From assembly GCF_900168055.1 (NCBI RefSeq), contig NZ_FUYS01000002.1, positions 186,888 to 250,887 of the forward strand: a stretch of DNA of 64,000 bases, in the 5' to 3' direction. The first letter of the stretch is position 1. The number at the start of each line of letters is the position of its first letter. A program made the position numbers and the translations under genes. This document shows positions 1 through 64,000 of this stretch, one piece after another. Source of the DNA: Parapedobacter luteus. GTDB taxonomy: Bacteria > Bacteroidota > Bacteroidia > Sphingobacteriales > Sphingobacteriaceae. The notes under the pieces were generated by a model. The model made no database searches and was not told where the DNA came from. It worked only from the letters and a program-made list of their open reading frames with translations.

Positions 1-2886
1 GGCACCAATCCGAAGGATATGGAGCAATTGGTCGTAAAACCCATGGAAACCCGGATCTACGACCTCGACAATATTAAGCGTATACGTACCACAATCCTGA
101 ATGGGCTGGCCGTACTTTTCGTCGAGTACGAACACGGTGTTGATTACGATGATAAATACCAAGAGCTTATTCGGGAAGTCAGCGCATTGCGTCCGCAATT
201 GCCTGATGAGCTATACAGCATTGATGTACAGAAAATCGATCCTACGGGCGTAAATGTTTTGCAAGTTGCATTAATCTCTGAGAATGCGTCACGCAAAGTG
301 ATGAAGGATGTTTCCGACGATCTGAAAGAGGCGCTGGAGAAGGTGAAGGCCTTGAAGGATGTGAAAGTAAGCGGCCTGTCTGACCAGATAATAAGGGTGG
401 ATGTTGAGCCGGCGCGGCTCGCACAGCTAGGTATCCCGCTCAATCGGGTCATGCAAGCTATCCAAAGCGAAGGGGCTAACATTCCTGGAGGAAGTATATT
501 GGCTGGAGGCAAAGTGTTTAGCATCAAGACCAGCGGCAACTACCAAAGTATTGAGAGCATCAAAAACACCATCATCTCCAGTGCGGAGGGAAAAAACACG
601 CTGTTGAGGGATGTTGCGGCCGTGTATGCCGATTTTGCGCCGGAGACACATATTACGCGTCTCAATGGCCATCGGGCCGTATTTGTGAATGCGGCGCAAA
701 AGGCCGGGGAAAACATTAGCCGGACACAGGAAGCGTATCTGAAGGTGCTCGATCAATTCAAAGCGCGCTTGCCGGACAATATCGACATGGTGTTGCATTT
801 CGACCAAGGTGAAAACGTCAATAAACGGCTCAGTGGCTTGGGGATTGACTTCCTCATTGCAGTCACGCTGGTGCTTATCACGCTGTTGCCCTTGGGTATG
901 CGTGCGTCGCTCGTGGTGATGATTGCTGTACCGCTGTCGTTATCCATGGGGGTCATTGTTCTCAATGCGCTGGGTTATTCATTGAACCAGCTGAGTATCG
1001 TCGGCTTCGTGGTGGCGTTGGGTTTGGTCGTAGATGATAGCATTGTGGTGGTCGAAAACATCGAGCGGTGGATGCGCGAAGGGTTTTCGCGTGTGGAGGC
1101 AGCCATCAAGGGCACCCATCAGATTGCGCTGGCAGTAGTCGGCTGTACAGTGACCTTGGCGATAGCCTTTATGCCCCTGATGTTTATGCCTGAGACGGCG
1201 GGCGATTTTATCCGTAGCTTACCGATGGCGGTCATCGGTTCGGTCATCGCTTCCATGTTGGTGGCCTTGCTGGTGGTGCCTTTTCTGTCGAGCCGGTTAC
1301 TAAAGCCGCATGAAAATCCCGACGGAAACGCCGTGCTTCGCTGGCTCCAGCGCGCTATCCATAGCACGTATGCGGTATTGCTCGATAAGGCGCTGAAGCG
1401 CCCGTGGCAGACGGTCGCAGTGGCCGTTTTGATTTTTGCTGGCGCATTGGCACTTATTCCTGTGGTCGGTTTCAGTTTGTTTCCGTCTTCAGAAAAACCT
1501 CAGTTTCTAGTCCGTATCAATGCGCCGTTGCAGGCTAATATCTATGTGACAGATAGCATTACGCGCCAGTTGGAAGCTGAGCTTGCGGAGATGTCTGAGG
1601 TGCAATACTTCGCGTCCAACGTCGGTAAAGGGAATCCCCGGATCTATTATAATGTGGAGCAAGCCAACGAACGAGCAGATTTCGCTGAGCTGTTTGTGCA
1701 GTTGCAGGCGGATACCTCCCCAAAGGAGAAGGAAGCATTCATTGAGCAACTGCGGCAGCGTTGGACGCCTTATCTGGGCGCGAAGGTAGAGGTGAAGAAT
1801 TTTGAGCAGGGGGTTCCTGTGATATCCCCGGTGGAAGTGCGTCTGTTTGGTGAGAACTTAGATACGCTGAAACGTTTAGCTGCGCAGGTGGAAACGATGA
1901 TGGAGCGCACGCCAGGTGCATTGTATGTGAATAATCCTATACGAAACGATAAGACAGATATCCAGGTGGATATTCATCGGGATAAGGCGTTGGCCCTGGG
2001 GGTACCGAGTGCAAATATTGATCGGACGGTTCGTCTGATGTTGGCGGGATATGACGTGACTACCTATACCGATCCGGAGTCGGATGACGACGATTACCTG
2101 GTACGGTTGAGTATGCCTCGCGGCTCTTATCCGGATCTGACGGTGTTTGATCGGATTTATGTAGACAACGTAGCGGGTGTAGCCGTGCCGTTTAGCCAAT
2201 TGGCTACGCTGAAACTGGTGCCTTCGCCACCTGCCATCTACCATATTGACCGGGAACGCACCGTATCGGTCAATTGTTTTGTAGCAAGTGGTTATACGAA
2301 TGACGAAGTTATCCAAGACGTTGTCCGCCAAATGGACGAGATGTCTTTACCCATGGGATACCACTATGAGATGGGCGGTGAGGTGGAAAGCCGAGAGCAA
2401 TCGTTCGGGGGCTTTGGAACGGTCATTCTGATTACAGTATTTATGTTTATTGCTGTGCTGGTATTAGAGTTTAAGACCTTGCAGAGTACCGTGATCGTTC
2501 TGTCGGTGATCCCGCTGGGAATTGTTGGTGCTGTGTTGGCCCTGCTGGTTACAGGCAATACGCTTTCCTTTGTGGCTACGGTAGGTTTGGTGGCGCTGGC
2601 GGGTATTGAAGTGAAAAACACGATATTACTGGTTGACTTCACCAACCAGCTCCGCCGGGAAGGTATGGAGCTTAACGAGGCGATTGAGAAAGCGGGGGAG
2701 ATGCGGTTTTTGCCGATTATCCTGACTTCGTTGACAGCAATAGGTGGTTTATTACCGATTGCATGGTCAAGTAATCCACTGATTTCGCCATTGGCTATTG
2801 TCATGATTGGCGGACTGATTAGCTCAACGTTGCTGTCGCGTGTCGTTACGCCGATTGTTTATAAGCTGATGCCGCCAAAGGTATAA
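1..2886 (+). CDS. RND efflux transporter, AcrB/HAE1 family, 5' end cut by window
   Basis: Inner-membrane proton-driven drug/solute exporter subunit that would pair with a periplasmic adaptor and a TolC-like channel, neither of which is in the window. The reading frame is open from base 1 (GTNPKD before the first Met at 19), so the true start lies left of the window. About 962 residues are visible; the family usually has 1020-1050, so roughly the first transmembrane helix and the start of the porter domain are missing. The acidic transmembrane motif GLVVDDSIVVVENIERW (about residue 335 from base 19) carries the paired Asp residues of the proton relay. A second block of helices occupies the last ~170 residues. 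A hairpin follows the stop at 2893-2921. Substrate cannot be told from the sequence. Confidence 0.95.
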   Translation, partial: GTNPKDMEQLVVKPMETRIYDLDNIKRIRTTILNGLAVLFVEYEHGVDYDDKYQELIREVSALRPQLPDELYSIDVQKIDPTGVNVLQVALISENASRKVMKDVSDDLKEALEKVKALKDVKVSGLSDQIIRVDVEPARLAQLGIPLNRVMQAIQSEGANIPGGSILAGGKVFSIKTSGNYQSIESIKNTIISSAEGKNTLLRDVAAVYADFAPETHITRLNGHRAVFVNAAQKAGENISRTQEAYLKVLDQFKARLPDNIDMVLHFDQGENVNKRLSGLGIDFLIAVTLVLITLLPLGMRASLVVMIAVPLSLSMGVIVLNALGYSLNQLSIVGFVVALGLVVDDSIVVVENIERWMREGFSRVEAAIKGTHQIALAVVGCTVTLAIAFMPLMFMPETAGDFIRSLPMAVIGSVIASMLVALLVVPFLSSRLLKPHENPDGNAVLRWLQRAIHSTYAVLLDKALKRPWQTVAVAVLIFAGALALIPVVGFSLFPSSEKPQFLVRINAPLQANIYVTDSITRQLEAELAEMSEVQYFASNVGKGNPRIYYNVEQANERADFAELFVQLQADTSPKEKEAFIEQLRQRWTPYLGAKVEVKNFEQGVPVISPVEVRLFGENLDTLKRLAAQVETMMERTPGALYVNNPIRNDKTDIQVDIHRDKALALGVPSANIDRTVRLMLAGYDVTTYTDPESDDDDYLVRLSMPRGSYPDLTVFDRIYVDNVAGVAVPFSQLATLKLVPSPPAIYHIDRERTVSVNCFVASGYTNDEVIQDVVRQMDEMSLPMGYHYEMGGEVESREQSFGGFGTVILITVFMFIAVLVLEFKTLQSTVIVLSVIPLGIVGAVLALLVTGNTLSFVATVGLVALAGIEVKNTILLVDFTNQLRREGMELNEAIEKAGEMRFLPIILTSLTAIGGLLPIAWSSNPLISPLAIVMIGGLISSTLLSRVVTPIVYKLMPPKV

Positions 2887-2892
2887 ACGCAA

Positions 2893-2921
2893 ACTGCCCG
2901 GCCTCTTGTGTGCCGGGCAGT
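2893..2921. terminator. Hairpin between convergent genes, likely bidirectional terminator
   Basis: Perfect 10-bp inverted repeat ACTGCCCGGC / GCCGGGCAGT with a 9-base loop, 6 bases after the RND stop codon. It also lies just beyond the stop of the small minus-strand gene at 2932. No strong T-run follows directly on either side (T-rich DNA starts at 2940), so it is an imperfect intrinsic terminator. Confidence 0.6.
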
Positions 2922-2931
2922 CCTGCATTGG

Positions 2932-3096
2932 TCATTTATCTTTTTTTATTTGTCCGGTGCGTACGCCACCTGCATTAGGCAGCCCTTGTGCCCGTTTTTG
3001 CTTTTTTGAATCGGCGAATGCTTTGTCCGCAGTTGAGCTGCCCATTTCGCCTTTGCGGCTTTTGTCTTGTGTGCCAGTTACATTTTTTTCCTTCAT
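2932..3096 (-). CDS. Small basic hypothetical protein, 54 aa
   Basis: I read an open frame of 54 codons on the minus strand from ATG at 3096 to TGA at 2932. It begins MKEKNVTGTQDKSRKG and ends GGVRTGQIKKDK. The case for a real gene is an unusually good ribosome-binding site: GGAGGGG sits 5-6 bases upstream of the ATG, better than at most genes in this window. The frame also fills the gap between two convergent genes and ends just before a hairpin. The product is very rich in Lys, Gly, Ser and Asp, has no hydrophobic segment, and is probably disordered. I do not recognise a family. It may be read through from the permease gene 76 bases upstream. Confidence 0.6.
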   Translation of the reverse strand: MKEKNVTGTQDKSRKGEMGSSTADKAFADSKKQKRAQGLPNAGGVRTGQIKKDK

Positions 3097-3172
3097 GGTA
3101 CCCCTCCATTTGTTTTGTTACCTTCAATAACAACCGAAGCGGTAGCATTGTTCTTTCCCATGAAGTAAAAAA

Positions 3173-4366
3173 TCATTCTTGTTTCCCGCTGTCAGGCTCT
3201 TCGGCTTTTCTTTCTATCTCTTCCTTCATTTTCCGCTCCTTGGCCTCCAGCAAGTCCCGCAGGTTCCATCGTTTCAGGAGAATCTTGGTCGAATACCGCT
3301 TGAGGTGGTATTTTTCCGGCTCACCGATCAGGAATCCGAAAGCATTCATGGAAGGGATGGCATCGAACAACACCTTGATGGTCGCCGTTATGGGCAGTGC
3401 GAGAATCAATCCGGCCAAACCGAACAGCATGCCACCCAATAGAATGGATATGATAGCCATCAACGGGTTGATGCTGACTTTTCCACCCACGATGTTGGGG
3501 GTAATGACGTTGCCTTCCAAAAATTGCACCACCTGAAACCAGGCGATGACACCAATGGCATACCAAGAGCTGTCTTTGGTGGCCAATGCAAAAAGGGCGG
3601 GCAAGATTGACCCGATAGCGATACCAATGTAAGGTAGCAGCATGAGTAGCGAAGCCAGCGTGCCGAAAAACCAAGCGTACTGGATACCCATGAGCAATAG
3701 CCCCACCGTATTTAAAATAGCTACGATGCCCATCACGGTGACAAGCCCCAGCAAGTAGCTTTGTACGACCGTGTAAATTTTGTTGAGTGTATTGTGGACG
3801 CGTTCCTGCGGTGTGGATTTAAATGCGCGGAAGAAGAACTCACGGAAGAAAACCCGATAATACAACAGGAAGAACGAAAACAGGGGAACCAGCACCGCTC
3901 CCGCGAGCAAGTTGCCAATAGAACCAAAGGCTGCGGTGATATGGGAGGCTGCATTAGATAAAAACTGGTTGGCTTGGCCCCGTAACCTTTCGGCGACCTC
4001 CGTGGGTTCAAGGCCGAAACGGTCATGCAGCCATCGTTGTATCGTGTCAAAAATGGAAAGGAATTTTGATTGGATTTCGGTGCCATCCCTGCCGATGACG
4101 ATGACTTGATGGATGATAAACCAGATCAAACCGGAGATAATTGCGATAGCCAATATGACGGCGAGCAGTGCCGAAAAAGCCTTGCCGAAGCGCAAGCGCT
4201 CCAGGAAACGTGCTACTGGGTACAGTGAAATGGCGATCAGGATGGAAAACATCAGTGGCACCAGCACGCTTTGCAATGCATACATGAGCGCGATGATAAG
4301 GGCCAGCGCAAACAGCGTTGCCGCCAGCTCCAGGGCATAGGGTCGTTTGGTGGGTGTTTCCTGCAT
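3173..4366 (-). CDS. AI-2E family transporter (PerM/UPF0118)
   Basis: Polytopic inner-membrane protein of the AI-2E/PerM family (397 aa; family about 350-400). The order is typical: two or three helices in residues ~15-90, a soluble segment (~90-150) with WLHDRFGLEP, then a block of helices to ~residue 345 containing LMLLPYIGIAIGSILPAL and LEGNVITPNIVGGKVSINPL, the conserved region of the family. The C-terminal ~50 residues are charged and cytoplasmic. Family members have been linked to export of small molecules or to sodium/proton antiport; the substrate here is unknown. It lies 49 bases downstream of rnr on the same strand and may be cotranscribed with it. Confidence 0.9.
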   Translation of the reverse strand: MQETPTKRPYALELAATLFALALIIALMYALQSVLVPLMFSILIAISLYPVARFLERLRFGKAFSALLAVILAIAIISGLIWFIIHQVIVIGRDGTEIQSKFLSIFDTIQRWLHDRFGLEPTEVAERLRGQANQFLSNAASHITAAFGSIGNLLAGAVLVPLFSFFLLYYRVFFREFFFRAFKSTPQERVHNTLNKIYTVVQSYLLGLVTVMGIVAILNTVGLLLMGIQYAWFFGTLASLLMLLPYIGIAIGSILPALFALATKDSSWYAIGVIAWFQVVQFLEGNVITPNIVGGKVSINPLMAIISILLGGMLFGLAGLILALPITATIKVLFDAIPSMNAFGFLIGEPEKYHLKRYSTKILLKRWNLRDLLEAKERKMKEEIERKAEEPDSGKQE

Positions 4367-4415
4367 AGTATAACGTTCTTTATGCCTTTCTCAAAGATAA
4401 GCAAAATTTTTGCGA

Positions 4416-6545
4416 TCAAGACGTTAGCGTGAAATCAATTTGGCGCTTGGCCAAATCCACTTTTTTCACCCGGATACGCACCTCATCGCCCAACTGATAC
4501 CTTTTTTTCTTTCGCTGGCCGATGATGGCGTAGTTCTTTTCATCAAGGGCATAAAAGTCGTCCGTGATATCGCGCAATCGTACCATACCTTCACATTTGT
4601 TTTCCTCAATCTCTACATACATACCCCATTCGGTTACGCCGGAGACGATACCCAGATACTCTTCGCCCACTTGGTCCTGCAGGAATTCAGCCTGCTTGTA
4701 TTTTATCGAAGCCCGCTCGGCATCCGCTGCTTTTTTTTCCATCTGTGAAGAATGCTCGCAGAATTTCTCATAGGCTTCGGCGTTGGCCGATTTGCCTCCT
4801 GCAAGGTAATGTTCCAGCAACCGGTGCACCATGACATCGGGATAACGCCGGATAGGGGAGGTAAAATGGGTGTAATAATCAAACGCCAAACCATAATGAC
4901 TGGTTTTTTTTGTCGTATAAATGGCCTTGGCCATGGAGCGGATGGCCAGGGTGGTCAGCACATTTTGTTCCTTTGTGCCTTCAATGCGCTCCATCAGGGC
5001 GTTGAGCGAACGGGCGGTCTCCCGGTCGGACTTGGTATTGAGCTTGTAGCCGAAGCGTGCGGCAAATTGCGCGAAGCCGGCAATGGTCTCTGCGTTGGGC
5101 GCATCATGTACGCGGTAAACGAATGTCTTTTTTGTCTTTCCTTTACCTTGCTTACCGATGAATTCGGCAACGCGCTTGTTGGCCAGTAGCATAAAATCTT
5201 CGATGAGTTTATGGGCGTCTTTGCGTTCTTTGGTATATACGCCAAGCGGCTTACCGTTTTCGTCGAGGTGGAACTTGACTTCGGTGGTTTCAAAGCTGAT
5301 GGCGCCATGCTTAAATTTGCGGTCGCGCAACATGTAAGCCAGCTCATTAAGTGTAAGAAGTTCCTGGGCAAATTCGCCCGCCTTGTTGTCGAGTATTTCC
5401 TGGGCTTCTTCGTAGCTAAACCGCCGGTCGGAATGGATAATCGCTTTGCCGAACCACTCATTGATGACGTTGGCATTTTTGTCCATCTCGAATACGGCAG
5501 AGAAGACGAGCCGATCTTCGTGCGGTCGTAGCGAACATAGGTCGTTAGAAAGGCGTTCGGGAAGCATCGGAATAACGCGGTCTACCAGGTACACCGATGT
5601 GCCCCGTTCGAACGCTTCCTTGTCGAGTGCGGTGTCCGGCCGTACAAAATGGGTGACATCAGCGATGTGTATCCCGATTTCGTAATGGCCGTTGGGCAAC
5701 TGCTGGAACGAAAGGGCATCGTCAAAGTCTTTGGCATCGGCGGGGTCGATAGTGAACGTAGTGACGGGGCGGAAATCACGTCGCTTGGCGATTTCATCTG
5801 CCGATATTTCCAAAGGGAAGGCTGCCGCATCCCGTTCGACGGCTTCTGGAAATGCCAATGGAAAGCCAAAATCGGCAAGAATGGCATTCATCTCCGTGTT
5901 GTTCTCGCCTTTTTTGCCGAGGACGTGTCTGACCCGGCCGACCGGGTTTTTGCTATCCTGGGGCCATTCGGTTATCGTCACCACGACCTTTTCTCCATCT
6001 TGCGCGCCGTTGAGATCGGCTAATGGCACGAAGATATCATTGAGCATCTTTCGGTCGTCAGCAACAAAAAAGGCAAACCGGGGCGATATCGTGATGGTGC
6101 CTGTGAATTCCGTGCGGGCACGTTCGAGTATTTCCACGACTTCCCCCTCTTTGCGCTTGCCCCGGCGCTTTTCATAGGCGTGTACTTTGACGCGGTCGCC
6201 GTGCAGGGCTTGCCGGAGTTTACGTGGTGCAATATAAACATCGTCTTCGAACTCGTCTTCGGGTACAATGTAGGCTGAACCATCCGCCGTCATATCAACA
6301 CGGCCTATGACAAAGGCTTTTAGTTCTTTCAGTATATATTTTCCTTTTTCGATCTCCTTGAATAGGCCGATGTGGGCTTCCTCTTGCAGGATGTCGCGTA
6401 TGGCGTTGCGCGATTCCGGATCAGCCAGGTTGAGTTTCGCGGCTACCTGCTTATAGTTCATCGGCTTATTGCCGGACTTTTCGATCACATCCGAAATCAG
6501 TTGCGTGAGGATATGTTTGAATGCGTTGTTTTTTTTGTTTGACAT
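4416..6545 (-). CDS. rnr: Ribonuclease R
   Basis: 3'-to-5' processive exoribonuclease of the RNase II/R family (709 aa) that degrades structured RNA in the cytoplasm. Domains in order: N-terminal winged-helix/OB region (to ~residue 80), cold-shock domains, RNB catalytic domain from ~residue 250 with metal-binding Asp residues in TIDPADAKDFDDAL (~263), the conserved HFTSPIRRYPD motif (~570), and an S1 RNA-binding domain from ~residue 625 (EEYLGIVSGVTEWGMYVEI). The start ATG at 6545 gives MSNKKNNAFKHILTQL, a normal N-terminus for the Bacteroidota enzyme. It follows the exonuclease gene by 54 bases, suggesting a shared transcript of two nucleases. Confidence 0.97.
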   Translation of the reverse strand: MSNKKNNAFKHILTQLISDVIEKSGNKPMNYKQVAAKLNLADPESRNAIRDILQEEAHIGLFKEIEKGKYILKELKAFVIGRVDMTADGSAYIVPEDEFEDDVYIAPRKLRQALHGDRVKVHAYEKRRGKRKEGEVVEILERARTEFTGTITISPRFAFFVADDRKMLNDIFVPLADLNGAQDGEKVVVTITEWPQDSKNPVGRVRHVLGKKGENNTEMNAILADFGFPLAFPEAVERDAAAFPLEISADEIAKRRDFRPVTTFTIDPADAKDFDDALSFQQLPNGHYEIGIHIADVTHFVRPDTALDKEAFERGTSVYLVDRVIPMLPERLSNDLCSLRPHEDRLVFSAVFEMDKNANVINEWFGKAIIHSDRRFSYEEAQEILDNKAGEFAQELLTLNELAYMLRDRKFKHGAISFETTEVKFHLDENGKPLGVYTKERKDAHKLIEDFMLLANKRVAEFIGKQGKGKTKKTFVYRVHDAPNAETIAGFAQFAARFGYKLNTKSDRETARSLNALMERIEGTKEQNVLTTLAIRSMAKAIYTTKKTSHYGLAFDYYTHFTSPIRRYPDVMVHRLLEHYLAGGKSANAEAYEKFCEHSSQMEKKAADAERASIKYKQAEFLQDQVGEEYLGIVSGVTEWGMYVEIEENKCEGMVRLRDITDDFYALDEKNYAIIGQRKKKRYQLGDEVRIRVKKVDLAKRQIDFTLTS

Positions 6546-6599
6546 AGTTGAGTATTGGTACGTAAGATTTGAAACATCAAATAGGAACCACCAGATAAT

Positions 6600-7313
6600 T
6601 TATTCCGCAAAACTAATATCGTCCGGCTCAATCAATGGCTCGCCGCGCAATCTCCGCAAGATTTGTGCCGTGGTGATAACGTCCTTTTCACAGTAGACAC
6701 GGATACGTTCTAAATTGTTTTCTTTGTAATACACCTCGTAGACGTCTTCGCCGCTAATGTCGTCCTTGGGCGTAGGTATCCCCAGGACCGCCGCAATCAA
6801 GTTGAGAGACACGTTATTGCGGAAATCCCCGAAACGCCACAGTTCCATGGTATCTAAATGGTTGACTTCCCACGGTTTTTTGCCCGATACATCGAGTTGC
6901 GGCGGAAGCCCAAGCCCATTGATGATTGTTCTCTTGCAGATGTAAGGAAAATCGAAAGATTTGCCATTATGCCCACAAAGCACGAGGCTTGCCGGCTGTC
7001 TGCGGAGCAGTGTGGAAAAGCCAGTCAGTAATTCTCTTTCATCGGCTTGGGCAAACGACTTCACGCGAAACCCCATCCGGCTGTTCCGTTGGTAGAATAT
7101 GCCGACAGACAGGCAGATTATTTTTCCGAATTCTGCATGTAGTCCGGCGGTGTGGTAGACGTCGGCAGCAGACTCTCCGTCTTGCAATATGTTTTTTACT
7201 TTGTGACACCACAATTCTTGGAAATGAGGTGTTAACGCGTCATATGAAGCGTATTGAGGCACGGTTTCGATATCCAGTACCAACACTTGCTGTAGGTCCA
7301 AAAGTTCTAGCAT
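6600..7313 (-). CDS. 3'-5' exonuclease, PolB-like DEDD family
   Basis: Predicted DEDD-superfamily exonuclease of 237 aa (the stand-alone DNA polymerase B exonuclease-like family). Exo I is VLDIETVP near residue 12-19, with the catalytic Asp and Glu. Exo II is in LCGHNGKSFDFPYICKR (~residues 112-128). Exo III is in RVYCEKDVITTAQILRRL near the C-terminus, with the last Asp. No polymerase domain is present. The start is 1 base after the stop of the PBP1C gene, so translation is probably coupled. Role in DNA repair or RNA processing is not settled for this family; co-location with rnr is suggestive only. Confidence 0.85.
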   Translation of the reverse strand: MLELLDLQQVLVLDIETVPQYASYDALTPHFQELWCHKVKNILQDGESAADVYHTAGLHAEFGKIICLSVGIFYQRNSRMGFRVKSFAQADERELLTGFSTLLRRQPASLVLCGHNGKSFDFPYICKRTIINGLGLPPQLDVSGKKPWEVNHLDTMELWRFGDFRNNVSLNLIAAVLGIPTPKDDISGEDVYEVYYKENNLERIRVYCEKDVITTAQILRRLRGEPLIEPDDISFAE

Positions 7314-7314
7314 A

Positions 7315-9720
7315 TTATTTCGTTAAAATTTCGAATCGGTGACTAATGCGTGCGCCGGTGTTATCAACCAATGTGATGCGGTGTATTCCCGCAGGCACAT
7401 CAAGCGCAAGCTGATGAAATGTCTCCGTTTCGCCCACAAATGTTTCATCAAGATGCCAATATATTTTGCTGCCTTTGCTGCGATGTGCGGCACTAAAGAT
7501 GACCTGACCGCGCTGGCCGTCAATTTCTAAAGGTATGTAAATTCTCGCGTCATTTTTGGGGTAAATCATTTCCATGACCAAATCTTCCGTGTGGGCCGCG
7601 CAATCGCTGGCAAAAGGAGGTAGTTCGCGGTAATTGGCGTGCCTTGACTTATAATAGAACTCCATGGCCGGAGGTAGTACAAACCAGGAGGTGGTTATCA
7701 TATCCCCCGGGGCGGCACAGTCGGCGGTCACCCGTCGTGTGCCGCCCTTATTCGTGTGCACAAGTTGATGGTAAGGACAAACGGACGAGCGGTGGCCCGG
7801 TGCAGGGATGTAGATGGTATCGGGTTTAGGGCAGTCTTGCCCCGCGAGGTGACCGCTTTCGCGACATACAGCGGTCTGCACCATCCGGTCTAATGGCACT
7901 TCAAACCAACCTTGGTGAGGCAGCAACCCGAAAATTTCAAATAAGATTGGGGCAGCGGTCTCAATACCGGTCAGGCCGGGCCGTCCCTCGCCATCGGCAT
8001 TGCCTACCCATACGCATACCACATGGCCGGGTGTAAGTCCTATGGCCCATCCATCGCGGAAGCCAAAGCTTGTGCCGGTTTTCCAAGCTATTTTCTTCGA
8101 TGAGGTGAATTGCTCCCATAGCGCTTCCTCGCCAGGGCGCATTACTTCGTTCATCGCCTGGAAAGTGAAATATAACGAAGCGTGGTCAATCAGCGATGCT
8201 CGATCCCTGCCGTCGCCAGGCGGTCTATGGGTGTTTTTCTGATAGCTTGGGGCGTGATAATCGGCCGGGCTGTATCCACCATCATGGCGTCGATAATGGT
8301 TCAACGTACGAGCCATGCTGGCATATGTTCCCGCAAGCTGCCACATAGTCACCTCGCATCCCCCCAGAATCATGGATAGCCCATAGAAATCGGCCGGTCT
8401 GTTAAGCGTGCCGATACCTGCTTGGCGAAGAAAAGGCTGAAAGCGCTGGTATTTGTACTGTTGCAACATCTTCACTGCCGGAATGTTGAGTGACCGGCTT
8501 AACGCGCGGGAAGCCGGAAGGGCACCGTCATAGCCCAGATCATAATTTTGTGGCGTATAACCGCCGATTTGCGTGGGGATGTCCGGGATCAACGTATGGG
8601 GCAGGATCAGCCCGTCGGTAAGCATTGCCGCGTAGAGCAAGGGCTTCAGTGTGCTGCCGGGACTACGAAGTGCGGTTATCATATCTACATGGCTTTCGGC
8701 CTCGACGTTTTGCGGAGTATGTACATTGCCCACGTAAGCCAATGCGTTGCCAGTCTCGACGTTCAGCACGAGTGCTGCAGCATTGAGGATACCGTTGGCG
8801 CTCAGGCTGCGATGATGGCGATCAATAATATCGGCTATTTGCTGTTGCAAATTGGCTTTGAGTGACGTTTCGAGGCGTGTGGTGCCGGTACCGAGCTGGC
8901 GATATTCCTTCCTGAACCGATCCAAAAGGTGAGGAGCCAATCGCGGGAGGGGGCGCGGTTTGTCCGGTAGCGGTTCCAACTTGGCTAATGCTGCGGTAGC
9001 ACTGTCGAGGGTGCCTTGCGCGGACAGTTTATCCAGCAGTGCATTGCGCTTGGCAAGTAGCAGCTGCCGATTGCGTCCTGGATGGATGAGCGATGGAGCG
9101 TTGGGCAGTACGGCTAGCATCGCGGCTTCTGCCCATGAAAGCTGTTGTGATGCACGGCCGAAATATCGCCAGGAAGCGGCGTCCAACCCGACCACATTAC
9201 TGCCGAAAGGGGCATTTGCGCAATACATCCGAAGGATAGCCGTCTTGCTGTAACTGACTTCCAGCCGGAACGCCAGAAACGCTTCAATGCATTTTTGCCA
9301 AACCGTCCGCGGTTTGTTTCTGCTCATTCGGATAACCTGCATACTAATGGTGCTGCCTCCGCTAACCACGCGCCTGCCTGTCGTATTTTGCCACCCAGCG
9401 CGTAGCAACGCGAGAGGATCGATGCCTGGATGGAAATAAAAACGTTTGTCCTCAAAGGCGATGATGCACTCGATGAATTTTTCCGAAATGGTATCCGCTA
9501 TCGGAAAACGCCATTGGCCGTCTTCCGCTATCGACGCACCTAAAAGAGCACCGGCTTCGTCCACGACCACAAACGAGGTAGGGGTACGGAAAAGTGGTTT
9601 GGGCAACGAGAAATAGAAAACGACAGTCATTAAAACGACCAACGTCAGGACCAACGCCCCTTTCGGCGTTTTACCAAAGCCAGTGAAACGCTTTGCCCAT
9701 GTTTGCACCCCCGTCATCAT
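7315..9720 (-). CDS. pbpC: Penicillin-binding protein 1C, bifunctional peptidoglycan synthase
   Basis: Class A PBP that polymerises glycan strands and carries a transpeptidase domain, anchored in the inner membrane. From the chosen start (ATG 9720) it is 801 aa; an upstream ATG at 9756 would add 12 residues. One N-terminal membrane helix is followed by a GT51 transglycosylase domain (catalytic EDKRFYFHPGIDP; GGSTISMQV). The transpeptidase has SPGSTLKP with the nucleophile Ser, SRSLN, and KTGTSFGFRDGW. A BiPBP_C domain ends the protein, all typical of PBP1C. In many bacteria the gene neighbours an alpha-2-macroglobulin homologue; none is present here. The 5' flank carries repeated ATTTTGCTAAA boxes, one touching the start codon. 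Confidence 0.93.
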   Translation of the reverse strand: MMTGVQTWAKRFTGFGKTPKGALVLTLVVLMTVVFYFSLPKPLFRTPTSFVVVDEAGALLGASIAEDGQWRFPIADTISEKFIECIIAFEDKRFYFHPGIDPLALLRAGWQNTTGRRVVSGGSTISMQVIRMSRNKPRTVWQKCIEAFLAFRLEVSYSKTAILRMYCANAPFGSNVVGLDAASWRYFGRASQQLSWAEAAMLAVLPNAPSLIHPGRNRQLLLAKRNALLDKLSAQGTLDSATAALAKLEPLPDKPRPLPRLAPHLLDRFRKEYRQLGTGTTRLETSLKANLQQQIADIIDRHHRSLSANGILNAAALVLNVETGNALAYVGNVHTPQNVEAESHVDMITALRSPGSTLKPLLYAAMLTDGLILPHTLIPDIPTQIGGYTPQNYDLGYDGALPASRALSRSLNIPAVKMLQQYKYQRFQPFLRQAGIGTLNRPADFYGLSMILGGCEVTMWQLAGTYASMARTLNHYRRHDGGYSPADYHAPSYQKNTHRPPGDGRDRASLIDHASLYFTFQAMNEVMRPGEEALWEQFTSSKKIAWKTGTSFGFRDGWAIGLTPGHVVCVWVGNADGEGRPGLTGIETAAPILFEIFGLLPHQGWFEVPLDRMVQTAVCRESGHLAGQDCPKPDTIYIPAPGHRSSVCPYHQLVHTNKGGTRRVTADCAAPGDMITTSWFVLPPAMEFYYKSRHANYRELPPFASDCAAHTEDLVMEMIYPKNDARIYIPLEIDGQRGQVIFSAAHRSKGSKIYWHLDETFVGETETFHQLALDVPAGIHRITLVDNTGARISHRFEILTK

Positions 9721-9950
9721 TTTGCTAAAGTACAAAATATCATGACACCTTGGCAAGCTATGGTTTTGGATTTTGCTAAAAATACATGAATGTATATTTT
9801 GTTCATGTAATTATATTATCAATTTGAATATCTGATATTTAAAAATGATTTTGCTAAAGCTTTACTTAATTCTATGGCTATATTGTTAGCAAATTCAAGC
9901 GTGGGCGGCAACTGATAGGGAGCGGGGTTGGTAAATGATTGTTTGCTAAA
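9719..9950. repeat. Four copies of TTTGCTAAA plus one inverted copy upstream of pbpC
   Basis: ATTTTGCTAAA occurs exactly at 9719-9729, 9770-9780 and 9848-9858. TTTGCTAAA occurs again at 9942-9950, and the inverted form TTAGCAAA at 9886-9893. All lie in the AT-rich DNA upstream of pbpC, and the first overlaps the pbpC start region. Random expectation of an 11-mer three times in 140 bases is very low even in AT-rich DNA. They may be operator sites for a regulator of pbpC; the regulator is unknown. Confidence 0.6.
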
Positions 9951-10114
9951 ATGGCCGACATGTATAACTAAGTTATATTGCTGTTATAACGAGTTGTTTC
10001 ATAGGTTTTTATGTATTAATTAGCTATTCTTTTAGTGATGGTTTTGTGGTCTGTTTTAGCTGCTGTCCTGTTGCTGTTTGACGGGGAAACGGCAATCTGC
10101 AGAGGAAAGGAGGG
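9721..10114. other. Gene-free AT-rich region between fur-like gene and pbpC
   Basis: About 390 bases without a convincing gene. It must hold the pbpC promoter, but I found no TAnnTTTG box on the minus strand. Apart from the TTTGCTAAA repeats, I see no hairpin with a T-run, no tRNA-like sequence and no riboswitch motif. Confidence 0.7.
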
Positions 10115-10579
10115 TTATTTGCTGGCTGATTTGCATTGGGCGCATAACCCCACTGCGTTAATGCCTACGGACGTCAGTTGGTAACCTTCAGGAAGGCTGA
10201 TTTTAGGCAGCTTGATTTCGTCTAAGCAATATATGCTATTGCAAGCCGAGCAGATAAAATGCACATGCTCATCATGGTGGTGGTGCTCGTCGCAGTCTGT
10301 TGAACAAAGCGCATAAGTGGCTGTACCGTGCAGGTCAAATATTTTATGCAGGATGCCTTTTTCTTCGAACGTGGCAAGCACCCGGTACAGTGTCACACGG
10401 TCTACCGCGTCGCCCAGTAATTTTTCAAGTTCCGGCTGGGATATAGCGGTGTCTTTGTCGGAAACAATTTGAAGTACACTGAGGCGGGGTTGCGTTACTT
10501 TCAGTTTGTTTTGGCGGAGCAAGCGGACGAACTTTTCGTCGGCGATGCCCTGTTCTCTTCCTGTTGCTGTCAACATCAC
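10115..10579 (-). CDS. Fur-family metal-dependent transcriptional regulator
   Basis: Cytoplasmic DNA-binding repressor of the Fur/Zur/PerR family, 154 aa. The N-terminal winged helix covers ~residues 20-90 (QPELEKLLGDAVDRVTLYRVLATFEEKGIL, with the recognition helix VTLYRVLATF). The dimerisation/metal domain has a His-rich loop CDEHHHHDEHVHF (~95-107) and two CxxC pairs, CSAC (~109-112) and CAQC (~146-149), which form the structural zinc site. The His-rich loop and lack of a long C-terminal tail leave Fur versus Zur open. It lies downstream of the transaldolase gene but a strong hairpin separates them. No cognate metal transporter is next to it. Confidence 0.9.
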   Translation of the reverse strand: MMLTATGREQGIADEKFVRLLRQNKLKVTQPRLSVLQIVSDKDTAISQPELEKLLGDAVDRVTLYRVLATFEEKGILHKIFDLHGTATYALCSTDCDEHHHHDEHVHFICSACNSIYCLDEIKLPKISLPEGYQLTSVGINAVGLCAQCKSASK

Positions 10580-10589
10580 ATGCTTGCTG

Positions 10590-10618
10590 AAGCACCCATG
10601 GCCGGACCATGGGTGCTT
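10590..10618 (-). terminator. Terminator hairpin after the transaldolase gene
   Basis: Perfect 12-bp inverted repeat AAGCACCCATGG / CCATGGGTGCTT with a 5-base loop, between the stop of the transaldolase-like gene (10637) and the start of the Fur-family gene (10579), both on the minus strand. There is no long T-run after it. Confidence 0.6.
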
Positions 10619-10636
10619 AAAAGATCAATACAACTG

Positions 10637-11299
10637 TTACTTTCCGGCTGCGGCTTTAGCGTGGTCAGCCAAAAATTGGGCGAGGCCGTTGTCGGTAAGC
10701 GGATGTTTGAGCAGACCCAATATGGCTGATAATGGCCCTGTCATGACATCAGCTCCGATTTTTGCGCATTCCACAATATGCATGACATGGCGTATGGAGG
10801 CTGCCAATATTTGTGTTTCGTATCCATAGTTGTCATATATCAACCGGATGTCTTCTATCAGCGACAATCCGTCCGTTGATATATCGTCGAGGCGGCCAAG
10901 GAACGGGGATACATACGTAGCTCCCGCTTTTGCGGCAAGCAGTGCTTGTCCGGCGGAAAACACCAGTGTGCAATTGGTCTTGATGCCGCTGCTTGTAAAA
11001 TACTTAATGGCTTTTATACCTTCCTTAATCATGGGTACTTTCACGACGATCTTATCGTTTAATTTGGCTAAAGCTTCCCCTTCTTTCACAATATTATCGA
11101 AATCAGTGGAAATCACCTCTGCGCTGACATCCCCGTCTACAATATCGCAAATGGCTTTGTAGTGGTTGATGATATTTTCCTCGCCTGTGATGCCTTCTTT
11201 GGCCATTAGGCTTGGATTGGTCGTTACCCCGTCCAACACGCCCAAATCTTGCGCTTCTTTGATTTGTTGTAGATTGGCGGTATCAATAAAAAATTTCAT
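10637..11299 (-). CDS. Transaldolase / fructose-6-phosphate aldolase-like
   Basis: Class I aldolase of the short transaldolase subfamily (220 aa; FSA and TalC-type enzymes are 212-225 aa). Cytoplasmic enzyme of the non-oxidative pentose phosphate pathway, or cleaving fructose 6-phosphate. The N-terminus [16 protein letters not shown] and [13 protein letters not shown] are signature. The Schiff-base Lys lies in KIVVKVPM (~residue 85). [30 protein letters not shown] follows, as in the family. Distinguishing transaldolase from aldolase activity needs assay. It is divergent from the MFS gene at 11436 and ends at a hairpin. Confidence 0.92.
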
Positions 11300-11435
11300 G
11301 TCTGAATGATAAAGAAGTTAAAATGAAACAGTGAATTTCAGCATGTAAAAATAACGATAATGTGGCAAAAAGCGAAATATTTAAGTAGTTTAGATTGAAG
11401 GCGGTAGCCGCGCGTGGTATGACTTTTGTGCGAGT

Positions 11436-12662
11436 ATGGAGGTGAATCTCTTCCGAGCGCTCAGACATCGCAATTACCGGTTACATTTTACAGGACAGGC
11501 CATTTCCCTGATGGGTACGTGGATGCAGCGAATCGCTGTCAGTTGGTTGGTGTACCGGCTTACTGAGTCGGCCTTTATTCTAGGGTTGGTATCCTTTGCG
11601 GCGCTTATTCCATCGCTGGTATTGTCACCGTTTATCGGAAGTTTCGTGGATAGGCATCAAAAATATCGCATCGTGGTAATTACGCAGTGTGGTTTGATGC
11701 TTCAGGCCGGTGCACTGGCCCTGATGGTGTTTTTGGGATATTATAGCGTTTGGTGGATTGGAGTGCTTAGTTTAATTCAGGGTGTAATTAACACGTTTGA
11801 TGTAACTGCTCGACAGTCTCTTATGGTCGAATTGGTGGACGATAAGGCCGATTTGCCTAATGCGATTGCTCTTAATTCTTCGGCATTCAATGCTGCGCGG
11901 ATGCTCGGGCCGGCGTTAGGGGGTGTTTTACTAAGTACCTACGGCGAGGCAGTTTGCTTCGGGGTCAATTTTGTAAGCTTTATTGCGGTGATCGGTTCGC
12001 TATTATCCATGAGACTAACGACGAAGCCGATAGAAGCCAGGCAGGCTAGCACTTGGAATGGCTTTAAGGAGGGCTTTATTTACTTAAAGCATTCGCCACA
12101 TATACTGTCCCTTATATTATTGCTGACAGCGTCCAGTATGTTAATCATCCCGTACACAACATTGCTGCCGGTAATCGCAAGGGAAATGTTTGATGGTGAT
12201 GCGACCACATTCAGCTGGTTCGAGAGCGCGGCGGGTTTGGGAGCGATGGCAGGAGCTGTTTATATGGCTCGGACGCCGATGGGCGTTAACCTGCGCTTCC
12301 GTGTAATGAAGGCTTCGGGATTATTCGCGCTTGGTATTTTGGCGCTCTCATTTGCCTCTTGGCTACCTCTTGCGTTGGTAAGCACGTTGCTTGCTTCCAT
12401 GGGAATGATGGTGCAGAATTCGAGTATCAATACCTATATCCAGACGCATGCCATGCCAGCATACCGGGCGCGTGCTATCAGCTACTACATCATGGCTTTC
12501 CAAGGTGTTTTTCCGCTGGGGAGCCTGTTTATCGGTGCGCTCGCCCAGGTTTGGGGCATTCATTATACTTTGCTCTTCCAAGGGGTAGCTGGATCGCTCA
12601 TCGCTATGGGCTTCGTTATCTACATCTGGCAACACATCAACCGGAAGTACGTGCCTGTTTAA
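11436..12662 (+). CDS. MFS exporter, EntS/MFS_3-like
   Basis: Major facilitator superfamily permease, 408 aa with about twelve hydrophobic helices. The N-terminus FRALRHRNYRLHFTGQAISLMGTWMQRIAVSWLVYRLT is characteristic of the MFS_3/EntS-like exporters. The loop between helices 2 and 3 has SPFIGSFVDRHQKYRIV, a version of the MFS motif A. The segment VDDKADLPNAIALNSSAFNAARMLGPALGGVLL is also typical of this subfamily. Substrate is unknown; related proteins export siderophores or drugs. Start ATG at 11436 is in a divergent promoter region with the transaldolase gene. Confidence 0.88.
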   Translation: MEVNLFRALRHRNYRLHFTGQAISLMGTWMQRIAVSWLVYRLTESAFILGLVSFAALIPSLVLSPFIGSFVDRHQKYRIVVITQCGLMLQAGALALMVFLGYYSVWWIGVLSLIQGVINTFDVTARQSLMVELVDDKADLPNAIALNSSAFNAARMLGPALGGVLLSTYGEAVCFGVNFVSFIAVIGSLLSMRLTTKPIEARQASTWNGFKEGFIYLKHSPHILSLILLLTASSMLIIPYTTLLPVIAREMFDGDATTFSWFESAAGLGAMAGAVYMARTPMGVNLRFRVMKASGLFALGILALSFASWLPLALVSTLLASMGMMVQNSSINTYIQTHAMPAYRARAISYYIMAFQGVFPLGSLFIGALAQVWGIHYTLLFQGVAGSLIAMGFVIYIWQHINRKYVPV

Positions 12663-12721
12663 GCCATATCTCCGGCTATCAGCCACGGATAAATCAATGA
12701 CTGATGCCGTGATATCAGATG

Positions 12722-13222
12722 TTACCTATCCCAGAATGCCGGCGGCTCGATGCCCAACGCGCGAAGGTAGACGTAGCCTTGCCCCCGGTGATGAATTTCA
12801 TTGTCGATAAAGTAACACAGGTGCCACCAAACTTGGCCTTCCCACTGGCCGTAGGCGTTATCGATCTCCTGTAGCCGAAAAGGGGCAACTTGCGGCCATA
12901 TACCGTTGATGTATGCTGTACTCCAATCCCATAGATTGAGGATGCCAGCTTTTGTTTGCGGGCTTGTGTCTATTGTTTCCGCGCCGCGTAAGTCATGTAA
13001 TTCCTTCCATTCACCGGTCGCGATACCATGGGCGCCGGTGGCCCCCATACTGTTCAGCTCCATCGCTAATTCAGCAAATGTACGCATGCCGCCAATGGTG
13101 TACGATAAGAGTTGGTCTTCTGGAAAAGCGTCGATAACTTTCCGGGTAAGGCTTCGGTGCCCCTGCCAATGAGCCAGTAACTGCGAAAGCGTGATAGTGG
13201 TTTCCTGTTGTAATGATTCCAT
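12722..13222 (-). CDS. DinB-family protein
   Basis: Small four-helix-bundle protein of the DinB/YfiT superfamily, 166 aa (family about 150-180). The three metal-binding His positions fit: one in LLAHWQGHRSL (~residue 18), and the pair in NEIHHRGQGYVYLRALG (~140). Family members are thiol-dependent transferases or of unknown function; here no substrate is implied. It starts with MESLQQETTITLSQLLAHW and is convergent with the MFS gene. The next gene upstream on the same strand ends 219 bases away. Confidence 0.82.
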   Translation of the reverse strand: MESLQQETTITLSQLLAHWQGHRSLTRKVIDAFPEDQLLSYTIGGMRTFAELAMELNSMGATGAHGIATGEWKELHDLRGAETIDTSPQTKAGILNLWDWSTAYINGIWPQVAPFRLQEIDNAYGQWEGQVWWHLCYFIDNEIHHRGQGYVYLRALGIEPPAFWDR

Positions 13223-13441
13223 TGCAATTTATTTTTGATTACCGTAACAAAGAAAACAGGCCTCGCTGACAGCCCTATGGCAGCCGGCTATTGCATAAAG
13301 TTTTTTTAGTCTGCTGCTTGGTGGTGAGTTTATGCTATGTAGAAAGCCCCCAGCATCTCTTATTAGGTAGCTTTGTATTGGCAAGATCGGGTACATTGTT
13401 TGGGAAGTGACGGACAGGGGGCGATACAATTTCAGTTTTCA

Positions 13442-14860
13442 TCAAGTACAGTTGGGGGTCGGTTGTCCGGGTTTCCATATATGACTCGGATGTTTTTCTG
13501 CGTAGCTGTAAATGAGTTGCATCATGTAATGGTTGCTATCGTAGCGGGTGAGGCACGCTTTCATATCCACTGCATCACATATGTCGGCCTGACGACTTAC
13601 ATAGCCCATGCCATAAAGATGCCCGTTTTCGACCCAGATGCAACTTAGTTCATCTGGTTCACGGCCTTTATCAAAAACAGCGAAAGTGGGCAAGTGCTGG
13701 TTGAGGTGTTCAATTGCCGACAGGACACGTTGATTGTACTCCATTTGTGGGACGTCCAACAAAGCGTCGCTTGGAAGGGCTGAGGTCGCTTTAAATGGAA
13801 CGGAATCGGATGGCTGTATCCCGAAGATACAACGATGGGGGTGAAGGTCAAATTGCCGGATTAATCGATGGAGTAAGTTAAAGGCATCCAGTTGCCTGTG
13901 GAATAGCTGGATATGTTGGTGGTGCTTGGCATGCTTTCCAACGGCAAGGCGAAGGTACCCCCCTTGATCTTGGTAAGTATATAAAGCATACTTCGGTTCA
14001 AAGCGTTTCAGCGCACGGTTGTAAACAGGCCACAGCCGCTTGATTTCGATCGCTTCGAGGAGCAGCGCGAGTAGTTCAGTGCCGCACCGCTCGTATGTAA
14101 CGGAATGGATATGGCGCAAAAAATGTTGGCGTTGACGGTTGGGGTTGTGTCCGCTGAAATGCTGCGCTACCCGGTTGCGTATATTCCGTGCTTTACCTAC
14201 ATAGATGACCTGGCCGCCCTGATCCCTGAAATGATAGACGCCCGGAGCAGTGGGGAGGCTGTCGAATTGTTCCTTCGGAAGGTTAGGAGGCAACTGTTGA
14301 TGTTTGGATGTTTTCTTCAACATTTCGGGAATGATTCCATCGACATCCAGTGTCATCAACTGGGTAAATAAGATGGCTGTGGCCTGGGCGTCGCCTCCCG
14401 CCCGGTGACGGCTATTTATAGGGATGCCCATTGCATCGCATAACCGCCCCAAGCTATAAGATAGGAAGCCCGGTTTGATTTTTCGACTTATACGTACTGT
14501 GCACAACTTAGGTGCTGAAAGGTGAAACCCGGCTATTTCGAGGTGATGCCTCAAGAATGAATAGTCGAAATTGACGTTGTGCGCCACGAAAACACGGCCA
14601 TCAAGTAGCTGATAAATGCGGCTTGCCAATTTATCAAATGTCGGGCTATCGGCAACCATCTCATTGGTGATGCCTGTTAAGGCTTGGATGGACAATGGTA
14701 TAGGACACTGGGGGTTGATGAGCGACTCAAACCGTTCAACTATCTCTTGTCCATCATGAATGAGAATGGCAATTTCCGTGATGCCGCTTCCGGACGCATA
14801 TCCTCCGGTGGTCTCAATATCCACGATGGCGTATTCGGTATGTGCAGACGGGCGCCCCAT
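13442..14860 (-). CDS. DnaQ-type exonuclease fused to GIY-YIG nuclease
   Basis: Two-nuclease protein of 472 aa. Residues ~8-165 form a DEDDh exonuclease like the DNA polymerase III epsilon subunit: YAIVDIETTG (exo I), VFVAHNVNFDYSFL (exo II) and HRAGGDAQATAILF (exo III). Residues ~205-285 are a GIY-YIG domain like the N-terminus of UvrC/Cho: GVYHFRDQGGQVIYVGKARNIRNRVAQHF, with the catalytic Arg. The last ~180 residues show no domain I can name. UvrC-like incision plus 3'-5' trimming suggests DNA repair (inference). A good promoter at 14866-14898 places the transcript start at the start codon, so the mRNA may be leaderless. Confidence 0.9.
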   Translation of the reverse strand: MGRPSAHTEYAIVDIETTGGYASGSGITEIAILIHDGQEIVERFESLINPQCPIPLSIQALTGITNEMVADSPTFDKLASRIYQLLDGRVFVAHNVNFDYSFLRHHLEIAGFHLSAPKLCTVRISRKIKPGFLSYSLGRLCDAMGIPINSRHRAGGDAQATAILFTQLMTLDVDGIIPEMLKKTSKHQQLPPNLPKEQFDSLPTAPGVYHFRDQGGQVIYVGKARNIRNRVAQHFSGHNPNRQRQHFLRHIHSVTYERCGTELLALLLEAIEIKRLWPVYNRALKRFEPKYALYTYQDQGGYLRLAVGKHAKHHQHIQLFHRQLDAFNLLHRLIRQFDLHPHRCIFGIQPSDSVPFKATSALPSDALLDVPQMEYNQRVLSAIEHLNQHLPTFAVFDKGREPDELSCIWVENGHLYGMGYVSRQADICDAVDMKACLTRYDSNHYMMQLIYSYAEKHPSHIWKPGQPTPNCT

Positions 14861-14865
14861 ACCGG

Positions 14866-14898
14866 CAAATATACTAAAATAATTAGTGGTTCGCCAAA
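14866..14898 (-). promoter_or_regulatory. Promoter of the DnaQ/GIY-YIG gene
   Basis: On the minus strand TTTG (14898-14895), 21 bases, then TATATTTG (14873-14866) match the Bacteroidota sigma-ABfr consensus TTTG ... TAnnTTTG. The expected transcript start, 5-7 bases downstream, falls on the ATG at 14860. Confidence 0.55.
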
Positions 14899-14926
14899 AT
14901 TGATGAGGCAGAAATACCAGAAGGTA

Positions 14927-15958
14927 TCAGACAACAAACTGACTTTGCCCGGTATACCACAGGTACCATTCGACAAAATGTTTGACCCCGATATCGACAG
15001 GCGTTTGGGGTTTGTAGCCGAAGGTATCTGCCAACTTACTGACATCAGCCCAGGTCGTTTCTACATCCCCCGGTTGCATAGGCAACAGTTCTTTAACGGC
15101 CTTTTTGCCCGTATGCTTTTCGATGGCCTCAATAAAGTCGAGGAGCTTCACGGATTTGCTATTGCCAATATTATACACCGCGTTTTTTGGCAAGTCCATC
15201 GCATGATTCTTGTTGTTTAACACGAGCTTTATTCCACCCACGATATCATCAATGTAAGTGAAATCGCGAGCTAAGTTACCGTTGTTGAATACCTTAAGCG
15301 GCTTGCCTTTGAGAATAGCATCAACGAAGAGAAACATGGCCATGTCGGGTCTGCCCCACGGGCCGTATACGGTAAAGAAGCGTAGTCCGGTGGTCTTTAA
15401 TCCATAAAGGTGGCTGTAACTGTATGCAGCGAGTTCATTGCTCCTTTTGGTAGCTGCGTATAAGCTCACGGGCTGGTCCACACGATCAGCTTCGCTGAAC
15501 GGTATTTTATTGTTCAGTCCGTATATCGATGAGCTGGACGCATAAATAAGATGCCCGACGTTGTAGTGTCTGCAACATTCCAAGATATTGATGAAGCCGA
15601 TGAGGTTGGAGTGTGTATACGCCTGTGGATTCTCGAGCGAATAACGTACGCCCACCTGCGCAGCCATGTGCAGCACGGCATCGAAATGCTGGTTGCGGAA
15701 AAGCGGCTCGAGCTGCTCCATGCCCGCGATGTCTGCTTTCACGAAATGATAGTTTTCATGGGTCTCGCTTTGGACCAGCTGGTCAGCCGGAAGATCGACT
15801 TGGCGGATTCCGCAGGAAGCCAATCGCGCATATTTGAGTTTGACATCGTAATAATCATTGATGTTATCGAGCCCAACCACACGATGTCCTTCATCAAGGA
15901 GCATACGCACCAAGTGAAAACCAATGAAACCTGCAGCTCCGGTAACTAATACATTCAT
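14927..15958 (-). CDS. UDP-glucuronate 4-epimerase
   Basis: Short-chain dehydrogenase/reductase that converts UDP-glucuronate to UDP-galacturonate in the cytoplasm, 343 aa. NAD-binding motif GAAGFIG (~residues 7-13). The stretch VGLDNINDYYDVKLKYARL is the hallmark separating this group from UDP-glucose epimerases. MAAQVGVRYSLENPQAYTHSN follows. The catalytic Ser is in YASSSSIYG and the Tyr-x3-Lys in YAATKRSNE; RPDMAMFLF and GNLARDFTYIDDIV complete the family pattern. It lies 17 bases after the GT39 gene on the same strand, so the two are probably cotranscribed. It would supply the sugar donor for the adjacent glycosyltransferases. Confidence 0.9.
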   Translation of the reverse strand: MNVLVTGAAGFIGFHLVRMLLDEGHRVVGLDNINDYYDVKLKYARLASCGIRQVDLPADQLVQSETHENYHFVKADIAGMEQLEPLFRNQHFDAVLHMAAQVGVRYSLENPQAYTHSNLIGFINILECCRHYNVGHLIYASSSSIYGLNNKIPFSEADRVDQPVSLYAATKRSNELAAYSYSHLYGLKTTGLRFFTVYGPWGRPDMAMFLFVDAILKGKPLKVFNNGNLARDFTYIDDIVGGIKLVLNNKNHAMDLPKNAVYNIGNSKSVKLLDFIEAIEKHTGKKAVKELLPMQPGDVETTWADVSKLADTFGYKPQTPVDIGVKHFVEWYLWYTGQSQFVV

Positions 15959-15975
15959 TTCTGTTGATTTTGGGG

Positions 15976-17646
15976 TTACATCACCTTGACCAATATATAG
16001 CGGCTCAATTGCTCGCTTCTTGTCTCCGCGTTGAGGAAAGCCGGCTTCAACCGGGTAATCCGGTAATGGGAAGCTTCAGCTACGGTTTCATACGATCGTC
16101 CGGCAGCTTTCCACTGTTCCATATCCGGAGCTGATATAAAAAGGTATTTTGCCGTTGCTTGGATGGCGGCGTCCATGGGAATTCGCTCAATATTGGTTTG
16201 TGTATAAAAGTCCAGCGTCCAGTTCGTGTAGTGATCAGGCATGACAATGTCTTTCGGCTCGATTCCCTGTTCCCGAATTTGTTTGGCGATCTGTAAACCG
16301 GCTTGATACTGTGTTAGTTGGGGGTAGAATTGCGTATTTAAGAAAATATTAAGCATGGCGGCAAAATATATGCCTATTGCAACGATACGTGATGTAAGGG
16401 CCTTGTTCGACCAGACGGAGCGTGCGAGAAGCACGCCTGCGCCCGCCACCAGTAGAAGGCCGCCAACGCTTGGAACGCCAAACGCGAAGCCAGTTAGATA
16501 GAACATCAGTGCAAGCCCAATGCCGATCAACAGGTATTCGGCCAGCAAATAGATTTTAGTTGTCCGCACTGCAGGCTGTTTGCCCAATTGGAATAGGTAA
16601 GAGGCCGTGAGGATGCTGATAATCGGAATAAGGCTGTTGAGGTAGTGAGGCAACTTGAACTTCGAAAAACTGAAAATCAACATAATCATCCAAAACCCGC
16701 CAACGGTAAGGAACTCGCATCCATTGGATTTGGAAAATCTGCTTTTGATAAAATACCATGTCCGACTAAAGACGCCGCCATACAACGGCACAGAAAATGG
16801 TATGAACACCCATAGCAGGCTATGAAAGAAAAAAAGGTAATCAGGGCTGTTGGCCCCGAAATCTTCGCCACTGAACCGTTTGAAACTTTGATCCCAAAGG
16901 ATGAAGCGCACACCAGAAACGCCATATTCGCCACGTACAAGCATTTCGGGATGCAGATCGAACTGCTGGTAATATGCATAAAGGACGGGCGTTATCCCCA
17001 CAACAAAGGACATGAGCCCCAAAAGCACTTTCCAGCGAAAGAACTGGCCCCACTCACGGCTATACAACAGATAAGCGAACACGCACACGCCAATAATACC
17101 CACACCGACCATCCCCTTTGCACCCAGCGCCATTGCTGCCCCTAATCCGCCAAACAGGATGTGTACGCTTGCTCCGTTTTTTATATAGGCGACGACGTGG
17201 TAAACACCAAAGATGACTGCGCCGGTAAGTATTGCGTCTGTACGGACGTCATGCGCTGAAAGTACAATGGTCTGTGCCGACAAGAACATCAAAGCTGCTA
17301 CATGAGCCATCGCGCGGTCGCGGTACAGCATGTGTGTGAGTTTATAAGTGCATGCCGCTGCCATGGCAAGAAACAGAAAGGCCGGAATGCGGTACGCGAT
17401 ATGGTTAATGCCAAATAGTTTCATTGACCAGGCGGCCAGCCAGAAATGGAGGTGTGGTTTGTCGAGATATGGTTCATTTCCCTTGTAGATATGGAAATAG
17501 TCGTTATTCAACGCCATGCGCATAGCCATGGAGGCGTGTTGCGCTGCGTCGTTTTCCATCAATGGGACAAATAACCCCAAAAAATAAGCAACCGAAAGGG
17601 CGACATAAAGGACGATGAAATCCTTATCTGATAATTGCGTGCTCAT
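15976..17646 (-). CDS. Glycosyltransferase family 39 (ArnT-like) membrane protein
   Basis: Polyprenyl-phosphate-sugar-dependent glycosyltransferase of the ArnT/PMT fold, acting on the periplasmic face. The chosen start at 17646 (MSTQLSDKDFIVLYV) gives 556 aa; an in-frame start at 17700 is possible but lies upstream of the predicted transcript start. The first loop has PLMENDAAQHASMAMRM, with the acidic catalytic motif, then YLDKPHLHFWLAAW, the KPPL-like motif of GT39. About ten to twelve helices follow, with a ~100-residue C-terminal periplasmic part. The neighbouring UDP-glucuronate epimerase and divergent GT2 suggest transfer of a uronic-acid residue to lipid A or another envelope glycan (inference). 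Confidence 0.85.
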   Translation of the reverse strand: MSTQLSDKDFIVLYVALSVAYFLGLFVPLMENDAAQHASMAMRMALNNDYFHIYKGNEPYLDKPHLHFWLAAWSMKLFGINHIAYRIPAFLFLAMAAACTYKLTHMLYRDRAMAHVAALMFLSAQTIVLSAHDVRTDAILTGAVIFGVYHVVAYIKNGASVHILFGGLGAAMALGAKGMVGVGIIGVCVFAYLLYSREWGQFFRWKVLLGLMSFVVGITPVLYAYYQQFDLHPEMLVRGEYGVSGVRFILWDQSFKRFSGEDFGANSPDYLFFFHSLLWVFIPFSVPLYGGVFSRTWYFIKSRFSKSNGCEFLTVGGFWMIMLIFSFSKFKLPHYLNSLIPIISILTASYLFQLGKQPAVRTTKIYLLAEYLLIGIGLALMFYLTGFAFGVPSVGGLLLVAGAGVLLARSVWSNKALTSRIVAIGIYFAAMLNIFLNTQFYPQLTQYQAGLQIAKQIREQGIEPKDIVMPDHYTNWTLDFYTQTNIERIPMDAAIQATAKYLFISAPDMEQWKAAGRSYETVAEASHYRITRLKPAFLNAETRSEQLSRYILVKVM

Positions 17647-17697
17647 TACTTGCATTAAATCAATAAATTTGCGCCCGTATAGGTGCAATTGGAGGCG

Positions 17698-17715
17698 CAA
17701 AAATAAACAAAACTA
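17698..17715 (-). promoter_or_regulatory. Possible promoter boxes for the GT39-epimerase operon
   Basis: Two overlapping-range TAnnTTTG matches on the minus strand: TAGTTTTG (17715-17708) and TATTTTTG (17705-17698). Neither has a clear TTTG 20 bases upstream. A start near 17692-17702 would favour the downstream start codon at 17646. Confidence 0.35.
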
Positions 17716-17727
17716 TCAGCATACAAC

Positions 17728-18699
17728 ATGGACAGCAGCCGTTTTTACTCAATAGTCATCCCGTTATATAACGAGGAGGAGAATGTGCCTTTATTGATCG
17801 CAGCCATTACCGAGGCAATGCGGGGCCTGCGGTACGAGTTGATTTTGGTTGATGACTTCTCATCAGACGGCACACGTCACGCTGTCAAAAGAAGTGCAGA
17901 CCCGCACGTGATCCTAATCGAATTCAAGAAGAATTATGGACAAAGCTCGGCATTGATGGCAGGGATCGACAGTGCACGCGGAGATTATATCATCACGCTT
18001 GACGGCGACCTGCAAAACGATCCATCGGACATCCCTATGATGGTCGATGTATTGGAGGCTGGCGATTACGATTTGGTCATCGGCGAAAGGCAGAAACGCC
18101 AAGACAATATTATCCGAACATTCCCATCGCGGATAGCCAATTCCATCATCCGGCGTACAACGAAGCTCAATATCCGCGACCATGGGTGCGCCCTTAAGGT
18201 GTTCACCCGGGATACCGCTAAAGAACTCCTACTGTACGGCGAGTCGCATCGATTCATCACGCTGTTGGCCCACCTCAATGGCGCGCGCATCAAGCAAGTG
18301 CCCGTGAAACATCATGCCCGTCGTTTTGGTGTCTCAAAATATGGTATTGGCCGTACATTCAAGGTGATTAATGATCTCCTGCTGCTGCTTTTTACGCAAC
18401 GTTACCTTCAAAAGCCCATTTACCTGTTTGGCAATTTGGGGCTGTTGACGTTTTCGCTGGGCTTCATCATCAATGTATACCTGTTGATCGAAAAATTGCT
18501 TGGCAACGAGATAGGCGGCCGACCGTTGCTTATTTTGGGTGTGCTGCTAGTATTCGTGGGGATACAGTTTTTCACTATCGGCATCGTGGTGGATCTGCAG
18601 ATGAAAACCTATTATGAGTCGCAGGACAAACGCCCGTTTATTATCAGAAAAGTCAGTACGTTTGAAAAAAGCAAGGAAAGTAGTAGCCAGTTTGGCTAG
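17728..18699 (+). CDS. Glycosyltransferase family 2, polyprenyl-phosphate sugar synthase type
   Basis: DPM1/ArnC-like enzyme (323 aa) that loads a sugar from a nucleotide donor onto undecaprenyl phosphate at the inner membrane. The catalytic domain spans residues ~5-230: SIVIPLYNEEENVP, ELILVDDFSSDGT (nucleotide-binding Asp pair), ITLDGDLQNDPSDIP (metal-binding DxD equivalent) and HHARRFGVSKYGIG. Two C-terminal helices (~235-290; LFGNLGLLTFSLGF and LLILGVLLVFVGIQFF) anchor it. It is divergent from the GT39 gene and overlaps the flippase-like gene downstream, so the module has both loading and transfer steps. The sugar is not certain; galacturonate is inferred from the epimerase. Confidence 0.9.
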   Translation: MDSSRFYSIVIPLYNEEENVPLLIAAITEAMRGLRYELILVDDFSSDGTRHAVKRSADPHVILIEFKKNYGQSSALMAGIDSARGDYIITLDGDLQNDPSDIPMMVDVLEAGDYDLVIGERQKRQDNIIRTFPSRIANSIIRRTTKLNIRDHGCALKVFTRDTAKELLLYGESHRFITLLAHLNGARIKQVPVKHHARRFGVSKYGIGRTFKVINDLLLLLFTQRYLQKPIYLFGNLGLLTFSLGFIINVYLLIEKLLGNEIGGRPLLILGVLLVFVGIQFFTIGIVVDLQMKTYYESQDKRPFIIRKVSTFEKSKESSSQFG

Positions 18700-19525
18700 G
18701 ATACTTGTCAGTGCAGTTTTGCTGTACGTCGTATTCACCAAAATTGATCTCACCGGCGTGAGGTCGTTGGTGAGTACTTCCCGCTTTGGGTTCCTACTAC
18801 TCGCAGTAATAGCGTTTACCGCCTCGCAGTGGGTCTCGTCGCTCCGCCTGCTGATCTACTTTCATGCGAATGGGTTCTACCTAAATGCTGGAAGCAACCA
18901 CGCGCTGTACTTATTAGGTATGTTTTACAATTTTTTTATCCCCGGGGGGATCGGTGGGGATGCTTATAAAATATATGTACTCAATAGGCGGTTTGGGTGG
19001 GCGGTAAAACCGCTTACGTCCAGTGTATTAAATGACCGGCTATCCGGATTGGTGGCCATCGTGTTGTTGGTGTTGACTATAGGTGTTGTGTTGTTGCCGG
19101 GTATATGGAAACTCGCGGTACTGCCGGGCATTGCTATGACCATATGGATAGCCCGCCTTGTGCTCCATAAACTATTTCCGATGTTCGGGCGTATTTTTTT
19201 TAAAAGTTTGGGGTATTCCTTAGTGGTGCAGATGCTCCAACTGCTTTGTGTTTACCTGATGTTGGCAGCCTTTAAAGCAACAACGGCAAGTTTGGTGTAT
19301 TTTTTGGTATTCTTATTGAGCGCCATACTAAGTGTGGTGTCGTTTTCGGGGATTGGGGTGCGGGAATGGCTGTTTTTGCAGGCGTCTCAGCGATTTGACT
19401 TTGATCCTGAAGTGGCTGTTTCGGTGGCGCTATTATTCTCCTGCATGACCATATTGGTGTCGCTGTTTGGTATATGTTACCAGCTTGCAGGCACTCCCCT
19501 CAAGGCAATGGAGGAGGTGGAGTAG
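18662..19525 (+). CDS. YbhN/UPF0104 family membrane protein (LPG synthase TM domain)
   Basis: Integral membrane protein of the lysylphosphatidylglycerol-synthase transmembrane family, lacking the aminoacyl-transfer domain. I chose TTG at 18662 (LKKARKVVASLARIL), which gives a normal family N-terminus and 287 aa. An ATG at 18614 would add 16 residues and overlap the GT2 gene by 86 bases. Signature segments are NFFIPGGIGGDAYKIYVLNRRFG, DRLSGLVAIV and FSGIGVREWLFL. About seven to eight helices are visible. Such proteins often sit beside polyprenyl-phosphate glycosyltransferases and may help lipid translocation; this is inference. The 3' end overlaps a convergent gene by 26 bases. Confidence 0.82.
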   Translation: MKKARKVVASLARILVSAVLLYVVFTKIDLTGVRSLVSTSRFGFLLLAVIAFTASQWVSSLRLLIYFHANGFYLNAGSNHALYLLGMFYNFFIPGGIGGDAYKIYVLNRRFGWAVKPLTSSVLNDRLSGLVAIVLLVLTIGVVLLPGIWKLAVLPGIAMTIWIARLVLHKLFPMFGRIFFKSLGYSLVVQMLQLLCVYLMLAAFKATTASLVYFLVFLLSAILSVVSFSGIGVREWLFLQASQRFDFDPEVAVSVALLFSCMTILVSLFGICYQLAGTPLKAMEEVE

Positions 19526-20006
19526 GAGGCCCCTGGGAAATGGCGGCGTTTATGGCCCCCGGCTCGGTAGCAGCAGGCATCGCTTGTTGGTCAATCGGTT
19601 TTCGTACGATGCGCATCATAATAAAATAAATGCAGGATAGCCCCCAAGCGCCCCAGAATAAGTAGCCTCCGGAATGAAATCTCGCCTTCATTAACCGATG
19701 GGTGGTCGTCGTAAAATCAAGATAGGTGAAATAAGATCCGATAAGGCCGGCGATGAGAAATAGCAGGATGGTAATGAAAGCCATTCTTCCGCTCAGACGT
19801 ACCTTTACCAGCCATAATACGAAAATGAGCGCCAGTTGGATTGCAAAAAGCAATAATGCGATTTTCCACCATATCTTGAAAACGTTATATTGGCTGTACA
19901 ATACGCTGATACCCATCTTTCCGACAAATGACATCTGTGATATCAGCACGCCGGAAACAGTTGCAAGCAAGGCCTGTACAGCAATAAGTGTTCCTATTCC
20001 TTTCAT
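19500..20006 (-). CDS. Hypothetical membrane protein, proline-rich tail
   Basis: 168 aa with four hydrophobic segments (about residues 5-25, 45-68, 72-92 and 112-132) and a short cytoplasmic C-terminus ending in a proline stretch (PPTPPPPLP). I do not recognise a family with confidence. It follows the lipoprotein gene by 18 bases on the same strand and the two are likely cotranscribed. Its end overlaps the convergent YbhN-like gene by 26 bases; the overlap encodes the proline-rich tail, which may therefore be a recent extension. Confidence 0.7.
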   Translation of the reverse strand: MKGIGTLIAVQALLATVSGVLISQMSFVGKMGISVLYSQYNVFKIWWKIALLLFAIQLALIFVLWLVKVRLSGRMAFITILLFLIAGLIGSYFTYLDFTTTTHRLMKARFHSGGYLFWGAWGLSCIYFIMMRIVRKPIDQQAMPAATEPGAINAAISQGPPTPPPPLP

Positions 20007-20024
20007 CCTGTTGCTGGGAGTTTG

Positions 20025-20594
20025 CTATTTGGTGACGCCCCATCCCGTTTCTTTATTGAAGCGGAGTGTATAGGTCTTCTTAGTAAACGAAGCGTTGTTG
20101 TCGGCACCTTTTTTTGCAAAGTCCACGAAGTCTGTTTCGGTCTTTTTGAGTGTTACGGTTGCTTTCGCCCGGTTTTTGCCCGTCTGTTCAACAGCAATTC
20201 CACCGTCTTCGTCAAGCGTATATTCGACGGTCTTCACGGTTGCTTTCTTATCCGTCTTTTCAAGCACGAATGGGATGGACTTATTGGTCAACTTAACAAG
20301 GTATACGAAGGTGCTGTCTTTGGCCAGGAAACGCTTTCGCTCCTTAAGCAATTCGAGTGTCACATATCCTCCTTTTTCCAATTCTTTATACGTTGCCAGG
20401 AGATCGGCATCTGATTTTTGGTCGAATTTCACTTCGCCGTATTCCATTTCGGCGGTCTCAAACACGGGATTGGATTCCAGGTGATAAGTTACCTCACTTA
20501 GCGCCACCCGATCACTGATGGACTTATCACTGCCACAGGCGGCCCACAACAGCGTGAGGATCACAATTAGCGATTGATGCTTGACGATCATCAT
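20025..20594 (-). CDS. Hypothetical lipoprotein
   Basis: 189 aa with an N-terminal lipoprotein signal: MMIVKHQSLIVILTLLWAACG places a Cys at residue 20 after a hydrophobic stretch, followed by Gly-Ser-Asp. The mature part is soluble, rich in charged residues and beta-prone (KKTYTLRFNKETGWGVTK at the end). No family is recognised. A good promoter lies at 20614-20645, so the leader is only about 13 bases. The membrane-protein gene follows at 18 bases, suggesting a two-gene operon. Confidence 0.75.
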   Translation of the reverse strand: MMIVKHQSLIVILTLLWAACGSDKSISDRVALSEVTYHLESNPVFETAEMEYGEVKFDQKSDADLLATYKELEKGGYVTLELLKERKRFLAKDSTFVYLVKLTNKSIPFVLEKTDKKATVKTVEYTLDEDGGIAVEQTGKNRAKATVTLKKTETDFVDFAKKGADNNASFTKKTYTLRFNKETGWGVTK

Positions 20595-20613
20595 ATGCGG
20601 AAGATATCTTTGT

Positions 20614-20645
20614 CAAATATAGTATATTGCAAAAGTTATTCCAAT
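20614..20645 (-). promoter_or_regulatory. Promoter of the lipoprotein/membrane protein operon
   Basis: Minus-strand ATTG (20645-20642), 20-base spacer, TATATTTG (20621-20614). It matches the Bacteroidota consensus and lies 20 bases upstream of the start codon. Confidence 0.5.
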
Positions 20646-20656
20646 GTTGCAAAGCG

Positions 20657-22048
20657 CTATTGATAACCTAATAGCCGAAGTACCTGCTTGCTGTTCTGCT
20701 CTTCGCCGAACACTTCAAAATTGAACGTTTCGTCGCGGTTTCTCCGCACCAGTACATGCTTGGGCGAGGGGAGCAGACAGTGGTGGATGCCGCCATAACC
20801 GCTCAATACCTCTTGATATGCGCCAGTGTGAAAAAAGCCAAGATATTGCAATTTACGCGTTTTCGGCATGAACACGCTATTGATATGTGCCTCTTGGCTA
20901 TAATAATCTTGTCCGTCACACGTAATACCTCCCAAATTTACGCGCTCATATTCGGCGTCCCAGTTGTTGATCGGCAGTAAGATATACTTTTGGTTGAGCG
21001 CCCATACATCAGGTAAGTTAGTGATGAACGAACCATCCAGCATCAACCATTTTTCGCGGTCGTTTTGTTGCTTGCGGCCAATTACCTTATAGAGAATGCC
21101 GGAAGCTTCCGCAACGGTATACTTACCGAATTCGGTGATGATATCGGGTTCCATAACGTCATGCACTGCGCAGATTTGCTTGATACGGTTCACGATTTCA
21201 TTAACCATGTATTCATAATCGAAATCGTGCACCAAGGAATCCTTAAACGGCATGCCCCCGCCGATGTCAAGGGTGTCCAGGTCTGGGTTAATTTTTTTGA
21301 ACTTGCAGTAAAGTGTGACATACTTCTCCAGCTCATTCCAATAATAGGGGGTGTCCGATATGCCTGAATTAATAAAAAAATGGAGTAATTTGACCCTGAA
21401 ATTGGGATTGGGGGCAACTTTGTTGTTATAGAAGTCGAGGATATCCTCCAAACGGATACCCAACCGGGAAGTATAGAACGGTGAATCCGGCTGTTCCTCC
21501 GCTGCAATACGGATACCAAGGTTGCAGGGCTCTTCAAGCTCTACCTCGTCGTCATAGATATTAAACTCTTCTTTATTGTCCAATACGGGAATAATGTTCT
21601 TGTACCCATCGTGCAGCATATCGATAATGTACTGCTTATACTGATAGGTCTTGAATCCGTTGCAGATGACCGTAATATCCTTATTAACCACTCCTTTCTT
21701 CTCCAATGCATCGATCATGGGCATATCAAAAGCTGAGGAAGTCTCCAAGTGGATGTCATTTTTCAATGCTTCTTCCACCACATGCTTGAAATGCGAACTT
21801 TTCGTGCAATAGCAATATTTGTAGGTGCCGCGATAGTTGTGTTTCAATATCGCCGTTTGAAATAATATCTTGGCTTGCTGTATCTTCTTACTGATAATGG
21901 GTAGGTAGGTGAAACGCAACGGCGTTCCATATGTCTCAATCATTTCCATCAGATTGAGATCATGGAAGTACAGCTCGTCGTCTATGATTTCAAACCCATC
22001 CTGAGGGAAACCTACGCTTAGGTCAAGAAATTCCTGATAGCTCTGCAT
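20657..22048 (-). CDS. speA: Biosynthetic arginine decarboxylase, Bacteroidota type
   Basis: PLP-dependent decarboxylase of fold III (alanine racemase/ODC fold), 463 aa, making agmatine from arginine for polyamine synthesis in the cytoplasm. The pyridoxal Lys lies in CYCTKSSHFKHV (~residue 81), the family KANS/KxxxH position. DTLDIGGGMPFKDS (~243) is the glycine-rich phosphate-binding loop. EFGKYTVAEASGILYKV and the C-terminal GAYQEVLSGYGGIHHCLLP carry active-site residues. It is much shorter than E. coli SpeA (658 aa), as expected for this subfamily. It is divergent from argS; both consume arginine. A hairpin lies near the predicted 5' end of the mRNA (22106-22141). Confidence 0.88.
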   Translation of the reverse strand: MQSYQEFLDLSVGFPQDGFEIIDDELYFHDLNLMEMIETYGTPLRFTYLPIISKKIQQAKILFQTAILKHNYRGTYKYCYCTKSSHFKHVVEEALKNDIHLETSSAFDMPMIDALEKKGVVNKDITVICNGFKTYQYKQYIIDMLHDGYKNIIPVLDNKEEFNIYDDEVELEEPCNLGIRIAAEEQPDSPFYTSRLGIRLEDILDFYNNKVAPNPNFRVKLLHFFINSGISDTPYYWNELEKYVTLYCKFKKINPDLDTLDIGGGMPFKDSLVHDFDYEYMVNEIVNRIKQICAVHDVMEPDIITEFGKYTVAEASGILYKVIGRKQQNDREKWLMLDGSFITNLPDVWALNQKYILLPINNWDAEYERVNLGGITCDGQDYYSQEAHINSVFMPKTRKLQYLGFFHTGAYQEVLSGYGGIHHCLLPSPKHVLVRRNRDETFNFEVFGEEQNSKQVLRLLGYQ

Positions 22049-22105
22049 TTTTTGTATATTTTTCTTCTAAATAATCGTCTGCGTTTCAATGGCAGAGGCG
22101 AATTG

Positions 22106-22141
22106 GACAAACATCAATTTGCATATGATGGCCTGTTTGTC
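22106..22141 (-). promoter_or_regulatory. Stem-loop at the 5' end of the speA transcript
   Basis: Inverted repeat GACAAACA (22106-22113) / TGTTTGTC (22134-22141) with an inner CATCA/TGATG pairing option. It starts within a few bases of the predicted speA transcript start and could protect the mRNA or bind a regulator. Confidence 0.4.
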
Positions 22142-22150
22142 TAAGTTTGG

Positions 22151-22158
22151 CAAAGATA
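22151..22158 (-). promoter_or_regulatory. speA promoter -7 box
   Basis: TATCTTTG on the minus strand matches TAnnTTTG; the predicted start is near 22145, about 97 bases before the speA ATG. No clear TTTG at the upstream position. Confidence 0.4.
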
Positions 22159-22192
22159 TATTTTCGCTACGAAACGATGTATATATCTAATG

Positions 22193-22200
22193 TAAATTTG
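22193..22200 (+). promoter_or_regulatory. argS promoter -7 box
   Basis: TAAATTTG matches TAnnTTTG; predicted start near 22206, giving a leader of about 40 bases to the argS ATG. No clear upstream TTTG. Confidence 0.4.
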
Positions 22201-22245
22201 CGATTTCGCATATCAATGCTAAGAAATTAATGCTTAAATACTTAC

Positions 22246-24030
22246 ATGGTCAATACGATACTACAACAGCTTATTTATCATACCCAGCAGGCAGTCAAAG
22301 CCTTATATGACTCCGATATCCCGGAAAATCAGCTAACAATACAAGAAACGCGGAAAGAATTTGAGGGGCAGCTAACCATTGTTGTGTTTCCAATCACGCG
22401 GTTTTCCAAAAAATCTCCGGAAGTCACAGGTGCCGAAATTGGCGCGTACCTAAAGGAACAGCTTCCCGAACTAGCCGCGTTTAACACCATCAAGGGCTTT
22501 CTCAACCTTAGCTTGTCTGACGCGTACTGGACCGATGTGTTTAAAACACACATTATTGGGGAAAGTTTTGGTAAATTTCCTTCAAACGGAAGCAAGGTAA
22601 TGGTCGAATATTCATCGCCAAACACCAACAAGCCGTTACACTTGGGACACATCCGTAATAACCTGCTGGGTTATTCGGTTGCTGAAATACTGAAAGCATA
22701 CGGGTATGAGGTTATCAAGGCTAACCTCGTGAACGACCGCGGTATCCATATCTGCAAATCGATGTTGGCCTGGCAGCGGTGGGGGAACGGAGAAACACCC
22801 GAAAGCAGTGGATTAAAAGGGGATCACCTCGTAGGCAAATATTATGTACAGTTTGATAAGGCATATAAACAAGAGATAGACGAATTGATGTCGCAAGGCT
22901 TCAGCGAAGAGGAAGCCAAGAAACAAGCACCTATCATCCGCGAAGCGCAGGCAATGCTCCAACGATGGGAGGCCGGCGACGAATCGGTGATTACGTTGTG
23001 GAAGTTGATGAACGGTTGGGTATACGCTGGATTCGAGCAGACATACGACCGCCTTGGCGTAGATTTCGATAAATACTATTACGAATCTGATACCTACCTT
23101 CTCGGTAAGGATATCATTCAAGAAGGGTTGGACAAAGGGGTGTTTTTCAGGAAGGCTGACAACTCCGTATGGATAGACCTGACAGGGGATGGGCTGGATG
23201 AAAAGTTGGTACTGAGAGGGGACGGCACGTCTGTCTACATAACACAGGACTTAGGTACTGCCCAGTTGAAATATAATGACTTCCAAATGGACGAATCCAT
23301 CTATGTTGTGGGGAATGAACAGGATTATCATTTCAAGGTGCTTTTCCTGATTTTCCAAAAGCTGGGTAAGCCATGGGCTTCCGGCCTATTCCACTTGTCA
23401 TATGGCATGGTCGACCTGCCATCCGGCAAAATGAAATCACGTGAAGGCACGGTGGTTGATGCTGATGACCTGATGGACGAGATGTATCAAACCGCCAAAA
23501 AACGGACGGAAGAATTGGGAAAAACAGAAGGGCTGTCCGATACGGAAAAGGAGTATCTCTACCATATCATCGGTATGGGCGCATTAAAGTACTTCCTGCT
23601 TAAAGTGGAACCAAAAAAGCGATTGCTCTTTGATCCCAACGAATCAATCGATTTTCAAGGACATACCGGGCCGTTTATCCAATATACTCACGCACGGATC
23701 AAATCGGTACTGACTAAAGGGGCTTATTCATTGGATACGCCATTAGTGATGCCTGCAACGCTAGCTTCCAGCGAGCGCGACTTGATTCAGCTGTTGTATA
23801 ATTATCCGGTTATCATCGAAGCGTCGGCTAAGGAGTTCAGCCCAGCACAATTGGCCAACTATTGCTATGAAGTCGCCAAGCAATATAACAAATTTTACCA
23901 TGAGGAATCTATTCTTAAGGCCGATGAAGAGGAATTGCGGGTGTTCAGGCTACATCTATCGTCAGCTACGGCCCGTATACTTGCAGGAGGCATGAAATTG
24001 TTGGGAATTGCGGTTCCAGAGCGAATGTGA
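22246..24030 (+). CDS. argS: Arginyl-tRNA synthetase
   Basis: Class Ia aminoacyl-tRNA synthetase charging tRNA-Arg, 594 aa. Parts in order: N-terminal Add-1 tRNA-recognition domain (to ~residue 95); Rossmann catalytic domain with VEYSSPNTNKPLHLGHIRN (HLGH is the HIGH motif, ~residue 132); KMKSREGTVV in the KMSKS position (~400); and a helical anticodon-binding domain with the usual C-terminus LLGIAVPERM. The stop overlaps the next start (TGATG at 24028-24032), so the oxidoreductase downstream is translationally coupled. Confidence 0.97.
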   Translation: MVNTILQQLIYHTQQAVKALYDSDIPENQLTIQETRKEFEGQLTIVVFPITRFSKKSPEVTGAEIGAYLKEQLPELAAFNTIKGFLNLSLSDAYWTDVFKTHIIGESFGKFPSNGSKVMVEYSSPNTNKPLHLGHIRNNLLGYSVAEILKAYGYEVIKANLVNDRGIHICKSMLAWQRWGNGETPESSGLKGDHLVGKYYVQFDKAYKQEIDELMSQGFSEEEAKKQAPIIREAQAMLQRWEAGDESVITLWKLMNGWVYAGFEQTYDRLGVDFDKYYYESDTYLLGKDIIQEGLDKGVFFRKADNSVWIDLTGDGLDEKLVLRGDGTSVYITQDLGTAQLKYNDFQMDESIYVVGNEQDYHFKVLFLIFQKLGKPWASGLFHLSYGMVDLPSGKMKSREGTVVDADDLMDEMYQTAKKRTEELGKTEGLSDTEKEYLYHIIGMGALKYFLLKVEPKKRLLFDPNESIDFQGHTGPFIQYTHARIKSVLTKGAYSLDTPLVMPATLASSERDLIQLLYNYPVIIEASAKEFSPAQLANYCYEVAKQYNKFYHEESILKADEEELRVFRLHLSSATARILAGGMKLLGIAVPERM

Positions 24031-25094
24031 TGGCAAGCGAGGTTAACGTTGGACTTATCGGCTTTGGTATGGCGGGGCAAGTGTTTCATGCCCCAGTCAT
24101 TACGGCTATCGACGGTTTGCGGTTGCGTAGTGTAAGTGCTCGCAAGCCGGAGCAACAAAAAGTGCTGCAAGAACGGTATCCCGGGGTAGCCGTTGTGGCA
24201 CATGCGGATGACATCATCCATGATGATGACATAGATTTGGTCGTGGTGGCTACTTCGAACGACGTGCATTATACACTCGCCAAAGCTGCATTGCTCGCCG
24301 GCAAACATGTAGTGGTAGAGAAGCCTTTTACCAATACCGCAGCGGAGGCGGATGAACTGATAACGTTGGCCAAGGAGCGAGGGTTGCTGCTCAGCGTGCA
24401 CCACAATGCCCGCTGGAACAGCGATTTCCTGACAGTCAAAAAGGTGATGGAAAGTGGCCGACTAGGTCGGCTGGTTTCCTTTGAAGCGCGATATGACCGG
24501 TTCCGTAATACGCTTAGGGAAGGTGCCTGGCGTGAGGCCGGACTGCCCGGATCGGGTATTCTCTACGACTTGGGCGCACATCTTATCGATCAGTCCCTTC
24601 AACTGTTTGGAACCCCCGAAGCCATCAATGCCGATCTGCGCAAGCAGCGGCCTGGTGCACAGGCGGTGGATGACTTTGAACTTATCCTTCACTACCCGCA
24701 ACTCAAGGTGTCGTTGAAAGGTGCGATGCTTGTAAAGGAGCCGTCGCCGCGCTATGCGCTGTATGGTTTGAACGGAGCTTTTGTAAAATACGGTGTGGAT
24801 CCTCAGGAAGCAGCCCTCAAAGCAGGGGAATCACCTCGTGGGAATCCCGATTGGGGGAGGGAATCCAGTGACATATGGGGAAAACTGAATGTACTTCAAG
24901 CCGGTACGGATATCATTGAATATATCGAAAGTGAGCGCGGTAACTATCCAGCGTTTTACCGGAATATCTGGGCCGCCGTTTTGGGTCGGCAAACACTTGC
25001 TGTAAAGCCCGAAGAGGCACGTAACGTTATCCGTATCATAGAGCTGGCTGAAAAAAGTTGGATGGAGCGGCGAACGGTGGATTTTAACTTATAG
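24030..25094 (+). CDS. Gfo/Idh/MocA family oxidoreductase
   Basis: NAD(P)-dependent oxidoreductase of 354 aa from ATG 24030. The Rossmann domain starts VGLIGFGMAGQVFHAPVI (GxGxxG). The EKP motif is in VVVEKPFTNTAAEADEL (~residue 95), with the catalytic Lys, and the second domain has GSGILYDLGAHLIDQSLQLFG with the conserved GxHxxD-like pattern. It most resembles the scyllo-inositol/YvaA-type branch. Substrate is probably a sugar or cyclitol, unproven. It is coupled to argS by a 1-base stop/start overlap, an odd partner that may only share expression level. Confidence 0.9.
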   Translation: MASEVNVGLIGFGMAGQVFHAPVITAIDGLRLRSVSARKPEQQKVLQERYPGVAVVAHADDIIHDDDIDLVVVATSNDVHYTLAKAALLAGKHVVVEKPFTNTAAEADELITLAKERGLLLSVHHNARWNSDFLTVKKVMESGRLGRLVSFEARYDRFRNTLREGAWREAGLPGSGILYDLGAHLIDQSLQLFGTPEAINADLRKQRPGAQAVDDFELILHYPQLKVSLKGAMLVKEPSPRYALYGLNGAFVKYGVDPQEAALKAGESPRGNPDWGRESSDIWGKLNVLQAGTDIIEYIESERGNYPAFYRNIWAAVLGRQTLAVKPEEARNVIRIIELAEKSWMERRTVDFNL

Positions 25095-25101
25095 CTTACA
25101 A

Positions 25102-26307
25102 TTGCTTGTGGATAAACAATACGATGCCATTATTGTCGGTGGTGGGGCTTGCGGCTTGATGTGCGCCGTACAAGCGGGCATGCGTGGCAGGCATACATTG
25201 GTATTGGAACGTAATGACCGTCCGGGGGCGAAGATACTCATATCAGGTGGGGGGCGGTGCAACTATACCAACTTACATACATCGGCGGCGAACTTTGTGT
25301 CGGCCAATCCGGCATTCGCCGATCAAGTGTTTGCGAGGTGGACGGTGGCCGATACCGTTGCCTTTTTTGAACAGCAGGGAATTATCGGGAAGGAGAAAAA
25401 ACTGGGCCAGCTTTTTCCCGTAAGTGATAGCGCCAAAGATGTGGTACGGGCTTTCGCCAGATTGATTCAACGGCACGGGCAGGCGCTGAACCTGAATAGT
25501 CAGGTCCTATCCGTTGCCAGAACACCGGACGGCATGTTTGAGGTAAGCTATGAACATGAGGGGAAGCTGAAACAAGCGAAAGCGAAGGCGGTGGTCATCG
25601 CGAGCGGGGGGCTGCCGGTGGCAAAGTTGGGAGCCAGTGACTTTGCATTGCGTACTGCACGCCAGTTTGGCTTGGACATCGTGCCTGTAGCTCCAGCGTT
25701 GGTGCCGTTGGCCATTACGGGAAAAAATGCCGAATGGTTTGCTTCGCTTTCGGGCAACAGCGTTTTCTGCCGCGTCGCCAATGAACGCATCAGCTTTGAA
25801 GAGAATATACTATTTACCCATTGGGGACTAAGCGGTCCGGCGATATTGCAGATTTCATCGTACTGGCGGCCAGGCGAGACCATTGCAATCGATTTGTTGC
25901 CCCATTTCTCCATCGAACGATTGATAAAGGATGAACGGGAGGCAGGAGGGAGGCGGTTAGTTTCGCAAGTGCTCGGCAATTTCTACTCCCGTAGGCTGGT
26001 GGAAGCGTTCGGTAGATTTCTGCCGATCGATACAAAAATCGCGTCATTGGGAAAGACAGATTCCAAGCGGATCGCAGAAACGATCCATCGGTTCGTCGTA
26101 AGGCCAGCGGGCGACAAGGGGTACGACAAGGCAGAGGTAATGCGCGGTGGAGTGGCCGTAGACGAATTGAACCCGCAAACCTTGGAAGCAAAGAAAGTAG
26201 CCGGATTGTATTTCGGCGGCGAATGCGTAGACATGACGGGATGGCTGGGGGGGTACAATTTTCAGTGGGCTTGGGCAAGTGGATATGTGATCGCGCAAGC
26301 AATTTGA
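25102..26307 (+). CDS. HI0933/BaiN-family flavoprotein
   Basis: FAD-binding oxidoreductase of the HI0933 family, 401 aa. The N-terminal dinucleotide fold has YDAIIVGGGACGLMCAVQAG and VLERNDRPGAKILISGGGRCNYTN, a family signature. The C-terminus GLYFGGECVDMTGWLGGYNFQWAWASG closes the FAD site. There is no ATG near the expected N-terminus: the frame opens with TTG at 25102, and GTG at 25108 is an alternative. The gene is 7 bases after the oxidoreductase and 19 bases before the GH76 gene. The physiological substrate is unknown for most of this family. Confidence 0.92.
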   Translation: MLVDKQYDAIIVGGGACGLMCAVQAGMRGRHTLVLERNDRPGAKILISGGGRCNYTNLHTSAANFVSANPAFADQVFARWTVADTVAFFEQQGIIGKEKKLGQLFPVSDSAKDVVRAFARLIQRHGQALNLNSQVLSVARTPDGMFEVSYEHEGKLKQAKAKAVVIASGGLPVAKLGASDFALRTARQFGLDIVPVAPALVPLAITGKNAEWFASLSGNSVFCRVANERISFEENILFTHWGLSGPAILQISSYWRPGETIAIDLLPHFSIERLIKDEREAGGRRLVSQVLGNFYSRRLVEAFGRFLPIDTKIASLGKTDSKRIAETIHRFVVRPAGDKGYDKAEVMRGGVAVDELNPQTLEAKKVAGLYFGGECVDMTGWLGGYNFQWAWASGYVIAQAI

Positions 26308-26326
26308 TAAAAAAAATTATATCGTC

Positions 26327-27439
26327 ATGATGTTTTTGAAATCTTTGATACTTGTTGGGCATCTTTTGACTTGCTCGAAGCAAGGAGCGGAAAACCGTGG
26401 TATTGACTACTGGGCTGCGCTGGCAGATTCGCTGCAGCAATCCACCTACACGACCTATCTATCCGCTAATGGCAATTATTACATTCAAGACAACGCGGGA
26501 GACACCACGTTCCACTATTGGTGGAATGCGCATGCCCTCGATGTGCTGGTGGATGGCTTTTTGCGTACAAAAGACAGTACGTATCTTATACGGGCAAAAC
26601 GGCTGTTGAGCGGAATGCATGAAACCAACGGCAGCCGATACCCGAATGTGTTTTACGACGATATGCTGTGGCTGGCGTTGGCGAGCTTAAGAGCGTATGA
26701 AGCCGGAGGAGATCCCGTGTTTCTCGATGCCGTAAATATTCTTTGGTCTGATATCCAAACGGGTATCAACCCGCATCAAGGCGGTGGTGTGGCATGGCGG
26801 AAAGACCAACGAGCCTATAAAAATACACCGGCAAATGCGCCGGCAATTATACTGGCATGCCGGCTATACCAGCATTTTGGACGAGCATCGGATCTTCAGA
26901 CAGCTATCGCTCTCTATGACTGGCTGAAAGCCACACTCGTGGATCCGGTATCCGGAGTGGTATGGGATGGCATTAACCGGCAGGGGGATGGCCGCATTGA
27001 CAAAGATTGGCTTTTTACTTATAACCAAGGTGTCTTTTTGGGAGCTGCTCATGCGCTTTATGAGGTGACCAACAAGCGAACTTATCTGGATGATGCCCGC
27101 TGCACTGCGGATGCATCGCTCAAAAGCAGCGTCATTTCGCCCAATGGTATACTTCGTTATGAGGGGCAGGGCGATGGAGGATTATTTAAAGGTATTTTTG
27201 TTCGCTACCTTGCGCGACTTGCCCAAGATACGGTTGTACCGGCAGGTAAACGGGATGAATATGTCCAATTTATCGGTGCAAACGCGTCGGCCGTGGCGGG
27301 CCAAGCATTAATAAGACCGCAACTGTTGGTAGGGCCAGATTGGAATAGATTGCACCATGGTGTGGTGGACCTGTCCGCTCAATTAAGCGGCTTGATGTTG
27401 ATAGAGGCCCAAGCTTACCTCGGAAGAAAAAATAATTAG
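26327..27439 (+). CDS. Glycoside hydrolase family 76 (alpha-1,6-mannanase-like)
   Basis: Secreted or membrane-anchored GH76 enzyme, 370 aa. The signal region MMFLKSLILVGHLLTCSK is short, with Cys at 16 in a weak lipobox (LLTC). The (alpha/alpha)6 barrel has YDDMLWLALASLRAYE (~residue 108) with the paired catalytic Asp residues of GH76. TTFHYWWNAHALDVLVDGF and FTYNQGVFLGAAHALYE (~230) are further family blocks. Known members cleave alpha-1,6-mannan backbones such as fungal cell-wall mannan. It is the last gene of the argS operon and lies before a sugar permease, but no SusC/D pair is near. Confidence 0.87.
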   Translation: MMFLKSLILVGHLLTCSKQGAENRGIDYWAALADSLQQSTYTTYLSANGNYYIQDNAGDTTFHYWWNAHALDVLVDGFLRTKDSTYLIRAKRLLSGMHETNGSRYPNVFYDDMLWLALASLRAYEAGGDPVFLDAVNILWSDIQTGINPHQGGGVAWRKDQRAYKNTPANAPAIILACRLYQHFGRASDLQTAIALYDWLKATLVDPVSGVVWDGINRQGDGRIDKDWLFTYNQGVFLGAAHALYEVTNKRTYLDDARCTADASLKSSVISPNGILRYEGQGDGGLFKGIFVRYLARLAQDTVVPAGKRDEYVQFIGANASAVAGQALIRPQLLVGPDWNRLHHGVVDLSAQLSGLMLIEAQAYLGRKNN

Positions 27440-27469
27440 CTTTTTCTTTCGGATAGCTAAAACGGTTTA

Positions 27470-27477
27470 TATATTTG
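27470..27477 (+). promoter_or_regulatory. Promoter -7 box of the FucP-like permease gene
   Basis: TATATTTG, a TAnnTTTG match, 53 bases upstream of the start codon; the -33 region is only CTTT. Confidence 0.4.
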
Positions 27478-27530
27478 GCAGGTCGTAATGCGTTATGGCT
27501 TTGACCGAGCTGATTTAACCTTAAAATTGC

Positions 27531-28799
27531 ATGGGAAATTTATTGTCGAAATCTGGCAGTCAGGAGTTGCCAGCTAACCAAACATCTAAGCTTACCGAAC
27601 GTAAATATTGGCTCGTATTTGGCTTTGTCACGCTGTTATTTTTACTTTGGGGTATCGCCATCACCATGGGTGATGTATTGAATAAACATTTCCAGAACGT
27701 ACTTGGCGTGTCGAGGGCTGAGTCAGGTCTTGTACAGTTTTCAATTTTCGGCGCATACGCCGTGATGGGCATTCCGGCCGGTCTCTTCATGAAGCGGTTT
27801 GGATACAAATCGGGTGTATTGCTTGGCTTGGCTTTGTACGCTGCGGGCGCCTTCTTGTTTGTTCCGGCTGCTGATGCGGAGTCCTTTACCTTTTTCCGTG
27901 TAGCATTATTTATATTAGCGTGCGGATTGGCCACTTTGGAAACGGTCGCGCATCCATTTATTGCTTCGTTGGGTGATCAAGCATCGAGTGACAGGCGCAT
28001 TAATTTTGCGCAATCCTTCAACGGACTCGGAACCATCATCGGTCCAACGCTGGGAAGTTATTTTATATTAAGCGGTAATATCGGCGAAGCAGGGAGCTTG
28101 ACATCAGTCAAGATGCTTTATGTAGGGATTGGTGTAGTCATTGTCCTTGTTGCCATCATGTTTAGCTTGTTGCGCATTCCAGCGCTACCATTTGAAGGCG
28201 GGAATGTACATGGCACGGCACAGGAGACAGCACCTATGCCGGCTAAAAAAGGTTTATTCCTGCATCGCCATTTTATCTGGGCATTTATAGCGCAATTTTT
28301 CAATGCTGCCGCGCAAGGAGGTACATGGGCGTTTTTCATCAACTATGGGCATGAGAAAATGGGACTGTCCGATGAATTAGCCGGTTATTATTTTGCCACG
28401 AGTATGGTCATGATGACCATCGGCCGGTTTGTGGGCACATTCCTGATGAAGTATATAGCTCCCAATAAGTTATTAGCTGCATTTGCCGCATGCAATATCG
28501 TCATGTGCCTAATTATTGCACAGAGCTGGGGATGGCCGTCGTTCATTGCGTTGCTGATGCTTAATTTCTTTTTCAGTATCATGTTTCCCACGATCTTCAG
28601 CCTTGGCCTCAAGAATCTTGGGCCGCATACACAACAAGCGTCCTCCTTCATTGTGATGGGGGTCGTAGGAGCGGCTATTTTTCCGTTTATTATGGGGCGG
28701 GTTGCTGATTATGACGTTGCCGTTGCCTATTACTTACCCATCATCTGCTACTTCGTGATTTTCCTTTTTGGAGCGAAGTTTTATAAAACAAGTACATAG
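27531..28799 (+). CDS. FHS-family sugar MFS transporter (FucP-like)
   Basis: Proton-sugar symporter of the inner membrane, 422 aa, twelve helices. The FHS hallmarks are present: FGFVTLLFLLWGIAITMGDVLNKHFQ near the N-terminus, FSIFGAYAVMGIPAGLFMKRFGYKSG (with the motif A-like GYKSG), ETVAHPFIASLGD, and FAQSFNGLGTIIGPTLGSYFIL. Related permeases carry fucose, glucose/galactose or N-acetylhexosamines. The GH76 gene just upstream suggests a mannose- or mannan-derived sugar, which is inference. It has its own promoter box and is followed by rnpB. Confidence 0.92.
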   Translation: MGNLLSKSGSQELPANQTSKLTERKYWLVFGFVTLLFLLWGIAITMGDVLNKHFQNVLGVSRAESGLVQFSIFGAYAVMGIPAGLFMKRFGYKSGVLLGLALYAAGAFLFVPAADAESFTFFRVALFILACGLATLETVAHPFIASLGDQASSDRRINFAQSFNGLGTIIGPTLGSYFILSGNIGEAGSLTSVKMLYVGIGVVIVLVAIMFSLLRIPALPFEGGNVHGTAQETAPMPAKKGLFLHRHFIWAFIAQFFNAAAQGGTWAFFINYGHEKMGLSDELAGYYFATSMVMMTIGRFVGTFLMKYIAPNKLLAAFAACNIVMCLIIAQSWGWPSFIALLMLNFFFSIMFPTIFSLGLKNLGPHTQQASSFIVMGVVGAAIFPFIMGRVADYDVAVAYYLPIICYFVIFLFGAKFYKTST

Positions 28800-28873
28800 A
28801 GCCTGTGTTCTTACGTAAAAAAGCTCGGCAGCCGCACGGATATGCTGCACTTCCAAATTCGTGACTTATTGCT

Positions 28874-28881
28874 TACCTTTG
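28874..28881 (+). promoter_or_regulatory. rnpB promoter -7 box
   Basis: TACCTTTG is an exact TAnnTTTG match ending 7 bases before the 5' strand of RNase P helix P1, so the predicted transcript start agrees with the RNA 5' end. Confidence 0.6.
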
Positions 28882-28888
28882 CAGGGTA

Positions 28889-29290
28889 GCAAACCTGTTC
28901 TATCGCTCCGGCCGGATGCCGGGGAGGAAAGTCCGGACAACGTAGAGCACCCCGCTTCCTAACGGGAAGGGTTTCGGCGATGGCCGGAATACGGAAAGTG
29001 CCACAGAAAAAAAACCGCCTGTGTTTCGGCATAGGTAAGGGTGAAAACGTGGGGTAAGAGCCCACGGCTTTGCGTGGTGACACGCATCGCGGTAAACCCC
29101 GGGGGTTGAAAGGCCAAATAGGTTGCGGAGATTAGGAGGTTGCTCGCTTCCATCCCTCATGGGAACCGCAACGGGTAGGCCGCTGGAGCTTGCCAGTGAT
29201 GGCAAGCCTAGATAAATGATAGAAGTCCCATGCACCTGCTGTAGCAGGCTATTGGGATACAGAATCCGGCTTACAGGGTTTGCTTTTTTT
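28889..29290 (+). ncRNA. rnpB: RNase P RNA, bacterial class A
   Basis: Catalytic RNA that matures tRNA 5' ends. The universal core GAGGAAAGTCCGGAC is at 28924-28938 and its partner ACAGAATCCGGCTTAC at 29259-29274 (helix P4 region). The helix P1 strands are GCAAACC-TGT (28889-28898) and ACAGGGTTTGC (29273-29283), directly followed by seven T (29284-29290), so P1 doubles as the terminator stem. Length is about 400 bases, normal for class A. Protein frames drawn across this interval on either strand are not genes. Confidence 0.95.
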
Positions 29291-29389
29291 GATATATGCG
29301 GAGGGAAAAGTGTATTTGGAGGACAGCAAAATGGAAGAATACTTTTATTTGTGTATCCGGTACGCAATACGCTATACCCAATACAAAAT

Positions 29390-30823
29390 ATGACCAAGAT
29401 ATTAATCATTGACGACGAAAGAGCGATTCGAAGTACATTAAGGGAAATCCTTGAATACGAGGATTACAAGGTAATCGACACGGATAATGGAATCGACGGT
29501 CTGGACATCATCAAGAGGGAAGATGTAGACCTGGTGCTCTGTGACATCAAGATGAGCAAGATGGACGGCATGGAGGTGCTTACTGAAGCGCTGACAATCA
29601 AACCGGATCTGCCTTTTATCATGATCTCCGGCCACGGTACAATTGAAACAGCCGTCGAAGCTAGCAAGAAAGGGGCGTACGACTTTATATCCAAACCGCC
29701 AGATCTTAATCGGTTGCTTATTACAGTCCGCAATGCGTTGGAGCGCGGTACCCTGGTTACCGAGACCAAAGTGCTGAAACGGAAAGTAAGTAAGACACGG
29801 GATATTCTTGGCGATTCGAGTGCTATTCAACGCATCAAAGAAACTATTGAACGTGTGGCTCCAACAGATGCCAGGGTGTTAGTGACGGGTGCGAATGGCA
29901 GCGGCAAAGAACTTGTGGCTCGTTGGCTGCATGAAAAGTCGCCTCGTGCAAATGCGCCGCTTATTGAAGTGAATTGCGCCGCTATCCCGTCGGAACTTAT
30001 TGAAAGCGAACTGTTCGGGCACGAAAAAGGGTCGTTTACGTCGGCTGTTAAACAACGTATTGGAAAGTTTGAACAAGCACACAACGGAACGCTTTTTTTG
30101 GATGAGATCGGAGACATGAGTCTTTCGGCACAGGCCAAAGTGCTTAGGGCCCTGCAGGAAAACAAAATTACGCGGGTGGGTGGTGAGAAAGAAATTGCTG
30201 TAAACGTACGGGTAATTGCTGCTACCAACAAGGACTTGCTTAAAGAAATCGATGCAGGCAACTTCCGTATGGACTTGTATCACCGGCTGAGTGTAATCAT
30301 TATTCATGTGCCGCCCTTGACTGAGCGAAAAGATGACATTCCCGTATTGGCAAAGCATTTCTGTGAGGAGATTTGTGCAGAATACAACATGCCGGTGAAA
30401 CAGATAACTGAAGAGGCCATGGAAGCACTGAAAGCGTTACCATGGACGGGAAATATCCGTGAGCTCCGTAATATGGTGGAGCGTCTGATTATCCTCAGTG
30501 ATAAATCCGTTACAGACCACGATGTGCGGGCATTTGCTAATCCAGGCTCTTTTTCTGAAGCATCGCCTGTTGCTCCAATCAAGACGGAGCCTACCATCGA
30601 AGCGAAGCCCGCTGTCGTCGCTACATCCCACAGTGTTTCTGCCAACCACTATGACGATTTCTCTTCCTTTCAGGATTTCAAGGACTATACAGAGAAGGAA
30701 TATATTAAATATAAGCTGGAAAAGAATGGCTGGAACGTGTCAAAGACCGCGGACGAAATCGACATACAACGTAGCCACCTTTATAGCAAGATAGAAAAAT
30801 ACGGCTTAAAAAGAGAAGCTTAG
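29390..30823 (+). CDS. NtrC-type response regulator with AAA+ and Fis HTH
   Basis: Response regulator of 477 aa. The start is ATG 29390 (MTKILIIDDERAIRSTLREIL); a longer frame from 29216 would begin inside rnpB and adds no domain. The receiver (1-120) has DDE at 8-10 and phospho-acceptor Asp in LVLCDIKMSKMDG (~53). The AAA+ domain (~145-375) has Walker A GANGSGKE (~167) and Walker B GTLFLDEIGD (~235). The sigma-54 contact loop, normally GAFTGA, reads GSFTSA (~213). The Fis-like helix-turn-helix is at the end (SKTADEIDIQRSHLYSKIEKYGL). No sensor kinase is adjacent. Whether it acts with sigma-54 is open. Confidence 0.92.
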   Translation: MTKILIIDDERAIRSTLREILEYEDYKVIDTDNGIDGLDIIKREDVDLVLCDIKMSKMDGMEVLTEALTIKPDLPFIMISGHGTIETAVEASKKGAYDFISKPPDLNRLLITVRNALERGTLVTETKVLKRKVSKTRDILGDSSAIQRIKETIERVAPTDARVLVTGANGSGKELVARWLHEKSPRANAPLIEVNCAAIPSELIESELFGHEKGSFTSAVKQRIGKFEQAHNGTLFLDEIGDMSLSAQAKVLRALQENKITRVGGEKEIAVNVRVIAATNKDLLKEIDAGNFRMDLYHRLSVIIIHVPPLTERKDDIPVLAKHFCEEICAEYNMPVKQITEEAMEALKALPWTGNIRELRNMVERLIILSDKSVTDHDVRAFANPGSFSEASPVAPIKTEPTIEAKPAVVATSHSVSANHYDDFSSFQDFKDYTEKEYIKYKLEKNGWNVSKTADEIDIQRSHLYSKIEKYGLKREA

Positions 30824-30830
30824 GTTTTCA

Positions 30831-30855
30831 TGCCCACGGCACCAGGCCGTGGGCA
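30831..30855. terminator. Hairpin between convergent genes
   Basis: Perfect 10-bp inverted repeat TGCCCACGGC / GCCGTGGGCA with a 5-base loop, 8 bases after the NtrC-type gene and 12 bases beyond the stop of the small membrane-protein gene. No T-run on either side. Confidence 0.6.
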
Positions 30856-30866
30856 ATCCCATCTGT

Positions 30867-31055
30867 TCATTCATTGAACTTCCGATACTGTCTCCGAATC
30901 AAAACCACTACGACTATAATGAGCACGATCGCGCCTAATACGATATAGCCATAAGTTTGCCATGCGGTTTCCTGGACCGTATCGTGCTGCTGGGCGAACG
31001 CAATATTAGCGGAGTTTGTCAATAAAAAAAGTAATAAGGCAGCAATACTGTGCAT
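30867..31055 (-). CDS. Small membrane protein, 62 aa
   Basis: Begins with a signal peptide (MHSIAALLLFLLTNSANIAFAQQ, likely cleaved after FAQ), then a short periplasmic stretch and one transmembrane helix of valines and isoleucines (~residues 36-52), then RRQYRKFNE in the cytoplasm. The topology is therefore that of a type I single-span protein. No family is recognised. It lies 93 bases downstream of hom on the same strand and ends near a bidirectional hairpin. Confidence 0.6.
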   Translation of the reverse strand: MHSIAALLLFLLTNSANIAFAQQHDTVQETAWQTYGYIVLGAIVLIIVVVVLIRRQYRKFNE

Positions 31056-31148
31056 AATATCAGGATTTTTAAAGCAATATATATATTTAAATGCACAACC
31101 GAAGCTTATGTTTTATTATTTTTACTTTTTTATCAAATACCTGGCTTG

Positions 31149-32330
31149 CTACGCTATCTCGGCGAGAAAATACCCTTCTCTATCGATAATATCCCGATTT
31201 TTTAGGATATTGCTCAGATTAACTTTTCCTATAATATATTTAAAGTCCTGGGCATAATAGCGCTCGCTGATCGAAGTGAACTTGAGATGTTCAATAAAGC
31301 TCTCCTCTTTGTAACGTAGGTAGACTTCTATTTCCCAATCCGTGCTGTAAGCAAGCCCGTTGGCATCAATGTGTTTTTTGTACTCGTATTTATAACCATA
31401 CCGCAAAGCCGCTATGTCGGATAGTACGGCGGATCCCGTTGGATGGCCGCCGGCGCCTTTGCCATAGAAAAATTGCTCATCGGCGAATGCGGCTTTAACC
31501 AGCACACCGTTGTATTCGTTCTCTACGCCATACAATATGTTGTCGCGAGGAATCAGCTTTGGCAACACATATAAAATGACAGATTTATCATTGATTTCCC
31601 GCGCTGTAGGGACCAATTTGATTTTGAAATTCTTTTCTTTGGCGAATTGGATATCGGATGCGCTAAGCTTGTCTATTCCGATATTCAAAATCGCTTCCGG
31701 GGCGATATAAAGGCCGTAAGCATGCGATGCTACAATAGCCAGCTTAAATTTTGGATCGTACCCACCGACGTCCAATGTAGGATCAGTCTCTGCAAAACCG
31801 AGGTCCTGAGCTTGTTTCAACGCCGTAGCATATGCCAGATTTTCGTTAAATATTTTAGATAAAATATAGTTGGATGAACCATTGAAGATACCCGTCACTG
31901 CATGGAGCAGTTCATTGTCATAGTACTCTTCGAGGTTCCTGATAATGGGAATGCTTCCGCATACCGCCCCTTCATATAGCAAACTTGTGCCATACTCCTG
32001 CTGGATGGCTATCAAATCAGCTAAGTGGGTTGCGATCATTTTTTTATTGGCAGAAACGACGTTTTTCCCCGACCGGAGGGCGCTGGACACGATATCGAAG
32101 GCAGCCTCCGCATCGTCGATAAGCTCTACAACAGTATTGATTTCCGGGTCGTCCAGCACGGCGTTGGCATCGGTGGTAAACAGTTCGGCGGGTAATGTGC
32201 GTTTCTTTTCAGGGTGTTTGATGACGAATCGTTTGATTGCAAGGTTGAGATTTTTGGTTTTGATGATATCGTGCAGCCCTTGCCCCACTACACCAAAACC
32301 GAAAATCCCCAAGGTAAGTTTGTTGTTCAT
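31149..32330 (-). CDS. hom: Homoserine dehydrogenase
   Basis: NAD(P)-dependent enzyme reducing aspartate semialdehyde to homoserine, the branch point to methionine and threonine. 393 aa. The Rossmann motif is GIFGFGVVGQGLHD. SANKKMIATHLADL contains a conserved Lys, and EGAVCGSIPIIRNLEEY with GIFNGSSNYILSKI form the substrate region. GFAETDPTLDVGGYDPKFKLAIVASHAYG is the family signature with the catalytic Lys. The C-terminal ~60 residues do not look like a full ACT domain, so threonine feedback may differ from the long enzymes. It lies 132 bases after metY and probably shares its SAM-I controlled transcript. Confidence 0.93.
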   Translation of the reverse strand: MNNKLTLGIFGFGVVGQGLHDIIKTKNLNLAIKRFVIKHPEKKRTLPAELFTTDANAVLDDPEINTVVELIDDAEAAFDIVSSALRSGKNVVSANKKMIATHLADLIAIQQEYGTSLLYEGAVCGSIPIIRNLEEYYDNELLHAVTGIFNGSSNYILSKIFNENLAYATALKQAQDLGFAETDPTLDVGGYDPKFKLAIVASHAYGLYIAPEAILNIGIDKLSASDIQFAKEKNFKIKLVPTAREINDKSVILYVLPKLIPRDNILYGVENEYNGVLVKAAFADEQFFYGKGAGGHPTGSAVLSDIAALRYGYKYEYKKHIDANGLAYSTDWEIEVYLRYKEESFIEHLKFTSISERYYAQDFKYIIGKVNLSNILKNRDIIDREGYFLAEIA

Positions 32331-32462
32331 GTTTACTGTTACGTTATTTAATGTCTGGCTCAGCTAACGTGGCAACGTGCGCTCCACTTTCAAGTTAAAT
32401 GTTCTGGAATTTGTCAATATATGTAACATGCATTGTGTTTGTTTGCTGCTTAGTGATCGGGG

Positions 32463-33779
<1,317 letters not shown>

Positions 33780-33823
33780 TTATTTGTGGATTAATCTGAT
33801 ATTACAAAGGATGCATGCGCTAC

Positions 33824-33868
33824 GGTACACCAGTATCGCTGCGGGCGCTAGCCAGCAACTTGTATACC
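33824..33868 (-). promoter_or_regulatory. Long hairpin between leader ORF and metY
   Basis: In the minus-strand RNA GGUAUAC (33868-33862) pairs with GUGUACC (33830-33824) with one G-U pair, and the stem continues through AAGU/ACU and UUGCUG/CAGCGA-type pairing to an 11-base loop. It begins 17 bases after the leader ORF stop. No U-run follows, so it is not a classic intrinsic terminator. Confidence 0.45.
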
Positions 33869-33884
33869 TATTGCGTGTACGGGA

Positions 33885-34010
33885 TTAGCAGCATGTACAC
33901 ATCGTTCCGCTGCACATTCGGATGGCTTGAATGACGGTAAGGGAGGCGGTCTGATGCCCAGATGTCCAATTGGCTGGATAACGATTGCTGCTTGTTGGAT
34001 ACATGTTCAT
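33885..34010 (-). CDS. Candidate leader peptide, 41 aa, Met/Cys-rich C-terminus
   Basis: Short frame from ATG 34010 (ATGAACATG, second Met two codons later) to TAA at 33885, between the SAM-I aptamer and metY. The peptide begins MNMYPTSSNRYPANW and ends RMCSGTMCTCC before the stop. Four of the last ten residues are Cys and two Met, in a gene set that makes methionine and uses sulfide, so ribosome pausing at scarce Cys-tRNA or Met-tRNA could be sensed. Upstream there is only A-rich sequence (AATAAAAAGACA), common for this phylum. The GTGTAC over the Cys-Thr codons (33900-33895) is complementary to GTACAC just after the stop (33880-33875). Expression is unproven. Confidence 0.45.
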   Translation of the reverse strand: MNMYPTSSNRYPANWTSGHQTASLTVIQAIRMCSGTMCTCC

Positions 34011-34030
34011 TGTCTTTTTATTTATATGCT

Positions 34031-34052
34031 CCCAACAACAATGTTGGTTGGG
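34031..34052 (-). promoter_or_regulatory. Expression-platform hairpin of the SAM-I riboswitch
   Basis: RNA strand CCCAA(C)CAAC - AUU - GUUG UUGGG. It uses the same AACCAA segment as the 3' strand of aptamer helix P1, so it can form only when P1 is open. No U-run follows; the leader ORF starts 20 bases downstream. Confidence 0.55.
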
Positions 34053-34136
34053 ACAGGATTTGGCACCTTTTCCGTCGCTTCAGATGGTTGCCAGTGGGTC
34101 ATTGAGCCAGTCTCTCGCCACTTCTTTATAAACCAA
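34044..34136 (-). ncRNA. SAM-I (S-box) riboswitch aptamer
   Basis: Senses S-adenosylmethionine in the metY leader. Reading the minus strand, P1 is UUGGUU (34136-34131) paired with AACCAA (34049-34044). The S-box core is present in order: AAGAAGUGGCGAGAGACUGG, then CUCAAUGACCCACUGGCAACC, a variable stem, and AAGGUGCCAAAUCCUG. These match the conserved parts of the family (GGGACNGGCCCNNUGAANCC-like, GGCAACC, GGUGCNAANUCC). The next genes, metY and hom, are classical S-box targets. Confidence 0.92.
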
Positions 34137-34161
34137 GACCTTTTGAAGAGGAATTGATTTG

Positions 34162-34177
34162 TGTGTGCATGCACACA
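34162..34177. promoter_or_regulatory. 16-bp perfect palindrome at the metY transcript start
   Basis: TGTGTGCATGCACACA, a perfect palindrome directly after the predicted start (~34178) of the riboswitch transcript. It could be an operator for a dimeric repressor or a 5'-terminal RNA hairpin. Confidence 0.5.
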
Positions 34178-34184
34178 TCGATTG

Positions 34185-34216
34185 CAAATATAGGTTGTGC
34201 GATTTGTATGTGCAAA
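34185..34216 (-). promoter_or_regulatory. Promoter of the SAM-I/metY/hom transcript
   Basis: Minus-strand TTTG (34216-34213), 20-base spacer, TATATTTG (34192-34185): one of the best matches to the Bacteroidota consensus in the window. Confidence 0.65.
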
Positions 34217-34225
34217 GTATTTTTG
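34195..34225 (+). promoter_or_regulatory. Promoter of the DUF2721 gene
   Basis: TTG at 34195-34197, 20-base spacer, TATTTTTG at 34218-34225. The predicted start is about 8 bases before the ATG at 34240. It overlaps the divergent metY promoter, so the two may compete. Confidence 0.5.
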
Positions 34226-34239
34226 ATTTTTTTGTACCA

Positions 34240-34710
34240 ATGAATATTACATTTAATACAGCAGCGCTGCTATTTCCGGCAATCAGTTTAATTATGTTGG
34301 CTTACACCAATCGGTTTTTGGCGTTAGCTGCGTTGGTCCGCAGCCTGCATGCAAAATATCTTGAACACAATAAAAGCGGTGTTTTGCATGGACAGATTCA
34401 GAATCTTCGGTATCGGTTGAAGTTGATTAAGCAAATGCAGGCCATGGGTGTATTGAGCTTCGTCGCCTGCATCGTTTGCATGTACTGCATTTATATTGAA
34501 AACAACTACTTCTCAGAGCTGACCTTTGCGCTGAGCCTGCTTTTTTTTGCTATATCGCTCATTATTTCGTTGCTTGAGATTCAGGTCAGCAATAAAGCCC
34601 TGGAACTGGAGTTGAGCGATATGGAAGAAGGAGATGACAGGTCACTGGTCGACTACATCAAGAAAAAGTTTGATAAGAAAAAAAGTGGCCCTCAATCGGA
34701 GGGCCACTAA
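34240..34710 (+). CDS. DUF2721 family membrane protein
   Basis: 156 aa from ATG 34240; a GTG frame from 34159 would run through the metY promoter palindrome and was not chosen. Layout: helix 1 (~residues 5-24, NTAALLFPAISLIMLAYTNRF), a charged cytoplasmic segment (~30-62), helices 2 and 3 (~65-85 and 92-115), then a charged tail (ELSDMEEGDD, then KKKFDKKK). This is the pattern of DUF2721. Function is unknown. The last codons (SGPQSEGH) form one half of a terminator hairpin shared with the convergent glnN-type gene. Confidence 0.75.
   Translation: MNITFNTAALLFPAISLIMLAYTNRFLALAALVRSLHAKYLEHNKSGVLHGQIQNLRYRLKLIKQMQAMGVLSFVACIVCMYCIYIENNYFSELTFALSLLFFAISLIISLLEIQVSNKALELELSDMEEGDDRSLVDYIKKKFDKKKSGPQSEGH
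34678..34708 (-). terminator. Intrinsic terminator of the glutamine synthetase gene, inside the DUF2721 CDS end
   Basis: Perfect 10-bp repeat AGTGGCCCTC (34684-34693) / GAGGGCCACT (34699-34708), loop AATCG. On the minus strand it is followed by seven T (34684-34678). It encodes the last residues of the convergent DUF2721 gene and may also end that transcript. Confidence 0.75.
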
Positions 34711-34733
34711 ATTTAAGTTTAGAGGGAGGTAAG

Positions 34734-36920
34734 TTATCTTACGAAAAGGAGCTCCCGAAGTTTTGGCAATGGCCACTTGCGGTCGTCAATTATCTGCTCA
34801 AGTTTATTGATGTGATACCTGATTTTGTCAAAATAAGGTTTTACATTTTCATCATAAGCTATGGCCTTTTCGCGTGTGTCTTCCAATACATTGGCTTTTT
34901 TGCGTTCTTGGCGCATGGCCTCAGCTTCAGCAATAATGGTATTGACATGCGTGGATATACGCTCAATAAGCTCTACTTGAGCATTATAAGTATCCGCTTT
35001 TAATCCGATGTCTTTTAGCCCTTTGACATTGGTTATCAGATCATTCTGATAGTTAAAAGCGGCCGGAGCGATAAGACTGTTTACAATTTCACCATATACC
35101 CGTGCCTCAATCTGGATCTTCTTATAATAGTTTTCCAGTAAGATCTCGTGGCGAGCCTTGCTCTCCCGCTTACTTAGTACGCCAAGTTTTTCAAAAAGTT
35201 CGAGTGATTTCTCGCTAACGTAAACGTCCAGTGCTTTTGGCGTCGTCTTAATGTTGGAAAGGCCCCGCTTATGCGCTTCTTCTTCCCATTCTTTGCTGTA
35301 TCCGTTGCCTTCGAAACGAATAGCTTTGGATTCTTTGATGTATTTGCGTACAACGTTAAGCAGCGCCAAATCTTTCTTCGTGCCTTTTTTGATTTGCTTG
35401 TCAACTTCCGACTTGAATTCGATTAATTGGTTTGCTACGATAGCACTGAGGACGGTCATCGGGCTGGCACTGTTTGCCGACGAACCGACTGCCCTGAACT
35501 CAAATTTGTTTCCCGTAAACGCAAATGGCGACGTTCGATTCCGATCGGTATTGTCTAATTGCAGCTCAGGAATTTTGGGAATACCATGCCAAAGTAACGT
35601 TTCGTTTTTGACTTTCTTTGCTACCCTTGCGGTTTCTACTTCGTCAAGCACAGCATTTAGTTGGCTGCCAAGGAAGATGGAAATAATGGCAGGTGGGGCC
35701 TCGTTAGCACCCAAGCGATGGTCATTGGCGGCACTTGCGATGGATGCGCGCAGGAGGTCTGCATTGTCATGTACCGCTTTGATGACATTGACGAAAAACG
35801 AAAGGAACATCAAATTGTTTTTCGGTGTCTTGCCGGGAGAAAGCAGGTTTACCCCAGTGTTGGTAATCATTGACCAGTTGTTGTGCTTGCCTGAGCCGTT
35901 GATGTCGGCATAAGGTTTTTCGTGGATCAACACCTTGAATTTATGCCGTAGGGCTACTTGCTCCATGACATTGAGTAATAGCTGGTTGTGATCAATAGCC
36001 AGGTTGATTTCCTCAAACATCGGTGCACATTCAAACTGTGAAGGGGCTACTTCGTTGTGCCGGGTCTTCAGCGGAATACCCAATTTGAGTGCTTCTTGCT
36101 CCAGATCCACCATGAAGGCCAATACCCGCTCAGGAATGGCACCGAAGTAATGATCCTCCAATTGCTGACCTTTAGCAGACATATGGCCAAACAACGTGCG
36201 GCCAGTAAGTTGTAAGTCGGGTCGGGCATTGAACAACGCCAAATCTACGAGAAAATACTCTTGCTCTACCCCTAAGGAGGCATTGACTTTGGTTATGGAC
36301 TTATCGAAGAAATTGGCAACGTCCACCGCCGCCTTATCCAAAGCATTGACTGCTTTTAATAACGGTGCCTTGTAATCCAAGGCCTCACCGGTATACGATA
36401 CGAAGATGGTAGGAATGCAAAGTGTTTTGCCGCCCCCAGTTTCATAAATAAATGCGGGAGAAGAGGGATCCCAGCCTGTATAGCCCCTTGCCTCGAATGT
36501 ATTACGAATACCACCGCTTGGAAAACTGGAAGCATCTGGTTCTTGTTGTACCAAAGCACTTGCTGTAAATTTGTCGATAGCCGAACCATCCGGAAGCGGT
36601 TCGAAAAACGCATCATGTTTTTCGGCAGTTGCGCCCGTAAGTGGCTGGAACCAATGGGTATAATGTGTTACACCATTGCTGATAGCCCAGCTTTTCATTG
36701 CCTGAGAAATGTGCTCGGCGAGGTCAAGGCTAATGGCTTTTCCTTCGTCAATAGTTTCTACCAACTCGGCATAGGCATTCTTAGGAAGATATTCCTTCAT
36801 CTTCGCCGTTGTAAAAACATTTTTGCAGTAATAGGAAGAAGGTTTAATCGTTTCGTAGATTTTGTTGTTGTTTAACCGGGATATGGCAGTTTCAACTGCC
36901 TTGAATCTCAAACCTGACAT
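34734..36920 (-). CDS. glnN: Glutamine synthetase type III
   Basis: ATP-dependent ammonia-assimilating enzyme of the large GSIII class, 728 aa (family 690-730), cytoplasmic. The N-terminal type III-specific region has KEYLPKNAYAELVETID and HYTHWFQPLTGATAEKHDAF. ASLGVEQEYFLVD holds the metal-binding Glu residues (~residue 217). The C-terminal half has KTRHNEVAPSQFECAPMFEEINLAIDHNQ, LIHEKPYADINGSGKHNNWSM and RLGANEAPPAIISIFLG, the latter carrying substrate and ATP residues. It is monocistronic by appearance, with an AT-rich 260-base leader region and its own intrinsic terminator. Confidence 0.97.
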   Translation of the reverse strand: MSGLRFKAVETAISRLNNNKIYETIKPSSYYCKNVFTTAKMKEYLPKNAYAELVETIDEGKAISLDLAEHISQAMKSWAISNGVTHYTHWFQPLTGATAEKHDAFFEPLPDGSAIDKFTASALVQQEPDASSFPSGGIRNTFEARGYTGWDPSSPAFIYETGGGKTLCIPTIFVSYTGEALDYKAPLLKAVNALDKAAVDVANFFDKSITKVNASLGVEQEYFLVDLALFNARPDLQLTGRTLFGHMSAKGQQLEDHYFGAIPERVLAFMVDLEQEALKLGIPLKTRHNEVAPSQFECAPMFEEINLAIDHNQLLLNVMEQVALRHKFKVLIHEKPYADINGSGKHNNWSMITNTGVNLLSPGKTPKNNLMFLSFFVNVIKAVHDNADLLRASIASAANDHRLGANEAPPAIISIFLGSQLNAVLDEVETARVAKKVKNETLLWHGIPKIPELQLDNTDRNRTSPFAFTGNKFEFRAVGSSANSASPMTVLSAIVANQLIEFKSEVDKQIKKGTKKDLALLNVVRKYIKESKAIRFEGNGYSKEWEEEAHKRGLSNIKTTPKALDVYVSEKSLELFEKLGVLSKRESKARHEILLENYYKKIQIEARVYGEIVNSLIAPAAFNYQNDLITNVKGLKDIGLKADTYNAQVELIERISTHVNTIIAEAEAMRQERKKANVLEDTREKAIAYDENVKPYFDKIRYHINKLEQIIDDRKWPLPKLRELLFVR

Positions 36921-37113
36921 TTAATTTGTGTTTATTTGTTTGATACGCTTTGTTGTTTTTTTGTTTTCTGCTCCAATATTCGAAAAAAAAAATGACATTT
37001 CATTATTTTTTTACTAAAAGTGGAAATAAAAATAACATTTTATGCAGATTTGTCGGACTTGCTTTTTTTCTATTGCTTATTTTATAATAAGGTTGCTTTT
37101 CCGATCATAAGAA

Positions 37114-37145
37114 AGCGCCCAAAATACCAAGTGATTTTGGACGCT
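37114..37145 (-). terminator. Hairpin after the S9 peptidase gene
   Basis: Inverted repeat AGCGCCCAAAAT / ATTTTGGACGCT with one mismatch and an 8-base loop, 39 bases beyond the stop of the S9 peptidase gene; only a short T stretch (TTTC) follows on the minus strand. Confidence 0.5.
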
Positions 37146-37183
37146 GAATCATGAAAAAAGTAAATATCCGTGAGTGGTGGACG

Positions 37184-40000
37184 TTATTTGCCGAAGCCCC
37201 AATCGATACCCTTTAATACAGCAGGAACACCCTTTTCAATCCAAGGAGCTGCTGGCTTTCCTTTCAGGAAGTGGTCAAAAAACTCCAGTTGTCTTCGCTG
37301 AATATCTTTACGGTTTTGCCGCTGTACAAGGTTGTGCGCTTCGCCGTTGTAATTGAGCATCCAAACGGGTTTCTGTAAACGGCGTAATGCCGTAAACATT
37401 TCGATTCCTTGATACCAGGGCACTGCGCCGTCTTCATCATTACTCATGATGACCACAGGAGTCATGACATTGGGTAAATGAAATAAGGGAGAATTTTCGA
37501 TATACAGTTGTGGGTTTTCCCATAATGTCGCACCGATGCGGCTTTGTGTGCGTTCATATTGAAACTGCCGGTTCATTCCGCTGTCCCAACGGATACCACC
37601 GTAGGCCGAAGTCATGTTGACAACCGGTGCGCCAGCCCAAGCCGCCGCATACATGTCGGTGCGTGTAATGAGATGGGCGACCTGGTACCCACCCCAACTT
37701 TGGCCTTGGACGGCCAGGTGTTCACCATCTACCCAAGGCTGGGCTTTTAAGGCCTCCATGCCCGAGTTTACATATTCTTCGGCAGATTGCCCCGGATAGC
37801 CAATTTCATACCGGATATCTGGAGCGAAGACGAGGTAGCCGTTGCTTACAAAGAAGCTAATATTGAGCCGTGAAGGTGTAGGGGATGGCGGAATATAGCT
37901 GTATAGCCCGTTTGACAACCGCTCATAGAAATACGCGATGACGGGATATTTTTTGCTGGGATCAAAATCTTCGGGCTTATAAAGAATGCCCTCTGCAGCA
38001 TAACCTTTGGGAGTGGTCCATTTCACCAACTCAGCAGTCCCCCAGTTGTATTGTTGTTGCTGTGGATTGATGCTGCTGAGTTTTGTTTCCCTGATTAGAT
38101 CGGTAGATGTATAGAGATCGGGCGGGGATACGTAATTTTCTTTTGTATAAACATATAAATCAGTATCTTCCGCGCTTTTTATTTGACCGTATCGGTATGG
38201 GCCGATGACAATGGCTTTGGGATCACGGTTATTGCGGCCATCGGTGGTATACCAGCCGTTTTCTTTGGTTACGTGGCTAAAAGCCGATAATATCCAAGGT
38301 TTCTTTACGTCGATGACAGCAGCGCCACCCCGTCTGAACATGCTTGGCCGCCCGTCTGTTAAGTCCTGATAACGGAAGGTGATCTGATTGCTCCTTCCTG
38401 CGCCGTTCGTGACTAACCGGCGTTTGGTGCCATCTGGGCGAAATGCCCAGATGTCGTATTTGTCATAAATAAAGACTTCCTTGTCGTCTTCATCCCACCC
38501 GGCTATTCCATATCCATTGGGCTCATCGGGTACGTCATTATCTTCATCTGCAAAACTAACAGGTACGTCCGTATTCAATTGCACCGTATGGCCGCGTTGG
38601 ATGTCATGGCTGTACCAATTGCCATCAGTACGGTTAAACCATACCGCATAGGTGCCCTGAGGGGAAAGGCTGATGGAGCCCCTGACGTTTTCCGCTATTT
38701 TTTTTCGGCTTCCATCAACGGTGGAAACTGCGTAGATATCTTGGAATGATCCAGTTTGCCATTGCGTTTCAATGCGTCTGCCTACGTCTGTAGTTGCAAG
38801 TGCAAATTCATTATCAGCATCTTCCGTAAGCCTGGTGTCCGGCAGTTGTTCGTCTGCCAATGGGATGATCTTGCGCCCCTGTTTGGGATAGGTTACCGCC
38901 AGGTAACTCCGATTTTGTTCGCGGCGCAGGTTAGCCAGTTGCTGGGATTGCAAGTAGTCGTCTTTCCAATGCCAGATATCTACCTTGGCGTGTTCGAACT
39001 CAACCAACGTGGTATCCTTGACCGCAGGAATGGGAGCCACGCCAAAAAAGAGCTTCGCCCCATTTTTGCTGAACCGTACATTGCCTTCGCCACTGACACT
39101 CCAATGTTGCGGCATGCCGGCGGTTTGCCGATGCGCAATGATTACGGCCGTGTCCTGATCGGATGTGTAATAATATAAGTTGAACGTTTTTTGAAGCGAT
39201 TTTTCCGGACTTTTATCGGCTACAAACGCCAATTGCGAGGCCGATTCATCGAAGGCTATATTTTTATACACACCCTTGCCACGGCTGATATGTCTGGATG
39301 TCTTGGTGGCCAAATCATAATAGTATAGTCCCGCATCAGTGCCAATGCTGTCCTTTTCGGCGGCAGTACGTACGTATACCAGTACGTGCCCGTCTTTACT
39401 GAAGTAATACGTTTCAACGCGTTCAATGGTTGTTTCTTCGCCGTCCGTGAGGTGCCGGATATGCAAAACGGACTGGGCCTTTTTGCGTTCGGGTTTGCCC
39501 GCTTTGCTGGTGTCTGCCGCCGTCGTATCCGGACGCACAGGGTTCTGCTCGCTGATATAGGCGATATAATTGCCTGATTCTTCAGGTGTCTTATATGATT
39601 TTACGGCTGGTATCTTGTATACGTCAGCTGTTCCCAATGCCATAATGGCCAGCGAATCCTTCGGCATCTCATCGGGCTTCTTCTTTTTTATTTTTGCTTC
39701 GCGGGTATCTTTGAAAAATGGCTTGATTTGAGCTATTAAGAACTTGCCATCGGGCGAGAAACTTGGGTTGGCTGCCCTGTGTATGCGGCCCAACGGCTGG
39801 TTTTGGGGCGTGGTAACAACCAGTTCCGCGTCGCCCTCCTGTGGACTGATGATATAATAAATGAATTGGCCATTTTTAGAAATCGCAGATGTACTGATAC
39901 TTTGCCAGCCATCGTAAACGCTATGGTCAAGGGGCTTTTTTTGCGCTAGCGTTGTACCGGCGACAAAAAGTAGAAAAAAAAAGGTAGCAATCTTTTGCAT
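37184..40000 (-). CDS. S9-family serine peptidase (prolyl oligopeptidase type)
   Basis: Exported peptidase of 938 aa. The start at 40000 is chosen because MQKIATFFFLLFVAGTTLAQ is a clean signal peptide; an in-frame ATG at 40024 or 40090 would put extra polar residues before it. The first ~680 residues form beta-propeller-like repeats (several SPDGK and SPQGTY blade motifs). The C-terminal alpha/beta hydrolase has the nucleophile in VQGQSWGGYQ, the Asp in SNDEDGAVPWYQG and the His in NGEAHNLV. It probably acts in the periplasm on peptides. It stands alone between the glutamine synthetase and an ABC exporter. Confidence 0.9.
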   Translation of the reverse strand: MQKIATFFFLLFVAGTTLAQKKPLDHSVYDGWQSISTSAISKNGQFIYYIISPQEGDAELVVTTPQNQPLGRIHRAANPSFSPDGKFLIAQIKPFFKDTREAKIKKKKPDEMPKDSLAIMALGTADVYKIPAVKSYKTPEESGNYIAYISEQNPVRPDTTAADTSKAGKPERKKAQSVLHIRHLTDGEETTIERVETYYFSKDGHVLVYVRTAAEKDSIGTDAGLYYYDLATKTSRHISRGKGVYKNIAFDESASQLAFVADKSPEKSLQKTFNLYYYTSDQDTAVIIAHRQTAGMPQHWSVSGEGNVRFSKNGAKLFFGVAPIPAVKDTTLVEFEHAKVDIWHWKDDYLQSQQLANLRREQNRSYLAVTYPKQGRKIIPLADEQLPDTRLTEDADNEFALATTDVGRRIETQWQTGSFQDIYAVSTVDGSRKKIAENVRGSISLSPQGTYAVWFNRTDGNWYSHDIQRGHTVQLNTDVPVSFADEDNDVPDEPNGYGIAGWDEDDKEVFIYDKYDIWAFRPDGTKRRLVTNGAGRSNQITFRYQDLTDGRPSMFRRGGAAVIDVKKPWILSAFSHVTKENGWYTTDGRNNRDPKAIVIGPYRYGQIKSAEDTDLYVYTKENYVSPPDLYTSTDLIRETKLSSINPQQQQYNWGTAELVKWTTPKGYAAEGILYKPEDFDPSKKYPVIAYFYERLSNGLYSYIPPSPTPSRLNISFFVSNGYLVFAPDIRYEIGYPGQSAEEYVNSGMEALKAQPWVDGEHLAVQGQSWGGYQVAHLITRTDMYAAAWAGAPVVNMTSAYGGIRWDSGMNRQFQYERTQSRIGATLWENPQLYIENSPLFHLPNVMTPVVIMSNDEDGAVPWYQGIEMFTALRRLQKPVWMLNYNGEAHNLVQRQNRKDIQRRQLEFFDHFLKGKPAAPWIEKGVPAVLKGIDWGFGK

Positions 40001-40242
40001 GGTTAAGTGGGGTTGGGTATTCATGGTGCAATATTGGCACAAAAAGATGTTATTGTAAGGGGCTGTAATATCATTTTTACATAAAATCACTCGATGGGCT
40101 GACTGCCGTCATTTCTGTAGCGTAACAAGAACGTCAAAAATGCGTCAAACCAAAGGTTTTTAGTCCTGTTTTCGTTTTGGATTTCCTTTTATGGTGTTAA
40201 ATCGTTTATTTTTACAGAGAACGATCAATAATTAGCGAGTAC

Positions 40243-40938
40243 GTGACCATTATTTTAAGTATAAAAAACGTCGGAAAGACGTATCAGAGCGGCGGTAAAT
40301 CGCTGACGGTTTTGCAACATATCAATTTCGAAGTAGAGGCGGGTTCAACGCTGTCCATTGTTGGCCCGTCAGGTAGTGGTAAAACCACTTTACTTGGGCT
40401 ATGTGCAGGTTTAGACCGCGCGAGCACCGGAAGTATTGTATTGAACGGGATTCCCCTTGATGACCTCAATGAAGATGAACGTGCGAGGGTTCGCAATCAG
40501 CATGTCGGCTTCGTATTCCAGAATTTTCAACTGCTCCCGACGTTGACTGCGCTTGAAAATGTAATGGTTCCCCTCGAACTGCGTGGACAACGAAACAGCC
40601 GGACTACAGCGCTTGAGCTGTTGGATAGGGTAGGGTTGGCCAACAGGGGGCACCATTATCCATTGCAATTGTCGGGAGGCGAGCAACAGCGTATTTCTAT
40701 CGCGCGGGCATTTTCGAACTCCCCTAAAATTCTTTTTGCTGATGAACCGACCGGTAATCTGGACGCCGATACAAGTGAGACAATTGAACATTTATTGTTT
40801 AACCTCAATAAAGAGATGGGAACGACCCTGATACTCGTTACCCATGATTTGGATCTGGCTTCCAGAACACGACGTGTCATCCGAATGAAAGGGGGCGCAG
40901 TGGTATCGGATACTGTTGTACAAGACAACGCGTTGTAA
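40243..40938 (+). CDS. ABC transporter ATP-binding protein, LolD/YbbA-like
   Basis: ATPase of the MacB/LolD subfamily, 231 aa, on the cytoplasmic side of the inner membrane. Walker A GPSGSGKTT (~residue 44), Q-loop region HVGFVFQNFQLLPTLTALENV, signature LSGGEQQRISIARAF (~145), Walker B ILFADEPTGNLD and the switch His in LILVTHDLDLA. It is followed after 3 bases by the large FtsX-type permease gene, with which it forms a YbbA-YbbP-like pair. Confidence 0.95.
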   Translation: MTIILSIKNVGKTYQSGGKSLTVLQHINFEVEAGSTLSIVGPSGSGKTTLLGLCAGLDRASTGSIVLNGIPLDDLNEDERARVRNQHVGFVFQNFQLLPTLTALENVMVPLELRGQRNSRTTALELLDRVGLANRGHHYPLQLSGGEQQRISIARAFSNSPKILFADEPTGNLDADTSETIEHLLFNLNKEMGTTLILVTHDLDLASRTRRVIRMKGGAVVSDTVVQDNAL

Positions 40939-40941
40939 GCC

Positions 40942-43497
40942 ATGCAGCCATTACAAAACAAGATTGCGATGGACTGGATTATCCGCATGGCGTGGCGTGA
41001 CAGCCGTAGGAGCCGTTCGCGGTTGTTGCTCTTCATTTCATCCATCATTATTGGAATAGCTGCGCTTGTAGCCATATATTCGTTTGGCCATAACCTCCAA
41101 CGTGATATCGACAATCAGGCCGCTACATTGGTAGGGGCGGACCTGGTATTGCACAGCAACCGCGAATTGACAGGGGAAGCACGGCAGCTTATTGATTCGA
41201 TCCGTGGATTGAGTCAAGGTTTTTCAGAGGAACAAAGCTTTGCATCTATGGTGCTGTTTACAAGTAATGGCGGCACCCGATTGGTACAAGTACGGGCTTT
41301 GAGCGAAGGTTTCCCTTATTATGGGCAGTTGGAAACAATACCAGAAACTGCTGGAACCAGTTTCCGAAATTTTAGGCAGGCTTTGGTTGACAAGACATTG
41401 ATGCTGCAATTCGATACTAAGGTGGGAGATTCGGTTAAAATAGGTGCGCTGACCTTCGAAATCGCGGGCCAGTTAGAACAGGCGCCTGGACAAAGCGGAA
41501 TATCCGCGACGGTAGCCCCGGCCGTATTCATCCCATTGAAATATTTGCCGGCTACCGGACTTAACCAGAAAGGAAGTCGGATAAATTACGATTATTATTT
41601 CCATTTGAAAAATGGGATGGATGCTGATGCCATTGTGGCGAACCGCGATTCGCTTTTGGAAACGCATCGCATGGGATATGATACCATCGCGTCACGTAAA
41701 GAGGAGACGGGTCGCTCATTTTCGGACTTGAACAAATTTTTGTCTTTGGTCGGCTTCGTCGCACTTTTACTGGGATGCATTGGCGTTGCCGGCGCGATAC
41801 ACATTTACATCAAGGAAAAGTTAAATAGTATTGCGATATTACGTTGCCTTGGTGCGAGTGCGCGGCAAGCTTTCCTGATTTATCTTGTGCAGGTGCTTGG
41901 GGTGGGTATTATCGGTTCGCTGATAGGTGCGTTGCTGGGCACGCTCATTCAACAGCTCCTGCCCTCCATATTCAAGGATTTCGTGCCGGTGGATATTAGC
42001 AATGATGTTTCATGGGGGGCGATTGCACAGGGTGTTGGTCTGGGCGTGTGGATATCCGTGTTGTTTGCACTGTTGCCGCTGATAGGTATTCGCAACATCG
42101 CACCATTGAATACACTACGGCTATCGCTGGATGCACCCAGTCCGCTTAAGGACCGGTGGAGCTGGTTTGTCTACGGTCTAATCGCGTTGTTTATCGTTGT
42201 CTATGCTTACCTGCAGCTCGATGGGATGGCGCAGACTTTGCTATTCACCGGTGGTGTCGCCTTGGCTTTTACGATGTTGTATATGGTGGCCCGTTTGCTA
42301 ATATGGCTGGTTAAACGGTTTTTTCCTGCGTCATGGGGATATTTATGGCGACAAGGGCTTTCTAATCTATTTCGGCCAAATAATCAAACCGCCATTCTCG
42401 TGGTGGCGATCGGGCTGGGTACTGCATTTATCGCAATGTTGATTTTGGTGCAGGGCATGCTCATTAGTCGTGTAGCGCTATCGGCAAGCGAAAATCAGCC
42501 AAACATGGTGCTGTTTGATATCCAGTCTTCGCAGAAGGCGGAGGTGGCACAATTGGTGAGCGCGCAGGGATTGCCGGTATTGGATGAAGTGCCCATCGTG
42601 ACGGTTCAGCTGGAGGCAATCAACGGCATTACGGCCGACGATGCCCGCAAGGACAGCACCATTCAGGTGTCGCGTAGGGCCTTGGGGGGCGAACTTAGGG
42701 CAACCTACCGTGCAGTGTTGAGTGATTCGGAAAAAATCACAGCAGGCGAATGGGCGGGCACGGCCGCTCCGGGCGATACAGCCCGCGTATCGTTGGAGGA
42801 AGATTACGCCCGCCGTATCCGTGTGAATATCGGTGATAAACTGCTATTCAATGTGCAAGGCGTCCGTATACCAGCTATTGTTGGAAGTTTCCGGGAGGTC
42901 GACTGGAACCGCGTACAGACCAATTTCAGATTGATATTTCCGGTAGGTGTGATTGACAATGCTCCGCAATTTCATGTGCTCATGACTCGGGTGCCAAATG
43001 AAGTGGAATCGGCAAGGATGCAACAGGCGATGGTACGCCAATTTCCGAACGTTTCCATCATCGACCTGGGGCTGATTTTGTCGGTGTTGGACGAAATATT
43101 AGAAAAGATTGGCTTTGTTATCCGTTTCATGGGCGGATTCAGCATTCTTACCGGTTTTGTGGTACTGATTGCATCGGTGATGATAAGTAAATACCAACGG
43201 ATTAAGGAAAGTGTGCTGCTGCGTACGATGGGCGCGTCCAAACGGCAAATACTGATCATCACTGGTCTTGAGTATTTCTTTTTGGGCATGATTGCGTCAC
43301 TCACGGGTGTATTCCTTGCCTTGGGAGCGAGTTGGGCGCTTGCCGTTTTCAGTTTTGAAGTGCCATTTGCGCCCGACATCATTACGATATTGCTGCTCAT
43401 GCTTACTGTTACCGTCCTTACGGTGTTCGTCGGTCTGGTCAATAGCAGAGCCATTACCTTACGTCCGCCATTGGAGATCCTGCGAAAGGAGGTGTAA
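40942..43497 (+). CDS. FtsX-type ABC permease, YbbP-like
   Basis: Membrane partner of the preceding ATPase, 851 aa, with two FtsX domains as in YbbP. An N-terminal helix (~residues 30-48) precedes a MacB-type periplasmic domain, then helices at ~270-400. A second unit of helices and periplasmic domain follows, with a final FtsX block (LLRTMGASKRQILIITGLEYFFLG, typical). A Met at 40942 is followed by another at 40969 (MDWIIRMAWRDSRRSRSRLL), which fits the family better as a start. Such systems are thought to extract lipids or proteins from the inner membrane; the substrate here is unknown. Confidence 0.9.
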   Translation: MQPLQNKIAMDWIIRMAWRDSRRSRSRLLLFISSIIIGIAALVAIYSFGHNLQRDIDNQAATLVGADLVLHSNRELTGEARQLIDSIRGLSQGFSEEQSFASMVLFTSNGGTRLVQVRALSEGFPYYGQLETIPETAGTSFRNFRQALVDKTLMLQFDTKVGDSVKIGALTFEIAGQLEQAPGQSGISATVAPAVFIPLKYLPATGLNQKGSRINYDYYFHLKNGMDADAIVANRDSLLETHRMGYDTIASRKEETGRSFSDLNKFLSLVGFVALLLGCIGVAGAIHIYIKEKLNSIAILRCLGASARQAFLIYLVQVLGVGIIGSLIGALLGTLIQQLLPSIFKDFVPVDISNDVSWGAIAQGVGLGVWISVLFALLPLIGIRNIAPLNTLRLSLDAPSPLKDRWSWFVYGLIALFIVVYAYLQLDGMAQTLLFTGGVALAFTMLYMVARLLIWLVKRFFPASWGYLWRQGLSNLFRPNNQTAILVVAIGLGTAFIAMLILVQGMLISRVALSASENQPNMVLFDIQSSQKAEVAQLVSAQGLPVLDEVPIVTVQLEAINGITADDARKDSTIQVSRRALGGELRATYRAVLSDSEKITAGEWAGTAAPGDTARVSLEEDYARRIRVNIGDKLLFNVQGVRIPAIVGSFREVDWNRVQTNFRLIFPVGVIDNAPQFHVLMTRVPNEVESARMQQAMVRQFPNVSIIDLGLILSVLDEILEKIGFVIRFMGGFSILTGFVVLIASVMISKYQRIKESVLLRTMGASKRQILIITGLEYFFLGMIASLTGVFLALGASWALAVFSFEVPFAPDIITILLLMLTVTVLTVFVGLVNSRAITLRPPLEILRKEV

Positions 43498-43518
43498 GTA
43501 GCTTACAAAAATGGCGGT

Positions 43519-45231
43519 TTACCGTTCCAGCAGTCTTCCTACCGGGTACCGAAGGTGGGTTTTCTCGTAATATGGCGATCGCTTATAAATCCATTCCAAT
43601 TGCGCCCGGCCATCGTTGCGCAATTGTTCGTCTGCAGCTTTTGCGGCATTAAACTGACGCCTCAGTTCGGCATCTTCATTTAACATCCGGAAGGCTTCAT
43701 CTTCGAAGATATACGCCGAAAAATGTTCTTTTTGACTAAGAATACTGTCGAAGAAGTTCCAATTGAAGTAAGAATCTGTCGCCTGTGGCTCCAGTGCTTC
43801 GATGATATACCGGTTGCCTGGTTGGTCTGTAATGACGAGGTAATCGCCCTGGTAACACGGGATGAGCTGGTTATCCGTGCGCAGTTTGACATTGCTATGG
43901 GGATAATGTCCTTCATAGGGGGTACGGGCCGTTTGGTAATCTTCAATGTAATAAAGTTGAAGCATAAGTGAGGTGTCTTTCTCCAATCGGTTTACCTGTA
44001 TGCCATTCAATGTCAGGAGGTCCGCCACATCCTGCCATCCTTGCGGGATGACGTATGCATATGGCTTTTCCACTGTTATCCCCGGCTTATAGCGGTTATA
44101 GTAGGGGATTTCTTTTGTAAATGGCTTCTTGCGGTCGTAGTATTGGCGCGGAAAGCCGCTTACATCGCTTGGCTTTTCATTGGATTCGTATCCATTAAAC
44201 AGGATGTGCTCGTATTGCGCGGTGTCGAGCTCCCAGGTAAGTACGAATTGTTGTTGGGTCTTGGACTGTTCACGGGCCCGCTTTCGCTGGGCATGGATTT
44301 CAGTAGCCCGTTCATCAGCTAAGGTAATAAAATGATTCAATAGCGTGTAGGTAGACCATACGCGTTGGGCATAAGGTTTCCACATATGAGTCTCAGGCAT
44401 GTAGCCGAATGTATGGTGTAGGGCAGCATATCCCGTAGAGTAGCGTGGGCTTTCAAAGAACGATACCAATCCCGATTCGGGTGTTCGCCCACGAAAGTTG
44501 ACGTAAGGAACCATGCCGAAGTTGCTTATTTCCATACGTTTATATAATTCGGCCGTGAACGCCGACGCCGTATGTTGTATTGCGGGATGCAGTTTATCAA
44601 CCTGTGTGTCGATGAGTGTCATGACGTATTGATAGTCAGCGCCGTTGCTTGTGTGCGTGTCCATGAAGACATCCGGTTGCCACACGTGGAAGATTTCCTG
44701 AAAGGAACGAGCGTTGCGCGAATCGGTCTTTAGGAAATCTCGATTGAGGTCATAATTACGAGCGTTGCCACGGAAGCCATAAGATTCCGGCCCATTTTGG
44801 TTGGCGCGTGATGTACCGCGGTTGAGCATTCCGGCAATATTATAAACCGGAATGATGCACAATACCGCATTGGCGGGAAGACTATTTTGTGCCAGCAAGT
44901 CCCTGGCCAGCATCATTGAGGCGTCGATTCCCTCCGGTTCGCCCGGATGGATGCCGTTGTTGATGAGGATAATGGTTTTGTCTTGTTGATGAAGTTTTTG
45001 GGGGTCGAATTGTTCGTCTTTGGAGATAACAAATAAATGCAGTGGCTTACCTGAATCCGTTAGGCCGCAGGTAAGCAGCGTGCAAGTCTGGTATTTTGTG
45101 TCAAGAGATTGATAGAAGGCTATCACTTCGTTATAAGTGGCCGTCGTGTTGCTGTCGCGTTCGAAGGCTGTCTGTTGGGCCACAACACATGGTCCGAAGC
45201 CGATTAATGCAATAAAAAGAAACCGTTTCAT
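43519..45231 (-). CDS. M14-family zinc carboxypeptidase, secreted
   Basis: Periplasmic metallopeptidase, 570 aa. Signal peptide MKRFLFIALIGFGPCVVAQQ. The zinc ligands fit M14: NNGIHPGEPEGIDASM (HxxE, ~residue 95) and the later His in FMDTHTSNGADYQ (~190). The likely catalytic Glu is in ESPRYSTGYAALHHTFGYMPETHMW (~260). The remaining ~300 residues are beyond the peptidase domain and unassigned. It is convergent with the FtsX permease (21-base gap). It differs clearly from the two M14 peptidases at 57495 and 61613, so it is not part of that duplication. Confidence 0.85.
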   Translation of the reverse strand: MKRFLFIALIGFGPCVVAQQTAFERDSNTTATYNEVIAFYQSLDTKYQTCTLLTCGLTDSGKPLHLFVISKDEQFDPQKLHQQDKTIILINNGIHPGEPEGIDASMMLARDLLAQNSLPANAVLCIIPVYNIAGMLNRGTSRANQNGPESYGFRGNARNYDLNRDFLKTDSRNARSFQEIFHVWQPDVFMDTHTSNGADYQYVMTLIDTQVDKLHPAIQHTASAFTAELYKRMEISNFGMVPYVNFRGRTPESGLVSFFESPRYSTGYAALHHTFGYMPETHMWKPYAQRVWSTYTLLNHFITLADERATEIHAQRKRAREQSKTQQQFVLTWELDTAQYEHILFNGYESNEKPSDVSGFPRQYYDRKKPFTKEIPYYNRYKPGITVEKPYAYVIPQGWQDVADLLTLNGIQVNRLEKDTSLMLQLYYIEDYQTARTPYEGHYPHSNVKLRTDNQLIPCYQGDYLVITDQPGNRYIIEALEPQATDSYFNWNFFDSILSQKEHFSAYIFEDEAFRMLNEDAELRRQFNAAKAADEQLRNDGRAQLEWIYKRSPYYEKTHLRYPVGRLLER

Positions 45232-45252
45232 GGTGTGTATGCTCTTTCACAG

Positions 45253-45260
45253 CAAAAATA
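45253..45260 (-). promoter_or_regulatory. Possible -7 box of the M14 peptidase gene (43519-45231)
   Basis: TATTTTTG on the minus strand, 22 bases upstream of the start codon; no clear TTTG farther up. Confidence 0.3.
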
Positions 45261-45326
45261 TCAATTCTACCTACAAGAGGGATGATGCAACGGAATAGAT
45301 ACAAAAATAGACGAACTTGAGTTCGG

Positions 45327-46778
45327 TTATTGCATGGCCAGGATAAAATTCAAAATTGCTACGCCGATGGTATCTACGGATTCTGCGGTATTGGAAAGTA
45401 CAACTATCGCTATTCTTTTGTCGGGGGTAAATGCCATGTAGCTATTACTACCGGACGTGCCGCCGTTGTGCCAATAGACAAGCTCGTCGCCGATGAGGTT
45501 CATATGCCATGCAAGACCGATGTCGGTATCCGGAGGGTTGAAGTACGTAAACTGCCGAGTGCGTGCCAAGGCATGTTCCAGATCACTTTCGGGTAGCTTA
45601 AAGTGAGCTTTGGCGTAATTGAGCAAATCTGCCGTGGTGGACTTCAGTGAACCATGAGCCGTAAAGGCATCGAACGTCCATAATGGTGTTTCTTCGCCCT
45701 TTTGGTTGTATACCTTTGCCACATATTGGCTTTCCGGGTTAGGGTGTTCAGTGGTGTTTTTCAGTCCCAATGGTTGGCAAATAATCGCTTGTACCATCTC
45801 ATCGTATGGCTTCCCATAGCTCGTTGCAAGTATGTCGCCTAATAAGCCAAAGCCCAAGTTGCTGTACAGATAGACAGAGTCAGGAGGCGTATCCGCTTGA
45901 TAAGACTTTAAATAAGCATACAGATGTTCCTTGGAATAGCCGCGATACGGATCCAACGGATGTGCAGCCGCAGTAGCGTTGATATTGCTGGGCAGGCGTG
46001 GCAGGCCAGAGGTATGATTAGCTAATTGTTTGAGTGTAATCCGTTGAAGATCAGGGTTTGATGCTACGGAGTCTGGCAAGTATTTGGTAATGGTATCATC
46101 GATGCTCAGCTGCTGCGTTTGATCCAGGTAAGCGAGCAATGTAGCTGTAAATGTTTTGGTTATTGAGCCAATTTCAAAGAGGGTGTTTTCATCCGGAAGT
46201 TGTTTGTTGCCTTTTTCCGTTTCGCCATAGTAGAAGCTGCTGGTCTTGCCGGCGTTGAAGATACCGATGGCGAGCGCATGGGTATGGCCTTTGCGGCTAT
46301 AACTTAAGGCAACAGAATCTACATATCGGTCAAATTTTGCGGCCACGGCATTGCTGGGGGAGGCAGGTTCGGGTTTTTCTGCCACCGGATCACCGGCATA
46401 GGGTTGGAAAAGCAATGTTTCAATCCGGTGAAGGCTATCAAGTCCCAAAACAACTTGTAAGGGGGTACTGAGGAAATTCAGTTTATAGACGCCTACGCCT
46501 TTTTCATAGCTTTTTAATTCGGCTGATTGAATCTGTCCAAGGCTATAGAGCTGTTGGGTCATCACCGTTTGGAAGGCTTGCAGCGAGAATGATTGCTTAA
46601 ATTTTGGACCGGCCAGCGCGTAGATAGAATCGGTTTCCTGTAGGTTGAAGTGATATTCTATTTTATTGAAAACAGCCTGGTTGATGCGTTGGGCGTCTTC
46701 GTCTTGGGCAATGGCTGAAAATACGGATAATAGTAATGTGAATAAGGCGCAGACTATGCTATTCATGGTTCCAAACAT
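45327..46778 (-). CDS. Class C beta-lactamase-like serine hydrolase
   Basis: Exported hydrolase of 483 aa. Signal peptide MNSIVCALFTLLLSVFSAIAQ. Residues ~30-130 look like a DUF3887-type domain (FNLQETDSIYALAGPKFKQSF). The catalytic domain then has SITKTF (SxxK, ~residue 205), YSNLGFGLLGD (YxN, ~305) and HNGGTSGSN (HxG, ~445). This is the beta-lactamase/PBP4-like fold of esterases, D-aminopeptidases or peptidoglycan hydrolases; true antibiotic resistance is not implied. It lies 24 bases after the LytTR regulator on the same strand and may belong to that operon. Confidence 0.88.
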   Translation of the reverse strand: MFGTMNSIVCALFTLLLSVFSAIAQDEDAQRINQAVFNKIEYHFNLQETDSIYALAGPKFKQSFSLQAFQTVMTQQLYSLGQIQSAELKSYEKGVGVYKLNFLSTPLQVVLGLDSLHRIETLLFQPYAGDPVAEKPEPASPSNAVAAKFDRYVDSVALSYSRKGHTHALAIGIFNAGKTSSFYYGETEKGNKQLPDENTLFEIGSITKTFTATLLAYLDQTQQLSIDDTITKYLPDSVASNPDLQRITLKQLANHTSGLPRLPSNINATAAAHPLDPYRGYSKEHLYAYLKSYQADTPPDSVYLYSNLGFGLLGDILATSYGKPYDEMVQAIICQPLGLKNTTEHPNPESQYVAKVYNQKGEETPLWTFDAFTAHGSLKSTTADLLNYAKAHFKLPESDLEHALARTRQFTYFNPPDTDIGLAWHMNLIGDELVYWHNGGTSGSNSYMAFTPDKRIAIVVLSNTAESVDTIGVAILNFILAMQ

Positions 46779-46792
46779 TCAGCAAAATTACG

Positions 46793-46800
46793 TGAAACCA
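46793..46800 (-). promoter_or_regulatory. Possible -7 box of the serine hydrolase gene
   Basis: TAATTTTG on the minus strand just upstream of the ATG at 46778; no upstream TTTG. The gene may instead be read from the signalling operon. Confidence 0.25.
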
Positions 46801-46802
46801 AA

Positions 46803-47546
46803 CTACATTCCTAATAATTGTTTTAGGCGTGCATAACCGGCTTTACTCACACTGACGTTTTTTCCGTTAGTGAGTATGGCGATATGGCCGTCCTTTTCAT
46901 GGGGCTCTAAGCGGATGATATGGTCTATTTTGACAATGAAAGAACGGTGGACGCGGACGAACTGAAGTGGATCCAATTGCGCTTCGAACGCAGCCATTGT
47001 TTTATTCTTCAAGAATGTACCATCATCCGTATGTATCCTTACGTAGTCATCATCCGCCTCTAAGTATAACACGCTGGTTACCGGGACAATTTTGATTTTA
47101 GCACCCGTCTTTATAACTAGTCGTTCTAATTTTCCGGGCGTATGTGCTGCGTTATCCAATAATTTCCGCGTATTTTCCTTTCCGGTCTCCATTTGCCTCG
47201 TATCAAGGAATTTAGCCATGGCCTGATCAAACCTTGCCTTGGTGATGGGCTTTAAAAGATAGTCCACGGCATGTTGTTCAAAAGCCCGGATTGCATATTC
47301 GTCAAAAGCCGTTGTAAAGATAACAGCGGGCGGTTTGTCGATGATTTCAAGCATTTCGAACCCATTGATTTTAGGCATCTGAATATCCAGAAAAACAATG
47401 TCGGGCTGGTGCTGCATAATCGCCTTGGCCCCTTCAAATCCATCATTACATTCTGCCACAATGTCCACTTGAGAGTAGCCTTCGAGGTACTCCGCCACCA
47501 TACTTCGAGCCAAAGGTTCATCGTCTACCAATACCGCCTTAATCAT
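46803..47546 (-). CDS. LytTR-family response regulator
   Basis: Cytoplasmic DNA-binding regulator, 247 aa. Receiver domain (1-~120): DDEPLARS, phospho-acceptor Asp in IVFLDIQMPKINGF (~55) and conserved Lys in YLLKPITKARFDQA (~105). LytTR DNA-binding domain (~140-247): ILYLEADDDYVRIHTDDG and FVRVHRSFIVKIDHIIRLEPHE. The gene overlaps the sensor kinase gene by 4 bases, so the two form a coupled two-component system. Confidence 0.95.
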   Translation of the reverse strand: MIKAVLVDDEPLARSMVAEYLEGYSQVDIVAECNDGFEGAKAIMQHQPDIVFLDIQMPKINGFEMLEIIDKPPAVIFTTAFDEYAIRAFEQHAVDYLLKPITKARFDQAMAKFLDTRQMETGKENTRKLLDNAAHTPGKLERLVIKTGAKIKIVPVTSVLYLEADDDYVRIHTDDGTFLKNKTMAAFEAQLDPLQFVRVHRSFIVKIDHIIRLEPHEKDGHIAILTNGKNVSVSKAGYARLKQLLGM

Positions 47547-48607
47547 AGCTGAGGAATCTTGATTATGCTGGTAAAGATATGTGTTGTCGCTTTAGTTTCC
47601 AACAAATCTGTACGGCCAAATAGCAAATATAGGCGGCGTTGCACTCCCCGGAGGCCAAAGCCTGTTCCCCTTTTGATTTTGTTGCTTTGGCTATCATATG
47701 GATTTTCGATCTGAATTTCCAGTAAGTGGTCGCTGCATGTGCAGGCGATACTGATCGTTACCTTATCCGTCGTGTCATACAACCCGTATTTAATAGCGTT
47801 TTCCACGAGTGGTTGCATGATCATGGCAGGCAAGGTCATGTTCAGGCACTCTTCGTCGTAATCGACCTGTGTCTCCAACCGGTGGCCGAAGCGTACTTTC
47901 TCGATTTCCAGATAGAGCTGCAGGTGTTCAAGTTCGTCTTTTAAAGCGATAAGTTGCTGGTCATCCTTTCGTAGTGTGCCCCGGAGGAAATCTGACAATT
48001 GAAAAGTCATATTCCGGGCTTCGTCCGGTTTGCGGCCGATAAGCGCAATGATGGAATTCAGGCTGTTAAATAAAAAATGAGGCTGAAGCTGTTGGCGAAG
48101 ATTGTATAGTTCGGCCTCGCGCGCGAGCCGTTCGGCATCGGCTTTACGTTGTTCATTTTCTTTATATTCCTGTTGAATATTCCACAGAATGTTGATGACG
48201 GCTATCCACGCAATGAGCAACGCATTGATGAAAAAACGCAGTGGGAGAGATACATCAAGGCGATCCAGGTATGTTTTGTCGTTCAGGACATATTGTAAGA
48301 TCCATCGGTCTGCGGATATGCTAATGCCTGCTAACACCAAACCCCACACAACAATATAAAAATATCCTTTCCTTCTGGGGGAATAATGATTCAACGCACT
48401 CGCAATGGCATAGCAGCATAACGTAAGGACGGTCGCGCTTATGAGGCTGTCATTCAATGCCAGATTGAAATCGACCTCAAACCACCATAGCAATGCGGTT
48501 TGTATAAGTGCATAAGCTACCCAGATAATAAAACAACTGATATTGATTAGTCGTTGTTTGGAGGCAGTATATGGTGTGGCACTCACTACGTTCGTATTTG
48601 TTGGCAT
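47543..48607 (-). CDS. LytS/YehU-type sensor histidine kinase
   Basis: Inner-membrane sensor, 354 aa. Four helices in the first ~130 residues (INISCFIIWVAYALIQTALLWW and following) have little periplasmic loop, so it may sense the membrane itself. A coiled coil leads to the His kinase domain: LQPHFLFNSLNSIIALIGRKPDEA (phospho-His, ~residue 176) and an ATPase part with MIMQPLVENAIKYGLY (N box) and GTGFGLRGVQRRLYLLFG. It is 25 bases after the LiaF-like gene. The three-gene order LiaF-like/kinase/regulator suggests envelope-stress sensing (inference). Confidence 0.93.
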   Translation of the reverse strand: MPTNTNVVSATPYTASKQRLINISCFIIWVAYALIQTALLWWFEVDFNLALNDSLISATVLTLCCYAIASALNHYSPRRKGYFYIVVWGLVLAGISISADRWILQYVLNDKTYLDRLDVSLPLRFFINALLIAWIAVINILWNIQQEYKENEQRKADAERLAREAELYNLRQQLQPHFLFNSLNSIIALIGRKPDEARNMTFQLSDFLRGTLRKDDQQLIALKDELEHLQLYLEIEKVRFGHRLETQVDYDEECLNMTLPAMIMQPLVENAIKYGLYDTTDKVTISIACTCSDHLLEIQIENPYDSQSNKIKRGTGFGLRGVQRRLYLLFGRTDLLETKATTHIFTSIIKIPQL

Positions 48608-48632
48608 GCGTTATTGTGGTCCTGCGCTTTGG

Positions 48633-49505
48633 TTAGATGTTTTTAATAGTAATTCCTCCAAATATCGAGGTACCTCTAATATAAACAACCTTTTGATCAT
48701 CGGGAGGGATGCCCTGTGTAAACCGCCTGTCATCCACTTCACCGAAAACCGATACCACTTCGGACTGTATTTTCCAATGGGCAGGTACAATGATTTTGGT
48801 ACCCGCAAATATCTGGAAAACATCGATGGCAATGGGATGCTGTATGTCCGCTTGAATCAGATTAAGATCTGTTCCACCGAAGATATTGACCATCTCGCCA
48901 CCCTGGAAGCGCTTGGAGATCACGATCTTTTTGACTTCGCTGAAAATCGTTGTCGACTTGAGGTAGTCTTCACTGGACAATGGACCTTGGTCGATGCCCG
49001 ATGTCTCGGTTTCGCTAAACGCAGTAGGCCCGTCTGATGCAGGGCTGTCGGTCTCGTCTACCACTCGTTTATTCCAATCGTAAGGCTCTTCATGGCGTTG
49101 CGGGTTCCTGCTATAACATTTATGGCCTCCGCTAGGTCCGCGTGTGGGGGTGCCAGACCTGCCCCTTCCAGCCAACAGCCATAAACCGATGCCAATGATG
49201 ATCATAGGCCAAATAAACGGGCCAATATTAAAATCAAATGCCCGTTTCAGGATAAAAAAGACGCCGAAGCAAATGAAGAACAGCGACGCTGGATTTCTGA
49301 AATTCGAGTTGCCTCCGATGATCAGGCCCACGGCAATGAACATGACGGGCCACAGGTTGTGCCAATTAAATAGCCACGGCGGAAAGATCCAGTCGAGCCC
49401 CAATTTTCCGGCAAGTAACGCCGCACCGATGCCCAAGATTATAATCCCCGCCCACATTCTTCCAGAATTGGCATTGTTACGTGTCGGATACTGCTGCTTA
49501 TTCAT
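48633..49505 (-). CDS. LiaF-like membrane protein (DUF5668 + LiaF C-terminal domain)
   Basis: 290 aa. The N-terminal half has four helices (~20-38, 48-62, 66-82 and 88-108), of the DUF5668/LiaI-like type. A polar linker of ~60 residues follows, and a soluble beta-helix-like C-terminus (~190-290) with MVNIFGGTDLNLIQADIQHPIAIDVFQIFAGTKI, typical of the LiaF/DUF2154 domain. In Firmicutes LiaF restrains the LiaS kinase; in Bacteroidota similar genes often sit beside LytS/LytTR pairs. It is the first gene of that operon, with a promoter at 49561-49592. Confidence 0.85.
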   Translation of the reverse strand: MNKQQYPTRNNANSGRMWAGIIILGIGAALLAGKLGLDWIFPPWLFNWHNLWPVMFIAVGLIIGGNSNFRNPASLFFICFGVFFILKRAFDFNIGPFIWPMIIIGIGLWLLAGRGRSGTPTRGPSGGHKCYSRNPQRHEEPYDWNKRVVDETDSPASDGPTAFSETETSGIDQGPLSSEDYLKSTTIFSEVKKIVISKRFQGGEMVNIFGGTDLNLIQADIQHPIAIDVFQIFAGTKIIVPAHWKIQSEVVSVFGEVDDRRFTQGIPPDDQKVVYIRGTSIFGGITIKNI

Positions 49506-49560
49506 GATATGTTATTAAAATCTTAATTTATTGTTCTGTACGCTGCTGTATATGATATTC

Positions 49561-49592
49561 CAAAGGTATATTGAATAAACGCCTTATGCAAT
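49561..49592 (-). promoter_or_regulatory. Promoter of the LiaF-like/LytS/LytTR operon
   Basis: Minus-strand ATTG (49592-49589), 20-base spacer, TACCTTTG (49568-49561); the predicted leader is about 50 bases. Confidence 0.55.
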
Positions 49593-49790
49593 AGCGATTA
49601 GGCGGTAGCAGGCTTTTTTTCGGTGAACGGCCGTTTTATTTCGGTTAACGCTGCCATCTTTTGCCGCGAAGTGTGTTTAATAAGAGACAATGAAAAATAT
49701 TTTTTACAAAATCCGGCAAACATTTGTTTTAATCGACTAAATTCTTTTATATTTATCCCGATTCTGAGAATAAAAATTAAAAGCTTAACA

Positions 49791-50129
49791 ATGGGAGATT
49801 TTGACAACAAAGAGCGTGAAGAGGTTTTTTCAAAAAAGGTAAGGGCTGGTAAGCGGACTTATTTTTTCGACGTAAAGGCGACCCGTTCAAATGATTACTA
49901 CATCACCGTCACAGAAAGCAAGAAGCGGTTTGAGGACGGCGTGTTTATCAAACATAAGATTTTCTTATATAAAGAGGACTTTGAGAAATTTGCTGAAGGT
50001 TTGAATGAAGTGGTTGATTACATCAAAGCCCATCAGGAAGTAGTGGAAAAACGTTATGAGCCTGGGTTTGAAAATAATGGGGTAGGGGTAGCTGAAGATG
50101 CGGAATCTAAAGATGATTATTCGTTTTAA
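49791..50129 (+). CDS. PUR-family DNA/RNA-binding protein (DUF3276)
   Basis: 112 aa. The chosen start is ATG 49791 (MGDFDNKEREEVFSKKVRAGKRTYFFDVK), a normal N-terminus; an upstream frame from 49623 has an unrelated sequence. The PUR repeat-like beta-beta-beta-alpha fold is visible: TYFFDVKATRSNDYYITVTESKKRF and HKIFLYKEDFEKFAEGLNEVVDYIKAH. The tail is acidic. Bacteroidota PUR proteins are single-repeat homologues of eukaryotic Pur-alpha that bind single-stranded nucleic acid. A terminator at 50167-50194 follows. Confidence 0.9.
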   Translation: MGDFDNKEREEVFSKKVRAGKRTYFFDVKATRSNDYYITVTESKKRFEDGVFIKHKIFLYKEDFEKFAEGLNEVVDYIKAHQEVVEKRYEPGFENNGVGVAEDAESKDDYSF

Positions 50130-50166
50130 TTGGAATAGCCAAGAAGATAGTAATCTAATATAAGTG

Positions 50167-50194
50167 GCCTTGCATCAATGTGCAGGGCTTTTTT
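50167..50194 (+). terminator. Intrinsic terminator of the PUR gene
   Basis: Stem GCCTTGCA / TGCAGGGC (one G-T pair), loop of 6 bases, then six T (50189-50194). It lies 37 bases after the stop codon. Confidence 0.75.
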
Positions 50195-50218
50195 GTTGTA
50201 AATAGTGGAGTGTTGGAC

Positions 50219-51217
50219 TTACAATAACAGCAGGTTGCAACCCCGGATGTCACTGTTATCAAAACGTCCCAACACTTCAAAGCGATCACCGGGCTGCACT
50301 TTCCCTAAATCTTTTGTAGCAATGAATGAACAGGAATATACATTGGCCAGGTCGATAACGTTTATTGCACCGGTCTGTCCCGAAGGAAGTGTATAGAAAG
50401 GGTCATTGGTATCCTTGATAACGACCTTCATCCAAGGCGGGCACCGGAATAAGCCCTGCCCGGTCGAATAGGCTTGAGACAAAAGTTCGGTCATGCCGTA
50501 TTCCGAGTGGATAAGCGGTACATTAAACCCCGCACGCAGCCGCTCGTGTACTTCCTCACGAATCATTTCATGCCGTCTGCCTTTCATCCCACCGGTTTCC
50601 ATGACCGTTAGTTCGGGAAAATCGATGGCATGTGTTTCTGTAAAATCCAATAGCGCATAGGTGACACCGATGAGCAGCGTTTTTGTGCCTTTGGCTTTCA
50701 ATTCATGCAAAACGTCATGCAACTCATTGTGGTTATAAAGAAAATATCCACTCAACGGGTGATCGCTTTCTCGGATAAGCGCGTCCACCATATAGATGAG
50801 TGAAGAACCTTCCCGCTCGGAATATGCCGGTAAGAGCGCTAAGATGGTTAGATCCTTGGGGTTGCCATAGTGTTGGGCAAACGCCTGCCGGAAACTCCGT
50901 TCATAAATCGATACATCGGCTACATAGTGTTTGCTTTGCACACTGCCGGTAGTCCCCGAACTGCTAAAGACAATTTGCGGTTCCTGATCCACCGACATGA
51001 TTTTATGGTGCTTGAAAAGCTCAATAGGCAGGAACGGGATATCTTCTACACGGCGTATCGTTTCGGGGTCCCGTTTGATCAGCGATAAGTACGCGCGATA
51101 TACGGCGCAGTGCCGTGCTTGGAAAGCGAAGACACGCAGGCAAGCTTCCTCAAAAGCTTGAGCATGTCGTATGGAAAAAATATCATATGCGGACGGAATC
51201 ACCATTGCTGTATTCAT
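50219..51217 (-). CDS. LuxE-like acyl-protein synthetase/acyltransferase
   Basis: 332 aa, LuxE/PF04443-type. The ATP/acyl-binding motif is FSSSGTTGSVQSKH (~residue 87). MIHSEYGMTELLSQAYS-type sequence (~240) and the domain end FEVLGRFDNSDIRGCNLLLL follow. The Cys five residues from the end sits where the acyl-carrying Cys of LuxE lies near its C-terminus. Known LuxE enzymes activate fatty acids for aldehyde synthesis; no LuxC or luciferase genes are here. It lies 28 bases after fabG, so the substrate may be an acyl chain. Confidence 0.85.
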   Translation of the reverse strand: MNTAMVIPSAYDIFSIRHAQAFEEACLRVFAFQARHCAVYRAYLSLIKRDPETIRRVEDIPFLPIELFKHHKIMSVDQEPQIVFSSSGTTGSVQSKHYVADVSIYERSFRQAFAQHYGNPKDLTILALLPAYSEREGSSLIYMVDALIRESDHPLSGYFLYNHNELHDVLHELKAKGTKTLLIGVTYALLDFTETHAIDFPELTVMETGGMKGRRHEMIREEVHERLRAGFNVPLIHSEYGMTELLSQAYSTGQGLFRCPPWMKVVIKDTNDPFYTLPSGQTGAINVIDLANVYSCSFIATKDLGKVQPGDRFEVLGRFDNSDIRGCNLLLL

Positions 51218-51245
51218 CGCAGCAAAGGTAGCGTTTTACACGCAC

Positions 51246-51989
51246 CTATAGCATCCCGCCGCACACAGAAAGCACCTGTCCGTTGATATAGGAAGCCAGA
51301 TCAGAGGCGAGGAATAAGCAGGCGTTGGCCACATCCTCGGTCTCCCCGGCACGTTTCAGCGGAATATTTTGTTCCCAGCCTTCCACAACTTTTGGGTCCA
51401 ATACATCGGTCATTTCCGTGCGGATGAATCCGGGGGCGATGACGTTCGTACGGATATTCCGTGACCCCAGCTCTTTGGCCACCGATTTGGAAAAACCGAT
51501 AATGCCTGCTTTGGAAGCCGCGTAATTGGCTTGTCCAGCGTTGCCCTGCACACCTACCACCGAGCTCATGTTGATAAATACGCCCTTCCGGTTTTTCATC
51601 ATAATCCTTGAAGCAGCCTTCGTGACGTTGAATACCGATTTCAGGTTGACGTCGAGTACATCATCCCATTGCTCTTCGGTCATCCGTAGCAGGAGGCCGT
51701 CTTTTGTAATGCCTGCATTGTTGACGACGATGTCAATCGTGCCAAAATCAGCAACAATATCGTTGATAAGTTTATCCGCCTCCTCAAATTTCGAAGCGTC
51801 AGAACGATAGCCTTTTATATTAGTGCCATTTGTTTGCAACTCCCTTTCCAGTGCTTCCCCTTTTTCGACAGAAGATAGGTAAGTGAATGCCACGTTTGCC
51901 CCATGTTCGGCAAATTTTTCGGCTATCTTCCGACCAATTCCTTTGGAGGCGCCGGTAACCAAAGCGGTTTTTCCTTCAAGTAACTTCAT
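51246..51989 (-). CDS. fabG: 3-oxoacyl-ACP reductase
   Basis: NADPH-dependent short-chain dehydrogenase of fatty acid synthesis, 247 aa. NADP-binding TGASKGIGRKIAE (~residues 12-24), NNAGITKDGLLLRM (~87) and the catalytic triad Ser-Tyr-Lys in MSSVVGVQGNAGQANYAASKAG (~138-155). The C-terminus YINGQVLSVCGGML is typical. It is the first gene of a pair with the LuxE-like gene and is divergent from cysE. The close match to canonical FabG makes this the probable housekeeping copy. Confidence 0.95.
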   Translation of the reverse strand: MKLLEGKTALVTGASKGIGRKIAEKFAEHGANVAFTYLSSVEKGEALERELQTNGTNIKGYRSDASKFEEADKLINDIVADFGTIDIVVNNAGITKDGLLLRMTEEQWDDVLDVNLKSVFNVTKAASRIMMKNRKGVFINMSSVVGVQGNAGQANYAASKAGIIGFSKSVAKELGSRNIRTNVIAPGFIRTEMTDVLDPKVVEGWEQNIPLKRAGETEDVANACLFLASDLASYINGQVLSVCGGML

Positions 51990-52023
51990 ATTTTGCTGTT
52001 GTATACCTGTCTAAGATTGGGTG

Positions 52024-52031
52024 CAAACATA
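52024..52031 (-). promoter_or_regulatory. Possible -7 box of fabG
   Basis: TATGTTTG on the minus strand, 34 bases upstream of the fabG ATG; no TTTG upstream. Confidence 0.3.
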
Positions 52032-52179
52032 GGTAAAATGCATGGTATTCGCGAATGTGTCCAACAAAAACTGTCGGATTCTGCGGTACTGCCGAAATTA
52101 AAATTATTGTAATAATTAAACGAAATTGTTGCCAGCGTCCAAATAATTTGTTTCCTTAGTTGTATAACAACAACAAACG

Positions 52180-52992
52180 ATGAATGACGAGTTTTTTAAA
52201 CAACTTTATCATAAACAGCAGGATATAGCCGACGTGCCGCCAAACGGTGCGATTGCCGCATGGGCATTGAGCTTGCTTGATTTGCTTTTCCCCGAACGAC
52301 AGACACATCCCGACCGGACTATTGCACAAATCCGCGAGCAGTTTGCGCAGTCAGAGCGCACATTGATCGCCATATTGAACCGAACAAAAGCATGTCAGGA
52401 CTGCAACAACGGGTTGGTGGTACAACAGTTTTACAGTGCGATCCCCGAATTATACCGTGTGATGTATTCCGATGCTTCAGCGATCTACGAAGGCGATCCG
52501 GCCGCGGTCAGTGAGTTTGAAGTGATTCGTACCTATCCGGGCTTTCTGGCCATTGCGCTGTATCGTGTTGCGCACACACTGATGAATTTATCGGTGCCGC
52601 TGCTTCCTCGGATACTTACAGAATATGCGCACTCACAGACCGGTATTGATATCCATCCGGCGGCAGTGATAGGTGAGTATTTCTGCATAGATCACGGCAC
52701 CGGCGTTGTCATTGGCGAAACAGCGGTGATTGGAGACAAGGTAAAGATTTATCAGGGGGTCACGCTGGGTGCAATGAGCGTGGAAAAACTCCTGGCGAAT
52801 ACCAAGCGGCACCCGACTATCGAAGATCGGGTGATTATTTATGCCGGGGCAACGATTTTAGGCGGCGATACAGTTATCGGTCACGATAGCATCATCGGAG
52901 GTAATGTATGGCTGACGTCCAGTATACCCCCTTATTCCACGGTATACCATCAGCCCACGGTGAAAATTGTGGATTCCAAAACAACACATTGA
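52180..52992 (+). CDS. cysE: Serine O-acetyltransferase, EpsC type
   Basis: Acetylates serine with acetyl-CoA for cysteine synthesis, 270 aa. The N-terminal helical region (~1-150) precedes a left-handed beta helix of hexapeptide repeats from ~residue 155: IDIHPAAVIGEYFCIDHGTGVVIGETAVIGDKVKIYQGVTLGA, with the catalytic His-Asp pair (DHGTGVV). ATILGGDTVIGHDSIIGGNVWLT continues the helix. The long N-terminus is typical of the Bacteroidota EpsC/CysE subfamily. It is followed after 4 bases by cysM. Confidence 0.93.
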   Translation: MNDEFFKQLYHKQQDIADVPPNGAIAAWALSLLDLLFPERQTHPDRTIAQIREQFAQSERTLIAILNRTKACQDCNNGLVVQQFYSAIPELYRVMYSDASAIYEGDPAAVSEFEVIRTYPGFLAIALYRVAHTLMNLSVPLLPRILTEYAHSQTGIDIHPAAVIGEYFCIDHGTGVVIGETAVIGDKVKIYQGVTLGAMSVEKLLANTKRHPTIEDRVIIYAGATILGGDTVIGHDSIIGGNVWLTSSIPPYSTVYHQPTVKIVDSKTTH

Positions 52993-52996
52993 CTTT

Positions 52997-53869
52997 ATGC
53001 GGACGTTAATCGATTGTGTAGGCAATACGCCGCTGGTGGAAATCAGCAAACTTAACCCCAATCCCGACGTTAAGCTATATGCTAAGCTTGAGGGCAATAA
53101 CCCTGGGGGGAGTGTAAAAGACAGGGCAGCACTCCATATGATTCGCAGTGCGATCGAACGTGGCGATATCAAACCCGGTATGCAGTTAATTGAAGCGACC
53201 AGTGGCAATACCGGTATCGCTTTGGCCATGATCGCCCGCATTTACGGTTTGGATATCGAGTTGGTTATGCCATCAAATTCCACCAGAGAACGTACGCTCA
53301 CCATGGAAGCATTCGGTGCCAAAGTGACGTTGTTGGATTCGATTGAGATTTGCAGGGATTATGCGGAAGATAAAGGTCAGCAAGCGAATTATTTTATTCT
53401 AAATCAATTTGCCAATCCGGATAATTACCTTGCTCATTACAAAACAACAGGGCCGGAGATATGGCGGGATACGCAAGGGCAAATTACCCATTTCGTCAGC
53501 GCTATGGGCACCACGGGCAGCATCATGGGCAATTCAATGTTTTTGAAAGAGCGCGATGCTACGGTACAGATTGTGGGCTGTCAGCCGACGGAAGACTCCG
53601 CTATCCCCGGCATCCGCAGGTGGCCTACTGAATACCTGCCCAAGATCTATGATCCGCAACGGGTGGACCGTGTAATGGATGTTTCGCAGGCCGAGGCAAC
53701 CGAAATGGCCAGGCAACTGGCCAAGGTAGAGGGCTTGTTTGTTGGTATGAGCACTGGAGGGGCCATGGCGTGCGCTGCCCGGTTAGCGCAAGAATTGGAT
53801 GAAGGACTTATCGTATTCATCGCGTGTGACCGGGGCGATCGCTATTTGTCGAGTGATTTATTCGGCTAA
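52997..53869 (+). CDS. cysM: Cysteine synthase B
   Basis: PLP-dependent O-acetylserine sulfhydrylase, 290 aa from ATG 52997 (MRTLIDCVGNTPLVEI); a frame extending to 52967 overlaps cysE and was not used. The pyridoxal Lys is in GNNPGGSVKDRAA (~residue 41), substrate loop TSGNTGIALAMIA (~70) and phosphate-binding GTTGSIMG (~175). The size and EYLPKIYDPQRVDRVMDVS favour CysM over CysK. The stop overlaps the convergent tex stop by 4 bases. Confidence 0.93.
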   Translation: MRTLIDCVGNTPLVEISKLNPNPDVKLYAKLEGNNPGGSVKDRAALHMIRSAIERGDIKPGMQLIEATSGNTGIALAMIARIYGLDIELVMPSNSTRERTLTMEAFGAKVTLLDSIEICRDYAEDKGQQANYFILNQFANPDNYLAHYKTTGPEIWRDTQGQITHFVSAMGTTGSIMGNSMFLKERDATVQIVGCQPTEDSAIPGIRRWPTEYLPKIYDPQRVDRVMDVSQAEATEMARQLAKVEGLFVGMSTGGAMACAARLAQELDEGLIVFIACDRGDRYLSSDLFG

Positions 53870-56124
53870 GAGCCGAATTTACTTTTTAGGGCGACAAGCT
53901 TCGCGGCCATATCTTCCTCTTTCCGCTGCAGATGGCGACTCGGCTTGCGCGGGTACTGGCCCCCGGACTTCTGATTTTTCGGACTTCCGGATTTTTTCTC
54001 GGCTTCCGTTTTCATCGAAAGACTGATTCGATTACGTTTTTCATCGATTTCAGTTACCGTTACCATCACTTTTTGCTGTACTTTGACCACTTCATTGGGA
54101 TCTTTTATGTAACGGTTGGCTAGCTGGCTGAGGTGTACAAGGCCATCTTGGTGCACGCCGATATCTACAAAAGCGCCGAAATTCGTGATGTTCGTGACGA
54201 TGCCAGGCAAACGCATTCCGATACGGAGGTCGGCAATGCTATTGACCCCTTCCGTAAAGGAGAATTGCTCGAACTGCTCCCGCGGGTCGCGCCCTGGCTT
54301 AGCCAGTTCGGCCAAAATATCGTGAAGTGTGGGCATTCCAACGCTGTCACTCACATACTTTTTTAAGTCAATTTGTTTGCGGAGCTTTTCATCGCGGAGT
54401 AAGTCTGCCACGCGACAGCCGAGATCAGTTGCCATCCGTTCAACGAGAGCATAGCGCTCTGGATGAACCGCGCTGGCATCCAGCGGGTTCTCGGCGTTCC
54501 GAATCCGGAGAAAACCGGCGGCTTGCTCAAACGCTTTCTCCCCTAAACGCGGTACACCTTTCAGTGACTCCCTGTTTTTGAAAGCACCATGCATGTTACG
54601 GTAGTTGACAATTTGCTGGGCCAATGAAGGCCCTAAACCCGAGATATATGATAAGATTTGTTTGGAAGCCGTATTTAACTCAACGCCCACTGCGTTGACG
54701 CAGCTGATCACCGTATCATCCAGCGCGGCTTGCAGCTTAGCTTGATCCACATCGTGCTGATATTGCCCTACACCAATAGACTTAGGGTCAATTTTGACGA
54801 GCTCTGCCAGGGGATCCATCAGTCTGCGGCCGATGGATACTGCGCCACGGACTGTGACGTCGTGGTCGGGGAATTCCTCGCGCGCCACCTCGGATGCCGA
54901 ATAAATAGAGGCACCGCTTTCATTGACCATCACCACAGCGACTTCGGGTAGCGACAATCGGCGTACAAATTCTTCGGTTTCGCGGCCAGCCGTCCCGTTG
55001 CCGATAGCGATGGCTTGTATACGATGTTTTTCAATCAAGTAGCGAAGGGTTTTAGCCGCTTCGTCTGCTTTCGCAGCGCCATTATGCGGAAATATGGCTG
55101 TGTTTTCCAGTAATGCGCCCTGTTCATCAAGGCACACCGTTTTACATCCCGTACGGAACCCCGGGTCAATGGCCATTACCCGTCGTTGGCCCAGTGGTGC
55201 AGCAAGCAATAATTGCCGCGCGTTTTCAGCAAAAACGCGTATAGCCTCCTCGTCCGCCTGTTGACGGGTAAGCATGCGCACTTCGGTTTCCATGGAAGGC
55301 TTTAGCAACCGTTTATACCCATCGAGCATGGCCATACGTACCTGCGCACTGGCAGGTCCAGAACCTTTTATATATGCATTATCTAAAATAGGTAATACCT
55401 CGTTTTCGGAGATTTCAATGTCGAGGTAGAGCATTTCTTCTTTTTCCCCGCGGCGCATCGCAAGGATGCGGTGCGAAGGAGCTGTTTTCAATGGCTCGGC
55501 CCATTCATAGTAATCCTTGTATTTAATCGCGGCTTCTTCTTTGCCGGGCACTACCCGAGAGACAAATTGCCCTTTTTCAAGAAAAATCTGTCGGGTTTTC
55601 GCTCTGATGGACGCGTCTTCGGCGATGACCTCGGCGATAATGTCACGTGCCCCGGCAAGCGCCTCTTCCGCATCCTTTATTCCGCTATTGGATGTTACCA
55701 AAGCTTGTGCCGCCTGATTAATATCTGTACCATCCTGGGCAAGAATGAGCTGCGCAAGCGGTTCAAGGCCTTTCTCGCGGGCTACACTTGCCCGCGTTTT
55801 CCGTTTCGGTTTGTACGGAAGGTAAATATCTTCCAAATTGGCCATTGTTTCAGCCGCGAAAAGCTGGGCTTCAAGGTCCGGCGTCAATTTACCTTGGTCT
55901 GTTAAGGACTTTAAGATGACCTCCCTGCGTTTGTCCAGGTCTCGCAATTGCTGAAGCCTGTCCCGGATACCGGTGATTTGTACTTCATCGAGGCTCCCCG
56001 TTAGTTCTTTGCGGTAGCGGGAAATGAAGGGAATGGTTGCACCTTCGTCGAGAAGGGCTATTGTGGTGCTTACTTGGCGTTCGGACAAAGCAAGCTCCTT
56101 AGAAATGCGTATTTCGTGTGTCAT
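53866..56124 (-). CDS. tex: Tex transcription accessory protein, S1 RNA-binding
   Basis: Nucleic-acid-binding protein of 752 aa. Order: N-terminal helical Tex domain (~1-190) with ATIPFISRYRKELTGSLDEVQI, YqgF/RNase H-like domain (~320-450: MAIDPGFRTGCKTVCLDEQG), helix-hairpin-helix region (LSYISGLGPSLAQQIVNYR; FKNRESLKGVPRLGEKAFEQAAGFLRI) and an S1 domain near the C-terminus (LPGIVTNITNFGAFVDIGVHQDGLVHLSQL). A basic tail ends it. Tex is highly conserved and affects transcription and RNA turnover. The end overlaps cysM; tatA lies 56 bases upstream of its start. Confidence 0.95.
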   Translation of the reverse strand: MTHEIRISKELALSERQVSTTIALLDEGATIPFISRYRKELTGSLDEVQITGIRDRLQQLRDLDKRREVILKSLTDQGKLTPDLEAQLFAAETMANLEDIYLPYKPKRKTRASVAREKGLEPLAQLILAQDGTDINQAAQALVTSNSGIKDAEEALAGARDIIAEVIAEDASIRAKTRQIFLEKGQFVSRVVPGKEEAAIKYKDYYEWAEPLKTAPSHRILAMRRGEKEEMLYLDIEISENEVLPILDNAYIKGSGPASAQVRMAMLDGYKRLLKPSMETEVRMLTRQQADEEAIRVFAENARQLLLAAPLGQRRVMAIDPGFRTGCKTVCLDEQGALLENTAIFPHNGAAKADEAAKTLRYLIEKHRIQAIAIGNGTAGRETEEFVRRLSLPEVAVVMVNESGASIYSASEVAREEFPDHDVTVRGAVSIGRRLMDPLAELVKIDPKSIGVGQYQHDVDQAKLQAALDDTVISCVNAVGVELNTASKQILSYISGLGPSLAQQIVNYRNMHGAFKNRESLKGVPRLGEKAFEQAAGFLRIRNAENPLDASAVHPERYALVERMATDLGCRVADLLRDEKLRKQIDLKKYVSDSVGMPTLHDILAELAKPGRDPREQFEQFSFTEGVNSIADLRIGMRLPGIVTNITNFGAFVDIGVHQDGLVHLSQLANRYIKDPNEVVKVQQKVMVTVTEIDEKRNRISLSMKTEAEKKSGSPKNQKSGGQYPRKPSRHLQRKEEDMAAKLVALKSKFGS

Positions 56125-56180
56125 TTAAGCGTACTGATTATCTGGGGAGGCTAAGGGGCTTGATACGCGATCGATCCCAC

Positions 56181-56603
56181 CTATTTGTGCGTTTTCTCTC
56201 CGCTCTCTTCCACTGGCCCACTTTCCGGGGTTGAAGCAGCATTATCCGATGTTTGATAGGCGTCGCCATAGTACGGACCCTGACTGCCATAGTAGTCTGG
56301 TTCGCGCCCAGGATTGTGTTGGTAAGTGCCCGCCGGGGCAGATGGATTATTTTCGTTTAATTTTTTGGGTTCATCTTCTACTATTACGTCCTTCACCTCC
56401 AAATCTTTCTCGAAATTATTAATTTGATCGCTGATGTCACGTTTAATGCTTTCTGAGGCATCCTTAAACTCGCGTATGCCCCTGCCCAAGCCCCTCGCCA
56501 ATTCAGGTAGTTTTTTGCCTCCGAACACCAACAATGCCACAAACACGATAAGCATCATTTCACTTGTTCCAATGTTCAGGAAGGCGAATATTATACTCAA
56601 CAT
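56181..56603 (-). CDS. tatA: Sec-independent protein translocase TatA/TatB
   Basis: Membrane subunit of the twin-arginine export pore, 140 aa. A single helix (~7-25: NIGTSEMMLIVFVALLVFGGKKLPE) is followed by the amphipathic helix LARGLGRGIREFKDASESIKRDI, with the conserved FGGKKLPEL and GLGRGIREF. The C-terminal 70 residues are polar and low-complexity (Pro, Glu, Ser), as is common. TatA and TatB cannot be separated with confidence by sequence. No TatC gene is in the window. Confidence 0.9.
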   Translation of the reverse strand: MLSIIFAFLNIGTSEMMLIVFVALLVFGGKKLPELARGLGRGIREFKDASESIKRDISDQINNFEKDLEVKDVIVEDEPKKLNENNPSAPAGTYQHNPGREPDYYGSQGPYYGDAYQTSDNAASTPESGPVEESGEKTHK

Positions 56604-56728
56604 AACAATACCTTTTTTATAAGCGCTAAGGTAGGGCTAAATTTTGTGATATCCATGGATTGTATAGAAAAATTGAATCGACTGACCATCCAACGCAAAG
56701 GAGCGCAGCTCCCCGGGACAACTCATGG

Positions 56729-57277
56729 TCAGCAGGCCGAAAATCGTTTTATCTGCTTCCGGATGCGTTTGAGGGCTTTTATCATGTGTTTTTCGACGGT
56801 GCTTATCGATATATGCAGAGAATTGGCGATTTCCAGGTAACTCATGCCCTGATAATATTTCAACTCGAATACCCGGCGAGGTTGCAAAGGCAGCGAGGCG
56901 AGCGCACGTTCAAAAGCTTGGTTTAGCTCATTAAAATCCAACCTATCGCCTGTTGAATTTGCCGAATTAACGTGCTTGTAGTTACTGGCATAATTTTCAT
57001 GGGCAATTTTCAGTTTCGTATGCTTAAATAACTTGTAGCGAATTGCAGCATGCAGGTAGGCGTTTAGGGAGGTGCGGATATCAAGGCTATGCCGCTTATG
57101 CCACAAATCCGTAAACAAATCCTGAATTAATTCTTTGGCCTCATCTTCGTTTTTGACCCGTTGATAGGTATGGTTGAATAGTGATTCCCAAAATTGGAAG
57201 TAGATTTTTTCAAAAGCTTGCTCGCTTCCCGCCTTTAACTCCTCCAGCACAACTCTTTCATTGAAATGAACGCTCAT
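56729..57277 (-). CDS. ECF-type RNA polymerase sigma factor, FecI-like
   Basis: 182 aa. Region 2 (~15-85): AFEKIYFQFWESLFNHTYQRVKNEDEAKELIQDLFTDLWHKR. Region 4 (~115-170): LPLQPRRVFELKYYQGMSYLEIANSLHISISTVEKHMIKALKRIRKQ, a helix-turn-helix. This matches the Bacteroidota ECF sigma group normally paired with a FecR-like anti-sigma factor and SusC/D genes. Here the flanks are tatA and a peptidase gene; no FecR is present. A promoter at 57358-57389 lies upstream. Confidence 0.93.
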   Translation of the reverse strand: MSVHFNERVVLEELKAGSEQAFEKIYFQFWESLFNHTYQRVKNEDEAKELIQDLFTDLWHKRHSLDIRTSLNAYLHAAIRYKLFKHTKLKIAHENYASNYKHVNSANSTGDRLDFNELNQAFERALASLPLQPRRVFELKYYQGMSYLEIANSLHISISTVEKHMIKALKRIRKQIKRFSAC

Positions 57278-57357
57278 TTTGTAACCATTAATTTGCCATT
57301 TACATTCTATAAAAAAATAGCAATTTAATATTTGGTGTACTGTTGGCTAGCGATATA

Positions 57358-57389
57358 CAAATATATGAATACCGGTTTGATTACACAAA
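57358..57389 (-). promoter_or_regulatory. Promoter of the ECF sigma gene
   Basis: Minus-strand TTTG (57389-57386), 20-base spacer, TATATTTG (57365-57358). The form is the primary-sigma consensus, so expression is probably not only autoregulated. Confidence 0.55.
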
Positions 57390-57438
57390 ATTTGTACTAA
57401 ATTAATGTTGCTTTATTCGGGGATAACTACTGGTCAAT

Positions 57439-57477
57439 GTAAGTTTTCCTGCCTACATTGCAGACAGGAAAACTTAC
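57439..57477. terminator. 13-bp inverted repeat after the peptidase operon
   Basis: Perfect repeat GTAAGTTTTCCTG / CAGGAAAACTTAC with a 13-base loop, 18 bases beyond the stop of the M14 gene at 57495. There is no T-run behind it, but it is the only candidate end signal of the peptidase operon. Confidence 0.55.
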
Positions 57478-57494
57478 GGCCTAACACCCTAAAA

Positions 57495-60245
57495 TTACTT
57501 TTGATATAACGCGTTGAATAAGAGCTTGAATGTGCCATGCGGCTGCGCCCGATAGGTAATCTGAGGGCCATAGGCATAGAGGTAGCCTTTGCCCACAGGC
57601 GCCTTAAAGGCTGCAATGCCGTCTTCAAGGTAATTTTGCCCCCAGGCCCAGCCACTCCGTAAGGGCTTGTCCGTGGCAAACCAGGCCAGCGCTTGGATGC
57701 CCTGTAAGCTCGCTTGGGGCTTCAAACCGAAGACTGGGCTGCTGTTGAAAATCACGTCGGTGTCTTCCGACATTCCCCAAGCGGCGTCAATCTCAGGATT
57801 AACCTTTACCCGCAGCACACTCCCCGGTATATAGAATCGTTCGCCGGGGATAGGTTGTTCCTTGCCGTCGACAGTCTCAACCAACGCGTTTTTGACAGGA
57901 AGCCCCAAGTGGTAGGCGAGGGCAGTACTGCTTCCTGTTGTAAGAATGGAGCCTCCAGCCTCAAGGAACGCTTTCAGTTGCGGGATAGATTTATCTGCCG
58001 TCAAGCTGCCTACCATGTGGCGATATTCCTCCGGTAAGTCGGCAGGGTCTGGGCCTCGTCCGCCGAATCCGCGGCCTCCCGTTTCACCACGGCCAAACGG
58101 CGGGATTCCACCCTCAATAAATAGAATGACGTCGTACTTGTCTTTGAGATTGCCGCGGTCTATTTCTTGAGGGAAAATAAGGCTGAATTCGAAATGATAT
58201 TGCTCGAGCATCCATCGCACCCAACCTGAAGGCATGGAGCCTCCGTAGTTGTCAAAAAGTGCTATACGTGCGGGCTTGATTTGCACCGTGTTGGTTGGTG
58301 TCCGGGAGACTGGAACAGCCTCTATTCCCAATTCGGTGGCGGCTTGCTTAAGTAGATCGGCGCCTTTGGCAGATACGTAGAAAGAACCAGCAGGCATGCC
58401 ATCCGTTGCTTGCTGGATGCGGTGTACATCGATACCCGCTTTTAGCAAGTCATTGACCACGATAAATGCATTGTTTACGTTTGCACTGATAAAAAATCCC
58501 CTGCTCGAAGTGGGAACAGCTTTTGCGGGAGGTACTTCCAATACACCATGTGGGAGCCGTTCAAATGGGCCATCCACCCCGTCGAGGACGCGATCGAAGG
58601 TGACACCCATTTGGTAAGCCAATGTCCAGCCGGCAACATCATATGGACGGGTCGGAGGGCCTCCCGGATAGGCAAAATCGTTAGGGTAATCTTGCGGTTC
58701 AAACATGTCGATGATATGGGGGCGGAATGCCTGATCTGTTTTGACGATGTAAGAGCCTTTTTGATACTTTTTGCCATTCAGGGTAAAATCAGCAGTTGCT
58801 TTGTGAATGAAGATACCGTTTTTTATCAACGTGTTGATGAATTTTACTGCCGTGGGAAAATCTTTCTGGTCAGCCGGAAGTATATATGCGCGGGCGTCCC
58901 GTTTTTCTGGATTGCCAAAGACACTTTCATAATATGAAGTGGGCAGTCGGCTACTTGGCATGCGTCCGCCAAGGGATTCGGCGGTTTCGGTGGTCGCCCC
59001 GCGGGCTTTATCTGCGTCATAATTTGCCTGGATTTGATCGATATTTCTGGGCGTCAGCTGCCAATAATCTTTGCTTCCTTTTTCAATGGAATTTTTGCCC
59101 ATCTTATAGATGTTATAAAGCACCTGTTCACGATGACGGGCCGCATAGTCCAAAATGGCGTAATTCAACGAAATGGAATAGTCGATGGATTGTTTGAAAA
59201 GCCATTTTTGCGGAGTGACCGGATTCGGCGTATTGTTATTGGGCACAAGCCGTTCGGGGACCAAAGGCACTTCCATGGGAGTTGGATTTCCAATGATTTC
59301 GGTCAGCAGGCCAATAATGTTATGGAAATAAGTGGTGGTGCGTAGCCCACCGTTGTACCATGTGCTGAAAGGGGAGCCTTTCATACGAGTAAAGCCAGGT
59401 TTGTCCTCCACGTTAAGCCGATTGATCATGCTGGCACCGACAGCATCAATGCCGGTCATTAGCAAGGGGTCGATGTTATAGTTAAATGGGTCCGTATACG
59501 GAGGGCCGGCGACCACGGCACCCGCGGGAGCCGATTGATGATGGTTATACATAATTTGTGGCATCCATTCCAGGAAGAGCTGCCTATTCATGTTTTCCGA
59601 TTCCTTCATATTTACCATATAGAAATCGCGATTATTGTCGTGGCCGATGTATTTATGGTACAGTACGGGGATGTTCATGGCGCGCTTGGTTACGTCGTTG
59701 TTTCGCATGTACCAATTGCCAACCAGCTCGTGCCCATCCGGGTTGGCGTGTGTTAGCAGGACAATGACATCATCCAATATGCGGAGCGTTTCCTCGTCGG
59801 TCTTGCTGGTGAGTTGGTAAGCCATTTCGATCAATTGGTGTGTACCCACCATTTCCGTGGAGTGCAGGCCTCCGTCAATCCACACGATGGCCTTGCCTGT
59901 GGAAGCCAGGGTTTTGGCGTCGTCGTCGGTTAATCCCTCAGCATAAGCCAGTTTCGTTGAGATTGATTTATATTCATCCAACTTTTTCATATTCGCCGGC
60001 GACGTAATGATAAGCATGTATTGGGGACGGCCTTCTTCGGTTTTGCCGATGTCCACCAGCCGGACCCGATCGGATTCCGCTAATTTTTTAAAATAGGCTT
60101 CTGTTTGCGTGTAATTTGTTAAGCTATAATCATCCCCCATAGCGAAGCCGAAATGCGATTGAGGTGTTGGTATGGACTGGGCAAGCGCTACCGCTTGCCA
60201 TAGGCATAGCAACCATAAAGAAGTGTAGTTTTTGATTCTTTTCAT
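57495..60245 (-). CDS. M14-family metallopeptidase, full-length paralogue
   Basis: Secreted zinc peptidase, 916 aa. Signal peptide MKRIKNYTSLWLLCLWQAVALAQ. Zinc ligands: DGGLHSTEMVGTHQL (HxxE, ~residue 126) and the His of MYNHHQSAPAGAVVAGPPYTD (~233); catalytic Glu probably in LLTEIIGNPTPMEVP (~315). The C-terminal third has a class I amidotransferase-like fold (IALFDNYGGSMPSGWVRWMLEQYHF; LKAFLEAGGSILTTGSSTALAYHLGLP). It is paralogous to the protein at 61613-64000, with many identical blocks in the same order, including the C-terminal LFN-LY end. Substrate is unknown. Confidence 0.9.
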   Translation of the reverse strand: MKRIKNYTSLWLLCLWQAVALAQSIPTPQSHFGFAMGDDYSLTNYTQTEAYFKKLAESDRVRLVDIGKTEEGRPQYMLIITSPANMKKLDEYKSISTKLAYAEGLTDDDAKTLASTGKAIVWIDGGLHSTEMVGTHQLIEMAYQLTSKTDEETLRILDDVIVLLTHANPDGHELVGNWYMRNNDVTKRAMNIPVLYHKYIGHDNNRDFYMVNMKESENMNRQLFLEWMPQIMYNHHQSAPAGAVVAGPPYTDPFNYNIDPLLMTGIDAVGASMINRLNVEDKPGFTRMKGSPFSTWYNGGLRTTTYFHNIIGLLTEIIGNPTPMEVPLVPERLVPNNNTPNPVTPQKWLFKQSIDYSISLNYAILDYAARHREQVLYNIYKMGKNSIEKGSKDYWQLTPRNIDQIQANYDADKARGATTETAESLGGRMPSSRLPTSYYESVFGNPEKRDARAYILPADQKDFPTAVKFINTLIKNGIFIHKATADFTLNGKKYQKGSYIVKTDQAFRPHIIDMFEPQDYPNDFAYPGGPPTRPYDVAGWTLAYQMGVTFDRVLDGVDGPFERLPHGVLEVPPAKAVPTSSRGFFISANVNNAFIVVNDLLKAGIDVHRIQQATDGMPAGSFYVSAKGADLLKQAATELGIEAVPVSRTPTNTVQIKPARIALFDNYGGSMPSGWVRWMLEQYHFEFSLIFPQEIDRGNLKDKYDVILFIEGGIPPFGRGETGGRGFGGRGPDPADLPEEYRHMVGSLTADKSIPQLKAFLEAGGSILTTGSSTALAYHLGLPVKNALVETVDGKEQPIPGERFYIPGSVLRVKVNPEIDAAWGMSEDTDVIFNSSPVFGLKPQASLQGIQALAWFATDKPLRSGWAWGQNYLEDGIAAFKAPVGKGYLYAYGPQITYRAQPHGTFKLLFNALYQK

Positions 60246-60269
60246 GTTTTGCTTATATTGAGTTTTGTA

Positions 60270-61610
60270 TTAATTAGCACTTATACCGGCTTCCGCCAAT
60301 AAAAGAAGCAAGGCATATTGAATGGCTTCGTCTCCATTTTCATCAAGCCACCATTCGTTGAGTGAGTGACCCCCGCCGCCTTTGCCACCACGCCCGATAG
60401 TTACCGCAGGGACGCCCAACGAGAGGGGTGTGTTGGCGTTCGTCGATGCAGCCGACAATGAGGGCTCTTTTCCTAAATACTTAGCCGTGGCCATGGCCCG
60501 TTGTACCAAGGGGGATTCGGGTGCAGCTGTGCCTGTCGGCCTATCGCCTATTAGTTCGATGGTTACCGCAAGATCGTTCCCTTTCTTCTTCGTTTTATTC
60601 ACTTCGGCAACGCTTCCCGCCACGGCATCATGCAGTAGCCTATCAATTTCTGCCAGTTTTTCCTGACTTTCCGATCGCATATCTACAATAACCCACGACT
60701 CATAAGGTATGCTGTTGACGGACGTGCCGCCACCTGCGACGCTTACGCTGAAAGTGGTCTTAGCACCTCCCTTGTCAATGAGTTTGCGTGCCGCTTCATC
60801 CCATTGGGCCATCGCCTTAGCCATGGCAACATGGGGGTTGACAATGCCATAAGCGCCATAAGAATGACCGCCAGGACCTTGAAATGTAATGCGATAACGA
60901 TGTGATCCAATCCCTTGATTGGTAATCTGGCCGATGTCGCTACCGTCTACCGCCAAATAGCTATCGATTTTTGGTCCTTTTTCAAACAAGTATTTGACGC
61001 CCCTTAGGTCGCCTTCCCCTTCTTCCCCTACCGTACCTACAAACAACACATCCCCCTGTGTACGGAGGCCGGCACCATTCATGCTTTTCAACAAAGTGAG
61101 TAATATGGCCAACCCTCTGGTGTCGTCGCCAATGCCGGGCGCATAAAGCGTATCCCCCCTGTGTTTTACCGTGACATCGGTCCCTTCAGGGAATACCGTA
61201 TCCATATGTGCTTCAATGACGGTGGTTTTTTTTCGCTCGGAGCCTTTCCGGAGTGCGAGGACGTTGCCGATGCTGTCCATCCATACGGAATCAGCTCCGG
61301 CTAGTTCGAGCATGGCCTTAAACTGGTTTGCCCGATCGGCTTCCTTAAACGGGGGTGCCGGAATTTCGGTAAGGAGAATGTGATTTTGGGTCGTTTCATC
61401 ATGCAACGTAGTAATCCAGTCAAACGTTTCCCTGACGGTAGCGTGGACTGCCAATGTTTTTACTTCGTCGATGTAAGTTGCGGACACTTGCGTTGCTGCC
61501 GCTGCGGAAGATGCATCCTTCGGAGGCGATTGGCAACCGCATGCAATCAGGGTAACCAAGTAGCCCCCGATTGCACGCGTTAACAAATTACTTTTCAACA
61601 GGTAAAGCAT
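60270..61610 (-). CDS. M20-family metallopeptidase, lipoprotein
   Basis: 446 aa from ATG 61610 (MLYLLKSNLLTRAIGG), which starts 2 bases after the stop of the upstream M14 gene; a frame beginning at 61646 overlaps that gene. The N-terminus is a lipoprotein signal with Cys at 24 (LIACG). Metal residues of the M20 family: AHMDTVFPEG (HxD), GIGDDTRGLA and GTVGEEGEGDL (Glu-Glu), with the later His near GGGGHSLNEWW. Probably a periplasmic di- or tripeptidase, working on products of the flanking M14 enzymes. Confidence 0.88.
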   Translation of the reverse strand: MLYLLKSNLLTRAIGGYLVTLIACGCQSPPKDASSAAAATQVSATYIDEVKTLAVHATVRETFDWITTLHDETTQNHILLTEIPAPPFKEADRANQFKAMLELAGADSVWMDSIGNVLALRKGSERKKTTVIEAHMDTVFPEGTDVTVKHRGDTLYAPGIGDDTRGLAILLTLLKSMNGAGLRTQGDVLFVGTVGEEGEGDLRGVKYLFEKGPKIDSYLAVDGSDIGQITNQGIGSHRYRITFQGPGGHSYGAYGIVNPHVAMAKAMAQWDEAARKLIDKGGAKTTFSVSVAGGGTSVNSIPYESWVIVDMRSESQEKLAEIDRLLHDAVAGSVAEVNKTKKKGNDLAVTIELIGDRPTGTAAPESPLVQRAMATAKYLGKEPSLSAASTNANTPLSLGVPAVTIGRGGKGGGGHSLNEWWLDENGDEAIQYALLLLLAEAGISAN

Positions 61611-61612
61611 CG

Positions 61613-64000
61613 TTATTTGGTGGCGTATAACTGATTGAACAACCATTTAAAGGTGCCGTGCGGCTGCGCACGGAAGGTGATTTCCGGCCCAAAGGCATAA
61701 AACGTGCCCTTACCTACGGAAGCGGTGAATGCCGTGATGCCGTTTTTCAGGTAGTCTGCTCCCCATATCCAGCCGCTGAGCAATGGGTTGCTGTCGCCGT
61801 ACCAAGCTAACGGCTTGATGCCTTGGTTTTTGGCGTCCTGATCCAGCCTGAATACTGGGCTGTTGCTGGACATGACATTGACGATTTCAGGCATGCCCCA
61901 ACCTGCCGGATCCGTTGTGTCCGCAAAAACTTGGTGGATACTGCCGGGCGCATAATACTGTTCGCCGCGAAGCGGCCTTTCACGGCCATCGTCATCTACT
62001 TCAACCAGCGCATTCTTGACCGGTAGCCCCAAATGATAGGCCAACGCGGTGCTGCTGCCCACGGTAAACAATGTGCCTCCGGCTTCGACAAACGCTCTGA
62101 GCTGCGGGATTGACTTGTCTACGGTGATGTTACCAACCATATGGTGGTACTTTTCAGGAATATCTTCCAGGTTGGGGCCGCGTCCGCCTCGCATTCCTGC
62201 ACCGCCACTTGCCGAAACCGGCGGGATGCCACCTCCGATAAATAAGATAATATCATACTTGTCGATTAAGCCGCCATTATCTATTTCTTGCGGGAAAATC
62301 AATGAAAAGTTATCGAAGTGGTATTGCTCAAGCATCCACCGAACCCAACCGGATGGCATTGAACCGCCATAATTGTCGAATAATGCGATTCGACGAGGTT
62401 TTATTGCTGTTAAGTTGCCGGGCTTTCTGTCGACAGGGATGGGCTTAATGCCCAAGGTGTCTGCTGCTTTTTGAAGAATGGGCAACCCGTTAGCGGGCAC
62501 ATAAAACGAGCCCGCTGGAGCGCCGTTATACGTTTCCTGGATGCGTGATACATTGATACCGGCAGCCAACAGGTTGTTTACCGCAACAAAAGCGTTGTTG
62601 ACTTCCGAGCTCAGCAGGAAGCCCGCTGATGATTTTGCAACAGTCTGCGCGGGCGGCGTTTGTATTTGTCCGTAGGGGATGGCTTCAAATGGTCCATCAA
62701 ATGCGTCCTGAATGCGGTCAAAGTCGATGCCGAACTGGTAGGCTAATGTCCATCCCGCAGCGTCGTAAGGGCGTATGGGGGGACCACCCGGATATGCAAA
62801 GTCATTGGGATGATCCTGGGGTTCGAACATGTCGAGTACATGCGGCCGGAATGCTTGGGCAGTTTTTACAACATAAGAACCTGCCGGATAAGATTTACCT
62901 GCTACTGTAAAGTCCGAGGTAGCTTTATGGATCAATATACCCGATTTGATTAACGCGTTTACGAATTGCACCGCACTTGGAAAATCAGCTTGATTGGCGG
63001 GTATGATGTATCCCCGCGGATCGCGCAATTCGGGGTCACTGAATACCTTATCAAAGTACGATGCTGGGATGTTATCCCGCGAGGCATAACGGGCGGATTG
63101 CTCAAGCTCCTCCGTTTGGACTTTGTTGGCAGCTTTATCGGCTTTATAAGTGCTCTCTATTTTAGCGACATAGCTCGGCTTAAGCGGCCAGTAATCGGAG
63201 TTGCCGCGTTCGATGGAATTGCGTCCCATGGCATACATATTGAAGAGCAATTCATCGCCAAAACGGCTGGCGTAATCGAGAATGGCATAATTCAGCGATA
63301 CGGAATAGTCAATCGATCGCTTGAAATTCCATGCTTGTGGCGTCACCGGATTAGGGGTGCCGTTATTCGGAATAAGCCGTTCGGTTATCAATGGTACACT
63401 CGAAGGTGTCGGATCGCCGATAATTTCGGTGAGTATGCCGATGCTGTTGTGGTAGTACGGTGTGGTACGCAATCCACCATTCCACCAAGTAGAAAACACA
63501 GAACCGCTTAACCGCGTATAACCTGGCTTTTTTTCGAGATTGAGCCGATTGATCATTGCAGAAGCGACCCCGTCAATGCCGGTCATCAATAACGGATCCA
63601 ATACGTAATTAAATGGATCACGGTAAGGAGGGCCGGCGACTACAGCGCCAGCCGGTGCTGATTGGTGATGGTTATAGATAATCTGTGGATTCCAATCGAT
63701 ATACTGCAAGCGCGAGATAATGGTGGTCTCGATCAGGTTGTTCATATAAAAATCCCGGTTATTGTCATGGCCGACATATTTGTGATAAAGTACCGGCGTG
63801 TTTTTATTTCGCTTGAGTGGGTCCTGCTGCTGCATGTACCAATTGGATACCAGTTCCTGCCCATCAGGGTTGCAATGAAAAAGCAAAATCACGACTTCGT
63901 CAAGGATTCGTAAGTTTTCCGGATCATTGCGGCTGACCAGCTGATAGAATGTCTCAAACAATTGGTGTGTGGCGACCACTTCGGTTGAGTGCAGTCCCCC
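61613..64000 (-). CDS. M14-family metallopeptidase, 5' end cut by window
   Basis: The frame runs open to the right edge: before the first codon used as start (63979) it continues GLHSTE, so the true start is outside. About 795 residues are visible; the paralogue at 57495 has 916, so roughly 120 N-terminal residues including the signal peptide are missing. The HxxE motif (HSTE) lies at the very edge. YNHHQSAPAGAVVAGPPYRD, LTEIIGDPTPSSVP, FRPHVLDMFEPQDHPNDFAYPGGPP and GNITVDKSIPQLRAFVEAGGTLF match the paralogue block by block. It is the first visible gene of the M14-M20-M14 operon. Confidence 0.92.
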   Translation of the reverse strand, partial: GGLHSTEVVATHQLFETFYQLVSRNDPENLRILDEVVILLFHCNPDGQELVSNWYMQQQDPLKRNKNTPVLYHKYVGHDNNRDFYMNNLIETTIISRLQYIDWNPQIIYNHHQSAPAGAVVAGPPYRDPFNYVLDPLLMTGIDGVASAMINRLNLEKKPGYTRLSGSVFSTWWNGGLRTTPYYHNSIGILTEIIGDPTPSSVPLITERLIPNNGTPNPVTPQAWNFKRSIDYSVSLNYAILDYASRFGDELLFNMYAMGRNSIERGNSDYWPLKPSYVAKIESTYKADKAANKVQTEELEQSARYASRDNIPASYFDKVFSDPELRDPRGYIIPANQADFPSAVQFVNALIKSGILIHKATSDFTVAGKSYPAGSYVVKTAQAFRPHVLDMFEPQDHPNDFAYPGGPPIRPYDAAGWTLAYQFGIDFDRIQDAFDGPFEAIPYGQIQTPPAQTVAKSSAGFLLSSEVNNAFVAVNNLLAAGINVSRIQETYNGAPAGSFYVPANGLPILQKAADTLGIKPIPVDRKPGNLTAIKPRRIALFDNYGGSMPSGWVRWMLEQYHFDNFSLIFPQEIDNGGLIDKYDIILFIGGGIPPVSASGGAGMRGGRGPNLEDIPEKYHHMVGNITVDKSIPQLRAFVEAGGTLFTVGSSTALAYHLGLPVKNALVEVDDDGRERPLRGEQYYAPGSIHQVFADTTDPAGWGMPEIVNVMSSNSPVFRLDQDAKNQGIKPLAWYGDSNPLLSGWIWGADYLKNGITAFTASVGKGTFYAFGPEITFRAQPHGTFKWLFNQLYATK

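Follow-up and report, generated by a model that had tools for sequence, protein, structure and literature searches.

The metY and hom genes of Parapedobacter luteus (family Sphingobacteriaceae, phylum Bacteroidota) lie on the minus strand of the window, the stretch of 64,000 nt that was analysed (assembly GCF_900168055.1, contig NZ_FUYS01000002.1, 186,888-250,887), and all coordinates are positions within it. metY (32463-33767, ATG at 33767) belongs to the O-acetylhomoserine sulfhydrylase family (TIGR01326, 685.6 bits; PF01053), and hom (31149-32330), downstream of it, encodes homoserine dehydrogenase (PRK06349, 315.9 bits; PF00742). The window also holds an RNase P RNA gene at 28887-29289 (RF00010, 262.5 bits). 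The metY leader, on the same minus strand, opens with a predicted Bacteroidota-type promoter at 34216-34185, made up of TTTG (34216-34213), 20 nt and TATATTTG (34192-34185) and called from the sequence against what we take to be the consensus. Among 135 nonredundant metY leaders, 118 have TAnnTTTG in the 120 nt preceding the aptamer, compared with 109 of 1789 control windows. A perfect palindrome, TGTGTGCATGCACACA (34177-34162), with a predicted hairpin of -6.7 kcal/mol, comes directly after the predicted start of the transcript.

A SAM-I (S-box) riboswitch aptamer of 116 nt follows at 34134-34019. The first-pass annotation had recognized an S-box here, and the match to Rfam RF00162 bears it out: it covers the full model (1-108), with conserved core and structure, at 74.2 bits against a gathering score of 44.4. 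In this score and in its place upstream of a methionine gene the element resembles other SAM-I riboswitches. The P. luteus genome carries three SAM-I aptamers in all. It differs from the usual arrangement past P1, where no terminator was found and the next element is a leader ORF of 41 codons (34010-33885; MNMYPTSSNRYPANWTSGHQTASLTVIQAIRMCSGTMCTCC), whose AUG lies 8 nt beyond the aptamer's 3' end. The ORF ends RMCSGTMCTCC-TAA and, as first described, its last ten residues, MCSGTMCTCC, stand directly before the stop; a Cys run right before the stop also defines the poly-Cys attenuators of mycobacteria. The last 12 codons (IRMCSGTMCTCC, 33923-33888) are the proposed stretch for sensing Cys, together with Met. 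From the ORF stop to the start of metY there are 117 nt.

Conservation of the cysteine-rich leader ORF

A peptide search at E up to 1 gave matches, mostly weak, in 86 of 301 genomes, and the match in one genome (G087) fell just downstream of a SAM-I aptamer, which prompted a leader-by-leader comparison. The first set comprised all 85 family aptamers found, from the window genome and 34 family genomes; in it the metY leaders are longer than most other SAM-I leaders and have an ORF at a near-fixed place. The second set was started from metY rather than from the aptamer, to avoid choosing by aptamer. metY was found at the strict threshold in 213 of 251 family genomes, and 90 upstream regions were taken, 30 as returned and 60 picked for genus spread among the matches listed. 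A covariance model built from 30 family aptamers detected the aptamer in 86 of these 90 regions. In 85 of the 86, an ORF of 15 codons or more opens with an ATG 4-15 nt past the aptamer; the sole exception (L214) has its ATG at the aptamer end. The composition set of 183 leaders, drawn also from named genomes and from other families, includes repeated species, and its statistics rest on 135 nonredundant leaders, 104 outside Sphingobacterium and 31 within. The ORF starts 6-10 nt past the aptamer in 90 of the 104. A single leader of the 183 (L374) was scored as lacking the ORF, the model having extended the aptamer 21 nt past where Rfam ends it; its ORF is visible otherwise.

The end of the ORF is set apart by its composition. 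In the 104 relatives outside Sphingobacterium, Cys accounts for 37.7% of the 12-residue tail but for 1.7% of the ORF body, and Met for 13.5% and 1.2%, respectively. A Cys-rich end, taken as at least three Cys within the last 12 residues, is found in 91 of the 104 (77 of 87 in Sphingobacteriaceae and 14 of 17 in other families), against a chance background of 9 of 503 window ORFs and 53 of 3200 ORFs of the collected loci. Counted over the 86 aptamer-bearing family leaders, it is present in 49 of 56 outside Sphingobacterium and 3 of 30 within. Six of the nine leaders from the window's own genus have at least three Cys, two have two and one (L187) has one. The Cys-ending leader is not confined to one genome: as the first-pass annotation had proposed to check, the Cys end is kept while the DNA drifts, in most of Sphingobacteriaceae and in nine other GTDB families. 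Aptamer, ORF, near-fixed spacing and Cys tail are jointly conserved. The reservation that the ORF could be chance is countered by its conservation, frame and composition in relatives, and on these sequence comparisons the leader ORF is not a chance one.

A different explanation is that the Cys-rich end is kept at the RNA level, as a stem such as UGUAUG...CAUACA in Pedobacter, and that the ORF is incidental. A Pedobacter helix does lie over the Cys codons, with 94.2% of cells paired though without two-sided changes. Among the Cys codons shared by close pairs of leaders, 5 of 83 differ synonymously; so few changes make some RNA-level constraint on the tail likely. In the R-M-R/C motif the first R is written CGA in 43 of 45 listed copies. 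The reading frame, however, speaks for the peptide. The densest Cys window lies in the frame of the near-fixed AUG in 86 of 104 leaders and in another frame in 2 (16 are below threshold), across ORFs that vary in length from 23 to 53 codons. Both Cys codons are in use in the tails (TGT 269, TGC 201), and the same Cys tail recurs between genera despite dissimilar DNA, with examples such as CMCMCCCC, CMCCCIQ, ICCCCC and MCCCCMC outside Sphingobacterium. The Cys/Met peptides of metY leaders that have no SAM-I match, described below, sit in quite different RNA contexts. We consider an incidental ORF quite unlikely.

Substitutions over the whole ORF number 101, 84 and 89 at codon positions 3, 1 and 2 (18 pairs). 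So weak a position bias does not point to selection on the body of the peptide, and conservation is limited to the tail and the open frame. The bias is as expected if only the tail matters, and it is no proof of translation. The same body bears on the proposal that the ORF product is itself functional, a thiol or metal-binding micropeptide. Cys clusters can bind metals and the ORF is widely retained, but the body is unconserved between genera, and three of the peptides had no Pfam or NCBIfam match when searched. Moreover, among 122 SAM-I leaders a Cys-rich ORF adjoining the aptamer occurs only upstream of metY or metX, and we regard a working micropeptide as very improbable. When the first ORF was scored, none of the 92 SAM-I leaders not assigned to metY or metX, a group that includes 21 without an assigned gene, had a Cys-rich ORF adjoining the aptamer; one of them (L105) has such an ORF farther off, at +132. 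All seven metX leaders (L098, L101, L103, L111, L125, L132, L143) carry an ORF that begins shortly past the aptamer, and in three of them it has a Cys-rich end.

Sphingobacterium is the clear exception. This genus retains the ORF and its position, but a Cys-rich end is found in only 3 of its 31 nonredundant ORFs; most of its ORFs end R-M-R-stop, written CGA-ATG-CGN-TAG. In the Sphingobacterium leaders L180-L205 and L257-L285, where the Cys run is mostly gone, a stem TAGTCGTC...GACGAC frequently begins at the stop codon.

Beyond the family, a class-wide draw of 237 genomes gave a strict metY match in 46, and 38 of these lie outside Sphingobacteriaceae. SAM-I together with a Cys-rich ORF end was found at 15 of the 38 loci, spanning nine other families. 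At the loci L356, L370 and L372 metY lies 586-720 nt from the aptamer and another gene may intervene. Named genomes with aptamer and Cys ORF include Mucilaginibacter, Pedobacter, Daejeonella, Lewinella cohaerens (ending ACCCCCC) and an Adhaeribacter MAG. Four of the 38 loci have SAM-I without a Cys-rich end (L357, L361, L375, L388), and ten have neither SAM-I nor a Cys-rich ORF, L378 being scored as neither type with a Cys-containing ORF upstream of its metY. The remaining nine have no Rfam SAM-I match yet carry Cys/Met-rich ORFs, with MM in eight; this type was chosen by a Cys/Met density rule, so its Met richness is partly due to selection. Three loci (L375, L376, L380) were classified without the covariance model. 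On the strand opposite to the SAM-I-bearing metY leader of L388, at 372-474, there is a borderline SAM-II match (44.8 bits, gathering score 44).

Folding of the leader and its candidate output

The first-pass annotation saw the logic of attenuation in exclusive pairings around the stop codon. GTGTAC at 33900-33895 and GTACAC at 33880-33875, its proposed shared pairing partner, are indeed present in the sequence, while the third element, GTGTAC, lies at 33830-33825 and not at 33829-33824. The hairpin it placed at 33868-33824, 16 nt past the stop codon, is likewise predicted by folding, at -18.4 kcal/mol. Over 94 leaders from outside Sphingobacterium, pairing with the following 70 nt is no stronger for the Cys-codon stretch (z -0.26) than for a control segment of that ORF (z -0.21). 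Mutually exclusive pairing of the Cys codons with GUACAC/GUGUAC is thus no general rule, which rules out the three-way scheme as a common feature. For 24 Sphingobacterium leaders the stretch at the Cys-codon position gave z -0.53 and the control 0.13. Folds of the whole region leave the Cys-codon stretch paired at about 0.6, against 0.5 in shuffles, and may leave room for another pairing of these codons.

The region between the stop codon and metY folds better than shuffles, with a mean z of -1.76 in the 94 leaders and -1.38 in the 24 of Sphingobacterium. Its mean profile places 5' arms about 8-20 nt and 3' arms about 28-44 nt past the stop, followed by roughly 40 nt that are more open before metY. 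In Pedobacter the post-stop stems have 97.2% of cells paired, and 32 cells are changed on both sides compared with 11.3 in shuffles; pairs with two-sided changes number 4, compared with 4.1. Three helices are kept in this genus, with paired changes in the third and none in the other two. Mucilaginibacter keeps one stem, CACGT/ACGTG, with 89.8% paired and 8 two-sided changes against 2.9 in shuffles. When the post-stop regions were simply aligned genus by genus, the consensus energy was close to zero for all of the six genera except Pedobacter, where it reached -11.9. The window leader taken as a whole folds no better than its shuffles (z 0.11).

A terminator downstream of P1 is a common, though not universal, expression platform of SAM-I riboswitches, and the scan of the window leader turned up nothing resembling a terminator. 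Of the attenuation logic first proposed, the short ORF with its Cys run therefore stands as a conserved element, while classical attenuation of the termination type is unsupported. Strong terminators were found in 12 of 138 metY leaders labelled as belonging to the family, one of which is Lewinella, or 11 of 137 without it; an intrinsic terminator as the output of Sphingobacteriaceae metY leaders is likewise unsupported. The same scan of metH leaders found strong terminators in 9 of 11 from other families and 0 of 24 from Sphingobacteriaceae, which suggests that intrinsic terminators may not, as a rule, serve SAM-I control in this family. With a looser scan, sites were scored in 81 of 146 metY leaders where shuffling gave a mean of 42, and in 12 of 35 against 7 for the metH set; a weak terminator-like excess exists in metY leaders, as it does in the metH set.

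Two outputs of the leader can be envisaged, premature termination of the transcript and blocked initiation at metY. The tract from the leader stop to metY is poor in G (12.0%, with C at 21.3%), a composition that would suit Rho. Since an intrinsic terminator is lacking, the tract is G-poor and the metY start is unstructured, premature, possibly Rho-dependent, termination appears somewhat more probable than a block on initiation.

metY leaders without a SAM-I match

Six metY leaders without a SAM-I match (L364, L366, L369, L379, L385, L386) contain one or two Cys/Met-rich ORFs and strong terminators. The first four have two successive ORFs, with runs such as MMMCCM, CCCMM and MMCCCC, and then strong terminators. 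In the first attenuators of L364 (GCTGAAGGG with CCCTTCAGC), L366 and L369 and in both attenuators of L379, the terminator's 5' arm is complementary to a part of the ORF that either coincides with the codon run or follows it. The fit is weaker for the second ORFs of L364 and L366 and for L385 and L386, and the second ORF of L369 departs from the layout, pairing past its stop with the 3' arm of the terminator. Mutually exclusive antiterminators and terminators are seen in L364, L366, L369 and L379, and not in leaders of the window type.

The arrangement of these leaders is the usual one in which stalling frees an antiterminator, which suggests that in them metY is switched on when Cys or Met runs short. 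In the opposite sense, plentiful Cys-tRNA would let the ribosome reach the stop with metY staying on, and stalling would turn metY off; metY would be on at high Cys because high Cys means that sulfide is available for homocysteine. MetY uses sulfide, and the SAM-I leaders have no terminator that would fix the direction. Stalling on the Cys/Met run in the terminator/antiterminator layouts just described would, however, favour the antiterminator. The TIGR01326 model is named O-acetylhomoserine aminocarboxypropyltransferase/cysteine synthase, moreover, so low Cys could sensibly call for MetY. We judge the opposite sense to be unlikely.

A putative two-input leader and its known counterparts

The reading that we favour, with a probability of roughly two in three, is that the metY-hom mRNA opens with a composite two-input leader, in which SAM would gate the translation of a leader peptide whose Cys codons would sense Cys-tRNA. 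The aptamer would sense SAM. In most leaders 6-10 nt separate its end from the AUG. At this spacing a P1 stem stabilized by SAM would reach into the ribosome landing site, hinder initiation at the ORF and shut leader translation. Ribosomes of Bacteroidota mostly ignore Shine-Dalgarno signals. At low SAM the leader ORF would be translated, and scarcity of Cys-tRNA, perhaps also of Met-tRNA, would make the ribosome pause on the Cys run, as its composition and conservation suggest. The paused ribosome would cover the stop codon and reach up to the following hairpins, and the candidate output is a change in the continuation of the transcript or in the translation of metY. The most probable sense is that low SAM combined with low Cys would give the highest metY expression.

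A broader proposal is more tentative, and we think it somewhat more apt to fail than to hold. The expression platform of the SAM-I aptamer would be the start of the leader peptide, which would make the leader a serial gate. Dual control of metY in Bacteroidota would then come in two interchangeable forms, one with a SAM aptamer and Cys codons, the other with leader peptides, often in tandem, whose Met codons replace the aptamer.

To our knowledge, control by leader peptides has been little charted in Bacteroidota. The poly-Cys ORFs of mycobacteria are reportedly termed leaderless in the title of a 2020 study by Canestrari et al. The window ORF differs from such ORFs in lying about 175 nt past the predicted promoter, behind the 116-nt aptamer, with a transcript start that is itself a prediction. 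Actinobacterial cys operons have leader peptides with a Cys run near the stop and no conserved terminator hairpin, for which Rho was suggested in the account of Seliverstov et al. (2005, PMC1262725). The leader described here resembles them in its small ORF, its Cys run near the stop, its place upstream of sulfur genes and the absence of a conserved terminator; it differs in preceding metY in Bacteroidota, directly downstream of a SAM-I aptamer. The uORFC-8-2 attenuator of cysS in Rhodobacterales (PMC8632094) also has tandem Cys codons in a uORF, where they lie inside a stem. It is alpha-proteobacterial, however, and has an intrinsic terminator; the part of that source describing it mentions no riboswitch.

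Combinations of two sensors are known as well. Tandem SAM-I/T box-Met leaders join a SAM sensor to a sensor of tRNA charging and appear under NOT A AND B logic in the relevant entry of PMC9481103; relative to that entry, the proposed second sensor of the window leader would be a ribosome on Cys codons, responding to Cys rather than Met tRNA. The B12 riboswitches of Mycobacterium tuberculosis metE and ppe2 interact with uORF translation, according to the passages of PMC11260477 on these genes. Riboswitch and uORF occur together there too, but the aptamer is another one, the uORFs lie within the metE aptamer or overlap the ppe2 start, and a run of amino-acid codons is not described in those passages. 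Attenuation by leader peptides is mentioned in general terms, in the relevant passages, for a Flavobacterium and for Bacteroides (PMC9723704, PMC7366714). Among the matches listed from the open-access literature, a scope that left subscription journals mostly outside, no report joins a SAM-I switch to a Cys leader peptide in Bacteroidota. Each sensor type alone is known, as are other pairs of riboswitch and uORF or of SAM-I and T box; what appears to be new is the widely distributed union of a SAM-I aptamer with a putative Cys-codon leader ORF before metY in Bacteroidota.

If the serial gate is real, SAM would decide whether the cell may measure cysteine at all, through two RNA sensors placed in series on one mRNA. 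Such a leader would be a natural example of a riboswitch controlling a second sensor, and, by reading first SAM and then charged Cys-tRNA, it would reveal how methionine and cysteine are balanced against each other in these bacteria.
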